From NCBI GenBank assembly GCA_018969975.1, contig JAGWXI010000001.1, forward strand, positions 22,918-86,917: a stretch of DNA of 64,000 nt, read 5' to 3'. Under the pieces are notes generated by a model. The model made no database searches, had not been told where the DNA came from, and saw only the letters and a program-made list of their open reading frames with translations. A program made the position numbers and the translations under genes. Origin of the DNA: Burkholderiales bacterium (GTDB lineage Bacteria > Pseudomonadota > Gammaproteobacteria > Burkholderiales > Burkholderiaceae_C). Of the stretch, positions 1 to 64,000 are shown piece after piece (positions within the stretch are counted from its first letter, which is position 1; each line of letters starts with the position of its first letter).

Positions 1-131
1 CGGGCTGCCGACATGCTCTCCAACAACCCATCAAACAACATCTGAATGAGTTGCACGTTGCTGGCATTGGCGACACCGGTGCCGACTTTGACATCACCGT
101 AACTTTGAATAGCTCTTGAATTAGCACGCAT
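1..131 (-). CDS. fliS: Flagellin export chaperone FliS, N-terminal part (cut by window edge)
   Basis: This gene is absent from the ORF track because it runs off the left edge. Reading the minus strand from ATG at 131 gives 43 codons starting MRANSRAIQSYGDVKVGTG and continuing into LIQMLFDGLLESMSAAR. A short lead with a Tyr, then L(I/V)xMLFDGxL, is the N-terminal pattern of FliS, the cytoplasmic chaperone that binds the flagellin C-terminus before export. An AGGAG ribosome site lies about 9 bases before the ATG, and a FliA-type promoter lies just upstream. FliS usually follows fliD; here the gene upstream is the fliA-linked membrane protein. Only a quarter of the protein is visible, so the name rests on one conserved block. 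Confidence 0.72.
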   Translation of the reverse strand, partial: MRANSRAIQSYGDVKVGTGVANASNVQLIQMLFDGLLESMSAA

Positions 132-168
132 TTGAGGTAACTCCTGTGGTTCTTTGCTTACACAGGGA

Positions 169-195
169 GTATCGGAGGCGTACTAGCAAACTTGA
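169..195 (-). promoter_or_regulatory. Sigma-28 (FliA) promoter for fliS
   Basis: On the minus strand, TCAAGTTT is followed after exactly 11 bases by TCCGATAC. The enterobacterial sigma-28 consensus is TAAAGTTT-N11-GCCGATAA, so 7 of 8 and 6 of 8 positions match with correct spacing. It lies about 40 to 65 bases upstream of the fliS ATG. Because fliA is encoded just upstream on the same strand, late-gene control of fliS is a coherent reading. Confidence 0.65.
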
Positions 196-224
196 GGTAA
201 TCAACGCGGTTCATGGCGATTTTG

Positions 225-1049
225 TCAGGCAGGTTTGGCTTCCAGAGTCTCTTGGGCCGGTGGGGCTACTTCGGTGATGGTCTCAGCGGCAATTTCTTGC
301 CGCTGAAGCTCTTCATATTGCTGCACTTGCTCTAGGCCTTGGGCGAGTTGATCGGCTTGCATCTTTGCCAAGGCTTCGGCATCGAGGGGGTTGGGTTCGG
401 CAGATTCGTTGGTGAGGGCCAGAACTGTGTCATCGGCTGTTTCTGTTGGCGCCTCTTGTGCCTGTTGTTCCTCTACTTCAAATAAAAATTCAGAAAAAGG
501 AACCTCTAGTGCGATGCCCGCGCGTTGGTACAACATACCCGTCACGCTATCGACTGTTTGTTTCAAACGCTCCAGCACCTGAGACTGGGGATTCTTCTTA
601 TAAGACCCCGCAAACTCCAAAGCGGCTCGGTAAATACCCCCCAAATGCTGGGGCGGTAACCACGATTGGATATGTCCACGCAAGGTGGTGATGCGCCGCT
701 CAGAACTTGGCACACGGCTTTCGCTTCCATCGACGTCTTCGAGCCCGTCTTTGAATGCCAACGTGATGTGTTCGCGCAAAATAGGTTCGTAATGGGCACG
801 CAAGGCTTCGATCAAACTGGCATCAAAACCCTCTACGGTTTTGCCATTCATGGCATCCCACAGTTTTTTACCCTCTAAACCTGCAAACAAAATATCGCTT
901 GGAGGCTCTGGCTCTGGCAGAGGGGGTAATTCAGGTTGGGGGGCTTCGTAGAGTTTGGCCAGGTGATTGACTTTGTCAATTAAATACAAGGTCAGAACCA
1001 CCAAAAAGAGAAGAATCCAAGAGATGATGTTCATCATGAAATTACTCAT
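225..1049 (-). CDS. Membrane-anchored protein of unknown function in the flagellar operon
   Basis: I do not recognise a named family. The 274-residue protein begins with a hydrophobic helix at about residues 7-24, then a proline/glutamate-rich linker (about 37-50), then a mixed soluble region containing LFAGLEGKKLWDAMNG and a long alpha-helical middle. The C-terminal 70 residues are rich in Gln, Glu and Ala, suggesting a coiled coil or disordered tail. This suggests a single-pass inner-membrane protein with a cytoplasmic or periplasmic body. Its start codon overlaps the fliA stop (ATGA), so it is almost certainly translated with fliA and probably serves flagella or motility. That role is inferred only from position. 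Confidence 0.85.
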   Translation of the reverse strand: MSNFMMNIISWILLFLVVLTLYLIDKVNHLAKLYEAPQPELPPLPEPEPPSDILFAGLEGKKLWDAMNGKTVEGFDASLIEALRAHYEPILREHITLAFKDGLEDVDGSESRVPSSERRITTLRGHIQSWLPPQHLGGIYRAALEFAGSYKKNPQSQVLERLKQTVDSVTGMLYQRAGIALEVPFSEFLFEVEEQQAQEAPTETADDTVLALTNESAEPNPLDAEALAKMQADQLAQGLEQVQQYEELQRQEIAAETITEVAPPAQETLEAKPA

Positions 1050-1801
1050 GCTGCTCTCCTAACTTTCAAGGCGTCTGTGCCAGTGTTTTCAAGATTGAGC
1101 GAGCCGCGCAATTTCTTGACAACTGCAGACAAAATTTGACTCACGCGTGACTCGCTCACGCCAAGGGTTTCGCCAATCTCTTTGAGGTTGAGTTCCTCCA
1201 CATAGTAGAGCTGCATCACCAATTGTTCGCGTTCGGGCAACTCGGCAATCGCATCGGTCACCGCATCCATGAACTCGGCTTCTTCGACGATGACGTCGGG
1301 TTGTTGCGATGCGTCGTCGGCAATCGCCATGACTTCTTCTGTCACGACTTCCATGGAATAGGTCTCAAACCTTTTGGCTTTGCCGCGTTCACGGTGAAAG
1401 TCTTCTAAGTCTTTGCCCATGTAGTCCGCAATTTCGGACTGGGTGGGTGTGCGGCCAAGTTCGGCTGCCAAAGTATGGATGGATTCGTTGTGCGACTTGT
1501 TGAACGCCACAGCAGAGCGGGGCAAGAAGGACAAGCGGCGCACTTCGTCGAGCATCGCACCACGCACACGGCTGTGGGCGAAGTTTTCAAACTCTACGCC
1601 TTTGACGGGGTCGAAGGCGCGAGAAGCTTCGAGCAAACCAATCATGCCCACTTGAATCAACTCGTCGAGTTCCATGAAGGCGGGAATACGCGCTTTCAGA
1701 TGCAAGGCGACGCGTTTGACCAAGCCTAAATGGGCCATGACCAATTCCTCGCCAATCGGCTTGCATGCGCCGTACATTTCTAGAGGTGAAAGTGTTTTCA
1801 T
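1046..1801 (-). CDS. fliA: RNA polymerase sigma factor FliA (sigma-28)
   Basis: FliA directs RNA polymerase to late flagellar and chemotaxis promoters and is normally held by the anti-sigma factor FlgM (not in this window). The 251-residue length fits the family. Region 2 is seen in GLVKRVALHLKARIP followed by MELDELIQVGMIGLLEA. Region 4 near the C-terminus has LPEREQLVMQLYYVEE and a helix-turn-helix, LKEIGETLGVSESRVSQI. The start codon overlaps the flhG stop by ATGA and the stop overlaps the next start, so the gene sits inside the flhA-flhF-flhG operon. A FliA-type promoter lies downstream, before fliS, giving FliA an obvious local target. Confidence 0.97.
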   Translation of the reverse strand: MKTLSPLEMYGACKPIGEELVMAHLGLVKRVALHLKARIPAFMELDELIQVGMIGLLEASRAFDPVKGVEFENFAHSRVRGAMLDEVRRLSFLPRSAVAFNKSHNESIHTLAAELGRTPTQSEIADYMGKDLEDFHRERGKAKRFETYSMEVVTEEVMAIADDASQQPDVIVEEAEFMDAVTDAIAELPEREQLVMQLYYVEELNLKEIGETLGVSESRVSQILSAVVKKLRGSLNLENTGTDALKVRRAA

Positions 1802-2628
1802 ACGTGCTCCGACGGATTGCCAAGAATCAGCCGCTCCATGAAAAATTGCATACCGCCCGACGCTTGGTCAATAGGGCGCAAGTGGGTACAAGCCTCGGCC
1901 AGACGCATGAAATCGCGCGCGGCAGCAGAACCAGGCGCCATCTCGATGATGGACTGGTATTTCTTCAAGGCCCGCAAAACCATTTCGTCTTCTTCGATCG
2001 ACGTGAGGTAGTGCACCGATTCACCCAAGAAACGCACACAGACGTCGTTGAGTTTTTTATAGAGTTTCCATCCTTCGGTTTGGCTACCGACCATATTGGG
2101 TAAGAGGTAAATCTCGTCCAGAGCCATTTCTTTGCTGAGAATTTTGATCGTGCCGTAAGCATCAGCAATAGAAGACGGGTCGTCTTTCACCACGATGAAG
2201 CGGCGCTGACATGCAGCCAAGAAAGACAAGACCGATGGCGAGATGCCAGCGGCGACGTCAACAATTAAGAAATCGACTTCGTCGGTCAAAGCGCCAAACG
2301 ACTGCACGATGCTGGCTGCTTGCAATTGGCTCAAACCTGCCAACTCTTGCATGCCGGATGCGCCCGGAATCAACTTGATGCCTTGGCGGGTGGTGAGCAT
2401 GATTTCTTGCATGGTTTTTTGACCCGCCAAGAAGTGGCCGAGGTTGTATTCGGCACGCGCGCCCAAAGCGATTTGCGCGTTGGCCAAACCCAGATCGGCA
2501 TCAAACAGCATGACGCTGTGGCCCAACTGGCGCAATGCGACAGCTAGGTTGACCGAGCAAGTGGTTTTACCCACCCCCCCTTTGCCACTGGCGATGCCGA
2601 TGACTTCGGTTTTACGTTGTTCACTCAT
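1798..2628 (-). CDS. flhG: Flagellar number regulator FlhG/FleN, MinD-like ATPase
   Basis: FlhG (FleN, YlxH) is a MinD/ParA-type ATPase that limits flagellar number and works against the GTPase FlhF at the cell pole. The deviant Walker A motif SGKGGVGKTT is at residues 14-23, followed by the switch MLFDADLGLANAQIALG typical of FlhG. The 276-residue length is normal, and a positively charged C-terminal region could serve membrane association. The start overlaps the flhF end by 8 bases and the stop overlaps the fliA start. The flhF-flhG-fliA order is the classic arrangement of polar or controlled-number flagellation systems. Confidence 0.95.
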   Translation of the reverse strand: MSEQRKTEVIGIASGKGGVGKTTCSVNLAVALRQLGHSVMLFDADLGLANAQIALGARAEYNLGHFLAGQKTMQEIMLTTRQGIKLIPGASGMQELAGLSQLQAASIVQSFGALTDEVDFLIVDVAAGISPSVLSFLAACQRRFIVVKDDPSSIADAYGTIKILSKEMALDEIYLLPNMVGSQTEGWKLYKKLNDVCVRFLGESVHYLTSIEEDEMVLRALKKYQSIIEMAPGSAAARDFMRLAEACTHLRPIDQASGGMQFFMERLILGNPSEHV

Positions 2629-4009
2629 GGCTCAGACCTGTGCTTTCGGTTTGGTAATGGGCTGCAATTTTTTGTAACTTATTGACTGTTAATGCGCCAA
2701 GCGCACTGGCTTGGGCAGCTGGAGCGTCTGAATTATTTTCTGCTACGCCTAAGTTATCCAGCGCACGCTTGACTAAATCAACCATAGCGACGGATTCCAC
2801 TAAATCACTGGTGCGCTCGCCTTGGCTGGCGATGGAAACAGGCAGTGTTTTCTCGGTTAAGAATTGCAGCAAAGCCCATGGCTGGTTGGACTCGTCTAAT
2901 TTGCTGAGCATCAAGCTCGACCAGGTGTTGTCCGTGTTTTCAAACAGTCGGCGCAAAGTGGCGGCAGAGGCATCAGCTGGCACCACGGCATGGAAACCCA
3001 TGTTTTGTTGCAATCCACGGATCTCTGTCAAACGTTCTTGCATTTGTACGCCAGAGGTATCGATCAAGATCAACCGGCGGCTGGCATGCTCTTCAAGCAA
3101 TAACTTCAAGGTGCCGATGTTGATTGCACGAAAACAGTCAACGCCAGACTGGGCGCTGAGTAACTGGGTTTGGTTCCAGGCGCCAGCGCGTTGGTCGTGG
3201 TAACTGATGACCATGACTTTTTCGCTGCCATGTGCAAGGGAAGCTGCTTGCGCCAGTCGCGCCACCATCAATGATTTGCCAGCACCAGAAGGGCCGACCA
3301 AGACATGCACTCCAGAGCTGGGCATAGCCAGTTGCTCTTGCTCGACGGCATGGCTGAGTTGGTTTTGTAAGGCGAGTTTGGCGTCGGCCATGTTGTCATG
3401 GTCTTTGATGCTGTCGATCAACAAGGCGCGCAAAGCGACCGGAATCGGTGCGTCATTGAGTGCGTCGCGCAACGGTGACAAAGCAGGTGGCAGAGGCATA
3501 TTGCCTTGCCAGGTTGCCATTTGTTGGCTGAGTTTGAATTCGCGGCGCAAGGAAGCTAGCTCTTCTCGCACGAGTTCAACGATCTCTCGGCCACGCACCA
3601 TTTCATGGTCGCGAATCTCTTGTTCAGCTTCAGTGGCCTTTGCTTTGGCTGCAGGTTTTGTAGCGACTTTGGCCTTGATAGGCTCTGCTTTGGCGGTGAC
3701 TTGAATAATGGGTTTGGCCACTTGGGTGGCTTGGCGCTCGCGTGCTTGGCGTTTGTTGTCTTCCAGTGTTTTGCCCAAAAGCACATCAAATTTGCTGGCT
3801 GGCTCTTTGTTAGAGGCGTTGGCGAATTCGGTTTTGAGAAACGGTTCTGCCTCTTCCGCAGTGAGCGCTGGAATATCGACTGCCACGATGAGTTCGGTCA
3901 GGCCATTGACCTGGCTGCTGGAGATCACCAGCACGTCAGGACCGTATTGCGCGATCGCCTTTTCATTGGCGGCTCGTGCATTGCGGGCGAGGATTCGTTT
4001 GAGTTCCAT
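2621..4009 (-). CDS. flhF: Flagellar biosynthesis GTPase FlhF (SRP-type)
   Basis: FlhF is an SRP-family GTPase that marks the site where flagella are assembled. The 462-residue protein starts with the B domain (MELKRILARNARAANEKA), then a Lys/Ala-rich stretch (about 100-140), an N domain, and the G domain with P-loop VGPSGAGKSLMVARLA, a DTSG switch and SKLDESNQPW as the base-specifying loop. The P-loop ends in GKS rather than the GKTTT of many FlhF proteins, and the G4 motif is SKLD rather than TKLD; both still fit a GTPase. It is co-transcribed with flhA upstream (34-base gap) and overlaps flhG downstream. Confidence 0.95.
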   Translation of the reverse strand: MELKRILARNARAANEKAIAQYGPDVLVISSSQVNGLTELIVAVDIPALTAEEAEPFLKTEFANASNKEPASKFDVLLGKTLEDNKRQARERQATQVAKPIIQVTAKAEPIKAKVATKPAAKAKATEAEQEIRDHEMVRGREIVELVREELASLRREFKLSQQMATWQGNMPLPPALSPLRDALNDAPIPVALRALLIDSIKDHDNMADAKLALQNQLSHAVEQEQLAMPSSGVHVLVGPSGAGKSLMVARLAQAASLAHGSEKVMVISYHDQRAGAWNQTQLLSAQSGVDCFRAINIGTLKLLLEEHASRRLILIDTSGVQMQERLTEIRGLQQNMGFHAVVPADASAATLRRLFENTDNTWSSLMLSKLDESNQPWALLQFLTEKTLPVSIASQGERTSDLVESVAMVDLVKRALDNLGVAENNSDAPAAQASALGALTVNKLQKIAAHYQTESTGLSHE

Positions 4010-4043
4010 AGGTTGCTCACTCTGTCTTGGTCAATGGTTGAAA

Positions 4044-6146
4044 TCAGTCGTTATTTTTCTTGGCGTCCACCGTGTGGATCACTTTGACGGCTTGGTCATC
4101 AGGAATTTCGCTATAGGAGAGCACCGTCAAATCATTCACACGGAAGCGTGCGGCTTTGGAGAGCCAGCCACGGATCACTGGAGAGACCACCAACACGGCG
4201 GGGTGCCCCATGTCTTCCACAGCGCGCGAACCTTCGCGCAACGCAGCAAATAGGTTTTCGGCCAAGCTGGGCTCCATCACCACGGGCTGGCCAGGCTGGC
4301 TTTGTTGCAACACGTTGTGCAGCAATTGCTCGAGCGTAGGCTCTAAGGTCATGACTTGCAAGCTACTGTCGCCATCGATCAGGTTTTGCATGATCATGCG
4401 GCCCAACTTGGGACGCACGATGGCGGTGAGTTGTTCGGGATCTTGGGTGCGGGTGCTGGCTTCGGTCAACGCTTCGGCAATCGTGCGCATGTCGCGGATC
4501 GAGACGGACTCTTGCAACAGGTTTTGCAAAGTCCGGGTCAAGATGCCCAAAGACAATTTGCCAGGAACCAAGTCTTCCACAATCTTCGGCGACTTGGCTG
4601 CAAGTTTGTCAAGCAGTTGTTGGGTTTCATCGTGGCTGAGCAAATCAGCTGCGTTTTCACGCAGTACTTTATTGAGATGGGTTGAAATCGCCGTCGCGGC
4701 ATCGACCACCGTATAGCCCAAGGTTCGCGCTTGGTCGCGTTGCGATGGTTCGATCCACACTGCTTCCAAACCAAACGCAGGTTCGCGGGTGGCTAGGCCC
4801 TCTAGTTGGCCATAGACCTGCCCAGGGTTGATGGCCAATTCACGGCCAACTTTTATTTCGCCCTTGCCTCGCACCACGCCTTTGAGCACGATGTTGTAGG
4901 AGTCTGGATCAATATTGAGGTCATCGCGAATACGCACAGGTTGCACCAAAAAGCCCAACTCGGCAGAGAGTTTTTTACGCACGCCTTTGACCCGCGACAT
5001 CAGTTCGCCGCCCGTTTCAGCATTGACCAAAGGAATCAATCCATAACCGATTTCTAAGCCAATGAGGTCCACTTGGTCGACGTCGTCCCAGTCAAGTTCT
5101 TTGGGGGCGTCTGTGGGTGCAGCGTCTTTTTCAGCTTGTACCGCTTGCTCTTGCTGCACTTCTTTAGAGATGATCATCAGTCCCAAGCCAGCGGCGGCCA
5201 CTGACAAAGAGAAGAACATCAGGTGTGGCATGCCAGGCACCATGCCCAAGATAATCAAAATCGCTGCAGATATAAATAGTGCGGTAGGGTTAGCGAGTTG
5301 GTCCGAAGCCTGTTCTGTAATGGACTCGGTGGTTGTTACCCGGGTCACCACAATGGCAGTGGCCAAGGACAAGAGTAGAGACGGGATCTGCGCAACCAAG
5401 CCGTCACCAATGGTGAGCAAGGTGTAGAGCTTGCCAGCCTCAGCAATTGGTAAGTCGTGCTGCGCAACCCCAATAATCAGGCCGCCGATCAAGTTGATCA
5501 ACAAAATCAGCAAGCCAGCAATGGCGTCGCCACTCACAAATTTAGAGGCACCGTCCATCGAACCGAAGAAGTCGGATTCTTGGGCTAATTCGGCGCGGCG
5601 TTTTTTGGCGGTCTCTTGGTCGATGACGCCTGCGTTCAAATCGGCGTCGATGGACATTTGCTTACCGGGCATGGCGTCCAAGGTAAAGCGGGCATTTACT
5701 TCAGAGACGCGTCCAGCACCCTTGGTCACCACAATAAAGTTGATGATCATCAAAATCGCGAAGATGATGAAACCGACTACATAGTTGCCGGCAATCACGA
5801 ATTCGCCGAAAGCGGCCACCACTTTGCCCGCTGCATGGGCACCCTCATGGCCGTGGACCAAGATGACACGGGTCGACGCTACGTTGAGCGCCAGACGCAG
5901 CATGGTGGCAAATAAGAGGACGGTGGGAAAGGATGAAAACTCGAGCGGCTTGCGGGTGCTGATAGCGATCATGATGACCACCAGACTGCACATGATGTTG
6001 AAAGTAAACAAAAAGTCTAACAACAGCGGTGGCAGTGGCAACACCAACATGGCCATGATGACGAGCACCACCACCGGAATACTGAGTCCGGTGAGGTCAA
6101 ATTTCGACAAGTTCTGTCGAATCGTTGACAGAGTGAGTGTGCTCAT
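4044..6146 (-). CDS. flhA: Flagellar export gate protein FlhA
   Basis: FlhA is the large inner-membrane subunit of the flagellar type III export gate; its cytoplasmic ring docks chaperone-substrate complexes. At 700 residues it is full length. The first half has about eight hydrophobic segments, with the conserved loop PGKQMSIDADLNAGVIDQETAKKRRAE between them. The second half is the soluble FlhA-C domain, ending before KKNND. It is the first gene of the flhA-flhF-flhG-fliA operon. No flhB is found upstream; the neighbour across the promoter region is divergent fliK. A sigma-54-type promoter lies about 75 bases before the start. Confidence 0.98.
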   Translation of the reverse strand: MSTLTLSTIRQNLSKFDLTGLSIPVVVLVIMAMLVLPLPPLLLDFLFTFNIMCSLVVIMIAISTRKPLEFSSFPTVLLFATMLRLALNVASTRVILVHGHEGAHAAGKVVAAFGEFVIAGNYVVGFIIFAILMIINFIVVTKGAGRVSEVNARFTLDAMPGKQMSIDADLNAGVIDQETAKKRRAELAQESDFFGSMDGASKFVSGDAIAGLLILLINLIGGLIIGVAQHDLPIAEAGKLYTLLTIGDGLVAQIPSLLLSLATAIVVTRVTTTESITEQASDQLANPTALFISAAILIILGMVPGMPHLMFFSLSVAAAGLGLMIISKEVQQEQAVQAEKDAAPTDAPKELDWDDVDQVDLIGLEIGYGLIPLVNAETGGELMSRVKGVRKKLSAELGFLVQPVRIRDDLNIDPDSYNIVLKGVVRGKGEIKVGRELAINPGQVYGQLEGLATREPAFGLEAVWIEPSQRDQARTLGYTVVDAATAISTHLNKVLRENAADLLSHDETQQLLDKLAAKSPKIVEDLVPGKLSLGILTRTLQNLLQESVSIRDMRTIAEALTEASTRTQDPEQLTAIVRPKLGRMIMQNLIDGDSSLQVMTLEPTLEQLLHNVLQQSQPGQPVVMEPSLAENLFAALREGSRAVEDMGHPAVLVVSPVIRGWLSKAARFRVNDLTVLSYSEIPDDQAVKVIHTVDAKKNND

Positions 6147-6222
6147 CAGTGAAATCCAGTTGAAATTGGAACGTTTAGATTGCTTTTTTACCGTAACAAC
6201 ACGTCACGGTCGGTTAGTTCAA

Positions 6223-6237
6223 GCAATCGATGTGCCA
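6223..6237 (-). promoter_or_regulatory. Sigma-54 (RpoN) promoter for the flhA-flhF-flhG-fliA operon
   Basis: The minus strand reads TTGGCACATCGATTGCTT. The sigma-54 consensus is YTGGCACG-N4-TTGCW. Every core position matches except the base after TGGCAC, which is A instead of G, and the spacing is exact. The site lies 77-91 bases upstream of the flhA ATG and points at it, leaving a leader of about 65 bases. This predicts that the early operon needs RpoN and an enhancer-binding activator, neither of which is in the window. Confidence 0.75.
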
Positions 6238-6274
6238 ACCCAAACTGACACCTGAGTTCACGGCAAGGTAAACG

Positions 6275-6302
6275 GCAAGAAGTGACCTGTCACGGTTCTT
6301 GC
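6275..6302. repeat. Imperfect 28-bp inverted repeat upstream of fliK
   Basis: The arms GCAAGAA-GTGAC and GTCAC-GG-TTCTTGC are complementary apart from a two-base bulge, with a two-base centre (CT). It ends 32 bases before the fliK ATG. It could be an operator for a dimeric regulator or a hairpin in the fliK leader. No T-run follows, so it is not an intrinsic terminator. Confidence 0.6.
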
Positions 6303-6334
6303 TTAGTCACTGCGTCAACTTGTTTTGAAACACC

Positions 6335-8101
6335 ATGAACCTCAACAGTTATCTTTCACTGCCAACACCACCCAGGGTGGCCACACAAGCTGCAGACAGT
6401 CCTCTTCAAGGTACTGTGAGCGGCGCGGATATGGTCGCCGGTCATAGCCTGGGGCTGGACTTTGCGCAAATCATGGCAAAGCAATTACAGCAATTACCCA
6501 GCGCGCAGCGGCAAAATTTTGCCGCTAGCAGCGCACCAAGCCCTGCTGAGACTGGGCAAGCTAAGCGTCAGGTGGAATCGGCGGCTGATAAAGATTACCC
6601 AGAAGAAACAACAAGCCAGGACAAGCCAACGCCTCAGAAAATCGAGCGGCAATCGCAGGAGTCGCCTGGTCAGGCCAAAGAAAATAAGCAAGAATCAAGC
6701 ACAAAAACTTCTCCGGGCACTTCTCCACGTAGCCGCAAGGCTTCTACGCAGGCCGAAGAACAAGACGCAGCCACGGTGGCTCCTTCGCCTTGGCGGGGGG
6801 ATTTGCCCCAACCCTTGGCTTTGGCCGGTTCGGCTACACCTGCGCTTGCCAGCGTTTCAACCCATCCCGTGGCCAACCCCGCAGCGCAAGAATTGAACCA
6901 TTCCACGGATTCGTCGATGGACAAATTGCAGACGATCGCGTTGAGCCCGAAAGTGCACATCATTACCGACCCGCGACAAGCTCCCAGTTCAGAGAGTTTG
7001 ATGGAGTTTGCCAAGTCGATGGGTTTGGATGATGCAACGATTCAAAACTTAATGGGCACAGCTACAACCCATGCAACAACTACAACAACTGCAATAACTG
7101 CAAGCCCCCATGGCGTGCCAGTGCACAGCGCTATCGACCTGCTGGCAACTGTGAGCAACAACCCAGGTGCAAGTATTCAACCACCTGAATTCACGCCGGA
7201 GTTCGCAACCGCTATGACGCAGGCTTTGACAACAACCGTGCAGACCCCTGTTGCCAATGCCAACTTATTGCAAACCAGTGCTGCTGCGCCTTTGAATTTT
7301 GGGATCAGCGCTTTACCAGCCAATGGGCTAAGTCAAGCTGACATGGCGGCGATTCAACAAATTCAAATGACGGTGCTGCCACCAGCCGTGTTGCCCGTGC
7401 AAATTGGTAACACCGCGCAAACGGCTATGGTCCAAAGCACAGCCTCGGTGTTGTCGTTACTCGGTGGAAATATGTTGGAACAAGATATTGCCAACTTGGC
7501 TTCCACCTTTTCTGAAGACAAGGGTGGACAAGGCGATGCAAGTGGCTCTGAAAATGCTGAGCAGTCTTCTTCCGGTTTTGCGCAAGCACTTGCGCAGTCG
7601 AGCGCCAGCGACAGCCGAGCGATGGCCAATAAAGAAGTTGCCAATGCAGTTGCGACTCCTTTGCACGAGGTCTACGACCAATTGAGCGACAAACTCGCCA
7701 CCGAAATGGCAGCACGTATGCACAAGCAATTGAGCGATGGCCAATGGAAGATGAAGTTTGGTTTGCGCCCAGCCCACTTAGGTGGTGTAGAAATTCAACT
7801 TGAAATGAAAGACGGCAAACTCGATGCCGTTTTCCGCGCAGAAAACCCTATGACGCGTGATTTGTTACAAAACAGTACACAACGTTTACGCGAGGCGCTG
7901 CAAAACTTTGGTATTAACGCGGGGTTTGTGCAAGTAGGCCAAAACCCGGGCCAAAGCCATCAAAACCCTTCTGGAAATTCCACCCCACAACCCCAAGTTG
8001 GAGACAATTCCAAATTGAACACCAACACCAACGACACTGCAAAGCAAGTCGTTGTAAACCGTAGCAATGGCAGTACGTCCTTGCTTGACTTGTACGCTTA
8101 A
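6335..8101 (+). CDS. fliK: Flagellar hook-length control protein FliK
   Basis: FliK is exported during hook assembly, measures hook length and switches export specificity from hook to filament proteins. The 588-residue protein has the typical build: a long low-complexity region rich in Gln, Ser, Thr, Ala and Pro (about 1-450), then a compact C-terminal Flg_hook domain with MKFGLRPAHLGGVEIQLEMK followed by LREALQNFGINAGFVQV. It ends in a Ser/Asn/Gln-rich tail. It is the first gene of fliK-fliL-fliM-fliN and is divergent from flhA across a 188-base control region. The N-terminal part would not be recognisable alone; the C-terminal domain decides the name. Confidence 0.93.
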   Translation: MNLNSYLSLPTPPRVATQAADSPLQGTVSGADMVAGHSLGLDFAQIMAKQLQQLPSAQRQNFAASSAPSPAETGQAKRQVESAADKDYPEETTSQDKPTPQKIERQSQESPGQAKENKQESSTKTSPGTSPRSRKASTQAEEQDAATVAPSPWRGDLPQPLALAGSATPALASVSTHPVANPAAQELNHSTDSSMDKLQTIALSPKVHIITDPRQAPSSESLMEFAKSMGLDDATIQNLMGTATTHATTTTTAITASPHGVPVHSAIDLLATVSNNPGASIQPPEFTPEFATAMTQALTTTVQTPVANANLLQTSAAAPLNFGISALPANGLSQADMAAIQQIQMTVLPPAVLPVQIGNTAQTAMVQSTASVLSLLGGNMLEQDIANLASTFSEDKGGQGDASGSENAEQSSSGFAQALAQSSASDSRAMANKEVANAVATPLHEVYDQLSDKLATEMAARMHKQLSDGQWKMKFGLRPAHLGGVEIQLEMKDGKLDAVFRAENPMTRDLLQNSTQRLREALQNFGINAGFVQVGQNPGQSHQNPSGNSTPQPQVGDNSKLNTNTNDTAKQVVVNRSNGSTSLLDLYA

Positions 8102-8140
8102 AACGAACAGATCACAATCTGACCTTTAGGAGAAAAAACT

Positions 8141-8731
8141 ATGGCCACCGCAGAAGCACCCGCAACAGAAGAAGTTGTCGAAGGCGAACCGAAAAAGAAG
8201 AAGCCGATTCTTCTGATCGCCTTGATCGCCGTTTCTACGATCCTTTTATTGGTCGTGGTGGTGTTCACTACCCTGTATTTTTCGGGTTACTTTGAACACA
8301 AGAGCGAGGCTGCAGCCCATGAAAAAGTCGATGAACTCGACAAAGAAGCCGACGCGGCCAAAGCCACGCCTGGTGGTCCAGACAAGGTGAAAAAAGAAAG
8401 CGAGAACACGCGCTTTGAAAACACCTATCTGCAAATCGATAAAGAGTTCATGACCAATCTCACTGGTAGTAAAAAAGTGATGGTGGTACAAATTGCCGTG
8501 ATGACGCATTACGACAACCGTGTGTTTGATAACGTCAAAAAACACGAATTTGCGATCCGCTCTGGCATTTTGGATACGATGCGCCAAACTACTGAAGCAG
8601 ATGCTTCACGACCAGATTTTCGCAGCGAACTTGCCGCAAAAATCAAAGTCGTGATGAACGATATTTTGAAAAAATATGAAGACTTCGGTGGCATTGAGGA
8701 CGTTTTCTTCACCTCTTTTGTGATGCAGTAA
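8141..8731 (+). CDS. fliL: Flagellar basal-body-associated protein FliL
   Basis: FliL is a single-pass inner-membrane protein around the stator that supports torque under load. The 196 residues comprise a short cytoplasmic N-terminus with KKKKP, one transmembrane helix at about residues 25-50 (ILLIALIAVSTILLLVVVVF), a charged linker, and a periplasmic domain with YLQIDKEFMTNL and the C-terminal block EDFGGIEDVFFTSFVMQ typical of FliL. A clear TAGGAG ribosome site precedes the ATG. It lies between fliK and fliM, as in most proteobacterial fli operons. Confidence 0.95.
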   Translation: MATAEAPATEEVVEGEPKKKKPILLIALIAVSTILLLVVVVFTTLYFSGYFEHKSEAAAHEKVDELDKEADAAKATPGGPDKVKKESENTRFENTYLQIDKEFMTNLTGSKKVMVVQIAVMTHYDNRVFDNVKKHEFAIRSGILDTMRQTTEADASRPDFRSELAAKIKVVMNDILKKYEDFGGIEDVFFTSFVMQ

Positions 8732-8765
8732 ATCCCATCTAACAGACATTAGAGACCCCAGCAAT

Positions 8766-9758
8766 ATGAAATCTAATTTGCTCTCGGATGAAGAACTCGC
8801 CGCCCTCTCGGAGGGCGTTCGCGACGGTTCGATCGAGACCGACACCGGGTTCAACACCAAGGTGCGCGTGCGTAAACACGATCTAGCCAGCGAAGACAGC
8901 AGTCTTGGGGTCAACGTTACGTCGATCGACATGATCAACGAACGATTCATCCGCATGTTCAGAATGGGTTTGTTGGAAGTTTTGCGCACCAGCCCACGTG
9001 TCAACCCGACGCGCGTGCGCATCATGAAGTACAGCGAATACCTGCAAGATTTAAAACCACCATTGGCTGTGAACATGATCCGCATGGGGCCACTACGAGG
9101 TAACTCGGTGATCATCATCGACCCCAATGTGGTGTTTAGTTCGCTAGACAGTTTTTTTGGCGGTTTTGGCAAAGGTGTTGCCGATCTCCCCCCTGGTCGC
9201 TTATTTACTCCGACGGAATCGCGCATCATCAAAATTATTTTGGATGTGTTTTTCAGATCTTTGACGGAAGCCTGGGCTCCTTTGATGCCTATCGAATGCG
9301 AACACGTCAGCTCTGAAATCAATCCCCAATTTGCCCAAATTGCCGACGAAAACGACTTGGTTGTCTTGAGTCGCTTTGAAGCCGACGCTACGGCCAGTGG
9401 CGGTCGCGGGTTTATCGATTTGGTCTATCCCTATGCCACCTTGAAGCCGGTGCGCGAGTTACTCAGCAGCCGCGTATCGAGCGGCGAAGGAAACGAAGAG
9501 TCTGACCGTAAGTGGCGCAGCGATCTAGCCGCCGCTGTTGGTGACGCCAAGTTGGAGTTGCAGGTCACGATGGGTGAAGTCAAAACAACTTTGCACCACT
9601 TGAACAACTTGCAAGAAGGCGATTTGTTGTTTTTCAAGAAGGACGACACGTCTCTAATGACTGCCAACGGCGTACCTGCTTTCCACGTCAACGTAGGAAC
9701 GCGTGGCTCGCAAGTTGCTGTGCAAATCGACCATGAGCATGTTCATGGAAAACTTTGA
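8766..9758 (+). CDS. fliM: Flagellar motor switch protein FliM
   Basis: FliM forms the middle of the C-ring and binds phosphorylated CheY to switch rotation. The N-terminal LLSDEELAALSEG corresponds to the CheY-binding segment (commonly LSQxEIDALL), though the final Leu is replaced by Ser. The CheC-like middle domain includes the conserved SYGDYLxxL-like block KYSEYLQDLKPP and the GG signature DSFFGGFGKG. The C-terminal SpoA domain covers about 255-330. Length (330 residues) and position between fliL and fliN are standard. Confidence 0.97.
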   Translation: MKSNLLSDEELAALSEGVRDGSIETDTGFNTKVRVRKHDLASEDSSLGVNVTSIDMINERFIRMFRMGLLEVLRTSPRVNPTRVRIMKYSEYLQDLKPPLAVNMIRMGPLRGNSVIIIDPNVVFSSLDSFFGGFGKGVADLPPGRLFTPTESRIIKIILDVFFRSLTEAWAPLMPIECEHVSSEINPQFAQIADENDLVVLSRFEADATASGGRGFIDLVYPYATLKPVRELLSSRVSSGEGNEESDRKWRSDLAAAVGDAKLELQVTMGEVKTTLHHLNNLQEGDLLFFKKDDTSLMTANGVPAFHVNVGTRGSQVAVQIDHEHVHGKL

Positions 9759-9772
9759 GTTAGGAAACTACT

Positions 9773-10162
9773 ATGAGTGAAAACACCGAAAACACTGAGG
9801 CCCAAGCCCAAGAAGTCCAAGAAGTACCAGGGTCAGCTGAAGCTGTAGAGCCCCAAGAAGAGCGTGAGCCAACGCTCGAGGACTTCAAACCAACCATGCC
9901 CGGCAACATCAACCCTGAGGTGTTGCAAAACATAGTGGTGAATTTGTCCATCGAAGTCGGTCGTGCGGAAATCAAAATCAAAGATCTGATGCGTCTGACG
10001 CAAGGCAGTGTGGTCGAACTCGACCGGATTGCGGGCGAGCCTCTGGACTTGCTAGTGAACAACTCGGTTGTCGCGCAAGGCGAAATTGTTTTGGTCAACG
10101 ACCGCTATGGTGTTCGTTTGACCCGCGTTGTGCCTTCATCTGAGCGCTTAAAACTGGTCTAA
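9773..10162 (+). CDS. fliN: Flagellar motor switch protein FliN
   Basis: FliN forms the base of the C-ring with FliM and helps dock FliH at the export gate. The 129-residue protein has an acidic N-terminal extension of about 45 residues, then the SpoA domain: NLSIEVGRAEIKIKDLMRL, GSVVELDRIAGEPLDLLVN, VAQGEIVLVNDRYGVRL. It starts 14 bases after fliM. Normally fliO, fliP, fliQ and fliR follow, but here a different gene comes next, so the export-gate membrane genes must lie elsewhere. Confidence 0.97.
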   Translation: MSENTENTEAQAQEVQEVPGSAEAVEPQEEREPTLEDFKPTMPGNINPEVLQNIVVNLSIEVGRAEIKIKDLMRLTQGSVVELDRIAGEPLDLLVNNSVVAQGEIVLVNDRYGVRLTRVVPSSERLKLV

Positions 10163-10217
10163 GACTTACACCTCAACAGTTTGCTATTGCAGACAAATTT
10201 AGCAGTAGGACTATGCG

Positions 10218-10682
10218 ATGACTGTAGATCTGGTTGATCGTCATGCAATTGCAAATTTGCGCAAGATGTGCAAATTGGAGCGTTCCCGACTAGCCCGCCT
10301 GGCTGATTTAAGTGTGCAACAAATCACCCAACTCGAAGAGGGTGGCATCAGTGCATTTGCTTCAGTGGAGTCCAAAATCCAAGCCGCTCTCAAAGTGGCT
10401 TCTATCATGAGTGGTGTGCAAGATAACGGCTTGCCAGTCGCGAATGTATTCCACAACAGCAGGGCTAAAGCCTCGCAAATGGGATTGGCAGTTACCTACC
10501 ACCCACCACGCGGAAAACCTACCAAGCCCAAATACCCAGACTCACCCGAGTTCTACAAAATGTTGCTGATATTTTTAGTTTTGGCTTTTTTGCTGGTGGC
10601 AGTGGCTATGCCATTGCTTTTCGCCATTCCAAGCCAAAGCCATTTAGACCCAACAGTAACGGTTCGCCCTATCAATAACTAG
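10218..10682 (+). CDS. Helix-turn-helix protein with a C-terminal membrane segment, function unknown
   Basis: The first 65 or so residues look like an XRE/Cro-type helix-turn-helix: LRKMCKLERSRLARLADLSV followed by QQITQLEEGG. A Pro/Lys-rich linker (KPTKPKYPDSPE) leads to one strong hydrophobic helix near residues 115-140 (LLIFLVLAFLLVAVAMPLLF) and a short tail. DNA-binding domain plus membrane anchor recalls RodZ, but the order of parts and the length do not make it a clear RodZ homologue. It follows fliN by 55 bases with its own TAGGA ribosome site, at the place where the single-pass protein FliO is usually encoded. A role with flagella is only suggested by position. Its stop overlaps the stop of the convergent carbonic anhydrase gene. 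Confidence 0.85.
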   Translation: MTVDLVDRHAIANLRKMCKLERSRLARLADLSVQQITQLEEGGISAFASVESKIQAALKVASIMSGVQDNGLPVANVFHNSRAKASQMGLAVTYHPPRGKPTKPKYPDSPEFYKMLLIFLVLAFLLVAVAMPLLFAIPSQSHLDPTVTVRPINN

Positions 10683-11875
10683 TTAGCGCTGATTTTTCGG
10701 CCATTCAAGGGCTGCACAGGACGGGCATTTTTCTTGAAAGGAAAATCCGCCACTTGCTTTTTGCCGATGTCCATGGTGGTCTTCAAAATATAGAAGTTCA
10801 CACCCTCGGTGCAAGGTGGTGTAGTCAGTGAGCCTTCGTAGCTATAGTGCGTGAGGGCAGCAGGTACTAGCACTGCGGGGTTGAATTTCACGCCTTCGAC
10901 CACTACTTCAGGCCCCTCTGCTTTGGGTGCTTTGTCCCAAATAGTTTTAAGGGCGTCGTTGTCTTTGCCTTCGTTGAGCAAAACACCGAGCACAGCCAAT
11001 TTGCCTTCAGCACTTTTATGGACAAAGTGCGCCACCATGGCCATAGGTTTTCCATCGATTTGCTCTTCGCTAGGGCGATGGAAATGGAATTGCAAGAGGT
11101 TGTAGACGTCTTTATTGACCTTCAAGGTGCTACCAGGTTCGACGTTTACTTGAATAGTGTGGCCATTATTCAAAATTTTGAGAGGGCCTTCTTTGTAAGC
11201 AACGGCCAACACGTCTTTGGATTTTTCAAACGGCCCTGCAATATTGAGTGGCGCTTGCTTGGTACCTTTGCCGCAAGTAGGAAACTCATTACCCCACTTA
11301 TCGGGGCCCATTTCGCCCACATAGTCCCAATGCGCAGCATGGGCTTTTTTACCGTGGCCCTTATCGCTCTCTATGACGCAATCTGCCAATACTTTGACTT
11401 TTTGACCAGCAGCAGCGAGCGCATTTTGGGCAGCACAAATGGATTTCAGACGCGATGTCCACTCAGCCATTTCGAGGGCTTTTTCAAACGCGCTGATAGT
11501 GTCCGGATCGTCAGCACCTTTGGTCAACATGCGTAAAGCGCCCAATCCTAGTTGGCGTTCGCTGATGGTGGGGCCTTTTTGTGCTTTGATAAATGCCTCG
11601 TAGTCTTGCAAGACGACGCCATTGGAGAAAGCATCTTTCATTGCAGCCATTTGTTTGGCTGCGGGCTCGTATTGGGCTACTTTTTCTTGCGCTTCTTTGA
11701 GTTCGTGCTCTAGTTTTTCTAACTCGTGTTGGGCTTCTTCCATGCCTTCGCTGGCTTCGGTCAGTTCGCCTATGACATGGCGCTTGCCGGAATAACTCCA
11801 ATAGGCCAGCGCAATTGCACCAGCTAAGAGTAAGCCCATGAGAATTTCAAGTATCAGACGTAAGTGTTTTTTCAT
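10679..11875 (-). CDS. Membrane-anchored alpha-class carbonic anhydrase with coiled-coil stalk
   Basis: It catalyses CO2 hydration to bicarbonate, probably in the periplasm. The C-terminal 230 residues are an alpha-carbonic anhydrase domain. QFHFHRPSEEQ supplies the first two zinc histidines, MVAHFVHKSAEG the third, and SLTTPPCTEGV holds the conserved Thr loop near the active site; an HWDY block marks the domain start. The N-terminus differs from the usual secreted enzyme: a transmembrane helix at about 8-28 is followed by a Glu/Lys-rich coiled coil (about 35-75) and a helical region. At 398 residues it is much longer than the usual 220-250. A membrane-tethered enzyme held away from the bilayer by a stalk is the simplest reading. 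Confidence 0.92.
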   Translation of the reverse strand: MKKHLRLILEILMGLLLAGAIALAYWSYSGKRHVIGELTEASEGMEEAQHELEKLEHELKEAQEKVAQYEPAAKQMAAMKDAFSNGVVLQDYEAFIKAQKGPTISERQLGLGALRMLTKGADDPDTISAFEKALEMAEWTSRLKSICAAQNALAAAGQKVKVLADCVIESDKGHGKKAHAAHWDYVGEMGPDKWGNEFPTCGKGTKQAPLNIAGPFEKSKDVLAVAYKEGPLKILNNGHTIQVNVEPGSTLKVNKDVYNLLQFHFHRPSEEQIDGKPMAMVAHFVHKSAEGKLAVLGVLLNEGKDNDALKTIWDKAPKAEGPEVVVEGVKFNPAVLVPAALTHYSYEGSLTTPPCTEGVNFYILKTTMDIGKKQVADFPFKKNARPVQPLNGRKISAN

Positions 11876-11992
11876 AGCCGTTCACTGTGATGGTTTGCGT
11901 ACCTATCGGCACTGGGGTGGTTAACCTTTAGCGCCTACAATGTTAACTCTTCAACAGCCTCTGGATCTAAGCCATGAATCGCTGGACACCAC

Positions 11993-12008
11993 ACGGGAGA
12001 TTTCCCGT
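11993..12008 (+). promoter_or_regulatory. Hairpin masking the miaB ribosome-binding site
   Basis: ACGGGA-GATT-TCCCGT is a perfect 6-bp stem with a four-base loop that ends directly at the miaB ATG. The GGGA of the Shine-Dalgarno sequence forms the 5' arm, so folding would hide it. This could set low or temperature-dependent translation. Confidence 0.5.
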
Positions 12009-13355
12009 ATGAGCCCCAAAGTATTTATTAAAACCTTCGGTTGCCAAATGAACGAGTACGACTCGGACAAGATGGCAGACCTCTTGGGCCACACACAGGG
12101 CTATGAAAAAACCAGCAATGTTGACGAAGCCGATTTGATCGTCTTCAACACGTGTTCTGTTCGCGAGAGAGCACAAGAGAAAGTTTTCTCCGACTTGGGC
12201 CGTGTCCGTCACCTCAAAGCCAAAGGGGTGCAAATTGCCGTTGGAGGTTGCGTGGCGAGCCAAGAGGGTGAGGCCATCATTGCCCGCGCACCATTTGTTG
12301 ACGTAGTGTTTGGCCCACAAACCTTGCATCGTTTGCCTGAGTTGCTAGACCAACGCAAATTACGCAAACGCCCACAAGTCGATATCCGTTTTCCTGAAAT
12401 CGAAAAATTCGACCACTTGCCGCCTGCACGTGTCGAAGGCGCCAGCGCGTTCGTGAGCATCATGGAAGGTTGTAGCAAATACTGTAGTTATTGCGTGGTG
12501 CCCTATACCCGTGGCGAAGAATTCAGCCGTCCATTGGACGATGTCTTGAACGAAGTCAATGCTTTGGCCAACCAAGGCGTGAAAGAAGTCACACTTTTGG
12601 GACAAAACGTGAACGCTTACCGCGGCGTGATGGGAAACACTGCAGACATTGCCGACTTCGCCTTGCTGATTGAATTGGTGGCCGACATTGCTGGCATTGA
12701 GCGCATCCGCTACACCACTAGCCACCCTAACGAATTCACCCAGCGCTTGATTGATGTGTACGCCAAAGTGCCCAAGTTGGTCAGCCACTTGCATTTACCG
12801 GTGCAACACGGAAGCGACCGCATTTTGATGGCGATGAAGCGCGGCTACACCGCCATGGAATACAAAAGTACCGTGAAAAAACTGCGCGCCATTCGCCCTG
12901 ACATGGCGATGAGTTCAGATTTCATTGTGGGCTTTCCAGGTGAGACCGAAGAAGACCACCAAAAATTGATCAAGCTGATGCACGACATCTACTTTGACAA
13001 TTCGTTTAGTTTTATCTTCAGTCCTCGCCCCGGCACACCAGCTGCCAATTTGCACGACGACACGCCCCATGCTGTGAAATTGCGCCGTTTGCAAGAGGTG
13101 CAAAAAATCATAGATGACAACATGCGTGCGATCAATGTAGAACGCGTGGGCACTGTGCAAAAGATTTTGGTCGACGGTATTTCACGCAAGGATGCCAACG
13201 AACTTCGTGGCCGCACCGAATGCAATCGGGTGGTGAATTTCCAAGCGGGCCCGCTGTCAGAGCGCTTGATGCACCAGCTGATTGATGTGCGTATTACTGA
13301 GGCTAATCCGCACTCGTTGCGCGGTGAGGTGGTGTTGTCGGAGAGCGTGGTTTAG
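12009..13355 (+). CDS. miaB: tRNA-2-methylthio-N6-dimethylallyladenosine synthase MiaB
   Basis: MiaB is a radical-SAM methylthiotransferase that adds the 2-methylthio group to i6A37 of tRNAs reading UNN codons. The N-terminal UPF0004 domain begins [19 protein letters not shown] and supplies three cluster cysteines, including those in FNTCSVRE and GGCVAS. The radical-SAM motif [15 protein letters not shown] follows, and a TRAM domain closes the protein. I chose ATG 12009 rather than the ORF-track start at 11940: it gives 448 residues, matching the family, has GGGAGA about 9 bases upstream, and the 11940 codon overlaps a TACAAT -10-like box. The ribosome site lies inside a short perfect hairpin. 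Confidence 0.95.
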
Positions 13356-14734
13356 CGCATGCCAGGAAAACCACCACCCATGCCCGGCATGCCTTTCATG
13401 CCACCCATGCGCTTCATCATCTTCATCAAGCCGCCACCGCGCATTTTTTTCATCATGTCTTGCATTTGCTCAAACTCTTTGAGCAAACGGTTCACGTCTT
13501 GCACCTGAACACCGGCGCCGGCAGCGATGCGGCGTTTGCGTGTGGCTTTGATGAGTTCGGGTTTGCGCCGCTCTAAGTCGGTCATGCTGTGGATGATGCC
13601 TTGCTTGCGGCCGATGTCTTTCTCAGCCTTGCCCATGTCCACGTCTTTGGCTTTGGCCGCCATCTGGGTTGGCAGTTTGTCCATCAAATTGGACAAGCCG
13701 CCCATGGATCGCATTTGCTGAATTTGCGAGAGAAAGTCGTTCAAGTCAAAGTTGTCGCCGCGTTTGACTTTGTCAGCCAACTTTTGCGCGGCCGCCATAT
13801 CCACGCCCGCAGTGACTTGTTCGACCAAGGCCAGTATGTCGCCCATGCCCAATACGCGCTGCGCGTGGCGATTGGCGTCAAACAATTCCAAGCCGTCCAT
13901 TTTTTCGCTGGTACCCGCGAACTTGATTGGCACACCCGTGATTTGACGCACCGATAGCGCAGCGCCACCGCGTGAATCGCCATCGAGCTTGGTCAGCACA
14001 ATGCCCGTCAGTGGCAGTGCGTCTTTGAATGCTTTGGCCGTGTTGATCGCGTCTTGGCCTTGCATGGCGTCGACCACAAACAAGGTTTCAACCGGATTCA
14101 ATACCTTGTGCAAGGCTTGGATTTCTTGCATCAAGGCTTCGTCAATGCCTAAGCGGCCTGCGGTATCAACCAACAACACGTCAAAGTAATGCTTGCGCGC
14201 GTAGTCCAGCGCATCTCGCGCAATGTCTTGCGGTTTTTGGTCGGGGCTACTAGGGAACCATTCGGCACCCACTTGTGCGGTAACGGTTTTGAGTTGCTCG
14301 ATCGCAGCAGGACGGTACACGTCGCCGGAGACCGTCAACACTTTCTTTTTACGCTGCTGAATTAACCAACGCGCGAGTTTGGCGGTGGTGGTGGTTTTAC
14401 CAGCGCCTTGCAAACCGGCCATCAAAATCACTGCGGGGGGTTGTGCAGCCAGATTGAGGTCGCTGACCCCGTCGCCCATGGTGGCAGCGAGTTCTTGGTT
14501 GACGATGCCGACCAAAGCTTGGCCCGGTTGCAAAGAACCGATGACTTCTTGGCCCAACGCTTTGTCTTTGACGCGCGCGATGAAGTCACGCACCACAGGC
14601 AATGCCACATCAGCCTCCAGCAAGGCCATGCGTACTTCGCGCAACATGTCAGCGACATTGCTTTCGGTGATACGCGCCTGGCCGCTGATGTGTTTGACGA
14701 GACGGGAGAGTTTGTCGGTGAGGGCTGAAGCCAT
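13352..14734 (-). CDS. ffh: Signal recognition particle protein Ffh
   Basis: Ffh is the SRP54 GTPase that, with 4.5S RNA, targets nascent membrane proteins to FtsY and SecYEG. N domain at about 1-90, then G domain with [15 protein letters not shown] from residue 107, DTAGR, and [10 protein letters not shown]. The C-terminal M domain carries the signal-peptide and RNA-binding region and ends in a methionine/glycine-rich tail. The ORF track adds 41 residues that do not resemble Ffh; the ATG at 14734, preceded by GGGGA, gives 460 residues and the usual [12 protein letters not shown] start. Its stop overlaps that of convergent miaB, leaving no space for a terminator. Confidence 0.97.
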
Positions 14735-14790
14735 AGTTATCCCCGTAGGGGTTTCATGAGATGCGTCGAGCAAAACGCTAAACTTGCCGA

Positions 14791-15603
14791 ATGATTTTAG
14801 CCAGTGACATCTCTCCCAACCTTTGGTTAGGAATCCCCACCGCTTTCTCCTACGCACTCACCGCGTGGATGGGCCCTCGCCTAGGTCCCGGATACGGCCA
14901 CCGCTGGTTAGTGGTTCCTTGGTTGCTCCACGGTTCAGGGTTGGCCTTTGCGTTGTTTGGCTCGCAAGATGGGGTGATACGTTTTGGTTTTGCGCCTGCT
15001 TTGTCCACTACGGTATGGCTGATGCTGACCTTTTATGTGTTGGAGCAGCACTGGTTCCCGCGTCTTAAAACGCGTTGGACTTTGATGGTGTTGGGCGCAT
15101 CCGTAGTTTTGATTGCGGCTGTTTTTCCAGGGGCGCCCATGCCCACCAACGCTTCTCCCTTGCTCCCCCTGCATTGGGCTTTGGGTATTGCGTCTTACGG
15201 TCTTTTTGCTGCTGCCTTGGTGCATGCCACGATCTTGTCGCAAGCGGAAAAAAATATGCGCATGGCTGTAGATGCATCCATCGATGTGCCCATTCTTACT
15301 TTGGAGCGATTGACTTTTCGCTTTGTCGGTGCTGGCTTTGTCTTGCTCAGTGCAACGCTTTTGGCGGGTGGGTTGTTTGGGGATAGTTTGTACGGAGCTA
15401 ATTCAGCTTGGCGCTGGGACCACAAGACAGTTTTCTCGCTCCTGTCTTGGCTCACCTTTGCGGTGCTGCTGATCGGTCGTCAACGCTTTGGCTGGCGAGG
15501 ACGCACTGCTATTCGGTTTTTGTACACGGGTACTGGTTTGTTACTTCTTGGATATGTGGGCTCACGCTTTGTCATGGAAGTGATCTTGGGTCGCACACCA
15601 TGA
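14791..15603 (+). CDS. CcsA/YpjD-type cytochrome c assembly-like membrane protein
   Basis: A 270-residue protein with about eight transmembrane helices. It shows the CytC_asm/YpjD layout: HWALGIASYGLFAAALVHA in the middle, and near the C-terminus SAWRWDHKTVFSLLSWLTF with a conserved WxWDxK-like motif and a histidine. Relatives of CcsA and HemX handle haem or cytochrome c maturation, but the exact job of the YpjD branch is not settled. It is divergent from ffh, the same pairing seen in many proteobacteria, with 56 bases between starts. Its stop overlaps the next start (ATGA). Confidence 0.85.
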   Translation: MILASDISPNLWLGIPTAFSYALTAWMGPRLGPGYGHRWLVVPWLLHGSGLAFALFGSQDGVIRFGFAPALSTTVWLMLTFYVLEQHWFPRLKTRWTLMVLGASVVLIAAVFPGAPMPTNASPLLPLHWALGIASYGLFAAALVHATILSQAEKNMRMAVDASIDVPILTLERLTFRFVGAGFVLLSATLLAGGLFGDSLYGANSAWRWDHKTVFSLLSWLTFAVLLIGRQRFGWRGRTAIRFLYTGTGLLLLGYVGSRFVMEVILGRTP

Positions 15604-15839
15604 AATATCTTGTTTTATTGGCCATTGTCTTTGTCGTGTTTTGGTGGTTCCGTCATTTCCGCAGTGGCACCAATTCTCCCAACCATAAAAAAAATAAAAG
15701 TACCAACACCATGCTGGCTTGTTCCCACTGCGGTTTGCATGTTCCCCAGTCCGAGGTTGTTTTTGGAAAGCGGCTAACAAACGGCAGCCCAACGCCCTAT
15801 TGCAGCCAGCAGCATTTGCAGCACCACGAGGAGCCCTAG
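15600..15839 (+). CDS. Small membrane protein with zinc-ribbon-like tail (PP0621-type)
   Basis: 79 residues: an N-terminal transmembrane helix (YLVLLAIVFVVFWWF), a basic linker, then ACSHCGLHVPQSE with a CxxC pair and a later YCSQQH that could complete a metal site. The pattern matches the small PP0621-like proteins often found beside ampD and ypjD-type genes; their function is not known. The ORF track starts this frame far upstream at 15408, inside the previous gene; the ATG at 15600 overlaps the preceding stop as ATGA and is the sensible start. The next gene (ampD) begins at its stop codon. Confidence 0.8.
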   Translation: MKYLVLLAIVFVVFWWFRHFRSGTNSPNHKKNKSTNTMLACSHCGLHVPQSEVVFGKRLTNGSPTPYCSQQHLQHHEEP

Positions 15840-16435
15840 TGGGTTTTGGGGACATGCGATGGCAAGACGGTTGGTTTTCGGGCGCTACGCGCTTAGCCTC
15901 ACCCAACTTCAATGCACGCCCGCAAAACGCCCCAATTGACTTGCTTGTCATCCACTCCATCAGTTTGCCACCCGGCGTGTATGGAGGACCTGAAATTCAG
16001 GCGCTTTTTACCAACCAACTCGATTGCGACGCTCACGCCTACTTTGCGCGACTTCGGGATATGCAGGTCTCTTCGCACTTTCTCATCCGCAGAGACGGTG
16101 AGCTTGTGCAGTTTGTCAGCTGCGACAAACGTGCTTGGCATGCAGGGGTTTCGCATTACCGGGGACGCGATAACTGCAATGACGATTCAATTGGTATTGA
16201 GCTCGAGGGCTTGGAAGGCGAAACTTTCGAAAATGCGCAGTACGCAACTCTCTCAGTTTTGTGTACACAACTTGTGAACAAGTATCCGATTGCCCACATT
16301 GCTGGCCATGAAGACATAGCGCCTGGTCGCAAGTTTGATCCTGGGATGGGTTTTGATTGGGACTTACTGAAAGGTAAATTAGAACTTTCAGATACATTTT
16401 TTCCGCATGCCCGCTCCGGTGAAAAAAAAGCCTAA
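15839..16435 (+). CDS. ampD: 1,6-anhydro-N-acetylmuramyl-L-alanine amidase AmpD
   Basis: AmpD is a cytoplasmic zinc amidase that removes the peptide from anhydro-muropeptides during cell-wall recycling and so lowers the signal for AmpR-type induction. LLVIHSISLPPG carries the first zinc His, a second His lies in RAWHAGVSHYRGR, and GHEDIAPGRKFDPG has the final His/Asp pair. The ORF-track start (15719) lies inside the previous gene. A GTG at 15839, overlapping the preceding TAG and preceded by GAGGAG at 5 bases, is the best start (198 residues); ATG 15854 is the alternative. It links functionally to mpl at 27.3 kb. Confidence 0.95.
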   Translation: MGFGDMRWQDGWFSGATRLASPNFNARPQNAPIDLLVIHSISLPPGVYGGPEIQALFTNQLDCDAHAYFARLRDMQVSSHFLIRRDGELVQFVSCDKRAWHAGVSHYRGRDNCNDDSIGIELEGLEGETFENAQYATLSVLCTQLVNKYPIAHIAGHEDIAPGRKFDPGMGFDWDLLKGKLELSDTFFPHARSGEKKA

Positions 16436-16666
16436 AAATAATTTTTGAACGATTGCCTGTAACCCGAGTAGACACTCTAGGCTGTCAGTGGTGAGCGCAG
16501 GCTCAATTTATAGTGCTTTTGCAGAGCAAATGCCTTTAAAACACTGATGAAACAGCGTTTTTTCTCAAAATGCGTAGCCTCTACAAGGCCTCGCTCGGGA
16601 GTTGTCTCGCAGGAAATTGCTTGGCGGTTTTGTCACGCGCTTGAAATTCCCCGCGTATCCTAGAAA
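16436..16666. other. Non-coding stretch upstream of the nrdA control sites
   Basis: About 230 bases between ampD and the NrdR boxes. No supported ORF, tRNA or clear terminator is seen. A TTGTCA (16630) with TATCCT (16656) is a possible promoter, but the 20-base spacer is too long to be convincing. Confidence 0.4.
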
Positions 16667-16714
16667 ACACTACCCCTAGTGCCTTGATGGAGTCACAGAC
16701 ACCAGATATAGTGT
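16667..16714 (+). promoter_or_regulatory. Two tandem NrdR boxes controlling nrdA
   Basis: Box 1 is ACACTACCCCTAGTGC (16667-16682) and box 2 is ACACCAGATATAGTGT (16699-16714). The NrdR consensus is close to ACACTATATATAGTGT; box 2 matches 14 of 16 positions and box 1 keeps both outer half-sites except its last base. The boxes are 32 bp apart start to start, three helical turns, the arrangement known for NrdR, the ATP/dATP-sensing repressor of ribonucleotide reductase genes. They lie 90-137 bases before the chosen nrdA start. Confidence 0.85.
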
Positions 16715-16803
16715 GGGGGTGCGATGCTTCACTTTCTAAAAGTCAGTCTTTCAAGTTGCAAGCCTCCCGCCCCAACAAATTCAATAACAGGAAGAAATAC
16801 AAC

Positions 16804-19722
16804 ATGCAACTTGTTGAATCCACTACAAAAATTAATCCAACAACTTTCCCTGCTTCAACCCAAAACCGCATCAGCGCCGACACCCCCACTGTGTTGGCCC
16901 ATTACCAAATCATTCGTCGCAACGGTGCAGTTGTTCCTTTTGAGCCCGCCAAGATCGCTGTGGCCATGATGAAGGCGTTTTTGGCGGTGCACGGCACCCA
17001 AGGTGCCGCATCTGCCAGCGTTCGCGAAACAGTCGACCTGCTCACCCAAGGCGTAGTCCGTGCTTTGATGCGCTCACGCCCGGGCGGCGGCACCTTTCAT
17101 ATCGAAGATGTCCAAGACCAAGTTGAACTCGGTTTGATGCGTGGTGGCCATCACGAGATCGCACGAGCCTATGTGCTTTACCGCGAACGCCGTACCCAAG
17201 AGCGGGCCCATAGCAAAGAACAAGCTGCTCCTTCCGTCCCAACAATTCATGTGCTCGAAGACGGTCAGCGCGTTGCGCTAGATCTTCAGCACCTCCAGCG
17301 CTTGATCAACGACGCTTGCGCCGGTTTGGGCGCTGATGTGCAACCCGAACCCATCTTGGCTGAGACCATGCGCAATCTCTACGACGGCGTACCCATGAGC
17401 GAGGTCTACAAGGCCGCCATCTTGGCGTCCCGCACCTTGATCGAAAAAGACCCCGACTACACCTACGCCACGGCCCGCTTGCTGATGCACACCATTGCCA
17501 AAGAAGTGCTGGGCAAAGAAGTCCTGCACTCCGACATGGGCCAGCACTACGCACAGTACTTCCCGCAGTTCATCAAAAAAGGTGTCGACAACGATTTGCT
17601 CGACCCCCAAATGTTGCAGTTTGACTTGCAGCGCTTGGGTTCTGCGCTCAAAGCTGGTCGTGACCTGAAATTTGACTACCTTGGCCTGCAAACCCTGTAC
17701 GACCGCTATTTCTTGCATGTGCGTAAGCAGCGCATCGAATTGCCACAAGCGTTTTTCATGCGCGTCGCGATGGGCTTGGCCCTCAACGAAATTGACCGCG
17801 AAGCCCGCGCGATTGAGTTCTACGAAGTTCTCTCATCGTTTGACTTCATGTCGAGCACACCAACTTTGTTCAACAGCGGCACTTTGCGTTCACAACTCTC
17901 TAGCTGCTACCTCTCTACCGTGCCTGACGACCTAGATGGCATTTATGAGCTGATCAAAGAAAACGCCTTGCTCTCTAAATTCGCTGGCGGTTTAGGCAAC
18001 GACTGGACCCGTGTGCGCGCATTGGGCAGCCACATCAAAGGTACCAATGGCGAATCACAAGGCGTTGTGCCATTCCTGAAAGTCGTCAACGACACGGCTG
18101 TTGCGGTCAACCAAGGCGGCAAGCGCAAGGGCGCGGTCTGCACTTACTTGGAGAGCTGGCACTTAGACGTCGAAGAATTCTTAGAGTTGCGCAAAAACAC
18201 CGGTGACGACCGCCGACGTACCCACGACATGAACACCGCCAACTGGATTCCAGACTTGTTCATGCGTCGCGTGATGGAAAAAGGCGAGTGGACATTGTTC
18301 TCGCCCTCGGATGTTCCCGATTTGCACGACCTCTACGGTGCTGAGTTCGAGAAAGCCTATGTGGCTTACGAAGCCAAAGCCAAGAGCGGCGAAATCAAAC
18401 CTAGCAAAACCGTCCAAGCCACCGACATGTGGCGCAAGATGTTGACCATGTTGTTTGAAACTGGCCACCCATGGATCACTTTCAAAGACCCCTGTAATGT
18501 GCGCTCACCACAACAGCATGTCGGCGTGGTGCACTCATCCAATCTGTGCACAGAAATCACGTTGAACACCAGCGACACCGAAACCGCGGTGTGTAACCTC
18601 GGCTCGGTCAATTTGTCGCAACACCTGATCGAAGGCGACAGTGGCAAAGAGCTTGACCACGACAAACTCAAGCGCACCATCGCTACCGCGATGCGCATGC
18701 TCGACAACGTGATCGACATCAACTACTACGCCGTGAAAAAGGCGCGTGACTCCAATATGCGCCACCGCCCTGTTGGCTTGGGCATCATGTCGTTCCAAGA
18801 CAGTTTGTACGAAATGCGTATTCCCTACGCTTCGCAGGCTGCTGTCGAGTTTGCAGACCGCTCGATGGAAGCCGTTTGCTACTACGCCTACTGGGCATCG
18901 ACTGAACTCGCCAAAGAACGCGGCCAATATGCAAGCTACAAAGGTTCTTTGTGGGACAAAGGTGTTTTGCCATTGGACTCTTTAGACCTTCTTGCAACTG
19001 CGCGCGGTGGTTATTTAGATGTAGACCGCTCCACTACTTTGGACTGGGAATCGTTGCGCCACAAAATCGCCAAAGACGGCATGCGTAATTCCAATTGCGT
19101 GGCGATTGCGCCTACTGCGACGATCTCCAACATCATTGGCGTGGACGCTTCCATCGAACCTTGCTTTGGCAACTTATCGGTCAAGTCCAACTTGTCTGGC
19201 GAATTCACGGTCATCAACAGCTACTTGGTGCGCGACTTGAAACGCCTTGGTTTGTGGGACGACGTGATGGTCATGGACCTCAAACACTTTGACGGTTCAC
19301 TGCGCCCGATCGACCGCGTGCCACAAGAGATCAAAGCCTTGTACGCCACAGCCTTTGAAGTGGAACCCCAATGGCTGGTCGAAGCTGCATCGCGTCGCCA
19401 AAAGTGGATCGACCAAGCGCAATCGCTCAACATCTACATGGCGGGCGCGTCTGGCAAGAAGCTGGACGAGACCTACAAATTGGCTTGGTTACGCGGTTTA
19501 AAAACCACCTACTACCTGCGCACATCTAGCGCGCAACAAGTAGAAAAATCTACCGTGCAAGCAGGCTCACACAACTCTGTGTCATCAGGCTCACCTACTA
19601 GCGGATTGAGTGCGCTCGAAGCTGCTGCGATGGCGGCGCAAGCACAACAGTTGAGCGCGGTGGCCGCAACCGATGTGAAGTTTTGCGGCGTTGACGATCC
19701 AACATGCGAAGCCTGTCAGTAA
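16804..19722 (+). CDS. nrdA: Class Ia ribonucleoside-diphosphate reductase, alpha subunit NrdA
   Basis: NrdA reduces ribonucleoside diphosphates to deoxy forms using a radical from NrdB. An ATP-cone (allosteric site) lies near residues 35-135 (IIRRNGAVVPFEPAKIAVAM). The catalytic barrel shows SSCYLSTV and NLCTEITLN for active-site cysteines and TTYYLRTSS for the paired radical-transfer tyrosines. The C-terminus ends CGVDDPTCEAC, the mobile redox cysteines. The ORF track starts at 16684, but that region contains an NrdR box; ATG 16804, with AGGAAG about 9 bases upstream, gives 972 residues. It is followed by nrdB after 110 bases. Confidence 0.97.
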   Translation: MQLVESTTKINPTTFPASTQNRISADTPTVLAHYQIIRRNGAVVPFEPAKIAVAMMKAFLAVHGTQGAASASVRETVDLLTQGVVRALMRSRPGGGTFHIEDVQDQVELGLMRGGHHEIARAYVLYRERRTQERAHSKEQAAPSVPTIHVLEDGQRVALDLQHLQRLINDACAGLGADVQPEPILAETMRNLYDGVPMSEVYKAAILASRTLIEKDPDYTYATARLLMHTIAKEVLGKEVLHSDMGQHYAQYFPQFIKKGVDNDLLDPQMLQFDLQRLGSALKAGRDLKFDYLGLQTLYDRYFLHVRKQRIELPQAFFMRVAMGLALNEIDREARAIEFYEVLSSFDFMSSTPTLFNSGTLRSQLSSCYLSTVPDDLDGIYELIKENALLSKFAGGLGNDWTRVRALGSHIKGTNGESQGVVPFLKVVNDTAVAVNQGGKRKGAVCTYLESWHLDVEEFLELRKNTGDDRRRTHDMNTANWIPDLFMRRVMEKGEWTLFSPSDVPDLHDLYGAEFEKAYVAYEAKAKSGEIKPSKTVQATDMWRKMLTMLFETGHPWITFKDPCNVRSPQQHVGVVHSSNLCTEITLNTSDTETAVCNLGSVNLSQHLIEGDSGKELDHDKLKRTIATAMRMLDNVIDINYYAVKKARDSNMRHRPVGLGIMSFQDSLYEMRIPYASQAAVEFADRSMEAVCYYAYWASTELAKERGQYASYKGSLWDKGVLPLDSLDLLATARGGYLDVDRSTTLDWESLRHKIAKDGMRNSNCVAIAPTATISNIIGVDASIEPCFGNLSVKSNLSGEFTVINSYLVRDLKRLGLWDDVMVMDLKHFDGSLRPIDRVPQEIKALYATAFEVEPQWLVEAASRRQKWIDQAQSLNIYMAGASGKKLDETYKLAWLRGLKTTYYLRTSSAQQVEKSTVQAGSHNSVSSGSPTSGLSALEAAAMAAQAQQLSAVAATDVKFCGVDDPTCEACQ

Positions 19723-19774
19723 TTCGCGCTGACGCACATTTGCATTTGCACAACACAAACGCGCTCTGCGCCCT

Positions 19775-19803
19775 TGCAATGCTTTGCAATTGTTTGCATT
19801 GCA
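19775..19803 (+). repeat. Hairpin in the nrdA-nrdB gap
   Basis: TGCAATGC and GCATTGCA are perfect 8-bp arms around a 13-base loop that itself contains GCAATTG. The surrounding gap is crowded with TTGCA/TGCAA words. There is no T-run, so it is not a standard terminator; it may be an RNA-processing or stability element separating nrdA from nrdB. Confidence 0.5.
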
Positions 19804-19832
19804 TCGATAATTTAAAGATTGGAAAATAATTT

Positions 19833-21059
19833 ATGTTGACCTGGGACGAAGAAGTAAAACCTTCAGCACCACCATCTTATACAAGCGGCATGATCAGTCG
19901 CCTGATGGATAGCCCCCCAACCACAAGCGCAACACAAGCACCAGTTGCCTCACGTACTTTGGATGACGGCGCAAAAGCGCCTTTCATTCCAACTCTCACT
20001 AATACTGTTGCTACCCCTTCTACAGCCTCAGCATCTAGTGCACGCCGCGTCAATGCTGCAGACAAGCGCATCATCAACGGACACACTGATGTGAACCAGT
20101 TGGTGCCTTTCAAATACAAATGGGCTTGGGAGAAATACCTCGCCACCTGTGCCAACCACTGGATGCCGCAAGAAGTGAACATGACCCGCGACATCGCTTT
20201 GTGGAAAGACCCCAACGGTTTGAGCGAAGACGAACGCCGCTTAATCATGCGTAACCTTGGTTTTTTTGTCACAGCCGATTCTTTGGCCGCCAACAATATT
20301 GTGCTGGGCACCTACCGCCACATCACAGCACCAGAGTGCCGCCAGTTCCTATTGCGTCAAGCGTTTGAGGAAGCGATCCATACCCATGCTTACCAATACA
20401 TCGTAGAGTCCTTGGGCCTCGACGAAGCCGAGATTTTCAACGCCTACCACGAAGTCAAATCTATCCGTGACAAAGACGAGTTCTTGATTCCGTTTATCGA
20501 CGCCATCATGGACCCCCACTTCCATACTGGCACGCCTGAGACCGATCAAACCTTGTTGAAGTCTTTGATTGTGTTTGCCTGCTTGATGGAAGGTCTCTTC
20601 TTCTACGTTGGCTTTACCCAAATCTTGGCACTCGGCCGCCAAAACAAAATGACTGGCGCTGCAGAGCAATACCAGTACATCTTGCGTGACGAGTCTATGC
20701 ACTGCAATTTTGGTATTGACTTGATCAACCAAATCAAACTCGAAAACCCACACCTGTGGACAGCGTCCTTTAAAGAAGAAATCAAAGGCTTGTTCATGCA
20801 GGCGGTTGAACTCGAATACCGTTATGCCGAGGACACCATGCCCCGCGGTGTGTTGGGCTTGAACGCATCCATGTTCAAAGGCTATTTACGCTACATCGCC
20901 AATCGGCGTGCGACCCAAATCGGGCTCGAGCAGTTGTTCCCCAATGAGGAAAACCCTTTCCCATGGATGAGCGAGATGATCGACTTGAAAAAAGAACGTA
21001 ATTTCTTTGAAACCCGCGTGATTGAATACCAATCAGGCGGTGCCCTCTCTTGGGACTGA
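19833..21059 (+). CDS. nrdB: Class Ia ribonucleoside-diphosphate reductase, beta subunit NrdB
   Basis: NrdB holds the diiron-tyrosyl radical cofactor that activates Nrd[14 protein letters not shown] supplies a Glu and His iron ligand and the radical Tyr in the spacing ExxHxxxY seen in E. coli NrdB; ESMHCNFG gives the second Glu/His ligand set. The 408-residue protein has an extra Ser/Thr/Ala-rich N-terminus of about 80 residues before [18 protein letters not shown]. The C-terminus, with [10 protein letters not shown], resembles the tail that docks on NrdA. It follows nrdA and is probably under the same NrdR control. Confidence 0.97.
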
Positions 21060-21086
21060 TTCTTAAAAAAATATGTCCCAGAATTT

Positions 21087-21132
21087 GTTCGTCACTTTTA
21101 CAAACACCCAGCTTCGAGGTGTCGTGACGAAC
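21087..21132 (+). repeat. Long-arm inverted repeat downstream of nrdB
   Basis: GTTCGTCAC (21087-21095) pairs perfectly with GTGACGAAC (21124-21132), and an inner pair ACACC/GGTGT (21104-21108, 21118-21122) extends the fold. Lacking a T-run, it may act as an mRNA 3'-end stabiliser or operator. Confidence 0.55.
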
Positions 21133-21140
21133 TCAACCTG

Positions 21141-21174
21141 TTCATGGGGTTGGACCCGGGTCCAGCGCCATGAA
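21141..21174. repeat. 34-bp near-perfect palindrome upstream of the histone-like gene
   Basis: TTCATGG-ggt-TGGACCC is followed directly by GGGTCCA-gcg-CCATGAA: two 17-base arms with only the central triplet of each mismatched, including the perfect 14-mer TGGACCCGGGTCCA. It lies 74 bases before the H1-like ATG. No T-run follows. A binding site for a large dimer or a cruciform-forming site are both possible. Confidence 0.65.
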
Positions 21175-21247
21175 TCGCTTTGCTTGCTACCAACCGGCGC
21201 AAAGTGTTTTTACTCAACGGTCTAAAAATTGATCTAGGAGAAAAGAA

Positions 21248-21676
21248 ATGGCAACTGCAAAAAAACCGGCCGCGAAAAAGAAGGCCCCTGCAAAGAAAGT
21301 GGCAGCTAAAAAGCCAGCCGCTAAAAAAGTAGCCGCTAAAAAGCCGGCAGCAAAGAAGGTCGCAGCAAAGAAGCCAGCAGCTAAAAAAGCTGCAGCCAAA
21401 AAGCCAGCGGCAAAAAAAGTAGCGGCTAAGAAAAAGCCTGCTGCCAAGAAAGTGGCAGCTAAAAAGCCAGCGGCAAAAAAAGTAGCAGCTAAGAAAAAGC
21501 CTGCTGCCAAGAAAGCTGCGAAAAAGCCTGCTGCCAAGAAAGCTGCACCTAAAAAGGCTGCAAAAAAACCTGCGCCCAAGAAAGCCGCGAAAGCACCTGC
21601 TGCTGCCGTCGCTCATGCGCAAACAACTTTAAATCCACAAGCTGCTTGGCCGTTTCCAACGGCAAGCAGGCCCTGA
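21248..21676 (+). CDS. Histone H1-like DNA-binding protein (Lys/Ala-rich)
   Basis: The 142-residue protein is made almost wholly of AAKKPAAKKV-type repeats, followed by a short neutral tail (QTTLNPQAAWPFPTASRP). This is the composition of bacterial histone H1-like and AlgP-type proteins, which bind DNA without sequence preference through Lys-rich, unstructured chains. A TAGGAG ribosome site precedes the ATG. The DNA contains a 63-bp direct repeat, so copy number may vary between strains. The overlapping minus-strand ORFs (rich in Phe, Ala, Gly) are shadows of this skewed composition. A terminator follows. Confidence 0.9.
   Translation: MATAKKPAAKKKAPAKKVAAKKPAAKKVAAKKPAAKKVAAKKPAAKKAAAKKPAAKKVAAKKKPAAKKVAAKKPAAKKVAAKKKPAAKKAAKKPAAKKAAPKKAAKKPAPKKAAKAPAAAVAHAQTTLNPQAAWPFPTASRP
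21401..21523 (+). repeat. 63-bp direct repeat inside the histone-like gene
   Basis: A unit starting AAGCCAGCGGCAAAAAAAGT at 21401 recurs at 21464 with a few substitutions over about 60 bases; a shorter part (AAGCCTGCTGCCAAGAAAGC) appears once more downstream. The period is 21 codons and preserves frame. Confidence 0.75.
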
Positions 21677-21713
21677 ATCTCACAAGATCAGTAGTCGGAT
21701 TTATTGTTTACCC

Positions 21714-21746
21714 AAGCCCGTCGCCGCAAGGCCTCGGGCTTTTTTG
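21714..21746 (+). terminator. Rho-independent terminator after the histone-like gene
   Basis: AAGCCCG and CGGGCTT form a 7-bp stem around a 14-base loop, followed by TTTTTT. It lies 38 bases after the H1-like stop and before the convergent kinase gene. Confidence 0.8.
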
Positions 21747-21761
21747 TGCCTTAGAAAAATA

Positions 21762-22661
21762 TTAGCTGAGGTGTAAATCGCTAAGTTGGTAGTTTTGTGG
21801 CCCGCGTTGTGCAATCTTGCGTGCACCGACTTCGTTGCCAAGCGCTGCACACTTGTCAAGCGACCAGCCTTTTTCTAAACCGAATAGCAGGGCACCGCGC
21901 CATGCATCGCCGCATCCTGTGGGGTCGACTACTTCTTTGGCTTTTACAGGAGGCACGCATGTTTTTTGGCCATCCACCCAGACTTCGCAACCATTTGCAC
22001 CCAAAGTCACGACCAAGCCTTGGACGTGGCGAGAGATCTCCGCACTAGAGAGCCCTGTTCGTTCACAAAGCATCTTGCCTTCGTAGTCGTTAACCGTGAC
22101 CCAAGTTGATAGGCTAATGAAATGCATTAACTCTTTGCCATCGAACATGGGCAAGCCTTGTCCTGGGTCAAAGACGAAAGGAATATCTGCGTGTTTGAAT
22201 TGCTCCGCATGTTCGAGCATGGCGTCGCGTCCATCGGGCGAAATAATGCCCAACTGGATATCAGCACGTTTTTCAATTTTGGTGAGATGTGCTTGCATCA
22301 TCGCGCCAGGGTGAAAGGCCGTTATTTGGTTGTTATCTTTGTCCGTCATGATCATGGCTTGTGCGGTATAGGTGTCTGAAACCGATCGCACAAACTCGCT
22401 CGAAATACCTAAATGCGCTAGGCGCACTAAGTAGTCTGCTCCATCGGTACCCAAGGTTGCCATGGGTAACGGCGTACCACCCAAGGCTTTCAAGCTATAG
22501 GCAATATTGCCTGCACAGCCGCCAAAGTCACGGCGTAATGCGGGCACCAAAAAAGAGACATTCAGAATGTGCAGTTGATCAGGCAAGATTTGCTCAGCAA
22601 ACCTTCCCTCAAAATTCATAATGGTGTCAAACGCAAGAGAGCCGCAAATCAGCGAGGCCAT
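21762..22661 (-). CDS. PfkB-family sugar or nucleoside kinase (adenosine kinase-like)
   Basis: A 299-residue ribokinase-fold enzyme. The N-terminal GGCAGNIAYSLKALGG is the first PfkB signature (substrate and lid region). DPTGCGDAWRGALLFGL is the second, carrying the catalytic Asp and anion hole. The DFGGCAGNIAYSL wording resembles the subgroup annotated as adenosine kinase or carbohydrate kinase in betaproteobacteria; the substrate cannot be fixed from sequence alone. It stands alone on the minus strand, convergent with the H1-like gene, and is followed upstream by the zinc-ribbon gene with a 21-base gap, so it may be the last gene of the acc-prmA operon. Confidence 0.88.
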   Translation of the reverse strand: MASLICGSLAFDTIMNFEGRFAEQILPDQLHILNVSFLVPALRRDFGGCAGNIAYSLKALGGTPLPMATLGTDGADYLVRLAHLGISSEFVRSVSDTYTAQAMIMTDKDNNQITAFHPGAMMQAHLTKIEKRADIQLGIISPDGRDAMLEHAEQFKHADIPFVFDPGQGLPMFDGKELMHFISLSTWVTVNDYEGKMLCERTGLSSAEISRHVQGLVVTLGANGCEVWVDGQKTCVPPVKAKEVVDPTGCGDAWRGALLFGLEKGWSLDKCAALGNEVGARKIAQRGPQNYQLSDLHLS

Positions 22662-22682
22662 AAAAATACTTTCTTAGAAAAA

Positions 22683-23393
22683 TTAAGGATAAAAAATCAC
22701 AGCGCGGTAGCCAGCAACCCGCTCACGCAGGGGTGCCTCTACCTCAAAACTTAATTGCACGCGCAGGTCGCGTAAGGCGGCTATATGGTCTAGTAAATTC
22801 AAGTCTTGGACCAGCAAGATACGCCGCACCACCACTTGGTCATGGACATCGGTCAAACTGACTTCTAGCGAGGGCGTAGCAACGGGATGGTGCTTGGTAT
22901 TTTTGAAACGCATCTGCAAATTAAAGCTGCCATCTGGGTTTTCACTAAAGCTACTGTTCTCAATGAGCACGCCAGTAGGTTCTTGGGGCCACTCGAGCTT
23001 GCAGGCGATTGGCAAACACAAGGTTTCAACCGTACGGCGCAATGCAGGCTCTTGGGCAACCAACCAATGGCGATTCAACAATACGGCTTGCCAAAGCATG
23101 CCCAGCGCCAATAAAACAGAGAGAAAGGGCCAAAACCAACCTGCTCCAGCAGGCATTTGCTTTTGCAGCGTTGCATCGTCTGAAAAAAAGCCAGGCCGCA
23201 CAGCATCCATCGAATTATTGCCCGCTTGCGAAACGAATGCGGCTTCGTTTAGATCTGTCGTTTGCGCAAAATACAGATGCGCTTCAAAAACGTTTTGGCA
23301 CTTACCACAGCGCACCCAACCATTGGCCGCGCGGAGATGTTCTTCGCGTACTTTGAAAGCAGTTTGGCAGTTAGGGCAATGGGTGATCTGCAT
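22683..23393 (-). CDS. Zinc-ribbon membrane protein (MJ0042/DUF3426 type)
   Basis: The 236 residues start with a zinc ribbon: MQITHCPNCQTAFKV, then RCGKCQNVFEA (two CxxC pairs). A linker leads to one transmembrane helix (FWPFLSVLLALGMLWQAVLL, about 110-130) and a periplasmic DUF3426 domain of beta character. The function of this family is unknown. The ORF track includes 50 extra residues from the prmA region; ATG 23393 overlaps the prmA stop as TGATG and starts right at the zinc ribbon. Linkage to prmA and accC is common in Burkholderiales. Confidence 0.88.
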   Translation of the reverse strand: MQITHCPNCQTAFKVREEHLRAANGWVRCGKCQNVFEAHLYFAQTTDLNEAAFVSQAGNNSMDAVRPGFFSDDATLQKQMPAGAGWFWPFLSVLLALGMLWQAVLLNRHWLVAQEPALRRTVETLCLPIACKLEWPQEPTGVLIENSSFSENPDGSFNLQMRFKNTKHHPVATPSLEVSLTDVHDQVVVRRILLVQDLNLLDHIAALRDLRVQLSFEVEAPLRERVAGYRAVIFYP

Positions 23394-24274
23394 CAGAGAG
23401 TTGCCGTCATGAGAATCCAGCCATCTTCTTGATCGCTGACGTGAAGTTTGCAATACGGCGCATATGCTTGCTGCAATTCTTGCGCCTGACGCTGCAATAT
23501 ACCAGCCAAAACCAAGTGTCCTGAAGGCAAGAGATGGCTGCACAACAAAGGCGCTAGCACTTTCAAGGGCGTTGCTAATATGTTTGCAAGCACTGTGTCA
23601 TAGGCCCCTACCGCGAGTTCAGATTGCCCCGCATGCAATGTCACGCCATTTGCTTTGGCATTCAAAAGCGTCGAGGCAATGGCGGCTTCATCAATATCTA
23701 CCGCATCCACACTGTGCGCGCCATGGAGTGCTGCAGCAATAGCCAAAATACCAGAGCCACATCCATAGTCAAGCACACGTAGAGATGGATTGGCTTGCGA
23801 CGCAATCCATCGCAAACACATACGCGTAGTAGGGTGGGTCCCTGTTCCAAATGCGAGACCGGGGTCTAAGCGAATAAAACGCTTGGCTTGCGAGGGCGGC
23901 TCATGCCAGCTAGGAACAATCCAAAAGTCGGGTGTGATTTCCACAGGTTGGAATTGCGATTGGGTCAGCGTGACCCAATCTTGGTCTTCCACAGGATGCA
24001 CGCCAAGGCTTTGACAGTTCGTGAAAAAGTCTTGCACCAACAGCAAGCGCTCAGCATCTTGGGCTGTCAATTCTTTGGCAAACAAAGCCACAAGCTTGGA
24101 GCGTTGCCATGCTTCTTTGGGTGGTGGCATACCAGGCTCACCAAACAGTGCTTGCTCTGCCTCTGACAAAGCATCTGCGTCTTCGACCGATACGCTTAAT
24201 GCGTCTAATGCTTCCAAAGCCTCACTGATGTCGGAAACGCTAGCCTCTGGGCACACCAAGCCCAGTTCAAACAT
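23393..24274 (-). CDS. prmA: Ribosomal protein L11 methyltransferase PrmA
   Basis: PrmA methylates several amino groups of ribosomal protein L11 using S-adenosylmethionine. The small N-terminal L11-binding domain (FELGLVCPEASVSDISEALE) precedes the methyltransferase domain with FGTGTHPTTRMCLRWI and the SAM motif VLDYGCGSGILAIAAA. NILATPLKVLAP is the NILA motif (catalytic loop). The ORF track adds 8 residues; ATG 24274 overlaps the accC stop as TGATG and gives the family's usual start (24277 is an adjacent alternative). Length is 293 residues. Confidence 0.96.
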   Translation of the reverse strand: MFELGLVCPEASVSDISEALEALDALSVSVEDADALSEAEQALFGEPGMPPPKEAWQRSKLVALFAKELTAQDAERLLLVQDFFTNCQSLGVHPVEDQDWVTLTQSQFQPVEITPDFWIVPSWHEPPSQAKRFIRLDPGLAFGTGTHPTTRMCLRWIASQANPSLRVLDYGCGSGILAIAAALHGAHSVDAVDIDEAAIASTLLNAKANGVTLHAGQSELAVGAYDTVLANILATPLKVLAPLLCSHLLPSGHLVLAGILQRQAQELQQAYAPYCKLHVSDQEDGWILMTATL

Positions 24275-25623
24275 CATCTTTTGTGAGCAGCAAGCCACTC
24301 TTCCAAATAATGGATATTGGTGCCACCGGCTTCAAACTTGGCGTCATTCATTAGCACCCGATGCAAGGGAATATTGGTGTTAATGCCTTCGACCAAAGTT
24401 TCTGCCAAAGCTGTACGCATACGCGCAAGGGCTTGGTCGCGGTTATCGCCGTAGACAATGATTTTTCCGATCATGGAATCGTAATTTGGAGGAACAAAAT
24501 AATTGGTATAGGCATGCGAATCGACTCGCACACCAGGACCACCAGGCGCATGCCACATGGTGATACGGCCCGGAGATGGCATGAATTTGAATGGGTCTTC
24601 CGCATTGATTCGGCATTCGATCGCGTGGCCTTTGACAACGATATCGCGTTGCGTGAATGGCAACTTCATGTCAGCTGCCACCATGATTTGTGTTTTCACA
24701 ATATCAATACCTGTGATGTATTCCGTCACAGGATGCTCTACTTGCACACGCGTATTCATCTCGATGAAATAAAACTCACCGTTCTCATACAAAAATTCAA
24801 AAGTGCCGGCACCGCGATAGCCAATTTTTTTGCACGCGGCCACACAGCGCTCGCCAATTTTGTCGATGAGTTTGCGGGGAATGCCTGGTGCTGGCGCTTC
24901 TTCAATCACTTTTTGGTGACGCCGTTGCATGGAGCAATCGCGCTCGCCTAAATACACCGCGTTTTTGAATTTATCGGCCAGAATTTGGATTTCAATATGC
25001 CGCGGGTTTTGGAGGTATTTCTCCATGTAAACCGCAGGGTTGCCAAAAGCAGAGCCGGCCTCTGCTTTCGTCATAGCAACCGCATTGATCAGTGCCGCTT
25101 CGGTATGCACCACGCGCATACCTCGGCCACCACCACCACCAGCGGCTTTGATGATGACGGGATAACCAATGTTTTTAGCAATTCGGCGGATTAATGCAGG
25201 GTCGTCGGGTAACTCGCCATCAGATCCGGGAACACAAGGAACGCCCGCCTTGATCATGGCTTGTTTGGCGGACACCTTATCGCCCATGATTCGGATGGAA
25301 TCAGCTGTTGGACCAATAAATTGGAAACCGCTCTTTTCAACCCGTTCGGCAAAGTCAGCGTTTTCACTCAAAAAACCATACCCAGGATGGATAGCTTCGG
25401 CATCGGTGACCTCCGCTGCCGAAATGATGGCGGGCATATTGAGATAGCTAAGGGCAGAGGAAGCCGGGCCAATACACACCGCTTCATCAGCAAGTTTGAT
25501 GTATTTAGCATCACGATCTGCTTCGGAATAAACCATCACTGCTTTAACACCGAGCTCACGACAAGCACGTTGCACGCGCAAGGCAATCTCGCCTCGGTTG
25601 GCAATCAGTATTTTTTTGAACAT
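24274..25623 (-). CDS. accC: Acetyl-CoA carboxylase, biotin carboxylase subunit AccC
   Basis: AccC carboxylates the biotin on AccB using ATP and bicarbonate, the first step of fatty-acid synthesis. The protein starts [17 protein letters not shown]. The ATP-grasp domain shows the glycine-rich loop [14 protein letters not shown], and [14 protein letters not shown] carries metal ligands and the catalytic Arg loop. The 449-residue length is standard. It lies 15 bases after accB and overlaps prmA, forming accB-accC-prmA-zinc-ribbon. The nearby carbonic anhydrase is too far away to call a linked bicarbonate supply. Confidence 0.98.
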
Positions 25624-25638
25624 GCGAACTACCGAGAC

Positions 25639-26127
25639 TTAAGCGATGACAAACAAAGGGGCGCCGTACTCCACCGCTTGGCCGTTTTGAGCCACGATTT
25701 GGGTGACAGTGCCCGACTTGTCAGCCTCAATTTCGTTCAATATCTTCATAGCTTCAATAATGCAGATGGTTTGCCCTTCTTTGACTTGGCTGCCCACTTC
25801 CACATAGGCTGGCGCATCGGGACTAGATGAACGATAAAAAGTACCTACCATCGGAGACTTCACCACATGGCCATCGACTTCGGTCGCACTAGCGGCTGGG
25901 GCGGGCTCATTAGGGTTGGTGGCTGCAAGAGGTGTTACAGGAGCAGAAGCCACAAGGGTCGCAGCAGCAGGTGCAACTGGCACTGCGGCCAGGGTGGTAT
26001 GCATGGCCTGATGGGTTGAACCACCCTTGACGATGCGAACCTTGCCTTCTGCCTCGGTGATTTCAAGTTCAGTGACATTGGAGTCGGAGACCAAGTCGAT
26101 CAGCGTCTTGAGTTTTCTCAAATCCAT
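25639..26127 (-). CDS. accB: Biotin carboxyl carrier protein AccB
   Basis: AccB carries biotin between the biotin carboxylase and the carboxyltransferase. The N-terminal [23 protein letters not shown] is the conserved dimerisation segment, then an Ala/Pro-rich flexible linker (about 45-85), then the biotinyl domain with the biotinylated lysine in [12 protein letters not shown]. The [13 protein letters not shown] thumb seen in AccB is present. The 162-residue length is normal. It is the first gene of the accB-accC-prmA block; the 52-base gap to the tlpA-like gene upstream may hold a promoter. Confidence 0.98.
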
Positions 26128-26179
26128 AAAATACCTTATTTGTAAGCAAAGGGGTGCTAATTTACACCAATTTCGCTAA

Positions 26180-26701
26180 TTAGCGCCATGCATTAATTTC
26201 TTGGGCGCTTAATTTTCCCAGTTTTCGCTGAATAAGACCCCCTTCCCCATCCAATACAACGGTAAAAGGCAATCCCCCTTGAACATTACCCAAAACCCGA
26301 CCTAGATCGGTCCCCTGCAAGCCCGCTAATCCAATAGGATAGCTGATGGCATTTTGGCTCAAGTACTGCCGAACACGGCTAGGCTGGTCAATTGCCAATC
26401 CAAGCATTTGCCAACCTTTAAGCGAATTTTGACGAAAGAAGACGTCTAATAAAGGCATTTCCTCTACACAAGGCGCGCACCAAGTTGCCCAAAAATTAAT
26501 CACCAAAGGCTTGCCCTGGAGGCTTTTCATTTTCAAAACTTGGCCATCTGGCGTGTCAAACTCCGCTCCCCAAAGTGCTTGCGCCGCATCTGGAGGCAGA
26601 CTGTCCGCTTGCTTTTTTAAAGCCAAACCGAGGCCTCCCAAAGCCGCCAAACCTGCTACGCCACCAAATACAGCATTCCGCCTAGAGACACTTAACTGCA
26701 T
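26180..26701 (-). CDS. TlpA-family thiol-disulfide oxidoreductase
   Basis: A membrane-anchored periplasmic thioredoxin-fold reductase of 173 residues. NFWATWCAPCVEEMP is the redox-active CxxC. The N-terminus SRRNAVFGGVAGLAALGG has paired arginines and a hydrophobic run, so Tat or Sec export with an uncleaved anchor is plausible. Relatives reduce apocytochrome c or copper-site thiols; the CcsA-like gene at 14.8 kb would fit such a pathway but is not adjacent. It overlaps the previous gene by 10 bases and has its own AAGGA site. Confidence 0.9.
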   Translation of the reverse strand: MQLSVSRRNAVFGGVAGLAALGGLGLALKKQADSLPPDAAQALWGAEFDTPDGQVLKMKSLQGKPLVINFWATWCAPCVEEMPLLDVFFRQNSLKGWQMLGLAIDQPSRVRQYLSQNAISYPIGLAGLQGTDLGRVLGNVQGGLPFTVVLDGEGGLIQRKLGKLSAQEINAWR

Positions 26702-27309
26702 GCATCTTCCTTCAATAATCGCTTAACAGCTTGCAAATCGCCTCTTTGGGGACGACCTTGGGAATCTGGCTTTAAAGCGCCACGCACATCGTCACGATCG
26801 TAAATCATCAAATGGACCACGACTTTTTCTACCGCCCCGTGCTGCTCCAATCCTGGGCAAGCGCATAAAACACTCAGCGCGTCGACCGTATCACCATGAA
26901 AACCTGGGACTGTGCTCACGTCGTAGCGCACTTGCTGGTCTATCAACTTCAACTCAGCGGACTTTGAATCATCACAAAAAAGCTGCAGGTAAATGTCAGA
27001 CAACTCTGTCGCCGTCCCCCGCCAAACCGCGCCGCCAAGATGGGGGTTGAACTCGGCCATGCGCTCCATCCAGACACAGGCCAATGCGCGCAAGGCTTTG
27101 AGCGCTGCGGGTTGGGTGTCGGCGCAAAAGGTTTCAATGTAGTCACGCACGGCCTCTTCCAATACGTCGTTAGAGGGCAAGGGCGCGCGGCCTGCGAGGC
27201 CCAACTGCTTGATCGCACGGCGCTTGGCGGGGCCATATTCCAAGCCCTCTTCCACCACCATACGGGCAGCGGCGGCAGCGATCTCAACTTCGGTCGTATA
27301 CATAAGCAT
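26692..27309 (-). CDS. Conserved protein of unknown function next to mpl
   Basis: 205 residues with no domain I recognise. The N-terminus EIAAAAARMVVEEGLEYGPAK and KRRAIKQLGLAGRAPLPSND is helical; the C-terminal half has alternating hydrophobic residues, with a LCACPGLEQHGAVEKVVVHL stretch. No signal peptide or membrane helix is seen, so it is probably cytoplasmic. An ATG two codons inside (27303) is an alternative start. It is divergent from mpl with only about 31 bases between start codons and overlaps the TlpA gene, so it is likely co-transcribed with TlpA. Confidence 0.85.
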   Translation of the reverse strand: MLMYTTEVEIAAAAARMVVEEGLEYGPAKRRAIKQLGLAGRAPLPSNDVLEEAVRDYIETFCADTQPAALKALRALACVWMERMAEFNPHLGGAVWRGTATELSDIYLQLFCDDSKSAELKLIDQQVRYDVSTVPGFHGDTVDALSVLCACPGLEQHGAVEKVVVHLMIYDRDDVRGALKPDSQGRPQRGDLQAVKRLLKEDACS

Positions 27310-27328
27310 CGTATTGTCGCTCGCCCTC

Positions 27329-27334
27329 TAAAAT
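27329..27334 (+). promoter_or_regulatory. Possible -10 box for a leaderless mpl mRNA
   Basis: TAAAAT (5 of 6 to TATAAT) ends six bases before the mpl ATG, so transcription would start at or next to the start codon. No Shine-Dalgarno sequence is present before the ATG and no good -35 is visible, so this stays tentative. Confidence 0.35.
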
Positions 27335-27340
27335 CACTAG

Positions 27341-28786
27341 ATGCATATACATATATTGGGCATTTGCGGCACGTTTATGGGAGGCTTGGCTGCATTGGCC
27401 CGAGAAGCCGGTCACAAAGTCACCGGTTGCGACGCTGGCGTCTACCCCCCTATGAGCGACCAACTGCGTGATTTAGGTATCGATTTGGTGGAAGGTTTTG
27501 CCGCCGACCAAATGCGGTTTCAGCCCGATATATATGTCATCGGCAATGTTGTTTCACGAGCACGTCTAGCAGATGGGTCCCCCAAATTTCCTTTGATGGA
27601 AGCTATTTTGGAAAGTGGTGTGCCCTACACCAGTGGTCCGCAATGGTTGTGTGACCATGTGCTGCACCACCCTAGCAACCCTAGACACGTGATGGCTGTC
27701 GCTGGCACACACGGCAAAACAACGACCACCGCCATGCTGACCTGGATTTTGGAAGCGGCTGGTTTGCAACCTGGATTTTTGGTAGGCGGTGTGCCTTTGA
27801 ATTTTGGAATTTCAGCGCGCTTGGGCAAACCCAACGCTAAAGACGCCAAGGGCCAGATCCAACGCACACCTTTTGTCATTGAAGCCGACGAATACGACAC
27901 CGCGTTTTTTGACAAACGCAGCAAATTCGTCCACTACCGCCCCCGCACTGCCATCTTGAACAACCTGGAGTTCGACCATGCTGATATTTTTGATAGCTTG
28001 ACAGCTATCGAGCGACAGTTCCACCATCTTGTGCGTACCGTGCCCGCCAGTGGCCGCTTGGTAGTAAATGCAGATGCGGAAAGCCTGCAACGTGTCTTGG
28101 ATATGGGTCACTGGAGCAGCGTGGCCCAATTTGGTGTGGGGCACGTGGCGACAAATTTGGCACACACGTCTTGGTCACTCCAAGGCCCGCCACACGACTT
28201 CGCCGTTATCCACCAAGGCAAAGAACTAGCCCGCGTGCGCTGGGACATCACAGGTGTGCATAACCAACTCAATGCATTGGCCGCCATCATCGCTGCCGAG
28301 CATGTGGGTGTATCGGTGCCCCAAGCCGCTGAAGCTTTGGCAAGTTTTCAAAATGTCCGCAGACGCATGGAAGTGCGGGGGACTGTTGCGCGTGCGGGTG
28401 GAGTGATCACCGTCTACGACGATTTTGCCCACCACCCTACGGCGATCCGCACAACCCTCGACGGTTTGCGACGCAAAGTCGGGCCGCATGCGCGCATCTT
28501 GGCGGTGTTCGAGCCGCGCAGCAACACCATGAAGCTCGGCACCATGAAGTCCCAATTGCCTTGGAGTTTGGAAGAAGCCAACTTGGCAATCTGCCATTGC
28601 GGCGGCTTGGACTGGGACGCACGCGAAGCTCTAGCCGAGATGGGCGCTCGCGCACAGGTCGGTCAGACGGTGGACGAAGTGATCGCCCAAATTGTTGCCG
28701 TCGCACAAGCTGGCGACCATGTGCTGTGTATGAGCAACGGCGGGTTTGGCGGAATCCACGCCAAGCTTTTGAAAGCCCTGCGATAA
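27341..28786 (+). CDS. mpl: UDP-N-acetylmuramate:L-alanyl-gamma-D-glutamyl-meso-DAP ligase Mpl
   Basis: Mpl reattaches recycled murein tripeptide to UDP-MurNAc, feeding it back to cell-wall synthesis. The 481-residue Mur ligase starts MHIHILGICGTFMGGLAALA, the Mpl version of the UDP-binding loop. The ATP loop is [14 protein letters not shown], followed by EADEYDTAFFDKRSKF and the FDDFAHHPTAI-like motif YDDFAHHPTAI. MurC shares these motifs but the wording GICGTFMGG is diagnostic for Mpl. A true murC is present at 43.4 kb. It works downstream of AmpD (15.8 kb) in recycling. No ribosome site is evident. Confidence 0.96.
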   Translation: MHIHILGICGTFMGGLAALAREAGHKVTGCDAGVYPPMSDQLRDLGIDLVEGFAADQMRFQPDIYVIGNVVSRARLADGSPKFPLMEAILESGVPYTSGPQWLCDHVLHHPSNPRHVMAVAGTHGKTTTTAMLTWILEAAGLQPGFLVGGVPLNFGISARLGKPNAKDAKGQIQRTPFVIEADEYDTAFFDKRSKFVHYRPRTAILNNLEFDHADIFDSLTAIERQFHHLVRTVPASGRLVVNADAESLQRVLDMGHWSSVAQFGVGHVATNLAHTSWSLQGPPHDFAVIHQGKELARVRWDITGVHNQLNALAAIIAAEHVGVSVPQAAEALASFQNVRRRMEVRGTVARAGGVITVYDDFAHHPTAIRTTLDGLRRKVGPHARILAVFEPRSNTMKLGTMKSQLPWSLEEANLAICHCGGLDWDAREALAEMGARAQVGQTVDEVIAQIVAVAQAGDHVLCMSNGGFGGIHAKLLKALR

Positions 28787-28790
28787 AAAT

Positions 28791-29897
28791 TTAACGCCGA
28801 GCCGCAACCGCTTCTGACAACACCTTTAAACACGCCGCCGAATCGTCCCATCCCAAACAGGCGTCGGTGATGCTCTTGCCAAATTCGAGTTGGCCCACAT
28901 TGTCTTTACCAGGCGTGAATTTTTGGGCGCCGCCTTGCAAATGGCTCTCGATCATCACACCAAATACATGCTGTGAACCCGAACGGATTTGCTTGGCAAT
29001 GTCTTGTGTGACATCGATTTGGCGTTCGTGCTGCTTGCTGCTGTTAGCGTGGCTGCAGTCGACCATCAAGCGCGCGGGCAACTTGGCTTTTTCTAATTCT
29101 TGGCAAGCTGCTGTAACGCTGGCTGCGTCATAGTTGGGGGCTTTGCCACCACGCAAAATGATGTGGCAGTCTTTGTTGCCCTTGGTTTGGACAATCGCGA
29201 CTTGGCCGTTTTTATGCACCGATAAAAAGTGGTGGCCGCCGGCTGCGGCTTGGATGGCATCGGTCGCAATTTTGATATTGCCGTCGGTACCGTTTTTAAA
29301 GCCAATCGGCGCAGACAAGCCTGAAGCCAATTCGCGGTGCACTTGGCTCTCAGTTGTACGTGCGCCAATCGCGCCCCAAGCGATCAAGTCGCCAATGTAT
29401 TGCGGGCTGATGGCGTCTAAAAACTCGCTGCCTGCGGGCAGGCCAAGGCGGTTGATCTCAATCAGCAACTGCCGCGCGATGCGCAGGCCTTCGTCGATGC
29501 GGTAGCTCTCGTCGAGGTAAGGATCGTTGATCAAGCCCTTCCATCCCACGGTGGTTCGCGGTTTTTCGAAATACACACGCATCACGATTTCCAAGGTGTC
29601 GGCATACTTGTCACGCAAAGGCTTCAAGCGGCGGGCATATTCCAGTGCAGCAGCAGGGTCGTGGATGGAACATGGGCCAATGACGACAAGCAAGCGATCG
29701 TCCTTGCCATGCATGATGTTGTGGATATTTTTACGGGTCTGGGTGATCAGCCCTTCCACAGGTGAGCCCTGAATAGGAAAGAAGCGAATCAAATGTTCGG
29801 GAGGGGGTAGCACGGTGATGTCCTTAATTCGTTGATCGTCGGTCTGACTGGTTTTCTCAACAGATACTGAATAAGGAGTTTCTTTGGTTTGTTTCAT
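28791..29897 (-). CDS. aroG: 3-deoxy-7-phosphoheptulonate (DAHP) synthase, class I (AroG type)
   Basis: DAHP synthase condenses phosphoenolpyruvate and erythrose-4-phosphate, the first step of aromatic amino-acid synthesis. VVIGPCSIHDPAAALEYARRL is the class I signature with a metal Cys; PRTTVGWKGLINDPYLDES and GSEFLDAISPQYIGDLIAWG follow, and DCSHANSSKQ holds a metal-binding His. The ORF track starts at 30017, but that extension would read through an attenuator hairpin; ATG 29897 gives 368 residues and a normal N-terminal regulatory region. A Phe/Tyr-rich leader peptide and terminator lie directly upstream. Feedback type (Phe or Tyr) cannot be told from sequence alone. Confidence 0.96.
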   Translation of the reverse strand: MKQTKETPYSVSVEKTSQTDDQRIKDITVLPPPEHLIRFFPIQGSPVEGLITQTRKNIHNIMHGKDDRLLVVIGPCSIHDPAAALEYARRLKPLRDKYADTLEIVMRVYFEKPRTTVGWKGLINDPYLDESYRIDEGLRIARQLLIEINRLGLPAGSEFLDAISPQYIGDLIAWGAIGARTTESQVHRELASGLSAPIGFKNGTDGNIKIATDAIQAAAGGHHFLSVHKNGQVAIVQTKGNKDCHIILRGGKAPNYDAASVTAACQELEKAKLPARLMVDCSHANSSKQHERQIDVTQDIAKQIRSGSQHVFGVMIESHLQGGAQKFTPGKDNVGQLEFGKSITDACLGWDDSAACLKVLSEAVAARR

Positions 29898-29910
29898 GGT
29901 GTAGGGCCTG

Positions 29911-29941
29911 CAAAAAAAAACCGCCGAGGGTTTCGGCGGTT
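29911..29941 (-). terminator. Attenuator terminator in the aroG leader
   Basis: On the minus strand ACCGCCGA-AACCC-TCGGCGGT is a perfect 8-bp GC-rich stem followed by nine T residues, 14 bases or so before the aroG ATG. A terminator inside a 5' leader, just after a Phe/Tyr-rich leader ORF, indicates transcription attenuation. Its 5' arm (ACCGCC) can instead pair with GGCGGT in the leader ORF, giving an antiterminator. Confidence 0.85.
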
Positions 29942-29961
29942 GGTTGGGGGGTTTAGAACTA

Positions 29962-30039
29962 TTACTTACGTTCAGACCTCTCGACCGCCTTGGGGCGTGA
30001 GATAAAGAAGTAAGCAAAATAAAACTTGGCTGAAGTCAT
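29962..30039 (-). CDS. Phe/Tyr-rich leader peptide of aroG
   Basis: A 25-codon ORF, MTSAKFYFAYFFISRPKAVERSERK, ends 22 bases before the attenuator hairpin. Six of seven residues from 6 to 12 (F-Y-F-A-Y-F-F) are Phe or Tyr, the end products whose shortage should raise DAHP synthase. It is the tail of the ORF-track entry 29962-30162, which is otherwise a shadow of tldD. Stalling at Phe11-12 would cover CGCC (codons 15-16), freeing GGCGGT (codons 17-19) to pair with the terminator arm; when translation completes, CGCC-CCAA-GGCG can refold and the terminator forms. A weak TTGACG at 30093-30098, inside the end of tldD, may be part of the promoter. Confidence 0.8.
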   Translation of the reverse strand: MTSAKFYFAYFFISRPKAVERSERK

Positions 30040-30074
30040 GGGCGCAAATGTATCACAGTCGCGTTTTACGGTTT

Positions 30075-31535
30075 TTATGCGGTTCCGCCAACCGTCAACC
30101 CATCGATGCGCAATGTGGGCTGACCAACACCCACAGGCACGCTTTGGCCTTCTTTGCCGCAAGTGCCTACGCCTGAATCAAGCGCCATGTCATTGCCGAT
30201 CAAGCTCACGCGGGTCAAAGCGTCTGGGCCGTTGCCCACCAAGGTGGCACCTTTCACAGGATATTGGATCTTGCCGTTTTCGACCCAATACGCTTGCGAG
30301 GTAGAGAAGACAAACTTGCCCGATGTGATGTCGACCTGACCGCCACCAAAGTTGGTGGCATACAAGCCTTTTTTGAGACTAGCCACGATTTCTTCAGGAG
30401 ACTTGTCTCCACCCAACATATAAGTATTGGTCATGCGTGGCATAGGCACGTGGGCATAGCTTTCGCGTCGTCCGTTGCCGGTGGGTTTGACACCCATCAG
30501 GCGTGCGTTCATCGCGTCTTGTATGTAGCCTTTCAAAATGCCGTCTTCGATCAAGACATTGCGTTGGCTGGTATTGCCTTCGTCGTCAACATTGAGCGAT
30601 CCACGTCGATCTGCCAAAGTGCCGTCGTCTAAAACCGTTACGCCTTTGGCGGCGACACGTTTACCAATGCGGCCGCTAAAGGCACTGGAACCTTTGCGGT
30701 TGAAGTCGCCCTCTAAGCCGTGCCCAATCGCTTCATGCAACAAAATACCAGGCCAACCAGGGCCTAACACCACACTCATCTCACCAGCCGGTGCAGGACG
30801 TGCTTCTAAATTAGTGAGCGCGGCTTTGACCGCTTCGTCCACATAACTCTGTGCCAGCGCATCGTCAAAATGGTCTAAGCCGAATCGACCACCACCGCCG
30901 GCCGAGCCCATTTCGCGACGGCCATTTTGCTCAGCGATCACCGTGACGCTCAAGCGCACCAAAGGACGCACATCTGCTGCCAAAGTGCCGTCAGCACGAG
31001 CGATCAAGACCACGTCGTATTCGCTGGCCAAGCCGGCCATCACTTGCGATACGCGCGGATCTTTGGCACGCGCCATGGTTTCAACTCGGCCCAACAAAGC
31101 GACTTTTTGGGTGCTATCGAGCGAAGCGATAGGGTCTAAATCTTGGTAGAGCGAACGGCTACCCGCGACTTTGCGCGCTGGGACTTTCACCCTAGCGGCT
31201 TTGCTAGCCGCGGCGATAGTACGCACCGTGTGGGCAGCGTCTGTCAAAGATGCGAGGGAGATATCGTCTGAATACGCAAACGCGGTTTTCTCACCACTGA
31301 CAGCGCGCACGCCAACGCCTTGGTCGATGCTGAAAGACCCCGTTTTGACAATGCCTTCTTCCAAACTCCAGCCCTCAGCCCGGGTGTATTGGAAATACAG
31401 ATCTGCTTCATCGACTTGGTGCGCTTTGATAGCCGAGAGCGTGTGGATCAAGTCGGACTCGTCCAAGCCAAAAGGCTCGAGCAAAAGGCGGCGGGCAACG
31501 TCTAAACGTTCAAGGGTGGGTTCGCGTGAAATCAT
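30075..31535 (-). CDS. tldD: TldD metalloprotease
   Basis: TldD pairs with TldE (PmbA) to form a protease that trims unfolded peptides, for example microcin or CcdA substrates. HEAIGHGLEGD supplies the HExxxH zinc motif, and the Gly-rich block GVRAVSGEKTAFAYSDD is typical of the N-terminal domain. I chose ATG 31535 (MISREPTLERLD, 486 residues) over the ORF-track start, which would extend into the previous gene. PmbA is not in the window. It lies downstream of rodA and the dehydrogenase gene on the same strand and upstream of the aroG leader. Confidence 0.96.
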   Translation of the reverse strand: MISREPTLERLDVARRLLLEPFGLDESDLIHTLSAIKAHQVDEADLYFQYTRAEGWSLEEGIVKTGSFSIDQGVGVRAVSGEKTAFAYSDDISLASLTDAAHTVRTIAAASKAARVKVPARKVAGSRSLYQDLDPIASLDSTQKVALLGRVETMARAKDPRVSQVMAGLASEYDVVLIARADGTLAADVRPLVRLSVTVIAEQNGRREMGSAGGGGRFGLDHFDDALAQSYVDEAVKAALTNLEARPAPAGEMSVVLGPGWPGILLHEAIGHGLEGDFNRKGSSAFSGRIGKRVAAKGVTVLDDGTLADRRGSLNVDDEGNTSQRNVLIEDGILKGYIQDAMNARLMGVKPTGNGRRESYAHVPMPRMTNTYMLGGDKSPEEIVASLKKGLYATNFGGGQVDITSGKFVFSTSQAYWVENGKIQYPVKGATLVGNGPDALTRVSLIGNDMALDSGVGTCGKEGQSVPVGVGQPTLRIDGLTVGGTA

Positions 31536-31555
31536 CCGACGATTGTAGGGTTCGC

Positions 31556-32455
31556 TTATTTTTGCTGCTGACGCACCCATTGCAACATGGCCGCATCATC
31601 TGCATCGGCCAAACCCGCTTGGCAGGCCTTGGCAAAAGCCTGCGCGGCCAAAGGTCCGAGCACACCATGAAAGCCTGCGGTTTTGGCGGCATCGACTGCC
31701 AAGCCGGTGTCTTTGGTCAAGAGTGTCATGTGTGCACGTGGCGCCAAATCATCCACCAATGCACGACGCATACGTTCACTGCCAATCCAACTCTGGCCGC
31801 TCGACTGCTCGATCACCGATAAGGTGGTGTCTAGCGACAAACCTAGATGCTCTGACAAAGCCATGACTTCTGCGGCACCGACTAAATTGATACCCGCTAA
31901 AAGGTTGTTGACAAGCTTGGTGCGCGCGCCGTCGCCCACGCGTGTTCCGATACGAAACACATGGCTTGACAAGTCATGGAGGAGTTTTTCCTGTTGTGCA
32001 AATACAGCGTTTTCGCAAGCCACCATCAAACTCATGGTGCCCGCTTCAGCACGCGCCGGGCCGCCAGACATGGGCGCGTCGATGGTGAATACGCCGTGGG
32101 CTTGAAGGCGGGAAGCAACCGTTTCCACATAGTGTGGTGCCAGGGTGGGGCATAAAAAGACTGTGTCGCCAGAGCGCAGCGCCGACCACCAAGAGGGTTT
32201 GCCATTGGGGTTGAGCAATTGGTCGACTTGTGTGTGATCGACCACGCAGACAATAACTGTGCGGGAAATTTGGCTCAAGGACGCTGCACTGCTGTGCGCC
32301 ACAGCGCCCAAGTCTTCAAGCGCTGGGGTTTTGTCTGAATCGATGTCATGCACTTGGACGCCATAACCCAAACTCAGCAAGCGACGCGCGATTCCCCCAC
32401 CCATATTGCCAACGCCAACTATGCCTACAACCGAGGCGGATTGGGATAGCGTCAC
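31556..32455 (-). CDS. NAD(P)-dependent beta-hydroxyacid dehydrogenase (3-hydroxyisobutyrate dehydrogenase family)
   Basis: A 299-residue two-domain dehydrogenase. VGIVGVGNMGGGIARRLLSLG is the N-terminal Rossmann loop. FTIDAPMSGGPARAEAGTMS is the substrate-binding signature of the family, and KLVNNLLAGINLVGAAEVMAL holds the catalytic Lys. Members act on 3-hydroxyisobutyrate, tartronate semialdehyde, 6-phosphogluconate-like or related acids; the substrate is not determined. Its start overlaps the rodA stop by ATGA, so it is translated with rodA, though no functional link is obvious. Confidence 0.93.
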   Translation of the reverse strand: MTLSQSASVVGIVGVGNMGGGIARRLLSLGYGVQVHDIDSDKTPALEDLGAVAHSSAASLSQISRTVIVCVVDHTQVDQLLNPNGKPSWWSALRSGDTVFLCPTLAPHYVETVASRLQAHGVFTIDAPMSGGPARAEAGTMSLMVACENAVFAQQEKLLHDLSSHVFRIGTRVGDGARTKLVNNLLAGINLVGAAEVMALSEHLGLSLDTTLSVIEQSSGQSWIGSERMRRALVDDLAPRAHMTLLTKDTGLAVDAAKTAGFHGVLGPLAAQAFAKACQAGLADADDAAMLQWVRQQQK

Positions 32456-33606
32456 GACTGAACAAGCTGTTTAGCTTTAGCAACTGACATCAAAATGCCG
32501 AGCCCCAAGCCAAGCGTCACCATCGCCGTGCCGCCATAGCTGATAAATGGCAATGGCACGCCTACCACGGGCAAGATGCCACTGACCATACCCATATTGA
32601 CAAATGCGTAGATAAAAAAGCTCAAAGAGATGCTGCCAGCCAATAAGCGTGCAAACAAAGTCGGGCCTTCCACAGCAATGGCTAATCCGCGCAAGATCAA
32701 AAACGCAAAGCTTCCAATTAAAAATAAATTGCCCGCTAAGCCAAACTCCTCGCTGAAGGCGGCAAATACAAAGTCGGTGGTGCGCTCTGGTATGAAATCC
32801 AAATGGGTTTGGGTGCCTTGCATGAAGCCTTTACCAAAAAATCCACCCGAACCAATGGCGATCATGCCTTGGATGATGTGGAAACCCTTTCCTAAGGGGT
32901 CCCGGGTTGGGTCCAGCAATGTGCAAATGCGCTGCTGTTGGTAATCATGCAAGAGTGGCCATCTAAACCCTTCGGCACACAAAGTTGGCTCAAAAACCAC
33001 CACCAAGCCCACACTCACGATGCCCAACACGATGGGCGGAACAATCAAAAACCAACTCAAGCCTGCGAAAAAGATGACAGCGACTCCAGCTGAGAGGACC
33101 AAAATGGCTGTGCCAAGGTCAGGTTGCTTCACTATCAAAGCTACTGGCGCAAAAAGCAGCAGGCCTGCTACCAGGAAATCCAATGGGCGTAATTGGCCTT
33201 CGCGTTTTTGGAACCACCACGCGAGCATCAAGGGCATGGCGATTTTCATGATCTCGCTGGGTTGTATGACAAATCCAATATTGAGCCAACGTTTTGCGCC
33301 TTTTTTGGTAAGTCCAAACAAGGCGACCGCGATCAATAAAGCTACGCCCACTGTGTAGAGGGGCACAGCGAAGGACATCAAACGTTGCGGAGGAATTTGC
33401 GCCACCACAAACATGATCAAACCAGCTAATAAGATGTTGCGGCCGTGATCAACAAATCGTGCACCGTTAGCAAAACCCGACGAATACATGGTGAACATAC
33501 CGGCACACACCAGCAAAAAAATACCAAAAACGAGAGGCCCATCAAAGCCTTTCAACAACGGACGGATCCGTTGATACAAGCTGGGGTTTTTCATCACCGT
33601 TGACAT
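32452..33606 (-). CDS. rodA: Rod-shape peptidoglycan polymerase RodA (SEDS family)
   Basis: RodA is a ten-helix SEDS glycosyltransferase that makes glycan strands for cell elongation with PBP2. The 384 residues carry about ten transmembrane helices, a central WLNIGFVIQPSEIMKIAMPL block and the C-terminal PFISYGGTAMVTLGLGLGIL signature. FtsW is encoded separately in the dcw cluster at 46 kb, which supports the RodA assignment here. PBP2 and mreBCD are usually linked to rodA but are not in the window. It is divergent from the RNB exonuclease gene. Confidence 0.94.
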   Translation of the reverse strand: MSTVMKNPSLYQRIRPLLKGFDGPLVFGIFLLVCAGMFTMYSSGFANGARFVDHGRNILLAGLIMFVVAQIPPQRLMSFAVPLYTVGVALLIAVALFGLTKKGAKRWLNIGFVIQPSEIMKIAMPLMLAWWFQKREGQLRPLDFLVAGLLLFAPVALIVKQPDLGTAILVLSAGVAVIFFAGLSWFLIVPPIVLGIVSVGLVVVFEPTLCAEGFRWPLLHDYQQQRICTLLDPTRDPLGKGFHIIQGMIAIGSGGFFGKGFMQGTQTHLDFIPERTTDFVFAAFSEEFGLAGNLFLIGSFAFLILRGLAIAVEGPTLFARLLAGSISLSFFIYAFVNMGMVSGILPVVGVPLPFISYGGTAMVTLGLGLGILMSVAKAKQLVQS

Positions 33607-33655
33607 CCCGTGATTATCTCTGGGAAATCAAGCCTGCCGTGTGACAATTACACGC

Positions 33656-35722
33656 ATGTACGCATTGTTTGAAGACGCTGGTAAATTCCAGACAGGACGC
33701 ATCTTGTCGGAGGCTGAAAACTCCGCCCAAATTGAGTTGGAATCAGGCAAACGCCTTAAAGCCAAAACCGCCAATATTCTTCTGAAATTTGAAAAACCCT
33801 CGCCCAGTGTTTTGATGGCTGAGGCCACCGCTTTAAGTGCCGCTATTGAACTCGATTTGGCCTGGGAATTTGCCCCCGAAGAAGAATTTAGCTTCCAAGA
33901 ATTGGCGCAAGAATATTTCAGTACCAACGCGACCTTGGCGCAACAAACTGCAACGCTTATTGCCTTGTTCCATGCGCCGCACTACTTTCGCCGATCAGGC
34001 AAGGGCAAATTCAAAAAAGCCTCTGCCGATGTTTTGCAGCAAGCCTTGGCTGCCATTGAAAAGAAAAAACACATTCAACAACAAATAGAAGCATGGGCAA
34101 AGACTTTGGGCGAAGGCAGTTGTCCAGAACCTATTGCGGCGCAGCTCTACAAAATCTTATTTAAACCCGATAAAAATGCGCCCGAATACAAGGCAGTTGT
34201 CCAAGCAGCACGCGAGACCCAAACGGCACCTTTGGCCTTGTTGCAAAAAGCAGGAGCCATCACTTCTGCCTACGAATTCCATTGGCAACGATTCTTATTC
34301 GACAACTTCCCCAAAGGAATAAGTTTCCCCACCTTAGCTGCGCCACTTATGAGCGAAGCATTACCCAAAGCAACTGTGCAGGCCTATTCGATTGATGATT
34401 CGCAGACAACTGAAATTGATGATGCGCTTTCTGTGCAGGGCTTGGGGACTGGTGAGGTGGTGGTGGGCATTCACATTGCTGCTCCTGCGTTGGCACTATC
34501 CCCAGGACATGCCATCGACCAAATTGCCCGCCAGCGGTTATCGACGGTGTATATGCCGGGCCACAAAATAACGATGCTGCCCGATCATGTGGTGCAAAGT
34601 TACACCTTACAAGAAGGACGTGATTGCCCTGCTGTATCTTTGTATTTGCGCGTACATGAATCCTCTTTGGAGGTACTCGGTAGCGAAACGCGTTTAGAAA
34701 ATGTATTTATAGCCGCCAACCTACGCCACGACCAGCTTGACGACGTAGTGACCGAAGCTTGGCTCGATACTCCTGAGCCATTTCCTGGCATGGGTAGCGC
34801 ATCTCCACCCATGCCTCATTCGCAATTGGCTTTTCTCTACCGCTTAGCGCAACAGCGAAAAGCGCAACGAGAGCTTGTACGAGGTAAGCCCGAAACCTTT
34901 AACCGACCAGACTACAACTTTCGTATTGGCACCCCAAAAGGCCAGGCCCCCAATGGCGATGAGATCGTAGAGATTTCTCAGCGGCATCGAGGCGCTCCTC
35001 TTGATCTGATCGTGGCTGAGGCCATGATCTTGGCCAATAGCACCTGGGGACAGTGGCTAGCGGACTTGAGCGTTCCAGCTATCTACCGCAGCCAAGCGAG
35101 TCTGTTACCGGGTATCAAAGTTCGCATGGGAACCAAGGCATTACCGCATGCTGGAATTGGCGTGCCTTGTTATGCATGGAGTACCTCGCCATTGCGTAGA
35201 TACACCGATTTGGTTAACCAGTGGCAAATCATCGCTTGCATAAAACATGGCACTACAGCAGCCTTGGTGGCTCCATTCAAAGCCAAAGATGTAGATTTGT
35301 TTTCCATCATTTCTGCCTTTGAAGCGGCTTACAGCAGTTACAACGCTTACCAATCCAGTATGGAGCGTTTTTGGACCTTGCAATATTTGCAACAAAACGC
35401 TATCGGGGAAGTTACCGCCACGGTTTTTAAATCATTTGAAGGTGAACCGCCAATTGCGCGCGTTGATAACTTGCCCTTGGTGCTGCCTGTGATTGGCAGT
35501 GGTAACTTAGCGCGCGGGACGCGCGTCTTATTGCGCATCAGTGCTGTAGACACTATTTCACTGGAGGTGCATGGTTTGTTTGTTGAGGTGTTAGAGGAGA
35601 TGGTCAACGCGACAAATGACAATACAGCGCAAGCACACCAAGAAGATGATGATGAATCACCAGCAGGCCCCTTAACTATTGCTGTTGATATCGAAGAAGC
35701 TCCATCTCCAGAGGCAGGCTAA
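33656..35722 (+). CDS. RNB-domain 3'-5' exoribonuclease (RNase II/R family)
   Basis: A processive 3'-5' exoribonuclease of about 688 residues. The N-terminal part (MYALFEDAGKFQTGRIL) is a short beta domain instead of full tandem cold-shock domains. The RNB catalytic core begins YSIDDSQTTEIDDALSVQGL, giving the Asp residues that bind magnesium, and SPLRRYTDLVNQWQ is the second conserved block. An S1-like C-terminal region follows (FKSFEGEPPIARVDN). The ORF track begins at a GTG (33641); the ATG at 33656 gives the common MYxLFE start. No clear ribosome site is seen; CGTGT/ACACG repeats surround the start. Confidence 0.93.
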   Translation: MYALFEDAGKFQTGRILSEAENSAQIELESGKRLKAKTANILLKFEKPSPSVLMAEATALSAAIELDLAWEFAPEEEFSFQELAQEYFSTNATLAQQTATLIALFHAPHYFRRSGKGKFKKASADVLQQALAAIEKKKHIQQQIEAWAKTLGEGSCPEPIAAQLYKILFKPDKNAPEYKAVVQAARETQTAPLALLQKAGAITSAYEFHWQRFLFDNFPKGISFPTLAAPLMSEALPKATVQAYSIDDSQTTEIDDALSVQGLGTGEVVVGIHIAAPALALSPGHAIDQIARQRLSTVYMPGHKITMLPDHVVQSYTLQEGRDCPAVSLYLRVHESSLEVLGSETRLENVFIAANLRHDQLDDVVTEAWLDTPEPFPGMGSASPPMPHSQLAFLYRLAQQRKAQRELVRGKPETFNRPDYNFRIGTPKGQAPNGDEIVEISQRHRGAPLDLIVAEAMILANSTWGQWLADLSVPAIYRSQASLLPGIKVRMGTKALPHAGIGVPCYAWSTSPLRRYTDLVNQWQIIACIKHGTTAALVAPFKAKDVDLFSIISAFEAAYSSYNAYQSSMERFWTLQYLQQNAIGEVTATVFKSFEGEPPIARVDNLPLVLPVIGSGNLARGTRVLLRISAVDTISLEVHGLFVEVLEEMVNATNDNTAQAHQEDDDESPAGPLTIAVDIEEAPSPEAG

Positions 35723-35724
35723 TC

Positions 35725-36600
35725 GTGACAGTGGATGTTGTCTCCAAACTGTTTCAGCAACGCCATATCCTAAAAATTGCATTATGCATATCGCTTGTGA
35801 TTCACTTGGTCTTGGTGTCCGTGCGCTTAAAAGAGAGCGAACGCATAGACCGAATATTTAAAGATGCACCGCTTGAAATAATTTTGGTTAACACCCGCGT
35901 CCAAGACACCCCACCAGAGAAAGCACAAGCCCTAGCACAGACACGATTAGCTGGAGGGGGAGAACTCAAATCAGGACGTGCCGCCTCACCATTGCCTAGT
36001 GCCAACGAAACCGCACAAGGTGAGACTACGCAGCAACTGCAACAGCAAGTTGCTGCCATGCGTAAAGAGCAATCCTTGTTGTTGGCCCAAGTCAAAAATA
36101 TGATTGCCGCCATTGCGCCGCCACAACCTGAAAAAGGGCGAGTTGCCAATGAAGCAGCCGAACAAAAACGCCGTCAACTGCTCAAACTGTTGGCTGAAAT
36201 CGAATTGCGCATAGAGCAAGATAATTTACGTCCCCGAAAACACTACATCAGCCCTGCGACCCGTGAAGTTGCCTATGCCCAGTATTACGACGCGATGCGT
36301 CGCAAAATTGAAGAACGAGGAACACGCAATTTCCCTGAACGGATGGGACAAAAAATATATGGTGAACTCACCATGATCATTACCATCAACGCTGACGGAC
36401 GTGTCCTCCACACCGAAGTAGTACAGGCATCGGGTAACAATGATTTAGACAGACGCGCCCAAGCTATTGCCGTGAGTGCAGGGCCGTTTGGCGAATTCAC
36501 CAAGGAGATGCGAAAACAGGCAGACCAATTAGCAATTATTTCGCGCTTTATTTTTAGTCGTGACAATGCTTTGCGTACGCTTGGCGAATCCTCCAACTAA
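35725..36600 (+). CDS. TonB-like protein with C-terminal TonB domain
   Basis: 291 residues, GTG start two bases after the RNB stop. One N-terminal transmembrane helix (IALCISLVIHLVLVSVRL, about 18-36), a coiled coil with Gln-rich heptads (TTQQLQQQVAAMRKEQSLLL), then a TonB C-terminal domain with MIITINADGRVLHTEVVQASG and a terminal FIFSRDN. TonB carries energy from the inner membrane to outer-membrane transporters, but the classical Pro-Lys spacer is short here and no exbB/exbD lies nearby. It may serve a different envelope role; the name describes the domain only. Confidence 0.85.
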   Translation: MTVDVVSKLFQQRHILKIALCISLVIHLVLVSVRLKESERIDRIFKDAPLEIILVNTRVQDTPPEKAQALAQTRLAGGGELKSGRAASPLPSANETAQGETTQQLQQQVAAMRKEQSLLLAQVKNMIAAIAPPQPEKGRVANEAAEQKRRQLLKLLAEIELRIEQDNLRPRKHYISPATREVAYAQYYDAMRRKIEERGTRNFPERMGQKIYGELTMIITINADGRVLHTEVVQASGNNDLDRRAQAIAVSAGPFGEFTKEMRKQADQLAIISRFIFSRDNALRTLGESSN

Positions 36601-36611
36601 GGCACTAGCGC

Positions 36612-37361
36612 ATGACTATTCGAAACCTATTGCGTTCTGCGCGTCACCCGATCACAAGATGGGTGCTGTTGGTGTTTTGCGCCTTCGTCGCTTTGCAATT
36701 GTTCTTTCTCACCAAAATTGCCTTGATGGCGCGTATCGCCCCAGAGTCAACCGCTTTTGAGCGTTCACAAGCTTGGCAAATTTTGCAATCCAAACAGCGG
36801 CTTCCTTGGCGACAAACTTGGGTGCCTTACAACCAAATATCTGATCAACTAAAACGCGCAGTCATTGTTTCAGAAGATGACATCTTCGCGCAGCATGATG
36901 GTGTGCAGTGGGAAGCTGTCGAGAAAGCATGGGCTAAAAATGCCAAGGCAGAGTTAGCAGCAAATCGTGCAGCTCAGAAAAATCCTGCTGTCAAAGTTGT
37001 TGGTGGCTCCACAATTACCCAGCAACTTGCGAAAAATTTATTTCTAACAGGAGAACGAACCTTTGTGCGCAAAGGCCAAGAATTTGTTTTAACGCTGATG
37101 TTAGAGGCACTTTTAAGTAAACAGCGGATTTTGGAGCTCTATCTCAACCATGTTGAATGGGGTGAGGGAATTTTTGGTGCCCAAGCCGCAGCACAACATT
37201 ATTTTTCCAAATCTGCATTGCAACTTACCGCATGGGAAGCGGGACGCTTAGCAGTGATGTTGCCACGTCCCAAGCATTACCAAAAGTTTCCGCAATCTGA
37301 ATATTTGTCAGGCCGCACCGAAATCATCATGACGCGTATGCCACGTGCGCAACTACCTTAA
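36612..37361 (+). CDS. mtgA: Monofunctional peptidoglycan glycosyltransferase MtgA
   Basis: MtgA polymerises lipid II into glycan chains without transpeptidase activity. The 249 residues have an N-terminal membrane helix (about 18-35), then the GT51 domain: [17 protein letters not shown] with the catalytic Glu in the EDxxFxxHxG motif, [20 protein letters not shown], and [20 protein letters not shown] with the second Glu region. It lies 11 bases after the TonB-like gene and 8 bases before ruvC, probably in one operon. Confidence 0.96.
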
Positions 37362-37369
37362 AGGCATCC

Positions 37370-37918
37370 ATGCGAATCTTAGGTATTGACCCAGGCTTAC
37401 GAACGACTGGCTTTGGTGTGGTGGACTTGGATGGACAAAGTTTGCGCTATATCGCCAGCGGAACAATTCGCACCCATAGCGTCGCGCAAGGGTTATTACC
37501 GCAGCGTCTTAAAGTTTTATATGAAGGTATCCATGAGGTAATTGCGCGTTACCAACCAGATCACAGCGCGGTTGAAATTGTTTTTGTCAACGTTAATCCC
37601 CAAGCTACTTTGCTCTTAGGCCAAGCACGGGGCGCGTGTCTTACTGCACTTGTATCGCGTGATTTACCCGTAGCGGAATACACCGCATTGCAAATGAAAA
37701 AAGCGGTAGCAGGACATGGCAAAGCGCAAAAAGCGCAGGTGCAAGAAATGGTCAAGCGCATACTCAACCTTCCTACATTGCCGGGGCCTGATGCAGCTGA
37801 TGCCCTAGGCCTTGCAATCACGCATGCGCATGTAGGCCATCTTATGGAGCAATTAACGCGAGAAACGTCTCTGTCGCGAAGCACCAGCGGTATGTACCGG
37901 GCTAGTCGTAGCAAATAA
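37370..37918 (+). CDS. ruvC: Holliday junction resolvase RuvC
   Basis: RuvC cuts Holliday junctions in recombination repair as part of RuvABC. The 182-residue protein starts [20 protein letters not shown] with the first catalytic Asp; the second acid is in [22 protein letters not shown]; the last two are in [21 protein letters not shown] lies 5 bases before the ATG. RuvA and RuvB are not in the window. Its stop directly abuts the convergent lpxC stop with no spacer. Confidence 0.97.
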
Positions 37919-38842
37919 TTACCAAGCAGGCGCCAATACCGCCAGACCGGGCGGTGCCTGATGTACATCTTCGAAAGTTACTGTCTCAAAGCTACTGGGT
38001 TGACTCAATAATTCCCGCAAGAGTCTGTTGTTCAGGGCATGGCCAGAACGAAAAGCACAGTAGGAAGCCAACAAGGGTTTGCCTAATAAGAACAAGTCGC
38101 CCATAGCATCGAGTATTTTGTGTTTCACAAATTCGTCGTCGTAGCGCAAGCCATCGCTGTTGAGAACTTTGTAATCATCCATCACAATGGCATTATCTAG
38201 ACCGCCGCCCATGCCCAATCCATTGGCACGCATGTTCTCCACATCTTTGGTAAAGCCAAAGGTTCTAGCCCTTGCAATATCGCGGGTGTAGGTGTCTTTA
38301 TCCATATCAAAAACCACACGTTGTCCGGTCTGATCAACAGCAGGATGGTGGAAATTAATTTCAAAACTAAGCTTATAGCCATGGTGCGGATCTAAGCGTG
38401 CCCATTTCGTGGACTCGCCTTCCCCTTCTTGCACTTGCACACTTTTGAGAATACGAATGAAACGCTTTGGCGCGTTTTGCTCCACAATGCCCGCGCTTTG
38501 CAATAAAAAAACAAAAGATGAGGCGGAACCATCCAATATGGGCACCTCTTGTGCGGTGATATCGACATACATATTGTCGATACCTAATCCTGCACATGCA
38601 GACATCAAATGTTCTACCGTATATACCTTGGCTCCACCATTGGAGATAGTAGATGCCAATCGCGTGTCAGTGACCGCAGTAGCAGATATGGGAATATCTA
38701 CCGGTACAGGTAAATCCACGCGCCTAAACACAATCCCTGTTTCAGGCTGAGCTGGCCTCAAAGTGAGCTCCACGCGTTGACCGCTATGAAGACCCACTCC
38801 TACAGCTTTAGTGAGAGATTGGATAGTTCTTTGTTTAAGCAC
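37919..38842 (-). CDS. lpxC: UDP-3-O-acyl-N-acetylglucosamine deacetylase LpxC
   Basis: LpxC performs the committed step of lipid A synthesis and is a zinc deacetylase. [16 protein letters not shown] carries the first zinc His; the [17 protein letters not shown] block carries the second His and the Asp. The N-terminal [21 protein letters not shown] is characteristic. At 307 residues the length is normal. It ends the dcw cluster after ftsZ (21-base gap), as in many Gram-negatives, and is convergent with ruvC. Confidence 0.98.
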
Positions 38843-38863
38843 GTCGGCTATTTTCTCTGAATC

Positions 38864-40126
38864 TTAGTCGGCCTGCTTACGCAAGAAGGCAGGGATTTCG
38901 TAATCATCCATTCCACCTGAAGACAAAGCATCTACTTTTGCAGCAGCTTGTGTGCGATTGGTACGCCACACACTAGGCACGGCCATGCTGTTGTAGTCAG
39001 GTTGCGTGGCTGCATTACCAACACCCAAGCCAGAAGCCAAGTTACTCAATCCCGCTGTGGCAGCAGCCATGATGCCTGCTGGTGAAGCGTTGGGCGCATT
39101 GTGTGTGGTGAAACTGCCGTTATCTGTTCCAGTGCGCAAGACTTGCAACTGTGGTGCGACTCGACGGCCACCAGCCAAACCAGTCGCGACAACCGTCACG
39201 CGGATTTGGTCCCCCAATGATTCGTCATATGCAGTGCCGTAAATCACATGCGCATCAGGAGATGCGAATTTACGGATCGTGTTCATCGCCTCGCGTGACT
39301 CAGACAATTTCAATCCGCCTTTGGCTGCGGTGATCAACACCAACACGCCCTTGGCACCTGACATATCCACGCCTTCTAGCAAAGGACAAGCCACCGCTTG
39401 TTCGGCGGCAATACGTGCACGGTCTGGACCATTGGCTGCAGCGGTCCCCATCATGGCTTTACCGGTTTCGCTCATGACTGTGCGTACGTCTGCAAAGTCG
39501 ACGTTGACCAAGGCTTCGACGTTGATGATTTCAGCAATGCCACCGACGGAGTTTTTCAATACGTCATTGGCAAATGCAAACGCATCGTCTTGGCTGGCAT
39601 CTTCACCCAACACGTCTAAGAGTTTTTCGTTTAAGACAACGATCAATGAATCGACATTGGCTTCTAACTCAGCCAAACCTAATTCTGCATTTGTCATCCT
39701 GCGCGTGCCTTCAAACTCAAAAGGTTTTGTCACCACGCCCACTGTGAGAATTCCCATTTCTCGCGCTATGCGTGCGACAACAGGGGCGGCACCTGTGCCT
39801 GTTCCACCACCCATGCCGGCAGTTACGAACAACATATTGGTGCCTTCTAATGACTCGCGAATTTGATCTTCGGCCGCCTCGGCTGCCTCACGGCCTCGCT
39901 CTGGAATGCTGCCAGCACCCAAGCCATTGGATCCCAGTTGAATCACTTTATGTGCATTGCTGATACGCAGTGACTGCGCATCGGTATTGGCACACACAAA
40001 CTCAACGCCTTGCACGCCCGAGCGAATCATGTGCTCCACCGCATTACCGCCGCCTCCGCCCACACCAATCACTTTGATTTGTGTGCCCGAGTTGAAAGTT
40101 TCTACTTCAATCATTTCAATACTCAT
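38864..40126 (-). CDS. ftsZ: Cell division GTPase FtsZ
   Basis: FtsZ is the tubulin-like GTPase that forms the division ring. IKVIGVGGGGGNAVEHMI at the N-terminus and TAGMGGGTGTGAAPVVA (tubulin signature) bind GTP; the T7 loop region follows in NVDFADVRTVMS. A variable linker leads to the C-terminal peptide DYEIPAFLRKQAD that binds FtsA and ZipA. The 420-residue length is slightly long because of the linker. It has its own ribosome site (GGAG, 7 bases) but the ATG overlaps the stop of a 22-codon upstream ORF as ATGA. Confidence 0.98.
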   Translation of the reverse strand: MSIEMIEVETFNSGTQIKVIGVGGGGGNAVEHMIRSGVQGVEFVCANTDAQSLRISNAHKVIQLGSNGLGAGSIPERGREAAEAAEDQIRESLEGTNMLFVTAGMGGGTGTGAAPVVARIAREMGILTVGVVTKPFEFEGTRRMTNAELGLAELEANVDSLIVVLNEKLLDVLGEDASQDDAFAFANDVLKNSVGGIAEIINVEALVNVDFADVRTVMSETGKAMMGTAAANGPDRARIAAEQAVACPLLEGVDMSGAKGVLVLITAAKGGLKLSESREAMNTIRKFASPDAHVIYGTAYDESLGDQIRVTVVATGLAGGRRVAPQLQVLRTGTDNGSFTTHNAPNASPAGIMAAATAGLSNLASGLGVGNAATQPDYNSMAVPSVWRTNRTQAAAKVDALSSGGMDDYEIPAFLRKQAD

Positions 40127-40191
40127 GTTGTTTCTCCGATCTGTCTAAAAATTTGCAGTTGCCTTAAATTGATATGTTTTGTCTTGTGCAT
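40123..40191 (-). CDS. Putative 22-residue upstream ORF coupled to ftsZ
   Basis: MHKTKHINLRQLQIFRQIGETT is too short for the ORF track. It is preceded by AAGGAG at four bases and its TGA overlaps the ftsZ ATG (ATGA), the layout of translational coupling. The ftsZ Shine-Dalgarno sequence lies inside it. No homology is known to me and it may be fortuitous; the strong ribosome site and exact overlap are what make it worth listing. Confidence 0.4.
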   Translation of the reverse strand: MHKTKHINLRQLQIFRQIGETT

Positions 40192-40306
40192 GCATCTCCT
40201 TATGAAGGGGGTGCTGTGGCCACGCAGGGTCGCCATCGTCGACCGCTAGGCATGGGGTCCGCAGGACTGCCTCGGGCTAAATACAGGTGGCGTGGTGGTG
40301 TCATGG

Positions 40307-41536
40307 TCAGAAATTCCCCACAAACCAATCTTTCACCCGGTCTACTGCTGTTTTAACCGTGCTACTTTTTTGTGACACCTTGAAACCGCGAATGCGCGCC
40401 ACGCGCGCTTCTTCCAACAAGCCCATAGCAGTAGCGGCACGCGGTTGTGACACCATATCTGACAATGCACTGTTGTAGTTGGGAACACCACGGCGCACAG
40501 GCTTTAAGAAAATATCTTCGCCCAACTCCACCATGCCTGGCATCACGGCGCTACCGCCCGTGAGCACAATGCCTGAAGACAGCACCTCTTCATAACCAGA
40601 GTCACGGATAACTTGTTGCACCAAGGAAAAGATTTCTTCCACACGCGGTTCGATAACACCCGCTAAGGCTTGACGGCTCAACATGCGCGGACTGCGGTCA
40701 CCTAAACCAGGAACTTCTACTTGAATTTCAGGGTCTGCCAGCATTTGTTTGGCAAAACCTGAGTCGATTTTGATTTCTTCTGCATCTTTGGTGGGAGTCC
40801 GCAAAGCCATCGCAATATCACTGGTGATCAAGTCGCCTGCAATTGGAATAACGGCTGTGTGGCGAATCGATCCATTGGTAAATATCGCAACATCCGTAGT
40901 GCCTGCGCCAATATCTACAAGCGCCACGCCTAATTCACGTTCATCGTCTGTCAGCACAGACAGACTAGAAGCCAAGGGATTGAGCATCAATTGGTCTACT
41001 TCTAAGCCACAACGGCGTACACACTTGATGATGTTTTCAGCAGCACTTTGTGCGCCGGTGACGATATGCACTTTGGCTTCTAGACGAATACCGCTCATTC
41101 CAATCGGTTCACGCACCTCTTGGCCATCGATGACAAACTCTTGCGGTTGTACTAATAACAAACGTTGGTCTGTCGAGATGTTGATAGCCTTCGCAGTTTC
41201 TACAACGCGCGCCACATCAGGCGCCGTCACCTCGCGGTCTTTCACTGCAACCATACCCGTAGAGTTCATGCCGCGAATATGGCTTCCTGTGATACCGGTA
41301 TAAACACGGGTGATCTTGCAATCGGCCATGAATTCGGCTTCTTTCAAAGCCTGCTGAATACTTTGCACAGTGGCATCAATATTGACTACGACGCCACGTT
41401 TGAGACCGTTGCTAGGCGCTACACCCATACCGGCAAGTTTGAGTTCGCCGCCGGGCAAGACTTCAGCCACGACCACCATCACCTTGGCCGTACCGATATC
41501 TAACCCCACTACCAAATCTTTGTACTCTTTTGCCAT
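40307..41536 (-). CDS. ftsA: Cell division protein FtsA
   Basis: FtsA is an actin-like ATPase that anchors FtsZ to the membrane. VVGLDIGTAKVMVVVAEV is the first nucleotide-binding block, DIGAGTTDVAIFTNGSIRHT the second, and VLTGGSAVMPGMVELGEDIF the third. The C-terminal VDRVKDWFVGNF is the amphipathic membrane-targeting helix. The 409-residue length is standard. It lies 27 bases after ftsQ, and the gap to ftsZ (180 bases) is the longest inside the dcw cluster, leaving space for an extra ftsZ promoter. Confidence 0.98.
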   Translation of the reverse strand: MAKEYKDLVVGLDIGTAKVMVVVAEVLPGGELKLAGMGVAPSNGLKRGVVVNIDATVQSIQQALKEAEFMADCKITRVYTGITGSHIRGMNSTGMVAVKDREVTAPDVARVVETAKAINISTDQRLLLVQPQEFVIDGQEVREPIGMSGIRLEAKVHIVTGAQSAAENIIKCVRRCGLEVDQLMLNPLASSLSVLTDDERELGVALVDIGAGTTDVAIFTNGSIRHTAVIPIAGDLITSDIAMALRTPTKDAEEIKIDSGFAKQMLADPEIQVEVPGLGDRSPRMLSRQALAGVIEPRVEEIFSLVQQVIRDSGYEEVLSSGIVLTGGSAVMPGMVELGEDIFLKPVRRGVPNYNSALSDMVSQPRAATAMGLLEEARVARIRGFKVSQKSSTVKTAVDRVKDWFVGNF

Positions 41537-41563
41537 AACAGCCTCGTTTCTTACCTAATCTCT

Positions 41564-42394
41564 TTAGTTGCGCGAACTCGCCACTTCCAACGTGCTCACG
41601 CCCTGTAGGCGAATTGCATATCCGTTGTCATGGCGCAAATCCAAGGACTGCAATGCATGCAGTTTTCTACCTAACTTATTCGCCACTGCTACCAATGTTT
41701 GATCCACTCTTTGCATACGCGTTGTGACTTCTGCCACATCACCACGCCCTAACTCAATCACGGCGCCTTGCTTGAGATAAGCGCGCCAACTTCCGCGTTC
41801 GGTAAGCTCTAAATTACCTAATTCCAATGCCAAACCTCGAAACATCGGAACGAGTGCTTGGTGCATCTCCCATACCAATCGCGACTGGTTATCGGGACCT
41901 TTGAGTCGAGGTATCTTTGCATTTTCTAAATCCCCAAGATTTGCCTCAAACACTTCACCAAATTCATTGAGCAAACGCGATTCACCCTCATCCCCCCAAT
42001 AGGCAACTGGTTGATGCTCTTGCAAGGTCACTCGTAACCGGTTGGGGAATTCGCGTTGAATAATCGCCAACCTCACCCACGGAACTCCCTCAAAAGCTTC
42101 TCGTACTTGTCTGAGGTCCGTAGTAAAGAAATTACCTGTCATGCGGGTCGTTACATTAGCCCGCAAAGTGTTTGCGTTGTTATGGTTGACCTCGCCTTCC
42201 ACCGTGATAGCGACTAAATTAAATACAGGTAAGTGCACGGCAGCCCAGAAAACGCTCCATACTGCACCTAGTGCTAAGAATGCAAACATGCATGAACCTG
42301 CAATGTGCATTAACTTCACATCCCATGGAACTTGCAAGACCGTGTTTTTATCGACACGAGCACGGGTATGGGTGGTGTAGCGTGAAGCACTCAT
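41564..42394 (-). CDS. ftsQ: Cell division protein FtsQ
   Basis: FtsQ is a bitopic divisome scaffold binding FtsB and FtsL. 276 residues: cytoplasmic lead, a transmembrane helix at about 33-55 ([20 protein letters not shown]), then the POTRA domain ([20 protein letters not shown]) and the FtsQ domain with VALREWP-like [28 protein letters not shown]. The start overlaps the ddl stop by ATGA. Position between ddl and ftsA is canonical. Confidence 0.96.
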
Positions 42395-43374
42395 TTTTTA
42401 GCACCACTTTCCACATGGTCCAATGTGGCGCTGTTGAGTAATTCAAGACACAAATCTTCATAACTAATTCCTGCTGCCTTAGCAGAGATTGGCACGAGAG
42501 AATGGCTGGTCATCCCAGGAGATGTATTCATCTCTAATAAAAATGGTTTGCGGTCTGTTGCGCGCAACATGATGTCTGCGCGGCCCCAACCGCGGCAGTT
42601 CAGTGCTCGATAAGCAGCAACTACCAAGGCTTGAATAGCGCGCTCTTCCTTTTCTGGTAAGCCGCTAGGACAGTGGTATTGCACGTCGTTAGTAAAGTAC
42701 TTGTTTTGGTAGTCGTAGGCTCCATCTGGTGCTGCAATGCGCACGACAGGTAAAGCACGCGCTTGCATCCCGTTACCCAAGACAGGACAAGTTAGTTCTT
42801 CGCCAAGAATAAATTCTTCACAAAGCAAATCGGGGTCGTATTGGGTTGCTAGCTGAGCGGCTGCTTCTATGGCTGGTGCAGAGGTGACTTTGGTAATGCC
42901 AATCGATGAGCCTTCGCGGGGTGGCTTGACGATCAGGGGCAAACCCAGGGTTTGTGGAATTGCGGCAATCGCTTGCGCAGATTGCTCATCGGGTGCAAGA
43001 CTTACCGACTTGGGCGTTGATAAACCCAGTGCTGTCCAAATTCGTTTAGTCATTACCTTGTCCATTGCAATTGCAGAGGCCATGACACCCGATCCTGTGT
43101 AAGGGATTCCTAACAGCTCAAGTGCACCTTGCACCGAACCGTCCTCACCGTAGCGGCCATGCAAGGCAATAAAGGCATGGGTAAAGCCTTTCACTTTGAG
43201 TTGATCCATCGCTTCGCTAGCTGGATCAAAAGCATGCGCATCTACACCTTTGCTGCGCAATGCATGCAAAACACCTTGACCCGACATGATGGAGATTTCA
43301 CGTTCAGCTGAACGTCCGCCCATCAATACCGCAACTTTGGCCTTACTGATGTTGAATGTCTTGTTATGCGTCAT
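42391..43374 (-). CDS. ddl: D-alanine--D-alanine ligase
   Basis: Ddl joins two D-alanines for the peptidoglycan stem peptide. [20 protein letters not shown] is the N-terminal signature; the ATP-grasp core includes [19 protein letters not shown], and the C-terminus [18 protein letters not shown] holds the metal ligands. The ORF track adds 29 residues from murC sequence; ATG 43374 overlaps the murC stop as ATGA and gives 327 residues. DdlB is the form usually found in dcw clusters. Confidence 0.97.
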
Positions 43375-44798
43375 GACTTTTCCACCAAACCATTGAATGG
43401 CTCTTGCGCTATAGACAAAACTTGTGCTGGAACTTGTCCTATCGATCCGGCACCCATGCACATCACCACATCCCCGTCTTGGGCATTTTCATAAATTACT
43501 TGTGCCAGTCCGTGTATGTCTTCAGCAAACACCAAAGAGTCAAAACCTGCCCTGCGTAATGCACGAGTCAGAGTGCGTCCATCTGCTTCTTGGATGGGTT
43601 CTTCACCTGCCGCATACACCTCGGTGAGTAACAAGATATCAGGGCGCGACAACACCTCGACAAAGTCGTTGAAGCAATCGCGTGTGCGTGTGTATCTATG
43701 CGGTTGAAAAGCCAGAATAAGCCTTCTGTCCTTGAAAGCACCTCTTGCAGCAGCCAAAGTGGCGGCTAGCTCTACAGGGTGATGGCCATAATCTTCTATC
43801 AACGTGAAAAAACCACCATATTTGGCTTCTACTTCGCCATGGCGTTGAAAACGTCGGCCAACGCCTTTGAATTCTGACAAGGCTTTTTGTACTGCTGCAT
43901 CAGGCACATCTAATTCCACAGCAACTGCAATCGCTGCCAATGCATTCAATACATTGTGTTCGCCTGCTAAATTTAAATCTATATCCATGTCGGCAAGCGC
44001 AATCCCATTTCGTCTTTGCACAGTAAATTGCATGCGGCCGTTATTTGCTTGAACATTGACAGCACGGACTTGCGCATCACCATCAAAGCCATAACTCGTG
44101 ATGGGCCGCGATACCTCCGGCAAAATGCTTCGCACAGCTGGATCATCAGTACACAAAATTGCGGAGCCATAAAAAGGCATACGATGCAGGAAATCGATGA
44201 ACGCATGCTTCAAATTATTGAAATCATGGCCATAGGTTTCCATATGGTCTGCATCTATATTTGTCACAACGGCCATCACTGGCAATAGATTTAAAAATGA
44301 TGCATCCGATTCATCCGCTTCGACCACGATGTAGTCACCTGCACCAAGTTTGGCATTTGCGCCCGCGCTATTTAAACGTCCGCCAATAACAAAAGTCGGA
44401 TCCAAGCCAGCTTGCGCTAAAACGCTTGCAACCAAACTAGTGGTCGTCGTCTTGCCGTGAGTTCCTGCAATGGCAATACCTTTTTTCAAACGCATCAACT
44501 CTGCCAGCATGACAGCCCGCGGCACTACAGGTATTAATTTGGCATGCGCAGCAGCCACCTCCGGGTTATCAGCTTGAACCGCTGTCGAGGTCACGACAGC
44601 GTCGGCACCCACGATGTGCGCAACCGCATGGCCCACATAGGTACGAATTCCCAATCCTGCTAATCGTTTCAAAGCTGCGCTGTCAGACAGGTCAGAGCCT
44701 GAGACGCTATAGCCTAAATTCAACAACACCTCGGCAATGCCACTCATTCCAGAGCCACCAATACCGACAAAGTGAATATGGCGAATCGCGTGCTTCAT
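43371..44798 (-). CDS. murC: UDP-N-acetylmuramate--L-alanine ligase MurC
   Basis: MurC adds L-Ala to UDP-MurNAc, the first cytoplasmic peptide step. [19 protein letters not shown] is the UDP-binding loop with the MurC-type [21 protein letters not shown] the ATP loop, and [17 protein letters not shown] the conserved histidine motif. 475 residues. The start overlaps the murG stop region (44795-44798) and the stop overlaps ddl. The Mpl paralogue at 27.3 kb differs in the first motif. Confidence 0.97.
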
Positions 44799-45871
44799 GC
44801 AACTGCCTCTGCGCTTACTAAGTGCTCACAAATCGCTACTGTTTTTTCAGTTGCATCGGTTTTGCGCAAGGCATAGGCTTTCTCCGCAATATCTACTAAT
44901 TTTTCACGTGTCAGCGTTTGCAATAAATCTGCCAATCCTTGCGCTGTAAGTTCCGCTTGCGGTAATAGCCAACCCCCTCCAGCATCGACTACAAATTTGG
45001 CGTTTTTTGTTTGGTGATCATCTACAGCATGCGGAAATGGCACATAAATAGCTGCAACACCAATTGCCGCTAATTCAGAGACAGTACTTGCGCCAGCACG
45101 TGCAATCACCACATCAGCATGTGCAAAGGCTTGGGCAGTGTCTTCAATAAAAGGGGTCAAAGTTGCTTGCACATCCGCTTGTTCGTAAGCCAGGTGGAGA
45201 GCGTCAATTTGCTTGGCTCCGCTTTGATGGATCACCACAGGACGACGAAATTCAGACATCAAAGCCAATGCCTGCGGTACGACCGTGTTGAGCGCTTGTG
45301 CCCCCAAACTTCCGCCCACTACTAATAATTGCAGGGGTCCATGACGTTTGGTAAGTCGTTCACGAGGACGCGCTTGCCTGATAAAAGCTTCGCGTAAAGG
45401 GTTGCCTATCCATTCAGATTTTTTCAACACATTGGGAAATGTTGTTAAAACTTTATTAGCAAACACCGCAAGCACCTTGTTGGACATTCCTGCTACGGAA
45501 TTTTGTTCATGCAAAACTAACTTACGTCCTGTAATTGCTGCAACGATCCCTGCTGGCAAACTGATGTAGCCCCCCATTCCCAAGACTACATCGGGCTTGA
45601 TTCGGCGCATAACTTGAAGACTTTGCCAACACGCGCGAAGCAATGTGAATGGCAACAAGATAAAAGTCAACAAGCCTTTACCGCGCACACCTTTGAACTG
45701 CACGGTCGCCAATTCAAAACCATGCGGTGGTACCAACTGACTCTCCATACTTGGTGAGGCTGCACCCAACCAACACACATTCCAACCTCGTTCGCGCAAG
45801 CGATGAGCAACTGCCAGTCCAGGAAAAATATGCCCTCCTGTTCCTGCGGCCAAGATGAGTGCAGTTTTCAT
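44795..45871 (-). CDS. murG: UDP-GlcNAc:lipid I N-acetylglucosaminyltransferase MurG
   Basis: MurG makes lipid II by adding GlcNAc to lipid I on the inner face of the membrane. [18 protein letters not shown] is the first glycine-rich loop, [17 protein letters not shown] the second, and [25 protein letters not shown] the donor-binding block. 358 residues, GT28 fold. It overlaps ftsW upstream and murC downstream by four bases each. Confidence 0.97.
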
Positions 45872-47163
45872 AAACGCCCTCCATGCATGAGTACACGGTT
45901 CTCAAAATCCACCCGCAAAACCACAGCTATTGCAATTAAATTGAGCAAAATGGCTGAGCCGCCATAGCTCATCAAGGGAAGCGTTAATCCCTTGGTGGGG
46001 AGTGCACCTAGGTTCACGCCAATATTGATAAAGGATTGAAAACCAATCCAAACTCCAACGCCTTGGGCTACCAATCCCGCAAAAACGCGATCCATGGCAA
46101 TGGCTTGTCGCCCTATGTACATGATGCGGCGTGTTAACCACATAAACATTCCAATAATGACCACTAAGCCGACAAAACCAAATTCCTCACCAATTACGGC
46201 TAATAAGAAGTCGGTGTGCGCTTCTGGTAGCCAATGCAATTTCTCCACACTTCCGCCCAGACCAACACCAAATATTTCTCCGCGACCGATCGCTATCAAG
46301 GAATGGGTAAGTTGGTAACCTTTTCCAATAGCGTTGGTAGCACTCCACGGATCAAGATAAGCAAAGATTCGTTCGCGCCTCCATTCTGAAGATGCAATGA
46401 TCATCACAAAGACGCAGACAATCAAAAACGCCATCAATAAGAACATTCGGGCATTAACGCCACCTAAAAATAGAATGCCCATGGCTATTACAGCAATTAC
46501 TAGAAAAGCGCCCATATCGGGTTCGGCCAGCAAGAGCGATCCCACTATGGCTACCGCAGCAGCCATAGGCAATACAGCCGCAAAGAACTGTTCTTTAATT
46601 TCCATCTTGCGAACCATGTAGTTAGCTGCATACAGCAGCACGCCCCATTTGGCTAATTCAGAGGGTTGAAAATTGATAAATCCAAAACTAATCCAGCGGC
46701 GTGCTCCATTGATAGTTTTTCCAAAGAATGGAATCAGCACCACGATGAGCAAGGCGATGGATGCGATAAAAACCCAAGGCCCAAGTCGCTCCCAGGTATT
46801 CAATGGAATTTGAAATGCAACAAAAGCCGCAACAAATGCCACGATGAGCGAAACGCAATGGCGAATCAGAAAATGGGTTGAAGAGTAAGTTCCACCGGTT
46901 CTTGGGTTGTCTGGTAATGCAATTGAAGCGGAGTAAACCATCACCAAACCAATCATGAGCAAAGCAAATGTGACCCACACCAATGGCTGATCAAACCCTT
47001 TGACATGCACCGGTGCAGCTGTTGTGCGGGTAAATTCTGTTCCCTGCACACGAACTGGTAATGCGTCAAAGTCAGCTTGCGGGCGTACACCAAATTTTGT
47101 TAGCAGCAATTGAAACCAACGCAAAGCTAGGGCTAGCGGAAAGTACGCGGCAAGTTTGGTCAT
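45868..47163 (-). CDS. ftsW: Septal peptidoglycan polymerase FtsW (SEDS family)
   Basis: FtsW polymerises septal glycan with FtsI. The 431-residue protein has an extended cytoplasmic N-terminus (about 65 residues) then ten transmembrane helices. [24 protein letters not shown] and the C-terminal [20 protein letters not shown] are SEDS signatures. It lies between murD and murG as usual for dcw clusters; its start overlaps the murD stop by four bases. RodA at 32.5 kb is the elongation paralogue. Confidence 0.96.
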
Positions 47164-48698
47164 ACCTGTAAGCCTCCACTGGCTTCTACAACAGAGCCCA
47201 TTTCATGTGCCAATTCTTCAACTGCATGCTCAAATATTTCGCCACGGTGGACATAGTTACGAAACATATCAAGACTTGCGCACGCTGGGGACAACAGCAC
47301 GGCGTCTCCCGTCTTAGCGAGGTTTTTGCATAACTTGACCGCTTCTTCTAGGCTCGCAGCGTCTTGTATGTGTACACCTGTTTTATCCAGCACCTGATGG
47401 AGTGCCGGTGCATCTTTACCAATCAGCACTAAAGCTCTTACGAATTGCGCAATCGGTTTGACTAATGGTGAAAAGTCTTGCCCTTTGCCATCCCCGCCCG
47501 CTATCAATACGATTCGTCTATCCGCTCCTAGGCTATTGATAGCTGCCACAGTAGCACCTACATTGGTGCCTTTGCTGTCATTGAAGTATTCAACACCGTC
47601 TAGCAGTGCAATCGACGCTAATCGATGGGGCTCTCCCCTGTATTCACGCAAGGCATACAACATAGCGGCCAACGGAGCACCCGTTGTGCTAGCCATGGCT
47701 AATGCAGCCATCGCATTGAGTGCGTTATGGCGACCACGAATACGTAAGGCATCTATGGGTAGTAAACGTTGAATATATATTTCTGGTTCTGCATAAGTGC
47801 GCGTTTTTCTGGTTTCATCTGCATCTAATGCGCGTACTAACCACGTCATGCCATTAACAGTTTCTAATCCCCAGTCACCATGGCGCGTTGGCATATCAGA
47901 TCCAAATCGCATGATCTCGCGTGGTGGTTGCTTGCTACCTTTGGTTTTGACAATAGGGGCTGGCAACAAAGCCCGGACCAAAGGATCGTCACGGTTGATC
48001 ACACTACAGCCATAGTGCCCAAAGATATGCGCTTTGGCTTGCGCATAGGCTTGCATGTCTCCATGCCAATCAAGATGGTCTTGGGTCAAGTTCAGCACTG
48101 TGGCTGCTGAAGGTGCAAAGGTGTCGACCTGATCGAGTTGAAAACTTGATAACTCCAATACCCATGCTTGTGGCCACTGGGTTTGCTCTTGATCTATCGC
48201 CGCAGACAAGGTGTCAAGCAGAGTAGGTCCAATATTTCCAGCTACTGCCACGCGCTGACCAGCGCGCTCTAGCAGCTGCGCTGTCAATGTTGTCACCGTT
48301 GTTTTGCCATTCGTTCCCGTAATAGCCAGTACATGAGGTGCGTATTGCTGGTTGGTTTTTAAATCCTCCAGAGCTTTTGCAAACAAGGTGAGCTCGGTCC
48401 CTACCCATAAACCTGCAGCTTTTGCTGCTTGCCATACAGGCGCTACCGATTCAGGACTTAAACCAGGGCTTTTAAAGACCGCACGAATAGCTTGTCCCTC
48501 CACCAGTGAGGCATCAAATGGTCCGTGTTTAAACACTACTCCAGGATGTTCTTCTTTTAACTGCGCAAGATGGGGAGGGTTTTCGCGCGAATCAACTACC
48601 ACAAGGTCTGCACCGTGGCGAACGCACCAGCGCACCATAGCAAGCCCTGAGTCGCCTAGACCCAAGACAAGGACCGAGAGTTGTTGCAATGAATGCAC
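47160..48698 (-). CDS. murD: UDP-N-acetylmuramoyl-L-alanine--D-glutamate ligase MurD
   Basis: MurD adds D-Glu to UDP-MurNAc-L-Ala. [21 protein letters not shown] is the UDP-binding region, [18 protein letters not shown] the ATP loop, and [19 protein letters not shown] the C-terminal nucleotide site. The ORF track starts at 48764 inside mraY; a GTG at 48698, nine bases after the mraY stop and with AAGG upstream, gives 512 residues. That is somewhat longer than E. coli MurD (about 440) owing to inserted segments in the central domain (for example [15 protein letters not shown]). Confidence 0.95.
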
Positions 48699-48706
48699 AG
48701 AAATAA

Positions 48707-49885
48707 TTACCTTAATTTCAAAGTAGACATGCCCACCAAACACAACAGCATGGTGATGATCCAAAACCGAACAACCACTTGTGTTTCGGTCCAGCCTGAT
48801 TTTTCAAAATGGTGGTGCAGCGGTGCCATTTTCAAAATACGTCGACCTTCGCCGTATTTTTTCTTGGTGTATTTGAAGTAGCCCACCTGCAACATCACAG
48901 ACAGTGCTTCCACCACAAAAATTCCTCCCATGATGGCCAGCACAATTTCTTGACGCACGATCACCGCGATCGTGCCCAATGCGCCACCCAAGGCCAGCGC
49001 ACCTACATCCCCCATAAAGACTTGGGCTGGATAAGTGTTAAACCATAAAAATGCTAAGCCCGCGCCTGCCATAGCTGCACAGAAAATCATGAGCTCACCT
49101 GAACCAGGTATGTAGGGAAATATCAGGTACTTTGAATACACCGAACTACCTGTGACATAGGCAAACACACCCAGCGCTGATCCCACCATGACAACGGGCA
49201 TGATGGCCAAACCATCTAATCCATCGGTCAAATTAACAGCATTACTCGACCCCACAATCACCAGATAGGTCAATATGACAAAACCAAATACGCCCAGGGG
49301 ATAACTCACTTCTTTCATAAAGGGCAATAACAAGCCCGCTTTAGGAGGCAAGTCCACATCGAAACCAGATTGCATCCACGAATAAAACAATTCAAGTACG
49401 CGTAAGTTACTGCTCTCCGATATGCTAAAAACCAAGTACAGGGCTGCAATTAATCCAATCAAGGATTGCCACAAGTATTTTTCGCGTGAACGCATTCCTT
49501 CTGGGTCTTTGTACACAACTTTTCGCCAGTCATCGACCCAGCCAATAGCACCAAATCCAAAGGTCACTAGCATCACGATCCATACAAAGCGGTTCGTCAG
49601 ATCAGCCCACAGCAAGGTGGATACACCTATGCCAATCAATATCAAAACACCCCCCATGGTGGGTGTTCCCGTTTTAACCTTATGCGTTTGCATAGCGTAA
49701 TCACGTATGGGCTGTCCGATCTTCAATGACACCAGATGCCTTATTACTGCAGGGCCCGCAAATAGGCCAATCAGCAATGCGGTTAGCGCTGCCATCACAG
49801 CACGAAATGTGATGTACTGAAACACCCGAAAAAATCCAAATTCAGGCGACAGGCTTTGTAACCATTGCGCCAAAGTGATCAGCAT
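48707..49885 (-). CDS. mraY: Phospho-N-acetylmuramoyl-pentapeptide transferase MraY
   Basis: MraY transfers phospho-MurNAc-pentapeptide to undecaprenyl phosphate, making lipid I. The 392-residue protein has about ten transmembrane helices; [14 protein letters not shown], the Asp-rich [30 protein letters not shown] and [14 protein letters not shown] (HHH motif) are all present. The start overlaps the murF stop by seven bases. Confidence 0.98.
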
Positions 49886-51303
49886 GGTGTGGTCTCCTGT
49901 CTATCTTGTTCTGTTTGATTGGATAAGGCCTCTAGCACCCGCTCCATCCGCATAAAGCGCGAGCCCTTCACCAATAAGCTTGATATGCCAGGTAATTCTT
50001 TGCGTACTTGCAGATTGAGAGCGCCTATGTCACTAAAGTGTTGCGCGCTTGTTCCACAGGCTTGCGCTGCGGATATTGTGAGATCACCTAGACACAAAAC
50101 GCGGTCTATTCCTTTGAGGTGGGCATACAGGCCTACTTCTTTGTGAAATTCAGGCCCTTGGCTACCGACTTCTCCCATGTCACCCAAAACCAACATTTGC
50201 GGCTTGGGCAGTTCAGCCAATAAATCGATAGCCGCTTTGACTGAATCAGGATTAGCGTTATAGGTGTCATCCACCACATTTACTTCTTTGTTTGCTAGTT
50301 TGATGCAATAGGCAAGAGAACGTCCTTTGACAGGCTTGAAGAGTTCTAGTCCTTGTGAAATTTTTTCAATTTCAATACCTGCAGCTAAAGCTGCAGTAAC
50401 AGCAGCTAATGCATTGCTAACGTTATGTCTGCCTGCGCAATGCAACTTGGTTTTGAAGTTACCCTGAGGTGTTGTTATTTCTAATTTCCAATGGTCACCT
50501 TGCCATTGGGCCTGGGTGAGGAAGACATCTGCTTTATTTGATATTTCTTGGGAGGGCTGCATCGAGAAAGTCATACAAACCCTCTTATCTGCTTGCTCTC
50601 TCCAAACAGCTGTGTGTGGATCATCTGCAGGAAATACCGCTATTCCATCTGCGTTCAAAGCTGAGATGGCTTCGCCGTTTTCTTGTGCAACAGCTGCAAC
50701 GCTAGCCATAAATTCTTGGTGCTCTCGTTGTGCGTTGTTCACCAATGCCACGGTGGGTTGTGCCATAGCCGCAAGCTGGGCAATTTCACCCTGGTGATTC
50801 ATGCCTAATTCAATAACTGCGCAGCGGTGAAATTTGCGTAAGCGCAAAACAGTAAGAGGGACTCCAATTTCATTATTCAGATTACCCTGCGTAGCCAGCG
50901 CACCGTCACCAAATGCGCTACGCAAAATACTACCCAGCATTTGTGTAACAGTTGTTTTTCCATTACTTCCGGTGACAGCAATCACAGGAAGATGCAATTG
51001 ATTTCTCCATCCTTTGGCCAACTGACCAAGCCCTATGCGCGTATCAGGCACTTCAACGCAAGCGATATCGGGATGCGATTTTCCATAAGCCACCATTGCT
51101 GCGCTAGCACCACTTTGGCTTACTTCCAGCAAAAAATCATGGGCATTAAAGCGCTCCCCTTCTAATGCAACAAATAAATCCCCCGCCTCTACACTGCGGC
51201 TATCTGTGTGAATGCGTTCAATAGAGACCGAACTATTGCTGATGGTGCGAGCGCCGACAAGCCATTTGGCAGCGTCTTCTAGCCTTAAATGCATATCAGA
51301 CAT
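49879..51303 (-). CDS. murF: UDP-MurNAc-tripeptide--D-alanyl-D-alanine ligase MurF
   Basis: MurF adds D-Ala-D-Ala to complete the pentapeptide. [28 protein letters not shown] is the N-terminal substrate domain, [18 protein letters not shown] the ATP loop, and [20 protein letters not shown] the MurF-specific NPDS motif. The ORF track begins 15 codons upstream; ATG 51303, with AAGGAG at five bases, is the better start (474 residues) and overlaps the murE end by eight bases. Confidence 0.97.
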
Positions 51304-52807
51304 GCAAGCTCCTTTTTTGTAGTGCTTGCTGTGCGTGCCATTGGTCACGAAAGGGAAGTTTCACGCCTTTGATCTCTTGGTAAAACTCATGCCCTTTGCC
51401 TGCAATCAACACAACATCACTTTTGTTAGCTTGTTCTATGGTGATGGCAATAGCTTGCGCTCTATCACAGACTATGCGTGCTGATTGCGGTGTTTGTAAA
51501 CCTTTTTGCATGTCACGCAAAATAGCCTCTGGGTCTTCGTTTCTTGGGTTGTCACTCGTGAGTACGATGTGTTGCGCTAGCGTTTCTGCTGCAGCGGCCA
51601 TTAACGGGCGTTTACTTTTGTCTCTTTCACCACCACATCCAAAAATACAAATGAGCTCTCCACCACGCAAGGATGCCAAGGGCTTTAAAGCATGTAATAC
51701 TTTTTCTATCGCATCAGGAGTATGCGCAAAGTCCACCACAACCAGAGGTTCGCCAACTGCACCTAATAATTCCATGCGACCAGGTACGGCGGGTAAATGC
51801 TTACATGCTTGCACTGCGTCTTCTAAGCAGTGTCCTAGCGCACACAGGCAGGTAATCACACCGGTTAAATTACTAACGTTGTAGTCACCCACCATAGTGG
51901 TTTCTAAGTCGTAAGAAGATTCACCTTGCTTCAATGCAAATTGAACACCGCGCTCTGAATACTGAATTTCACTTGCTTGGATATGCTGCAATCCCTCGAA
52001 GGCACTTTGTACCAACGCAGAGAATGTCCAGATTTGCAGAGTTTGATTTTTTTCTAGCTTCTTCGCCAACCACCGCCCTTTTGGATCATCGATATTGATA
52101 ACTACAACTTCAATACCCGGCCAGTCGAATAATGTTTCTTTGGCTTGCCAGTACCTTTCCATATCCTTGTGATAGTCCAGATGATCCTGAGAAAAATTAG
52201 TAAACATGGCTAATTTGACTTGCGTGCCATCTAGTCGATGTTCAGCTATACCGATGGAGGATGCCTCCATCACACAGCAGACAACACCTTCATCCACCAT
52301 TTCACGTAAGTGCGATTGCAACAAAACGGGGTCTGGGGTTGTCATTCCAGAATACGTCAATTGCTCTGGTCGCCCCATGCCTAATGTTCCAACGATTGAA
52401 GAAGGAATCTTGCGTTGTTCTAATGCATGGGCTAGCCACCAAGCACATGTCGTCTTGCCATTTGTTCCCGTGATGGCAATAACGTCCATCTCTTTGCTTG
52501 GATGTTGGTAAAAACTAGCTGCAATTGAACCGCTGGCAGATGGAAGTCCGCTGTAACTCGCTACTTGGTCTGGCGGGACATTTAACTTGTCCCAATCAAA
52601 TACTGCAGAGCCGGTTTCTTCGACTAAACATGCGCCAGCGCCTTTTTCTAGTGCAATGGGAACGAAGTTGCGTGCATCGTATGTCGCACCAGGCCAAGCA
52701 ATAAAACCGTCTTGGGGTTTTATTTTTTTACTATCCGTACGCAAGCATCCTGAGACACGTTCGCGTAACCATTGGGCGGCTTGTTCGGGTGTTTGCAGTC
52801 TTTGCAT
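51296..52807 (-). CDS. murE: UDP-MurNAc-L-Ala-D-Glu--meso-diaminopimelate ligase MurE
   Basis: MurE adds the third residue of the stem peptide. [20 protein letters not shown] is the ATP loop; VVDFAHTPDAIEKVLHALK and FGCGGERDKSKRPLMAAAAE follow. The LTSDNPRNEDPEAIL segment has the DNPR motif that selects meso-diaminopimelate rather than lysine, agreeing with DapF in the window. The ATG shares a base with the ftsI stop (TAATG). 503 residues. Confidence 0.97.
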   Translation of the reverse strand: MQRLQTPEQAAQWLRERVSGCLRTDSKKIKPQDGFIAWPGATYDARNFVPIALEKGAGACLVEETGSAVFDWDKLNVPPDQVASYSGLPSASGSIAASFYQHPSKEMDVIAITGTNGKTTCAWWLAHALEQRKIPSSIVGTLGMGRPEQLTYSGMTTPDPVLLQSHLREMVDEGVVCCVMEASSIGIAEHRLDGTQVKLAMFTNFSQDHLDYHKDMERYWQAKETLFDWPGIEVVVINIDDPKGRWLAKKLEKNQTLQIWTFSALVQSAFEGLQHIQASEIQYSERGVQFALKQGESSYDLETTMVGDYNVSNLTGVITCLCALGHCLEDAVQACKHLPAVPGRMELLGAVGEPLVVVDFAHTPDAIEKVLHALKPLASLRGGELICIFGCGGERDKSKRPLMAAAAETLAQHIVLTSDNPRNEDPEAILRDMQKGLQTPQSARIVCDRAQAIAITIEQANKSDVVLIAGKGHEFYQEIKGVKLPFRDQWHAQQALQKRSLHV

Positions 52808-54552
52808 TACAAAGACTCCTTTACCAATTGCGTCACCACCATAGGTTTGACCGCAATATCCGGTTGTACACGCATCATGCGTAAGGTTTGCTGTACTACT
52901 TCACTAAATACAGGTGCTGCAACATCACCACCGAAGTAACGGCCGTTGCTAGGTTCATCCAACATCACCGCTACGATGATCAAAGGTTTTTCAATGGGGG
53001 CCATGCCTACGAACCAGCCACGGTATTTGCGATTCTTTTCACTGCCGTAACTTTTGCCAACCTGTTTATACGCGGTACCTGACTTACCTCCTACCGAATA
53101 ACCCATGGTTTGTGCTTTGGTTCCCGTGCCTCCAGGGCTTGTCGCCATTTGCAACATCTTGCGCACTTGGCTGGCAGTATTTGGAGTAAAGACTTGCTCT
53201 CCTGAGACTGGCAAATCGTTCTTCAAAAAGGTAACAGGAATGATTTGTCCGTCATGCGAAAAGACGGTGTATGAACGCGCTATGTGAAATAGAGATGCCG
53301 ACAAACCATAGCCATAGGACATAGTGGCTTGTTCAATCGGACGCCAAGTTTTATAGGGGCGTAAACGCCCTGCGACAACTCCTGGAAAAGCTATGGGGGG
53401 CTTTTGACCAAATCCTGCTTGGGAAAATGTCTCCCACATTTCTTGTGGTTGCATCTGCATAGCAATCTTGGTAGTACCTACGTTGCTAGAAACCTGAATC
53501 ACCTGCTCTACTGTCAATGCTCCGTGTGGATGGGCATCACGAATCGTGGTGCCGGTTAAATTCATAGAGCCCGGTGCAGTTTGGATGATAGAGGTAGGCG
53601 TCACTCGTCCTGAATCCAAGGCCAAGCCGATCGTGAATGGTTTCATCACCGAGCCAGGCTCAAAGGTATCTGTGAGCGCACGATTTCTTAGTTGTTCTCC
53701 CACTAAATTGCCCCTGCGATCGGGCACATAACTTGGGTAATTTGTCATTGCAATCACTTCGCCTGTAATTGCATGCAAAACCACTACGCTGCCCGCCTTG
53801 GCTCGGTTAGTAAGAACAGCCTCTTTGATTTTTTCGTAAGCAAAGTACTGTGCTTTGCTATCAATGCTCAATTGCAAATCTTTGCCGTCTTCGGGCAAGA
53901 TGATTTCACCGATGTCTTCAACAACTTGACCAAATTTATCTTTGATAACGCGTCTAGAACCTGGCTTACCCCCCAGCGCATTATTGAACTCGCGCTCAAT
54001 ACCTTCTTGGCCGATATTTTCAACATTGGTGAAACCCACTACATGGGCAACCGCCTCACCTTCAGGATAAACGCGCTTGTATTCCTTGCGTGCATAAATT
54101 CCTTTGATCTTGAGGTTCTCTATGCTTTTGGCAGTGGATTCATCGACTTGGCGCTTAAGCCATACAAAGTTTTTATCTTCATCGCTGAGTTTTTTTTCTA
54201 AATCTGCTTGCGTCAGGCCTAATAATTTTGCAAGAGACTTGAGATTTTCTGGGTTTCGATCCATGTTTTCTGGATTCGCCCAAATGCTTGGCACTGGCAC
54301 GCTAGAGGCCAGGATGTGGCCATTACGATCCAAGATACGCCCTCTATTTGCAGGTAGGTCTAGCGTACGAACATGGCGGACGGTTCCTTGGCGTTTGAAA
54401 AATGCGTTATCTATCAATTGCACATAAGCTGCACGCACTACCAAACCTAAAAATCCTAATGCAATGCACGCAACAATAAACTGGCTTCGCCAAATGGGCG
54501 TTTTACTGGCCAATAAAGGGCTTGAGGTGTACTGCACACTTCGGCTACTCAT
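52807..54552 (-). CDS. ftsI: Septal peptidoglycan transpeptidase FtsI (PBP3)
   Basis: FtsI cross-links septal peptidoglycan and is a beta-lactam target. An N-terminal membrane helix (about 24-44), a dimerisation domain with PANRGRILDRNGHILASSVP, and the transpeptidase with FEPGSVMKPFTIGLAL (catalytic Ser in SxxK), QVSSNVGTTKIA (SxN) and GGKSGTAYKQ (KSGT). 581 residues. The start overlaps ftsL by four bases. Confidence 0.97.
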   Translation of the reverse strand: MSSRSVQYTSSPLLASKTPIWRSQFIVACIALGFLGLVVRAAYVQLIDNAFFKRQGTVRHVRTLDLPANRGRILDRNGHILASSVPVPSIWANPENMDRNPENLKSLAKLLGLTQADLEKKLSDEDKNFVWLKRQVDESTAKSIENLKIKGIYARKEYKRVYPEGEAVAHVVGFTNVENIGQEGIEREFNNALGGKPGSRRVIKDKFGQVVEDIGEIILPEDGKDLQLSIDSKAQYFAYEKIKEAVLTNRAKAGSVVVLHAITGEVIAMTNYPSYVPDRRGNLVGEQLRNRALTDTFEPGSVMKPFTIGLALDSGRVTPTSIIQTAPGSMNLTGTTIRDAHPHGALTVEQVIQVSSNVGTTKIAMQMQPQEMWETFSQAGFGQKPPIAFPGVVAGRLRPYKTWRPIEQATMSYGYGLSASLFHIARSYTVFSHDGQIIPVTFLKNDLPVSGEQVFTPNTASQVRKMLQMATSPGGTGTKAQTMGYSVGGKSGTAYKQVGKSYGSEKNRKYRGWFVGMAPIEKPLIIVAVMLDEPSNGRYFGGDVAAPVFSEVVQQTLRMMRVQPDIAVKPMVVTQLVKESL

Positions 54553-54848
54553 GGGCGCACCACTCCATCAGCCGCACTCTCTCGTAAAGGCAAATTTGCG
54601 TAATGCGTAATCGCAGGTGTGATAGTTCGCATGTGTAATTGCTCACGCGCTAATTTTTCTACCCGCTTAGGCGTTGCTTGTGCACGCCGATCAACGTCTA
54701 TTCGGTCATTTTCAATCTCTAGTCGTCGTGCTTCACGCATAGCTTGATCGAGCTCGGTTGTCAGGGCTCGCGACTCATACTGGGTTCTAACCAAATACAG
54801 AGCGCTTAGCATGACAGCGGCTAACAAAATAATGCTTACCCGAGTCAT
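54549..54848 (-). CDS. ftsL: Cell division protein FtsL
   Basis: FtsL is a small bitopic protein of the FtsQLB complex. 99 residues: one transmembrane helix near the N-terminus ([14 protein letters not shown]), then a coiled coil ([21 protein letters not shown]) and the end [15 protein letters not shown]. Family sequence is weakly conserved, but size, layout and position between rsmH and ftsI make the name safe. It overlaps both neighbours by ATGA. Confidence 0.93.
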
Positions 54849-55783
54849 GCAAATACCTCTTGCTGCTGTTTGGGTAGGCGCTGTGCTACTCGCAAAATCG
54901 CACTTCGTGCACGCGGGTTATGGCTAATTTCTTGTGCACTGGGTTTCACCCTCTGCAAGGCTTTGAAATCCATTACTTGCGGCAAAGCAAATGGTGCACG
55001 TCGGTCGTATACCTCGCGTGCATGCCGCGCAATGAACTGCTTGACGATACGGTCCTCTAAAGAATGAAAACTAATCACAGCCAATCTTCCATGTGGACGC
55101 AAAACATGCAAAGTTGCGGCTAGCGCTTGTTGTAACTCTTCAAGCTCGGCGTTGATGAAAATCCGAAAAGCCTGAAATGTGCGCGTTGCAGGGTCCTTGC
55201 CCGGCTCGCGGGTTTTGACCGTGTCAGCCACGAGCTCGGCCAATTCAGTGGTGGTTGCAGGGATGCCCCGTTCTTGTCGGCGAGCATCAATCGCCTTTGC
55301 AATCTGTAGAGCAAACCGTTCCTCGCCATATTCACGTATCACCTCCGCTATGTGTTGCATGTCTGCTTCTGCCAACCACTGCTGCACACTCTGTCCACGC
55401 GTGGTGTCCATACGCATGTCCAGAGGGCCATCGTGTCGAAATGAAAATCCCCGCGCGGGGTTGTCGACTTGCGGTGAACTGATGCCCAAGTCCATCAACA
55501 CGCCATCGACCGATGCCGGCGGCAAATCGCCTAAGTGCGCGAATCCTTCGTGCCGTATCGACAAACGCGGGTCTTGGATTTGCTGGGCCACTGCGATCGC
55601 TTCTGGGTCTTTGTCGAAGACAATCACCCGCCCTTTGTCGGAGAGTTGGGAGAGCATCAGACGCGTGTGTCCACCGCGTCCAAAGGTTGCATCTACGTAG
55701 GTACCGTCCGGCTGAAGGTCGAGTGCATCGACGGCTTCGCTGAGTAGGACGGTGGTGTGCTGCCATGGCGTGTCCACCGTCAT
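54845..55783 (-). CDS. rsmH: 16S rRNA (cytosine1402-N4)-methyltransferase RsmH
   Basis: RsmH (MraW) methylates C1402 in the ribosomal P site. [36 protein letters not shown] contains the SAM loop; [33 protein letters not shown] is the family's strongest signature; [11 protein letters not shown] follows near the C-terminus. 312 residues. It lies three bases after mraZ, the invariant first pair of the dcw cluster. Confidence 0.98.
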
Positions 55784-55786
55784 CCT

Positions 55787-56215
55787 TTAGAAAGAAAATT
55801 CCTTGAAGACGTCCGGCATGTCGCCTTGCATGGCTTGTGCTTCTTGCGTTTCGTAAGTTGCCTTGTCCCACAACTCAAAGTGGTTGCCCATGCCTAGCAA
55901 CATGGTGTCTTTTGAAATACCTGCGGCAGCGCGCAGTTCAGGGGAGATCAACACACGGCCTGTGCCGTCCATCTCCACATCCATCGCATTACCGAGCAAG
56001 ACCCGCTTCCACCATTGCGCGCTCATGGGGAGAGCCGCAACGCGTTCTCGAAATTTCTCCCACTCGGTGCGTGGGAACAGCATCAAACAGCCGTGGGGAT
56101 GACGCGTGATCGTGAGTTGCCCGCTCGCTGTGGCGCTCAAGACGTCGCGATGACGCGTAGGTACCGATAAACGGCCCTTGGCATCGAGACTCAGCGAAGA
56201 CGCACCTTGAAACAC
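55787..56215 (-). CDS. mraZ: Transcriptional regulator MraZ
   Basis: MraZ is an AbrB-fold ring-shaped DNA-binding protein that represses its own dcw operon. Two SpoVT/AbrB-like units: [23 protein letters not shown] and a second with [18 protein letters not shown]. The ORF track starts at 56248; a GTG at 56215, with AAGGA eight bases upstream, gives the usual start at FQGASSL and 142 residues. Four boxes phased at 10 bp lie upstream and overlap the promoter. Confidence 0.95.
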
Positions 56216-56269
56216 AGCAGATTTCCTTGGCAAATACACAATACGCAACCAGTAGTGAAAGTGAATCTA

Positions 56270-56304
56270 CACTTTTCACCACTAATTTGCACTTATTTGC
56301 ACTG
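56270..56304 (-). promoter_or_regulatory. MraZ operator: four AGTG boxes at exact 10-bp spacing
   Basis: On the plus strand CACT words begin at 56270, 56280, 56290 and 56300; on the minus strand this reads CAGTG, AAGTG, TAGTG, AAGTG at 10-base steps. MraZ sites in other bacteria are short G-rich direct repeats at 10-bp period upstream of mraZ (TGGGN in E. coli, AAAGTG in mycoplasmas). The first box overlaps the -10 element, fitting repression. Confidence 0.8.
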
Positions 56305-56329
56305 TATCAGGATTTCACTGCTTCACCAA
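56301..56329 (-). promoter_or_regulatory. Sigma-70 promoter of the dcw cluster
   Basis: TTGGTG, a 17-base spacer and TACAGT, with TGA directly before the -10 (extended -10 TGnTACAGT). The distance to the mraZ GTG is about 85 bases. The -10 overlaps the first MraZ box. Confidence 0.6.
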
Positions 56330-56461
56330 GGGTTTTTCTATTTTTTTCAATGAAATCAACAACTTAGGAGCGATTTCATAAATAAGTCTAGAAACAAAAA
56401 TCCTTATAAAGCAAGCACTTAGAGAATTTATTAAAAGTGTCTTATCAAGAAAATAATAGCC

Positions 56462-56490
56462 AAAAAAAACAGGCCAAAGGCCTGTTTTTT
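56462..56490. terminator. Bidirectional intrinsic terminator between dksA and mraZ
   Basis: AAAAAACAGGCC-AAA-GGCCTGTTTTTT: a perfect GC core with A-run and T-run, so it works on either strand. It lies about 20 bases after the dksA stop and ends that transcript before the dcw promoter. The rest of the 56216-56511 gap holds the mraZ control region and AT-rich DNA with no supported gene. Confidence 0.85.
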
Positions 56491-56511
56491 GCGTTGCCAT
56501 ACAACAACGAC

Positions 56512-57555
56512 TCAATCTCCGAACATTTTTTGCTTGAGTTCGCGCCGCTCTTGTGCCTCTAGTGACAAGGTAGCGGTTGGACGGGCAAGCAAACGGGCGA
56601 CTCCGATAGGTTCGCCTGTTTCGTCACAGTAGCCGTAATCGCCACCGTCGATACGGTGAATGGATTGCTCGATTTTTTTCAGTAACTTGCGCTCACGGTC
56701 GCGGGTGCGCAACTCCAAGGCATGTTCTTCTTCAATAGTGGCGCGGTCTGCGGGGTCAGGGACCACCACCGTGTCTTCGCGCAAATGCTCAGTGGTTTCG
56801 CTGGCGTTACTCAAGACTTCGTTTTTGAGTTGTACCAATTTGAGACGGAAAAAAGCCATTTGTATATCGTTCATGTACTCACCGTCTGGCATGGCTATTA
56901 CCTCAGCGTCGGTGAGTTGGTCAGCCGATTTGGTTTTCCAGTTGTTGGCGAGTTTGGCGTCTTTTTGGGGTATCACGGGAATGATGGTCGATGCAGTCTG
57001 TTGCAAGATAGGCATGAAGCTGTTTTTCGCTGCGGTTGATGCCAAGACTTGCGTGGGTGGAGGGGGAACGAGTGCAGCCATTTTGGCGGCCCTGGAATTT
57101 TTCTTGTGCACCACGGGCGTGTAGCCCGGAATGATGGGTGTGACATGGACCACAGGAGCAGGTACAACCGCTTTAGCAGCATCCTTAGGTGTGGCGGATT
57201 TTTTGGGTGCCTCTACTTTTTTAGAGGGTACTTTTGCTTTAGGAGCGGTTACCTTTTTAACAGGCGCTTTTTTGGCGACAAGCTTCTTGGCTGGTGCTTT
57301 CTTTGCAACCACTTTTTTTGCCGGCACCTTCTTGGCCACGGGCTTTTTGGCTATCGGTTTTTTAGGAGTCACTTTTTTGGCAGTTGCCTTCTTGGGTACC
57401 GCTTTGGCAGCTATTTTTTTAGTCACAGGTTTCTTAGCAGGGGTTGGTTTTTTCACAAGCTTTTTAGCGGTTGTTTTAGGCTTTGCAGCAGGTTTGACAG
57501 CTTTTTTAGCTGCCGCTGATTTTGTTGGTTTTTTATGACGGGCTTGTGCATTCAC
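56512..57555 (-). CDS. dksA: DksA-type RNA polymerase regulator with histone H1-like N-terminal tail
   Basis: DksA binds the RNA polymerase secondary channel and with ppGpp adjusts rRNA and amino-acid promoters. The C-terminal 120 residues are DksA: a coiled-coil with DPADRATIEEEHALELRTRDRERKL, then GGDYGYCDETGEPIGVARL and RPTATLSLEAQERRE. Only one of the four zinc cysteines remains (C-T-S-A pattern), so this is the zinc-independent form. The first about 150 residues are KKP/AKK repeats like histone H1. The GTG at 57555, with AGGAG at seven bases, is preferred to the ORF-track start (347 residues). It lies downstream of a COG0523 GTPase. Confidence 0.93.
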   Translation of the reverse strand: MNAQARHKKPTKSAAAKKAVKPAAKPKTTAKKLVKKPTPAKKPVTKKIAAKAVPKKATAKKVTPKKPIAKKPVAKKVPAKKVVAKKAPAKKLVAKKAPVKKVTAPKAKVPSKKVEAPKKSATPKDAAKAVVPAPVVHVTPIIPGYTPVVHKKNSRAAKMAALVPPPPTQVLASTAAKNSFMPILQQTASTIIPVIPQKDAKLANNWKTKSADQLTDAEVIAMPDGEYMNDIQMAFFRLKLVQLKNEVLSNASETTEHLREDTVVVPDPADRATIEEEHALELRTRDRERKLLKKIEQSIHRIDGGDYGYCDETGEPIGVARLLARPTATLSLEAQERRELKQKMFGD

Positions 57556-57640
57556 GATTTGTCTCCTCGCCATTGCTTTAGTGCACGAATTTGTACCAAG
57601 AGAGGTCTGGCGCGCGGCGATTGTAGCCACATTCAAAAGG

Positions 57641-58708
57641 CTAAACCAGAGAATGCTCCAAGCCTTGCATCAAGATGTCTTTGGGTAAATCAATACCAAT
57701 AAACACCATCTTGCTTATTCGATCTTCACCTTGGGCCCATTCGGGTCCTAAATCACTTCCCATGAGTTGGTGAACGCCTTGGAAAATGACTTTACGCTCC
57801 GTCCCACGCATATTCAATACGCCCTTGTAGCGCAACATTTTGGGACCATAAATATTCACGACAGTGCCCAAAAAGTCTTCTAACTTAGCGGGATCGAAGG
57901 CGCGCTTAGATTTGAAGACAAAGCTTTTGACGTCATCGTCATGGTGGTGGTGATGGCCGTGGCCATGCTCACCATGACCGTGGTCGTGGCCATCATGCCC
58001 ATGCTTATGCGAAGGATGGTCGCAATGCTCACCGTCGTGGTGATGGTGCCCATCGTCGGCCAAGAAATCGGGATCGATGTCTAGCTTGGCGTTGAGGTTA
58101 AAACCACGCAAATCGAACACTTCTGCCAGGGATACTTCACCAAAATGCACCACCTTTTGCGGTGCCCGAGGGTTCATGTGTTTGACGCGGTGCTGCAGGG
58201 TGTCTAATTCCTCAGTAGAGACCAAGTCAGACTTGCTAATAAATATTTGGTCTGCAAAGCCTACTTGACGACGCGCTTCTTGCCGGTCGTTGAGTTGCTG
58301 GGCGGCGTGCTTGGCGTCCACCAAGGTGAGAATCGAGTCGAGCAAAAAGCTCTCTGCTATCTCGTCGTCCATGAAGAAGGTTTGCGCTACCGGGCCGGGG
58401 TCTGCCAAGCCCGTGGTTTCAATCACTACGCGTTCAAAATCTAACAGGCCTTTGCGTTTTTTAGCTGCCAAAAGTTGCAAAGTGGTGCGCAAGTCTTCTC
58501 GAATACTGCAGCACACGCAGCCGTTGTTCATCTGGATGATTTGTTCGTTGGTGTCAGAGACCAAGATTTCGTTATCGATATTTTCTTCACCGAACTCGTT
58601 CTCAATGACAGCAATTTTTTGGCCATGGGCCTCGGTCAAGACGCGTTTGAGTAAAGTGGTTTTGCCTGAACCCAAAAAGCCGGTCAGGATGGTGGCTGGA
58701 ATCAACAT
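57641..58708 (-). CDS. COG0523 (CobW/ZigA-type) GTPase with His-rich metal-binding loop
   Basis: A G3E-family GTPase, many of which act as zinc metallochaperones. TGFLGSGKTTLLKRVL is the P-loop; NNGCVCCSIREDL is the conserved CxCC metal motif; ETTGLADPGPVAQ follows. An insert near residues 220-255 (DGHHHHDGEHCDHPSHKHG) contains more than 15 histidines. 355 residues. It is 85 bases upstream of dksA on the same strand. The substrate (zinc, cobalt or other) is inferred from family and histidines, not shown. Confidence 0.93.
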   Translation of the reverse strand: MLIPATILTGFLGSGKTTLLKRVLTEAHGQKIAVIENEFGEENIDNEILVSDTNEQIIQMNNGCVCCSIREDLRTTLQLLAAKKRKGLLDFERVVIETTGLADPGPVAQTFFMDDEIAESFLLDSILTLVDAKHAAQQLNDRQEARRQVGFADQIFISKSDLVSTEELDTLQHRVKHMNPRAPQKVVHFGEVSLAEVFDLRGFNLNAKLDIDPDFLADDGHHHHDGEHCDHPSHKHGHDGHDHGHGEHGHGHHHHHDDDVKSFVFKSKRAFDPAKLEDFLGTVVNIYGPKMLRYKGVLNMRGTERKVIFQGVHQLMGSDLGPEWAQGEDRISKMVFIGIDLPKDILMQGLEHSLV

Positions 58709-58800
58709 ACGAGAACTACCTTGTAGAAAAAAATGCGGTTAACCCGCTATTGTCTCGCTTTCCGCTTTGAGCAACAAGTCGGAAAAATTTATAAGTAAGT

Positions 58801-59763
58801 TCACTTTTTCCGTGCACGCGGATGCGCTGCGTCATAGGCCTTGGCTAAATGTTGAAAATCCAAGCGCGTATAGACCTGTGTTGTACTGATGTTGGCATGC
58901 CCGAGCAGCTCTTGTACAGCACGCAAATCACTGCTGGACTGCAAAATATGGCTGGCAAATGAATGGCGCAACATATGCGGATGAACTGGAGTGGCAAGCC
59001 CTGCTTTCAAACTGCGCTGCCTCAAACGCTGCCAAATGCCTTGGGCGGTCAAACGGGTTGCGTACCTGCCTATGAAGAGGGCATTCTGAGCTTCTGTGGA
59101 AACGCTTTGTTCGGTAGGTGCAAGACTTCTCTGGCACACCTTCAAGCCTTGATCGCGAACCGCCAACCAAGCATTTACAGCCGCTAAGGCTTTGCTTCCG
59201 ATTGGAACACTGCGCCTTTTGCTGCCTTTACCAAATACATGGGCTTGGCCACTTTCTAAATCTAGCCAACCCTTTGCCACATTACTAGCTTGCACGTCTA
59301 GCCCCACCAATTCACCGACACGCAGTCCACAGCCGTAGAGCAATTCCACCATGGCTGCATCGCGGCATTCCAACCAAGGATCGGTTACCTCGGGCGAGGC
59401 AGAGAACTCTGCCAATTGCATGGCGTCATCCACACTCAATGCTTTGGGTAATGGCTTGGGTGCTTTGGGGGCCCGCACGCCTTGCACCGGGTTACTTTGC
59501 ACCACGCCCTCTCGTCCTAGCCAGGTATAGAAACCTCGCCAACCAGACAATATGAGGGCAATACCGCGGCCACTGCGTCCACCACTGTGCATCTGCGAAA
59601 CCCAGCGGCGAATATGGCTGGCTTGCACAGCCTCCAAAGCAAGCCCCGCATCTTTGGCATAGTCACTGAGTTTTTGTAAATCCAGGCTGTAGAGCACATG
59701 GGTGCGCTCTGCGAGGCGTTTCTCATAACGCACATGGTCAAGGTAGCGGGCAACCCAGTCCAT
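58801..59763 (-). CDS. xerC: Tyrosine recombinase XerC
   Basis: XerC resolves chromosome dimers at dif together with XerD. The N-terminal SAM-like domain (MDWVARYLDHVRYEKRLAERT) is followed by the catalytic domain: ELLYGCGLRVGELVGLD with the first Arg, HMLRHSFASHILQSS with His-x-x-Arg, GHANISTTQVYTRLDF with the His and nucleophile Tyr. 320 residues. The neighbours dapF and DUF484 are the classic XerC companions. XerD and a dif site are not in the window. Confidence 0.95.
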   Translation of the reverse strand: MDWVARYLDHVRYEKRLAERTHVLYSLDLQKLSDYAKDAGLALEAVQASHIRRWVSQMHSGGRSGRGIALILSGWRGFYTWLGREGVVQSNPVQGVRAPKAPKPLPKALSVDDAMQLAEFSASPEVTDPWLECRDAAMVELLYGCGLRVGELVGLDVQASNVAKGWLDLESGQAHVFGKGSKRRSVPIGSKALAAVNAWLAVRDQGLKVCQRSLAPTEQSVSTEAQNALFIGRYATRLTAQGIWQRLRQRSLKAGLATPVHPHMLRHSFASHILQSSSDLRAVQELLGHANISTTQVYTRLDFQHLAKAYDAAHPRARKK

Positions 59764-59777
59764 GGTTTTATGACGCG

Positions 59778-60479
59778 TTAGCGCAAGTGCGAGAGTGCGG
59801 CGCTGGCTAAATCGCCCAAACGCTCAATAAATGCAGTGCCCATGCCTTCGTGGTAACGCTGGGCGTCTGGTGAGGCCATCACCAACAAACCTATAACGGG
59901 CTGCTTTGTGGCAGTCTGGGGGGTGTCGTGTGCCTGAGTCGCACGCAATGCCACCATGGCAACTGACTGGGCAGCGCTGGGCTCTAGCAACCACTTCACT
60001 GCTTCAAAGTTTTGGTTCATGCCGACATAAGGCGTGCTCAGGGTTTGGGCAAAGGTTTTGACTTCGTCGCCCACACCCACTGCAAAGGGTTCAATCTGGT
60101 AGTCATCGGCCACGCCCCATACCTTGATCGCCACTTGCGGCACCAAAAAATCGTGCTGAATATGGTCGGCGATGGTGTAGGGTAAGTCACGTGCATTAGC
60201 GGTCATCAGCAAGGTTTTGACCCAACGCTGCATGCGCTCGATCAACACCTCGTTGTCGGTACCGTGGCGCATCATGTCCATCAAGCGCATCTCAAGTGCG
60301 CGAATTTTTTCGCGCAACATATCCACTTGGCGCTCTTGCAAGCTCACCGCGCGCGCGCCATGTGGACTGTTTAAACGCACAGCCGCCAAAAGCTCAGCAT
60401 GCCGCTCAAAAAAATCTGGCGTGTTGACTAAAAAATTGGCAATGTCTTCTTCAGTGATGGGGTTCATAGCAGGGTTCAT
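59778..60479 (-). CDS. DUF484 family protein
   Basis: A 233-residue cytoplasmic protein, usually between dapF and xerC, with a GAF-like fold predicted for the family; function unknown. The N-terminus [22 protein letters not shown] is the DUF484 hallmark, followed by [21 protein letters not shown], a coiled coil, and a GAF-like C-terminal half. The ORF track adds 28 residues; ATG 60479 overlaps the dapF stop as ATGA. ATG 60467 is an alternative. Confidence 0.9.
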
Positions 60480-61288
60480 AAATTGTCGGGTAAATTGATC
60501 TCGCCTTGAAAGACCGAGGTGGCTGGGCCAGTCATCCATACTGATGCACCATCGCCTTGCCAAGCAATCGTGAGATCACCACCTTGGGTGTGCACCAAAA
60601 CATTCGCATCCAGCAAGCCCCACTGTATGCCAGTAACAACCGCGGCACATGCGCCTGTGCCGCATGAGAGTGTTTCACCTACACCGCGCTCGAACACACG
60701 CAGACGAATTTCACTGCGGCTGACGATTTGCATAAAGCCTGCGTTGATGCGCTTAGGAAATGCAGCATGGTTTTCAATGAGTGGGCCTTGGGATAGGACC
60801 GGAGCTGTCGCCACGTCTTGCACCAATTGAACAGCGTGGGGGTTGCCCATAGACACAACCGCAACTGTGGGGGATTCGCCATGAGAGAGATGGAGTTGCT
60901 GGGCTTGGTTGATAAAGACTGGCACGCCCATATCGACCTTGACTTGCCCGTTGGCTAACGCGTGCAACTCAATAACGCCGCCATGCACTTTGACGCGAAC
61001 CGAAGATTTGCTTGTCAAGCCCTGCTCTTGGACAAACCGAACAAAGCACCGCGAACCGTTGCCGCATTGCTCTACTTCACCTCCATCGGCGTTATGGATC
61101 ACATACTCAAAATCGACATCGGCTTGCGGTGCGGGACGGACTGTCAAAATTTGATCGGCACCAACACCAAAGTGGCGGTCTGCCAAAAAACGGTAATGTG
61201 CAGGCCCTAGATTGAAACGTTCGCGTGTCTCGTCTAACACCACGAAGTCGTTGCCTGCACCTTGCATTTTGGTAAAGCGAATACGCAT
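60476..61288 (-). CDS. dapF: Diaminopimelate epimerase DapF
   Basis: DapF interconverts LL- and meso-diaminopimelate for lysine and peptidoglycan synthesis. [17 protein letters not shown] is the N-terminal signature; [13 protein letters not shown] holds one catalytic Cys and [14 protein letters not shown] the other. [10 protein letters not shown] at 61288 (ATG two residues before is an alternative) is preferred to the ORF-track start. 270 residues. It supplies the amino acid used by MurE and Mpl. It heads dapF-DUF484-xerC. Confidence 0.97.
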
Positions 61289-61353
61289 CATGCGATTATC
61301 GACTAGCAATAAGCCCCCCATAATGCAGCTTTTTCGTGAGAAAGGTTTTTTCT

Positions 61354-61911
61354 ATGCGCATTCCCGCTTGGACCCCCGAACGCAAACCCCAACCCCAAGA
61401 CATGGTGGACGCCATACTTGCCCGCCGCGGTGGTTCGCTACTCAATCTAGATAAGGCCTTACTTTGGAGTGAGCCAGTTGCACGCGGCTGGAATGTCTAT
61501 TTAAAAAATGTGCGCACGGGCTTACCCACTAGCCGAAAATTATGTGAACTTGGTATTTGCACTGTGGCTTTGCTCACAGGCGCAACCTACGAATACCACC
61601 ACCATGCGCCAGATTTTTTAACTGCTGGTGGCACACAGGCAGAGTTGGACGCCTTGAACCGCGCTGTCCAAGGTGACGCATGCCAAGCCATCACGGATGC
61701 CGCTTTTGGTGAAGTGGAGCGCCTAGTAGTGCAATACGCGGCACAAATCACGGTCAAAGTAAAGGTGGAAGATGCTTTGTTTAAGCAAATCAGCCAACAC
61801 TTTGACACCACAGGCGTGGTCGAGTTAACCACTGCAATTGCCACCTACAACATGGTGGCGCGCTTTTTAACGGCGCTTCAAATTACGCCTGAGGGTGAGC
61901 AAAGGCATTGA
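61354..61911 (+). CDS. Carboxymuconolactone decarboxylase-family protein without the CxxC pair
   Basis: A 185-residue protein of the CMD/AhpD-like fold: SRKLCELGICTVALLTGATYEYHHHAPDFLTAGGTQAEL is the family's core helix pair with a YEYHHH motif, though the CxxC of AhpD-type peroxidases is absent. Members include 4-carboxymuconolactone decarboxylases and many of unknown activity. AAAGG eight bases before ATG 61354 favours that start over the ORF-track GTG at 61336. It is divergent from dapF and convergent with the Bug protein gene. Confidence 0.85.
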   Translation: MRIPAWTPERKPQPQDMVDAILARRGGSLLNLDKALLWSEPVARGWNVYLKNVRTGLPTSRKLCELGICTVALLTGATYEYHHHAPDFLTAGGTQAELDALNRAVQGDACQAITDAAFGEVERLVVQYAAQITVKVKVEDALFKQISQHFDTTGVVELTTAIATYNMVARFLTALQITPEGEQRH

Positions 61912-61920
61912 ACAAAGGCA

Positions 61921-62901
61921 TCAATCGGCTTTGATGTCGTTGTCTTTGACAACCTTGGCCCAAATCACCATTTGCTTTTCAATAAAAGAGCGGGCTTGTT
62001 CTGAAGAACCGCCCATGATGTCAATGCCTTGGGCATCGAGTTTTTTAGCAACTTCTGGATTTTTCAGAACTTTGTTGAGTTCTTCGTTCATGCGCTTGAT
62101 GATCTCGGGTGGCGTTTTGGACGATGCCAAAAAGGCCCACCATGCAGGTGCTTCAAAACCTGGATAACCATTTTCTGCAATCGTTGGAACTTGGGGTAAG
62201 TCTGGCGAACGCTTGGTAGTGGTCACCGCCAATGGGCGCATGCGGCCACTATCGATGTGGGGCTTGGTCACAAATATAGATGCGATAGACAAAGGCACAT
62301 GACCAGCGACAGCATCGCTCATCAAGGGGCCGCCGCCTTTGTAAGGAATGTGCGTCCAATCGACTTGGGCATCTTTGCCTAACAAGGCCATGGCCAAGTG
62401 GCCTAAGCTGCCATTGCCAATCGTGCCGAAATTTACATTTTTCTTGGCTTTTGCGGCGGCGACGACTTCCGCAAATGTTTTGTATTCAGAACCCGCATGC
62501 GTTGCCAACACCATGGGTGATGTGCCAACTAAGACCAGGGGAGTGAGGTCTTTTTTACTGTCAAACGGCATGCTCGGGGTAAGACTTGGGTTGACACCAA
62601 ATGTGTCAAAGACCACTGCGAAGGTGTAGCCGTCAGCCGGTGCTTGCACCACAGCCGCTGTACCTATCGTTCCAGAGGCACCACCGCGGTTTTCAACGAT
62701 CACGCTTTGGCCCAATTGCTGAGACAGGGGCTGGGCAATGATGCGCGCAACTTGATCAACTGAACCACCAGGAGGAAAAACGGCTACCAGTCGAATAGGC
62801 TGGCGGGTTGGCCATGCTTGCGCAAGGGTCTGCATGGGCAGAACAAGCAAAGTGCACATCAGAAGTGACGTCAGCCCTGAATTTTTTATCCAACCGTTCA
62901 T
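61921..62901 (-). CDS. Bug/TctC-type periplasmic substrate-binding protein
   Basis: A 326-residue extracytoplasmic solute receptor of the tripartite tricarboxylate transport (Bug) family, expanded in Burkholderiales. A signal peptide is visible (LTSLLMCTLLVLPMQTLAQA), then AWPTRQPIRLVAVFPPGGSVDQVARIIAQPL, the family start. VVENRGGASGTIGTAAV and GNGSLGHLAMALLGKDAQVDWTHIPYKGGGP follow. The ligand is not predictable. No TctA/TctB partners lie nearby, so it is an orphan receptor. It is divergent from the hydrolase gene. Confidence 0.93.
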   Translation of the reverse strand: MNGWIKNSGLTSLLMCTLLVLPMQTLAQAWPTRQPIRLVAVFPPGGSVDQVARIIAQPLSQQLGQSVIVENRGGASGTIGTAAVVQAPADGYTFAVVFDTFGVNPSLTPSMPFDSKKDLTPLVLVGTSPMVLATHAGSEYKTFAEVVAAAKAKKNVNFGTIGNGSLGHLAMALLGKDAQVDWTHIPYKGGGPLMSDAVAGHVPLSIASIFVTKPHIDSGRMRPLAVTTTKRSPDLPQVPTIAENGYPGFEAPAWWAFLASSKTPPEIIKRMNEELNKVLKNPEVAKKLDAQGIDIMGGSSEQARSFIEKQMVIWAKVVKDNDIKAD

Positions 62902-63022
62902 ATGAAAACTCCCTAAAAATAAAACTATGCGCGCCGCGCATTGTTCTACAACAAGCGGAGGTTTGCGCTACGGCTTTTACGCATGGGGTTATTACGGACC
63001 AACTGCCATTGATAATGCGCCC

Positions 63023-64000
63023 ATGGTTCGATCTACCCAACGCCTACACAGTAACGACTCTGGCGCAGAGTCCGTATCACCCATAGAGAAACCTCTGCAA
63101 GCGCGATCTGGTTGGCTCCATGGGCGATTAGTGAAATATGAATCTAAAGACGCCCCATTTGGCGAACTGGCATTAACGTGTCCAGAAGGTCAACATCTCC
63201 ATTACTTGGACTGGCGTACCAACGAGAGCGTGTTCTTACTTAAAAATGTTCAACGCCTCACCGCCCCTAACCCAGGTGTGATGACTGGCCCTGGCACCAA
63301 TAGCTATTTGGTGGGTGACCCAGACACTGGTTACTTAGTGATTGACCCTGGCCCCGCGGATGATGAACACCTTGACCGCTTGTGGCGTGCTGCGGGTGGC
63401 GACATACGCATGGTTGTGTGCACCCACTCCCATCCAGACCATTCACCAGGTGCCGCACCATTACAAACTTTGTGTGTGGCGCATGGCAAACGGCCGCCTA
63501 TCTTGGGTTTATCTTCTGCACCCACTGCGCGTGCGAACAGCGAATTCACACCCGAACGTGAATTGGTAGATGGCGAACGTCTCATCTTGCAATGCGCCAG
63601 TCACCAACATACTTTGCGTGTGGTGCACACACCAGGCCATGCAGCGAACCACTTGTGTTTGGTGCTGGAAGAAGATGGTTTGCTGTTTAGTGGTGACCAC
63701 GTTTTGAATGGCAGCACCACGGTGGTCGACCCGCCTGATGGACATATGACGGACTATTTAGAGTCACTCGATAAATTACTCAATGCTTGCGAGCAAGACC
63801 GTATTCAATTTATCTTGCCAGCGCACGGATATGTTTTAGGAAATGTGTGGGGTGAACCACATGATGCGCGCGCTTGTATCGCGCATCTCAAAGCGCACCG
63901 ACTTAAACGCGAAGCCAAAATTCGGGCGGTGATGCAGCAACACCCTGAGGGCAGCATGGACGATTGGGTTAAGCATGCTTACGACGATGTACCTTCTAAG
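63023..64000 (+). CDS. Metallo-beta-lactamase-fold hydrolase, C-terminus cut by window edge
   Basis: Missing from the ORF track because no stop occurs before 64000. The frame reads RLTAPNPGVMTGPGTNSYLVG at the domain start, then VVCTHSHPDHSPGAAPL with the zinc motif THSHPDH, and HTPGHAANHLCLVLEEDGLLFSGDH with further ligands. This matches the LACTB2-like branch of the family, often glyoxalase-II-like or nuclease-like; substrate unknown. ATG 63023 is chosen because it leaves about 120 bases of divergent promoter space; an in-frame ATG at 62927 is possible. No good ribosome site is seen at either. About 90 residues precede the MBL core. Confidence 0.85.
   Translation, partial: MVRSTQRLHSNDSGAESVSPIEKPLQARSGWLHGRLVKYESKDAPFGELALTCPEGQHLHYLDWRTNESVFLLKNVQRLTAPNPGVMTGPGTNSYLVGDPDTGYLVIDPGPADDEHLDRLWRAAGGDIRMVVCTHSHPDHSPGAAPLQTLCVAHGKRPPILGLSSAPTARANSEFTPERELVDGERLILQCASHQHTLRVVHTPGHAANHLCLVLEEDGLLFSGDHVLNGSTTVVDPPDGHMTDYLESLDKLLNACEQDRIQFILPAHGYVLGNVWGEPHDARACIAHLKAHRLKREAKIRAVMQQHPEGSMDDWVKHAYDDVPSK

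Follow-up and report, generated by a model that had tools for sequence, protein, structure and literature searches.

The leader region upstream of aroG in the window (the whole 64-kb stretch of DNA that was analyzed) is very probably a cis-acting, ribosome-mediated transcription attenuator of this gene. This reading was based on the anatomy of the locus, its conservation and covariation among relatives, its occurrence with DAHP synthase genes only and the folds predicted for it.

Organization of the aroG Leader

The controlled gene, aroG (28791..29897, minus strand), encodes a 3-deoxy-7-phosphoheptulonate (DAHP) synthase of 368 aa, which matched the NCBIfam aroFGH equivalog TIGR00034 (E 9e-163). 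Its reading frame was open as far as a TTG at 30017; judged by conservation, its start is the ATG at 29897. Upstream on the same strand, direct reading gave a leader ORF of 25 codons plus TAA (30039..29962) with the peptide MTSAKFYFAYFFISRPKAVERSERK and the bases ATG ACT TCA GCC AAG TTT TAT TTT GCT TAC TTC TTT ATC TCA CGC CCC AAG GCG GTC GAG AGG TCT GAA CGT AAG TAA. The leader of 25 codons with FYFAYFF described in an earlier note on this DNA was thus borne out. These regulatory codons, Phe-Tyr-Phe-Ala-Tyr-Phe-Phe, are codons 6–12 and occupy 30004..30024.

Four RNA segments, all on the minus strand, were assigned. Segment 1, UCUCACGCC (29994..30002), was recognized by folding and pair counts as the 5′ arm of hairpin 1:2. 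Segment 2, GGCGGUCGAGAG (29978..29989), whose partner is segment 1 or segment 3, was marked by nucleotide conservation across differing reading frames. Segment 3, AACCGCCGA (29933..29941), forms the 5′ arm of the terminator, and its ACCGCC also serves as the 3′ arm of the antiterminator. Segment 4, UCGGCGGUU (29919..29927), is the 3′ arm of the terminator and is followed by a run of nine U (29912..29920). The motifs CGCC (codons 15–16), GGCG (codons 17–18) and GGCGGT (codons 17–19) lay where the earlier note had placed them. Both pairings that it claimed, CGCC/GGCG and GGCGGT/ACCGCC, were recovered, but hairpin 1:2 also contains UCUC/GAGA. The intrinsic terminator with its nine U spans 29912–29941 and ends 14 nt before aroG. 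Its position and U run agreed with the earlier description, but the hairpin, AACCGCCGA-AACCC-TCGGCGGTT, has a 9-pair stem (29941..29919) with six G-C pairs, followed by nine T at 29920..29912, and not an 8-bp GC stem.

The 141-nt leader was more stable than all 200 of its dinucleotide shuffles (z −3.5). On both strands of the 64-kb window, it was the only ATG-initiated ORF of 12–40 aa with at least five F/Y in eight residues. First-order Markov sequence yielded 0.8 such ORFs per window at this threshold; at six or more, the level of the actual leader, none was found in six windows.

The aroG gene was the sole DAHP synthase found in the genome, with one match in the protein search; the genome is ~89% complete, so a second copy was possibly missed. 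The genome search found no type II DAHP synthase. A second PF00793 match (320 aa) was rejected as a DAHP synthase; it sits between pyrG- and eno-like frames, a neighborhood that is usual for kdsA. Members of the genus also contained two paralogous DAHP synthases (51% identity) that lacked such a leader, and in one of these genomes the aroG orthologue did carry it.

Distribution of the Leader

Relatives were found through their proteins, both in named genomes and in samples of the genus and family, which gave 137 aroG upstream regions. A leader rich in Phe/Tyr(/Trp), encoded by an ATG ORF of ~23 codons, was present in 119 of these orthologous loci; one extra candidate, L071, was dropped by eye. 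The earlier note had proposed conservation among relatives as a check, and the leader proved conserved together with the terminator, antiterminator and 1:2 stems, with some covariation. Terminator-like sequence followed the leader in 117 of 120 leader loci; of the remaining three, L048 and L104 showed a terminator on visual inspection. Among the 137 loci, the leader was missing at Polynucleobacter, two Cupriavidus loci, Thauera and Azoarcus, and some of the loci without it were on contigs too short to judge.

Under strict filters, a covariance model (R1) matched 63 of the 250 Burkholderiales genomes searched, once in each. In a set of 274 genomes of the class, the only other matches were in two genomes that belong to one further gammaproteobacterial family. 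All 32 matches inspected lay upstream of a DAHP synthase, and 31 of them had an aromatic leader. A plasmid search using a Burkholderia leader peptide gave no match.

The three Polynucleobacter loci (L032–L034) contained DAHP synthase orthologues (75% identity) without an aromatic leader, which probably represents loss of the attenuator. The leader of Candidatus Burkholderia humilis (L062) was frameshifted past FYFYF, and its 48-aa ORF spanned segment 2 and the terminator; the attenuator of this leaf-nodule symbiont may be decaying. Three DAHP synthases 65–68% identical to that of the window and without an aromatic leader (L050, L051, and L054) came from MAGs labeled Planctomycetota, Verrucomicrobiia and Gemmataceae, for which the explanation is transfer or binning error.

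Aromatic Codons

The amino acids of the aromatic run were kept while the codons varied, with TTT/TTC and TAT/TAC interchanged. TTT was preferred, making up 70% of the Phe codons in the aromatic runs; in the aroG genes of these genomes, its share was 23%. The earlier note regarded the tuned residues as the end products of the pathway. In the window these are Phe and Tyr, but most relatives also had a Trp codon (86 of 119 leaders): 81 of 92 outside the genus of the window vs. 5 of 27 inside. A response to each of the three end products, Phe, Tyr and Trp, is thus probable for the ancestral device; the genus of the window has mostly lost Trp, and the lineage of the window retains only Phe and Tyr. 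Sensing of all three aromatics would suit the entry point of the pathway. Two leaders also included His: that of L024, MRTTVRYHFWHFHIQHLTGAGVANA, has four His amid Phe, Tyr and Trp, and L059 contains FHFHFYFFWH.

Conservation of Segment 2 across Reading Frames

Segment 2 (GGYGG..GAGAG) was kept as RNA although it was read in different frames: 80 loci read it in frame 0, 35 in frame 2 and a single one in frame 1. In the 60 GGRE leaders, Arg in segment 2 was always CGA/AGA, which made up ~3% of the Arg codons in aroG, and Glu was always GAG, vs. 53% in aroG. The tail of the window leader is a frame-2 case, in which the usual GGRE(I/V)* end is shifted out of frame by one base. The nearest leader-bearing relative, L082 (aroG 96% identical), has the leader ...SRPHGGREV*. 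Compared with it, the window has one base fewer in the C run at codons 16–17; its tail reads ...SRPKAVERSERK*, and the leader stop is shifted three codons downstream. The missing base is either a real change or a one-base sequencing error. The later stop may weaken the masking of segment 2.

Predicted Promoter and Probable Leaderless Start

An extended −10 promoter element, TGATACATT, was predicted at 30047..30055 on the minus strand. A box of the TGTGCTACATT type was kept in 96 of the 119 leader loci, its end lying 6–9 nt ahead of the leader ATG. The base preceding this ATG was C in 79%. Shine-Dalgarno pairing was absent before the leader (mean −1.6 kcal/mol; 5% at or below −4.5), and aroG itself had such pairing (mean −5.5; 67%). 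The position of the box and the absence of Shine-Dalgarno pairing indicated that the leader mRNA is probably leaderless, with transcription predicted to start on the A of its ATG or on the base adjoining it (30039/30040). In Burkholderia and Massilia relatives, a TATA-like box was found ~40 nt upstream, so the leaderless start does not hold for all.

If the message is leaderless, the RNA released at the terminator would be a small mRNA of the leaderless kind, comparable to rnTrpL of Sinorhizobium (PMC7298713), and the leader peptide or this RNA could work mainly in trans, like peTrpL/rnTrpL, rather than as a cis attenuator. In some clades, conservation of the N-terminal half of the peptide also extends past the aromatic run (for Burkholderia relatives, MSAKFYFYFFW). 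However, the tail of the peptide is freely replaced by frameshifts, the stop position varies, and conservation centers on the aromatic codons and the RNA segments, always in cis to a DAHP synthase. We therefore regard a function mainly in trans as very improbable.

The promoter-like box also bears on the gene upstream. The tldD gene is codirectional and lies just upstream of the leader (30075–31580), and tldD is upstream in 98 of 119 loci, so the hairpin might merely terminate tldD, the small ORF being incidental. However, the box stands between tldD and the leader, and conservation of the leader ORF is seen at the peptide level. Moreover, the spacing between tldD and the leader varies from 17 to >1000 nt, and at the 21 loci without a tldD match the leader and terminator stay with aroG. 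This synteny led us to reject the tldD terminator, which we consider highly improbable.

Alternative RNA Folds

The core of the terminator and antiterminator was nearly invariant. The earlier note correctly proposed an antiterminator, but it is longer than the 6 bp given there and runs inward from the GGCGG core as an imperfect hairpin. Its GGCGG:CCGCC helix was 94.5% paired, with C-G/U-A covariation. The base preceding GGCGG and its partner following CCGCC varied jointly (CG 44, UA 11, and UG 6), and the terminator pair changed in step with this pair (GC 55 and AU 10); the cells counted are sequences and not independent events. One base of the antiterminator pairing of segment 2 thus appears to covary with both terminator arms, that is, one base with two partners. 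The covariation is partly a clade difference, and part of it may reflect one event in the tree; it is modest because most stem bases are invariant.

Hairpin 1:2, composed of UCUC/GAGA and CGCC/GGCG, formed in the window. Among relatives, 89.7% of its cells were paired and four of five pairs were doubly changed, although a slid control scored alike on covariation. It was weak (mean −6.4 kcal/mol), in many relatives as well. RNAalifold on the whole alignment returned the terminator only, because 1:2, 2:3 and 3:4 are mutually exclusive; the alternative folds were therefore counted individually. The antiterminator core formed in 112 of 115 folds of RNA ending before segment 4. The full-length RNA nearly always preferred the terminator, so antitermination must be kinetic and decided during transcription.

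In the ribosome-free partial fold, the antiterminator was found in 56 of 114 loci, and 1:2 beat 2:3 in only some relatives. The formation of the antiterminator without a ribosome in roughly half of the relatives would suit a metabolite- or protein-binding switch with an untranslated ORF, but the lack of any Rfam match around the window and in five relatives, the aromatic amino acids kept through synonymous codon exchange, and the in-frame ATG and stop argue for translation and make such a switch the least credible of the alternatives.

Ribosome Position and Proposed Mechanism

A ribosome was modeled by masking 15 nt downstream of the P site, a footprint that is an assumption. In the window, the antiterminator formed only with the P site at codons 9–12 (A site at Y10, F11, F12 or I13); earlier positions gave hairpin 1:2, and later ones masked segment 2. 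Across the relatives, placing the last aromatic codon in the A site gave the antiterminator in 111 of 114 loci; when the stop codon was placed there, none of the 114 formed it. The earlier proposal that stalling at the Phe/Tyr run frees segment 2 thus held in the model only for the last codons (Y10, F11 and F12 in the window). This positional pattern corresponds to the logic expected of a trp-type attenuator, and early stalls are predicted to terminate.

We infer the start site, the stalling, and the direction and size of the response in the following scheme of cis attenuation. Transcription would begin at the leader ATG or right beside it, yielding a leaderless message that is translated while being made. 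When Phe or Tyr aminoacyl-tRNA is scarce, the ribosome would stall at the end of the run (Y10, F11 and F12 in the window) and cover segment 1 (UCUCACGCC); segment 2 (GGCGGUCGAGAG) would then be free to pair with the ACCGCC of segment 3, blocking the terminator, and aroG would be transcribed. When aromatics are plentiful, the ribosome would pass over segment 2 toward the nearby stop, segment 3 would pair with segment 4, and transcription would end at the U run. Hairpin 1:2 should yield termination if no ribosome comes or if the stall is very early. Such control of entry into the shikimate pathway would, as the earlier note supposed, act in addition to feedback inhibition. With the Trp codon in the run of most relatives, the device probably watches all three products there.

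Comparison with Known Systems

A search of Rfam models around the window returned nothing up to E = 1, and in five relatives there was no match at gathering scores. The leader was not described for betaproteobacteria in the openly accessible literature that was searched. Proteobacterial attenuators are said to have been treated by Vitreschak in 2004.

In Corynebacterium glutamicum, the AroR leader lies upstream of aroF, a DAHP synthase gene, and Phe limitation is reported to raise its transcription (PMC11802643, citing Neshat 2014; PMC4046766). As described there, it resembles the present leader in placing a Phe-Tyr-Phe leader peptide before a DAHP synthase gene. Compared by description, it differs in belonging to an actinobacterium, in its much shorter aromatic run and in its reported response to Phe and not Tyr. 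In Acholeplasma, the uORFC-13-1 motif upstream of aroF was proposed to be a Phe uORF (PMC8632094). It shares the uORF with Phe codons and the terminator before DAHP synthase, but it comprises 24 sequences from one genus and metagenomes, with another structure and no long F/Y/W run described.

The pheA, pheST and trp attenuators of E. coli (Rfam Trp_leader and relatives) share the leader codons, the pause and the antiterminator/terminator logic; however, they control terminal-branch or tRNA synthetase genes and sense one amino acid each. The DAHP synthase genes of E. coli are under TyrR/TrpR control (PMC11802643). The trpL attenuator RNA of S. meliloti (rnTrpL) has its 5′ end at the ATG of its leader ORF (PMC7298713), which resembles the start predicted for the aroG leader, but it belongs to an alphaproteobacterium, responds to Trp only and lies upstream of trpE(G). 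The aroG leader is therefore a known kind of device, whereas the family, the run of three amino acids and the probable leaderless start appear to be uncatalogued.

Significance

The chances seem to us about even that these leaders constitute an uncatalogued RNA family that extends through the order, whose single leaderless leader ORF senses the charging of the Phe, Tyr and Trp tRNAs together and thereby controls entry into the shikimate pathway, with lineages retuning the device as Trp codons are gained or lost. An attenuator at aroG would give the first committed step of aromatic synthesis a regulatory RNA across Burkholderiales, where Rfam and the papers searched offered no mechanism for this step. 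The leader would also offer a model for the integration of three amino acids and for attenuation on a leaderless message, and a natural Phe/Tyr/Trp-responsive part for aromatic production work in Burkholderiales.

Follow-up and report, generated by a model that had tools for sequence, protein, structure and literature searches.

A housekeeping DksA with a disordered histone H1-like tail and its possible tethering to DNA in a Burkholderiales bacterium

DksA couples starvation signals to RNA polymerase, and textbooks describe it as a factor that controls transcription by way of the polymerase channel and makes no contact with DNA. In the Burkholderiales bacterium studied here a stretch of 64,000 nucleotides (the window) encodes a DksA that is preceded by a long lysine-rich tail and lies beside the gene of a histidine-rich GTPase. 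This arrangement raises the question of what such a tail does on a factor of this kind, and whether the two neighbouring genes serve a common response to zinc limitation.

Identity of the window dksA and its DksA fold

The gene (56512..57555, minus strand; 347 residues) was assigned to dksA by profile search, with 141.8 bits for TIGR02420 against a cut-off of 115.5 and additional matches to PF21157 and PF01258, and its product is matched by Escherichia coli DksA (1TJL) and Pseudomonas aeruginosa DksA2 (4IJJ) at 8.6e-31 and 6.2e-28, respectively. Translation starts from the GTG at 57555, preceded by the strong Shine-Dalgarno sequence GAGGAGA (57562..57568, minus strand) that is kept across the family; this type of start recurs throughout the family, whose proteins begin with V-K/N-A or similar, and it was preferred to an upstream TTG, which would give 374 residues and was rejected. 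The first-pass annotation had reckoned that the tail might fall to a different start; the start did prove to be different and the protein shorter, yet a tail of 197 residues remains. On the 3' side of the gene a likely intrinsic terminator, CAGGCC-TTT-GGCCTG-T8 (56462..56484, minus strand), was read from the sequence and is absent from the output of a scan.

The coiled coil, globular domain, and C-terminal helix occupy 56512..56871 (minus strand). Alignment confirmed the initial reading of the zinc-finger positions as C-T-S-A (C310, T313, S331, A334), and the CxxC-17-CxxC pattern of a C4 zinc finger is not found in the protein. The same four residues were present in 31 of 31 DksAs of family f1 examined first and in all 80 close relatives (Variovorax, Limnohabitans, Rhodoferax, Acidovorax, and kin), the exceptions in the window's own genus being two proteins with C-T-T-A and one fragment with C-T-S-N; C-T-S-A is the norm of the family sample and not the mark of a Zur-induced paralogue. 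DksA fold and function without the full C4 zinc finger are also found in P. aeruginosa DksA2 and Rhodobacter sphaeroides RSP2654 (PMC9239242); however, the 4IJJ chain of DksA2 carries no basic tail, and in P. aeruginosa DksA2 exists as an additional, zinc-sparing copy, in contrast to the window DksA, the only one of its genome. Since it is the sole DksA/TraR-type match in the assembly, which is 89% complete and in which a second, four-Cys dksA was sought and not found, the window gene is best read as the housekeeping, zinc-independent dksA within the limits of that completeness, which bears out the earlier suggestion that it may be the main DksA. The closed genome of a relative (G279) has another match to TIGR02420, weaker than the first, and short extra DksA/TraR-type proteins occur in several members of the window's genus.

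With E. coli DksA the window protein shares the fold, the DxxDxA tip of the coiled coil, and most residues of the ppGpp site, and differs from it in the C4 zinc finger and the short N-terminus of the E. coli protein. In E. coli numbering, D71, D74, and A76 of the tip as well as R91, K94, L95, K98, R125, and R129 are invariant in 150 of 150 relatives, while among the ppGpp-site positions K139 is replaced by Q and N68 by V (positions assigned to ppGpp site 2 in E. coli DksA). Position 139 is Q in all 150 C-T-S-A DksAs of the family versus K in all 41 four-Cys DksAs, and because of this replacement the ppGpp response of the family DksA may be altered relative to that of E. coli. Loss of ppGpp synthesis was rejected as the reason for the tail, since RelA/SpoT is present in the organism's own genome and in all 28 genomes checked.

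The basic tail, its spread and the adjoining motif

The disordered tail covers residues 1-197 (56965..57555, minus strand), that is, the part of the protein up to the conserved KDAKLANNW, and includes 49 Lys, one Asp, and one Glu, with a net charge of +49 and the densest K/A/P block in residues 1-128. Shuffles that keep the composition of the tail give 4.0 copies of the (x)KK(x) pattern against 15 in the real sequence, a count that none of 5000 shuffles reached. It had been estimated at first that about 150 residues precede the DksA fold; the tail is real, but the figure was somewhat low, as 228 residues stand before the first core helix, some 128 of them in the K/A/P block. Residues 30-203 of the TTG version scored 38.7 bits, below the cut-off of 80, with NF038053, a histone H1-like family of Burkholderiales, and the tail scored 29 bits with PF07382 (HC2), below the cut-off of 40. 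The tail resembles NF038053 in composition only, and its description as histone-like is supported in that sense. AlphaFold2 leaves the tail unstructured at low pLDDT, in a model that is weak overall (mean pLDDT 57). Between close relatives the dN/dS of the tail was mostly 0.07-0.28, apart from one pair at 0.35 and one low-divergence pair at 0.79, and that of the core was 0.02-0.08; judged by these ratios, the tail is protein-coding and under purifying selection, constrained less than the core. The only other H1-like match in the genome is a free-standing protein of 142 residues without another domain (21248..21676, plus strand; beginning MATAKKPAAKKK), which exceeds the NF038053 cut-off, has the same composition as the DksA tail, and is encoded just 3' of a gene resembling that of a ribonucleotide reductase small subunit.

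The spread of the tail was estimated in 70 genomes of the family, which were sampled non-randomly (the 30 best-scoring and 40 picked down the list) and almost all represent different genera. The tail reaches at least 50 residues in 56 of these genomes and at least 100 in 33, where starts were assigned automatically and a few lengths will be wrong, and its net charge is at least +5 in 55. Across relatives it ranges from 0 to about 390 residues, with a highly variable sequence and with length and net charge increasing together; the charge drops to about +5 in many genera, and the most basic tails, of about +45 to +64, belong to the window's genus. At least a dozen of the 70 members have little or no tail, and some genera of the family lack it, either through loss or from the beginning. 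The fusion, regarded at first as unusual, is therefore the majority state, and the tail-less majority that would have lowered its interest was not seen. A description of a tailed DksA was sought in the searched literature and none was found; apparently, this is a known protein family in a new architecture, common yet undescribed in that literature.

Similar tails occur on zinc-type DksAs as well. In two streamlined genera of family f26, likewise betaproteobacterial, with genomes of 1.1-1.4 Mb, the dksA frames encode 205-280 residues versus about 141-190 in others, and the tailed proteins (L334, L341-L359) are four-Cys DksAs with long N-terminal K/A/P tails of net charge +19 to +58, retained across both whole genera. 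In the tree of the core a long, fully supported branch divides the four-Cys from the C-T-S-A groups, and the tailed f26 sequences cluster within the four-Cys side (94/92), a tree of few columns in which the argument rests on that deep split. Because these sequences sit across it, the f26 tails are read as a gain separate from that of the window's lineage, which makes at least two gains, and because a like tail was gained on a four-Cys DksA, the tail and zinc independence are unrelated traits. In another family (genome G010, f11; L186) a four-Cys DksA is accompanied by a second, C-T-S-A DksA with its own K/R/A/P-rich tail, and this tailed copy may be a third gain.

Between tail and fold a conserved linear motif of about 27 residues was identified (residues 154-180, 57016..57096, minus strand), which reads SRAAKMAALVPPPPTQVLASTAAKNSF in the window DksA and SSRLAQLTVPSMAQSVASTAAKASY/F in most relatives. 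A strict pattern finds it in 80 of 144 long-tailed sequences and overlooks variants such as DAAKATF among the remainder. Where the motif occurs ASxAAKxS is near-invariant, and conservation inside the pattern is partly built in by the selection of sequences that contain it, while the columns on either side (R 84%, T 84%, P 91%, and V 91%) are independent of that selection. Across 41 genomes the motif is confined to dksA, save one weak match at chance level; the idea that it is a domain of wider occurrence was rejected, since no other protein clearly carrying it was found there. The motif probably serves to dock a partner protein, which may be the polymerase itself.

DNA tethering and other roles of the tail

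The reading preferred here, held with moderate confidence, is a CarD-like architecture in which a single housekeeping DksA is tethered to DNA by its disordered H1-like tail. The DksA fold, as we infer from its residues, would insert into the secondary channel of RNA polymerase and answer ppGpp without a zinc finger, and the tail ahead of it would bind DNA sequence-nonspecifically, which is plausible by analogy. The tail would hold DksA close to the nucleoid and to DNA-bound polymerase, raising its local concentration, and might bridge polymerase to flanking DNA, with the partner docked on the motif between tail and fold.

Tethering is favoured because Myxococcus xanthus CarD, the nearest analogue, has an RNAP-binding domain fused to a DNA-binding tail of HMGA-like type (PMC4182748) and because the KPAA tail of P. 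aeruginosa AlgP binds DNA (PMC9239181). CarD is like the proposed DksA in the fusion of an RNAP-interacting domain to a disordered basic DNA-binding tail, and the title of Garcia-Heras 2009 in the references of PMC4182748 indicates that this tail is replaceable by an H1-like domain; however, its RNAP-binding domain is unrelated, its tail is C-terminal and of about 140 residues, and it acts together with ECF sigma factors. The P. aeruginosa proteins AlgP and PhaF possess a similar disordered, DNA-binding Lys/Pro/Ala repeat tail of variable length (PMC9239181) and differ in their N-terminal partner domains, which are not DksA, in the C-terminal position of the tail, and in their roles at polyphosphate or PHA granules. 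Also in favour of the reading are the single DksA copy, the invariant residues of the fold, the patterned charge of the tail and its spread in the family, purifying selection, the adjoining motif, the free-standing H1-like protein of the window, and the separate gain in f26. The variable length and sequence of the tail, its low charge in many genera, the tail-less members, and the Q at position 139 are counted against it.

A polycationic tail would have affinity for RNA, polyphosphate, or acidic proteins as well. In a less likely alternative the tail binds polyanions in general and has its main target in RNA or ribosomes, polyphosphate granules, or condensates rather than in DNA, which would place DksA at polyphosphate or nascent RNA in starvation. 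Its support comes from the AlgP KPAA tail, which works at polyphosphate granules (PMC9239181), from DksA control of E. coli polyphosphate accumulation as cited in the same paper, and from ppk1 in the organism's own genome. However, no ppk1 match was found in three of five genomes sampled from g258, a genus with tailed DksA, which makes polyphosphate an unlikely general target of the tail; RNA or other polyanions may be targets. More doubtful still is a functionless tail, a tolerated low-complexity expansion from repeat slippage, although the variable length with indels between close relatives and the existence of tail-less members would suit it: dN/dS lies far below 1 in nearly all pairs (the low-divergence pair at 0.79 excepted), and the xKKx patterning, the joint increase of length and charge, the conserved adjoining motif, the start conserved in relatives, and two separate gains kept across two whole genera all argue for a function. 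DNA tethering is thus retained as the preferred reading, and the frequency of tails in the family together with their separate origin elsewhere suggests that several bacteria tether DksA to DNA.

The neighbouring GTPase, zinc and the dksA promoter

The gene next to dksA (57641..58708, minus strand) encodes a YjiA-like COG0523 (G3E) GTPase, in which the cobW nucleotide-binding (PF02492, 185.5 bits) and CobW_C (PF07683, 77.2 bits) domains are over cut-off. The His-rich character noted at first reading was confirmed, together with a GCVCC (CxCC) motif and a loop of 42 residues with 19 His (57932-58057, minus strand). Its best model is PRK11537/YjiA, at 287 bits below the model's cut-off of 361, while ZigA (NF038288) gave 168.9 bits against 600. 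The gene ends at 57641, 85 bases 5' of the dksA start, and the two genes stand side by side in 66 of the 70 relatives sampled, the exceptions being partly contig ends; their adjacency extends to other families, in which DksA has no tail, and so predates the tail. The pair is flanked by xerC-like (58801-59763, minus strand) and mraZ-like (55787-56248, minus strand) genes, which are conserved in many relatives and connect the division cluster to dksA.

In the interval that separates dksA from the GTPase gene lies a promoter-like TACAAT (57625-57620) with a GC-rich discriminator, CGCCGCGCGCC (57609..57625, minus strand). A consensus promoter scan found nothing at the locus, and the element was revealed by comparison across relatives: TACAATC and the discriminator, first seen in the alignment by eye, are highly conserved, and the -10-like element with a GC-rich stretch stands 5' of dksA in 90 of 117 relatives versus 0.84 in shuffles, which makes it very likely that dksA is driven by its own promoter. 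GC-rich discriminators are of the type repressed by DksA/ppGpp in E. coli, which suggests dksA as a candidate for autoregulation under stringent control.

A search of the Fur family for a zur gene found none in the genome, which has one Fur-family gene, Fur-like, as in most of the genus, with a second in a few relatives; among 77 relatives no enrichment of a Zur-like palindrome was seen 5' of the GTPase gene, in agreement with the initial failure to see a Zur box. A Zur-induced, zinc-sparing DksA2 paralogue was rejected on the same absence of zur gene and Zur box and on the single dksA copy. The zinc-limitation pair proposed in the first-pass annotation, despite the conserved adjacency and the Zur-linked COG0523 GTPases and Cys-less DksA paralogues of other bacteria (PMC2770081), is highly improbable against the lack of Zur, Zur box, and C4 paralogue, the separate promoter-like element of dksA, and a GTPase nearer to YjiA than to ZigA.

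In a wider and tentative view, given somewhat less than even chances, DksA became DNA-tethered at least twice independently in Betaproteobacteria, zinc-binding or not, by acquiring a disordered H1-like tail, with the docking motif joining tail and fold in the Comamonadaceae-type lineage. If this is true, the stringent response would depend in part on DksA being retained on DNA in a chromatin-like manner. The conserved motif SRLAQLTVPSMAQSVASTAAKASY offers a possible route to the partner protein of the tailed DksA. If the tail binds DNA in this large, environmentally common family and in streamlined lineages, models of the stringent response built on E. coli would not be simply transferable to them.
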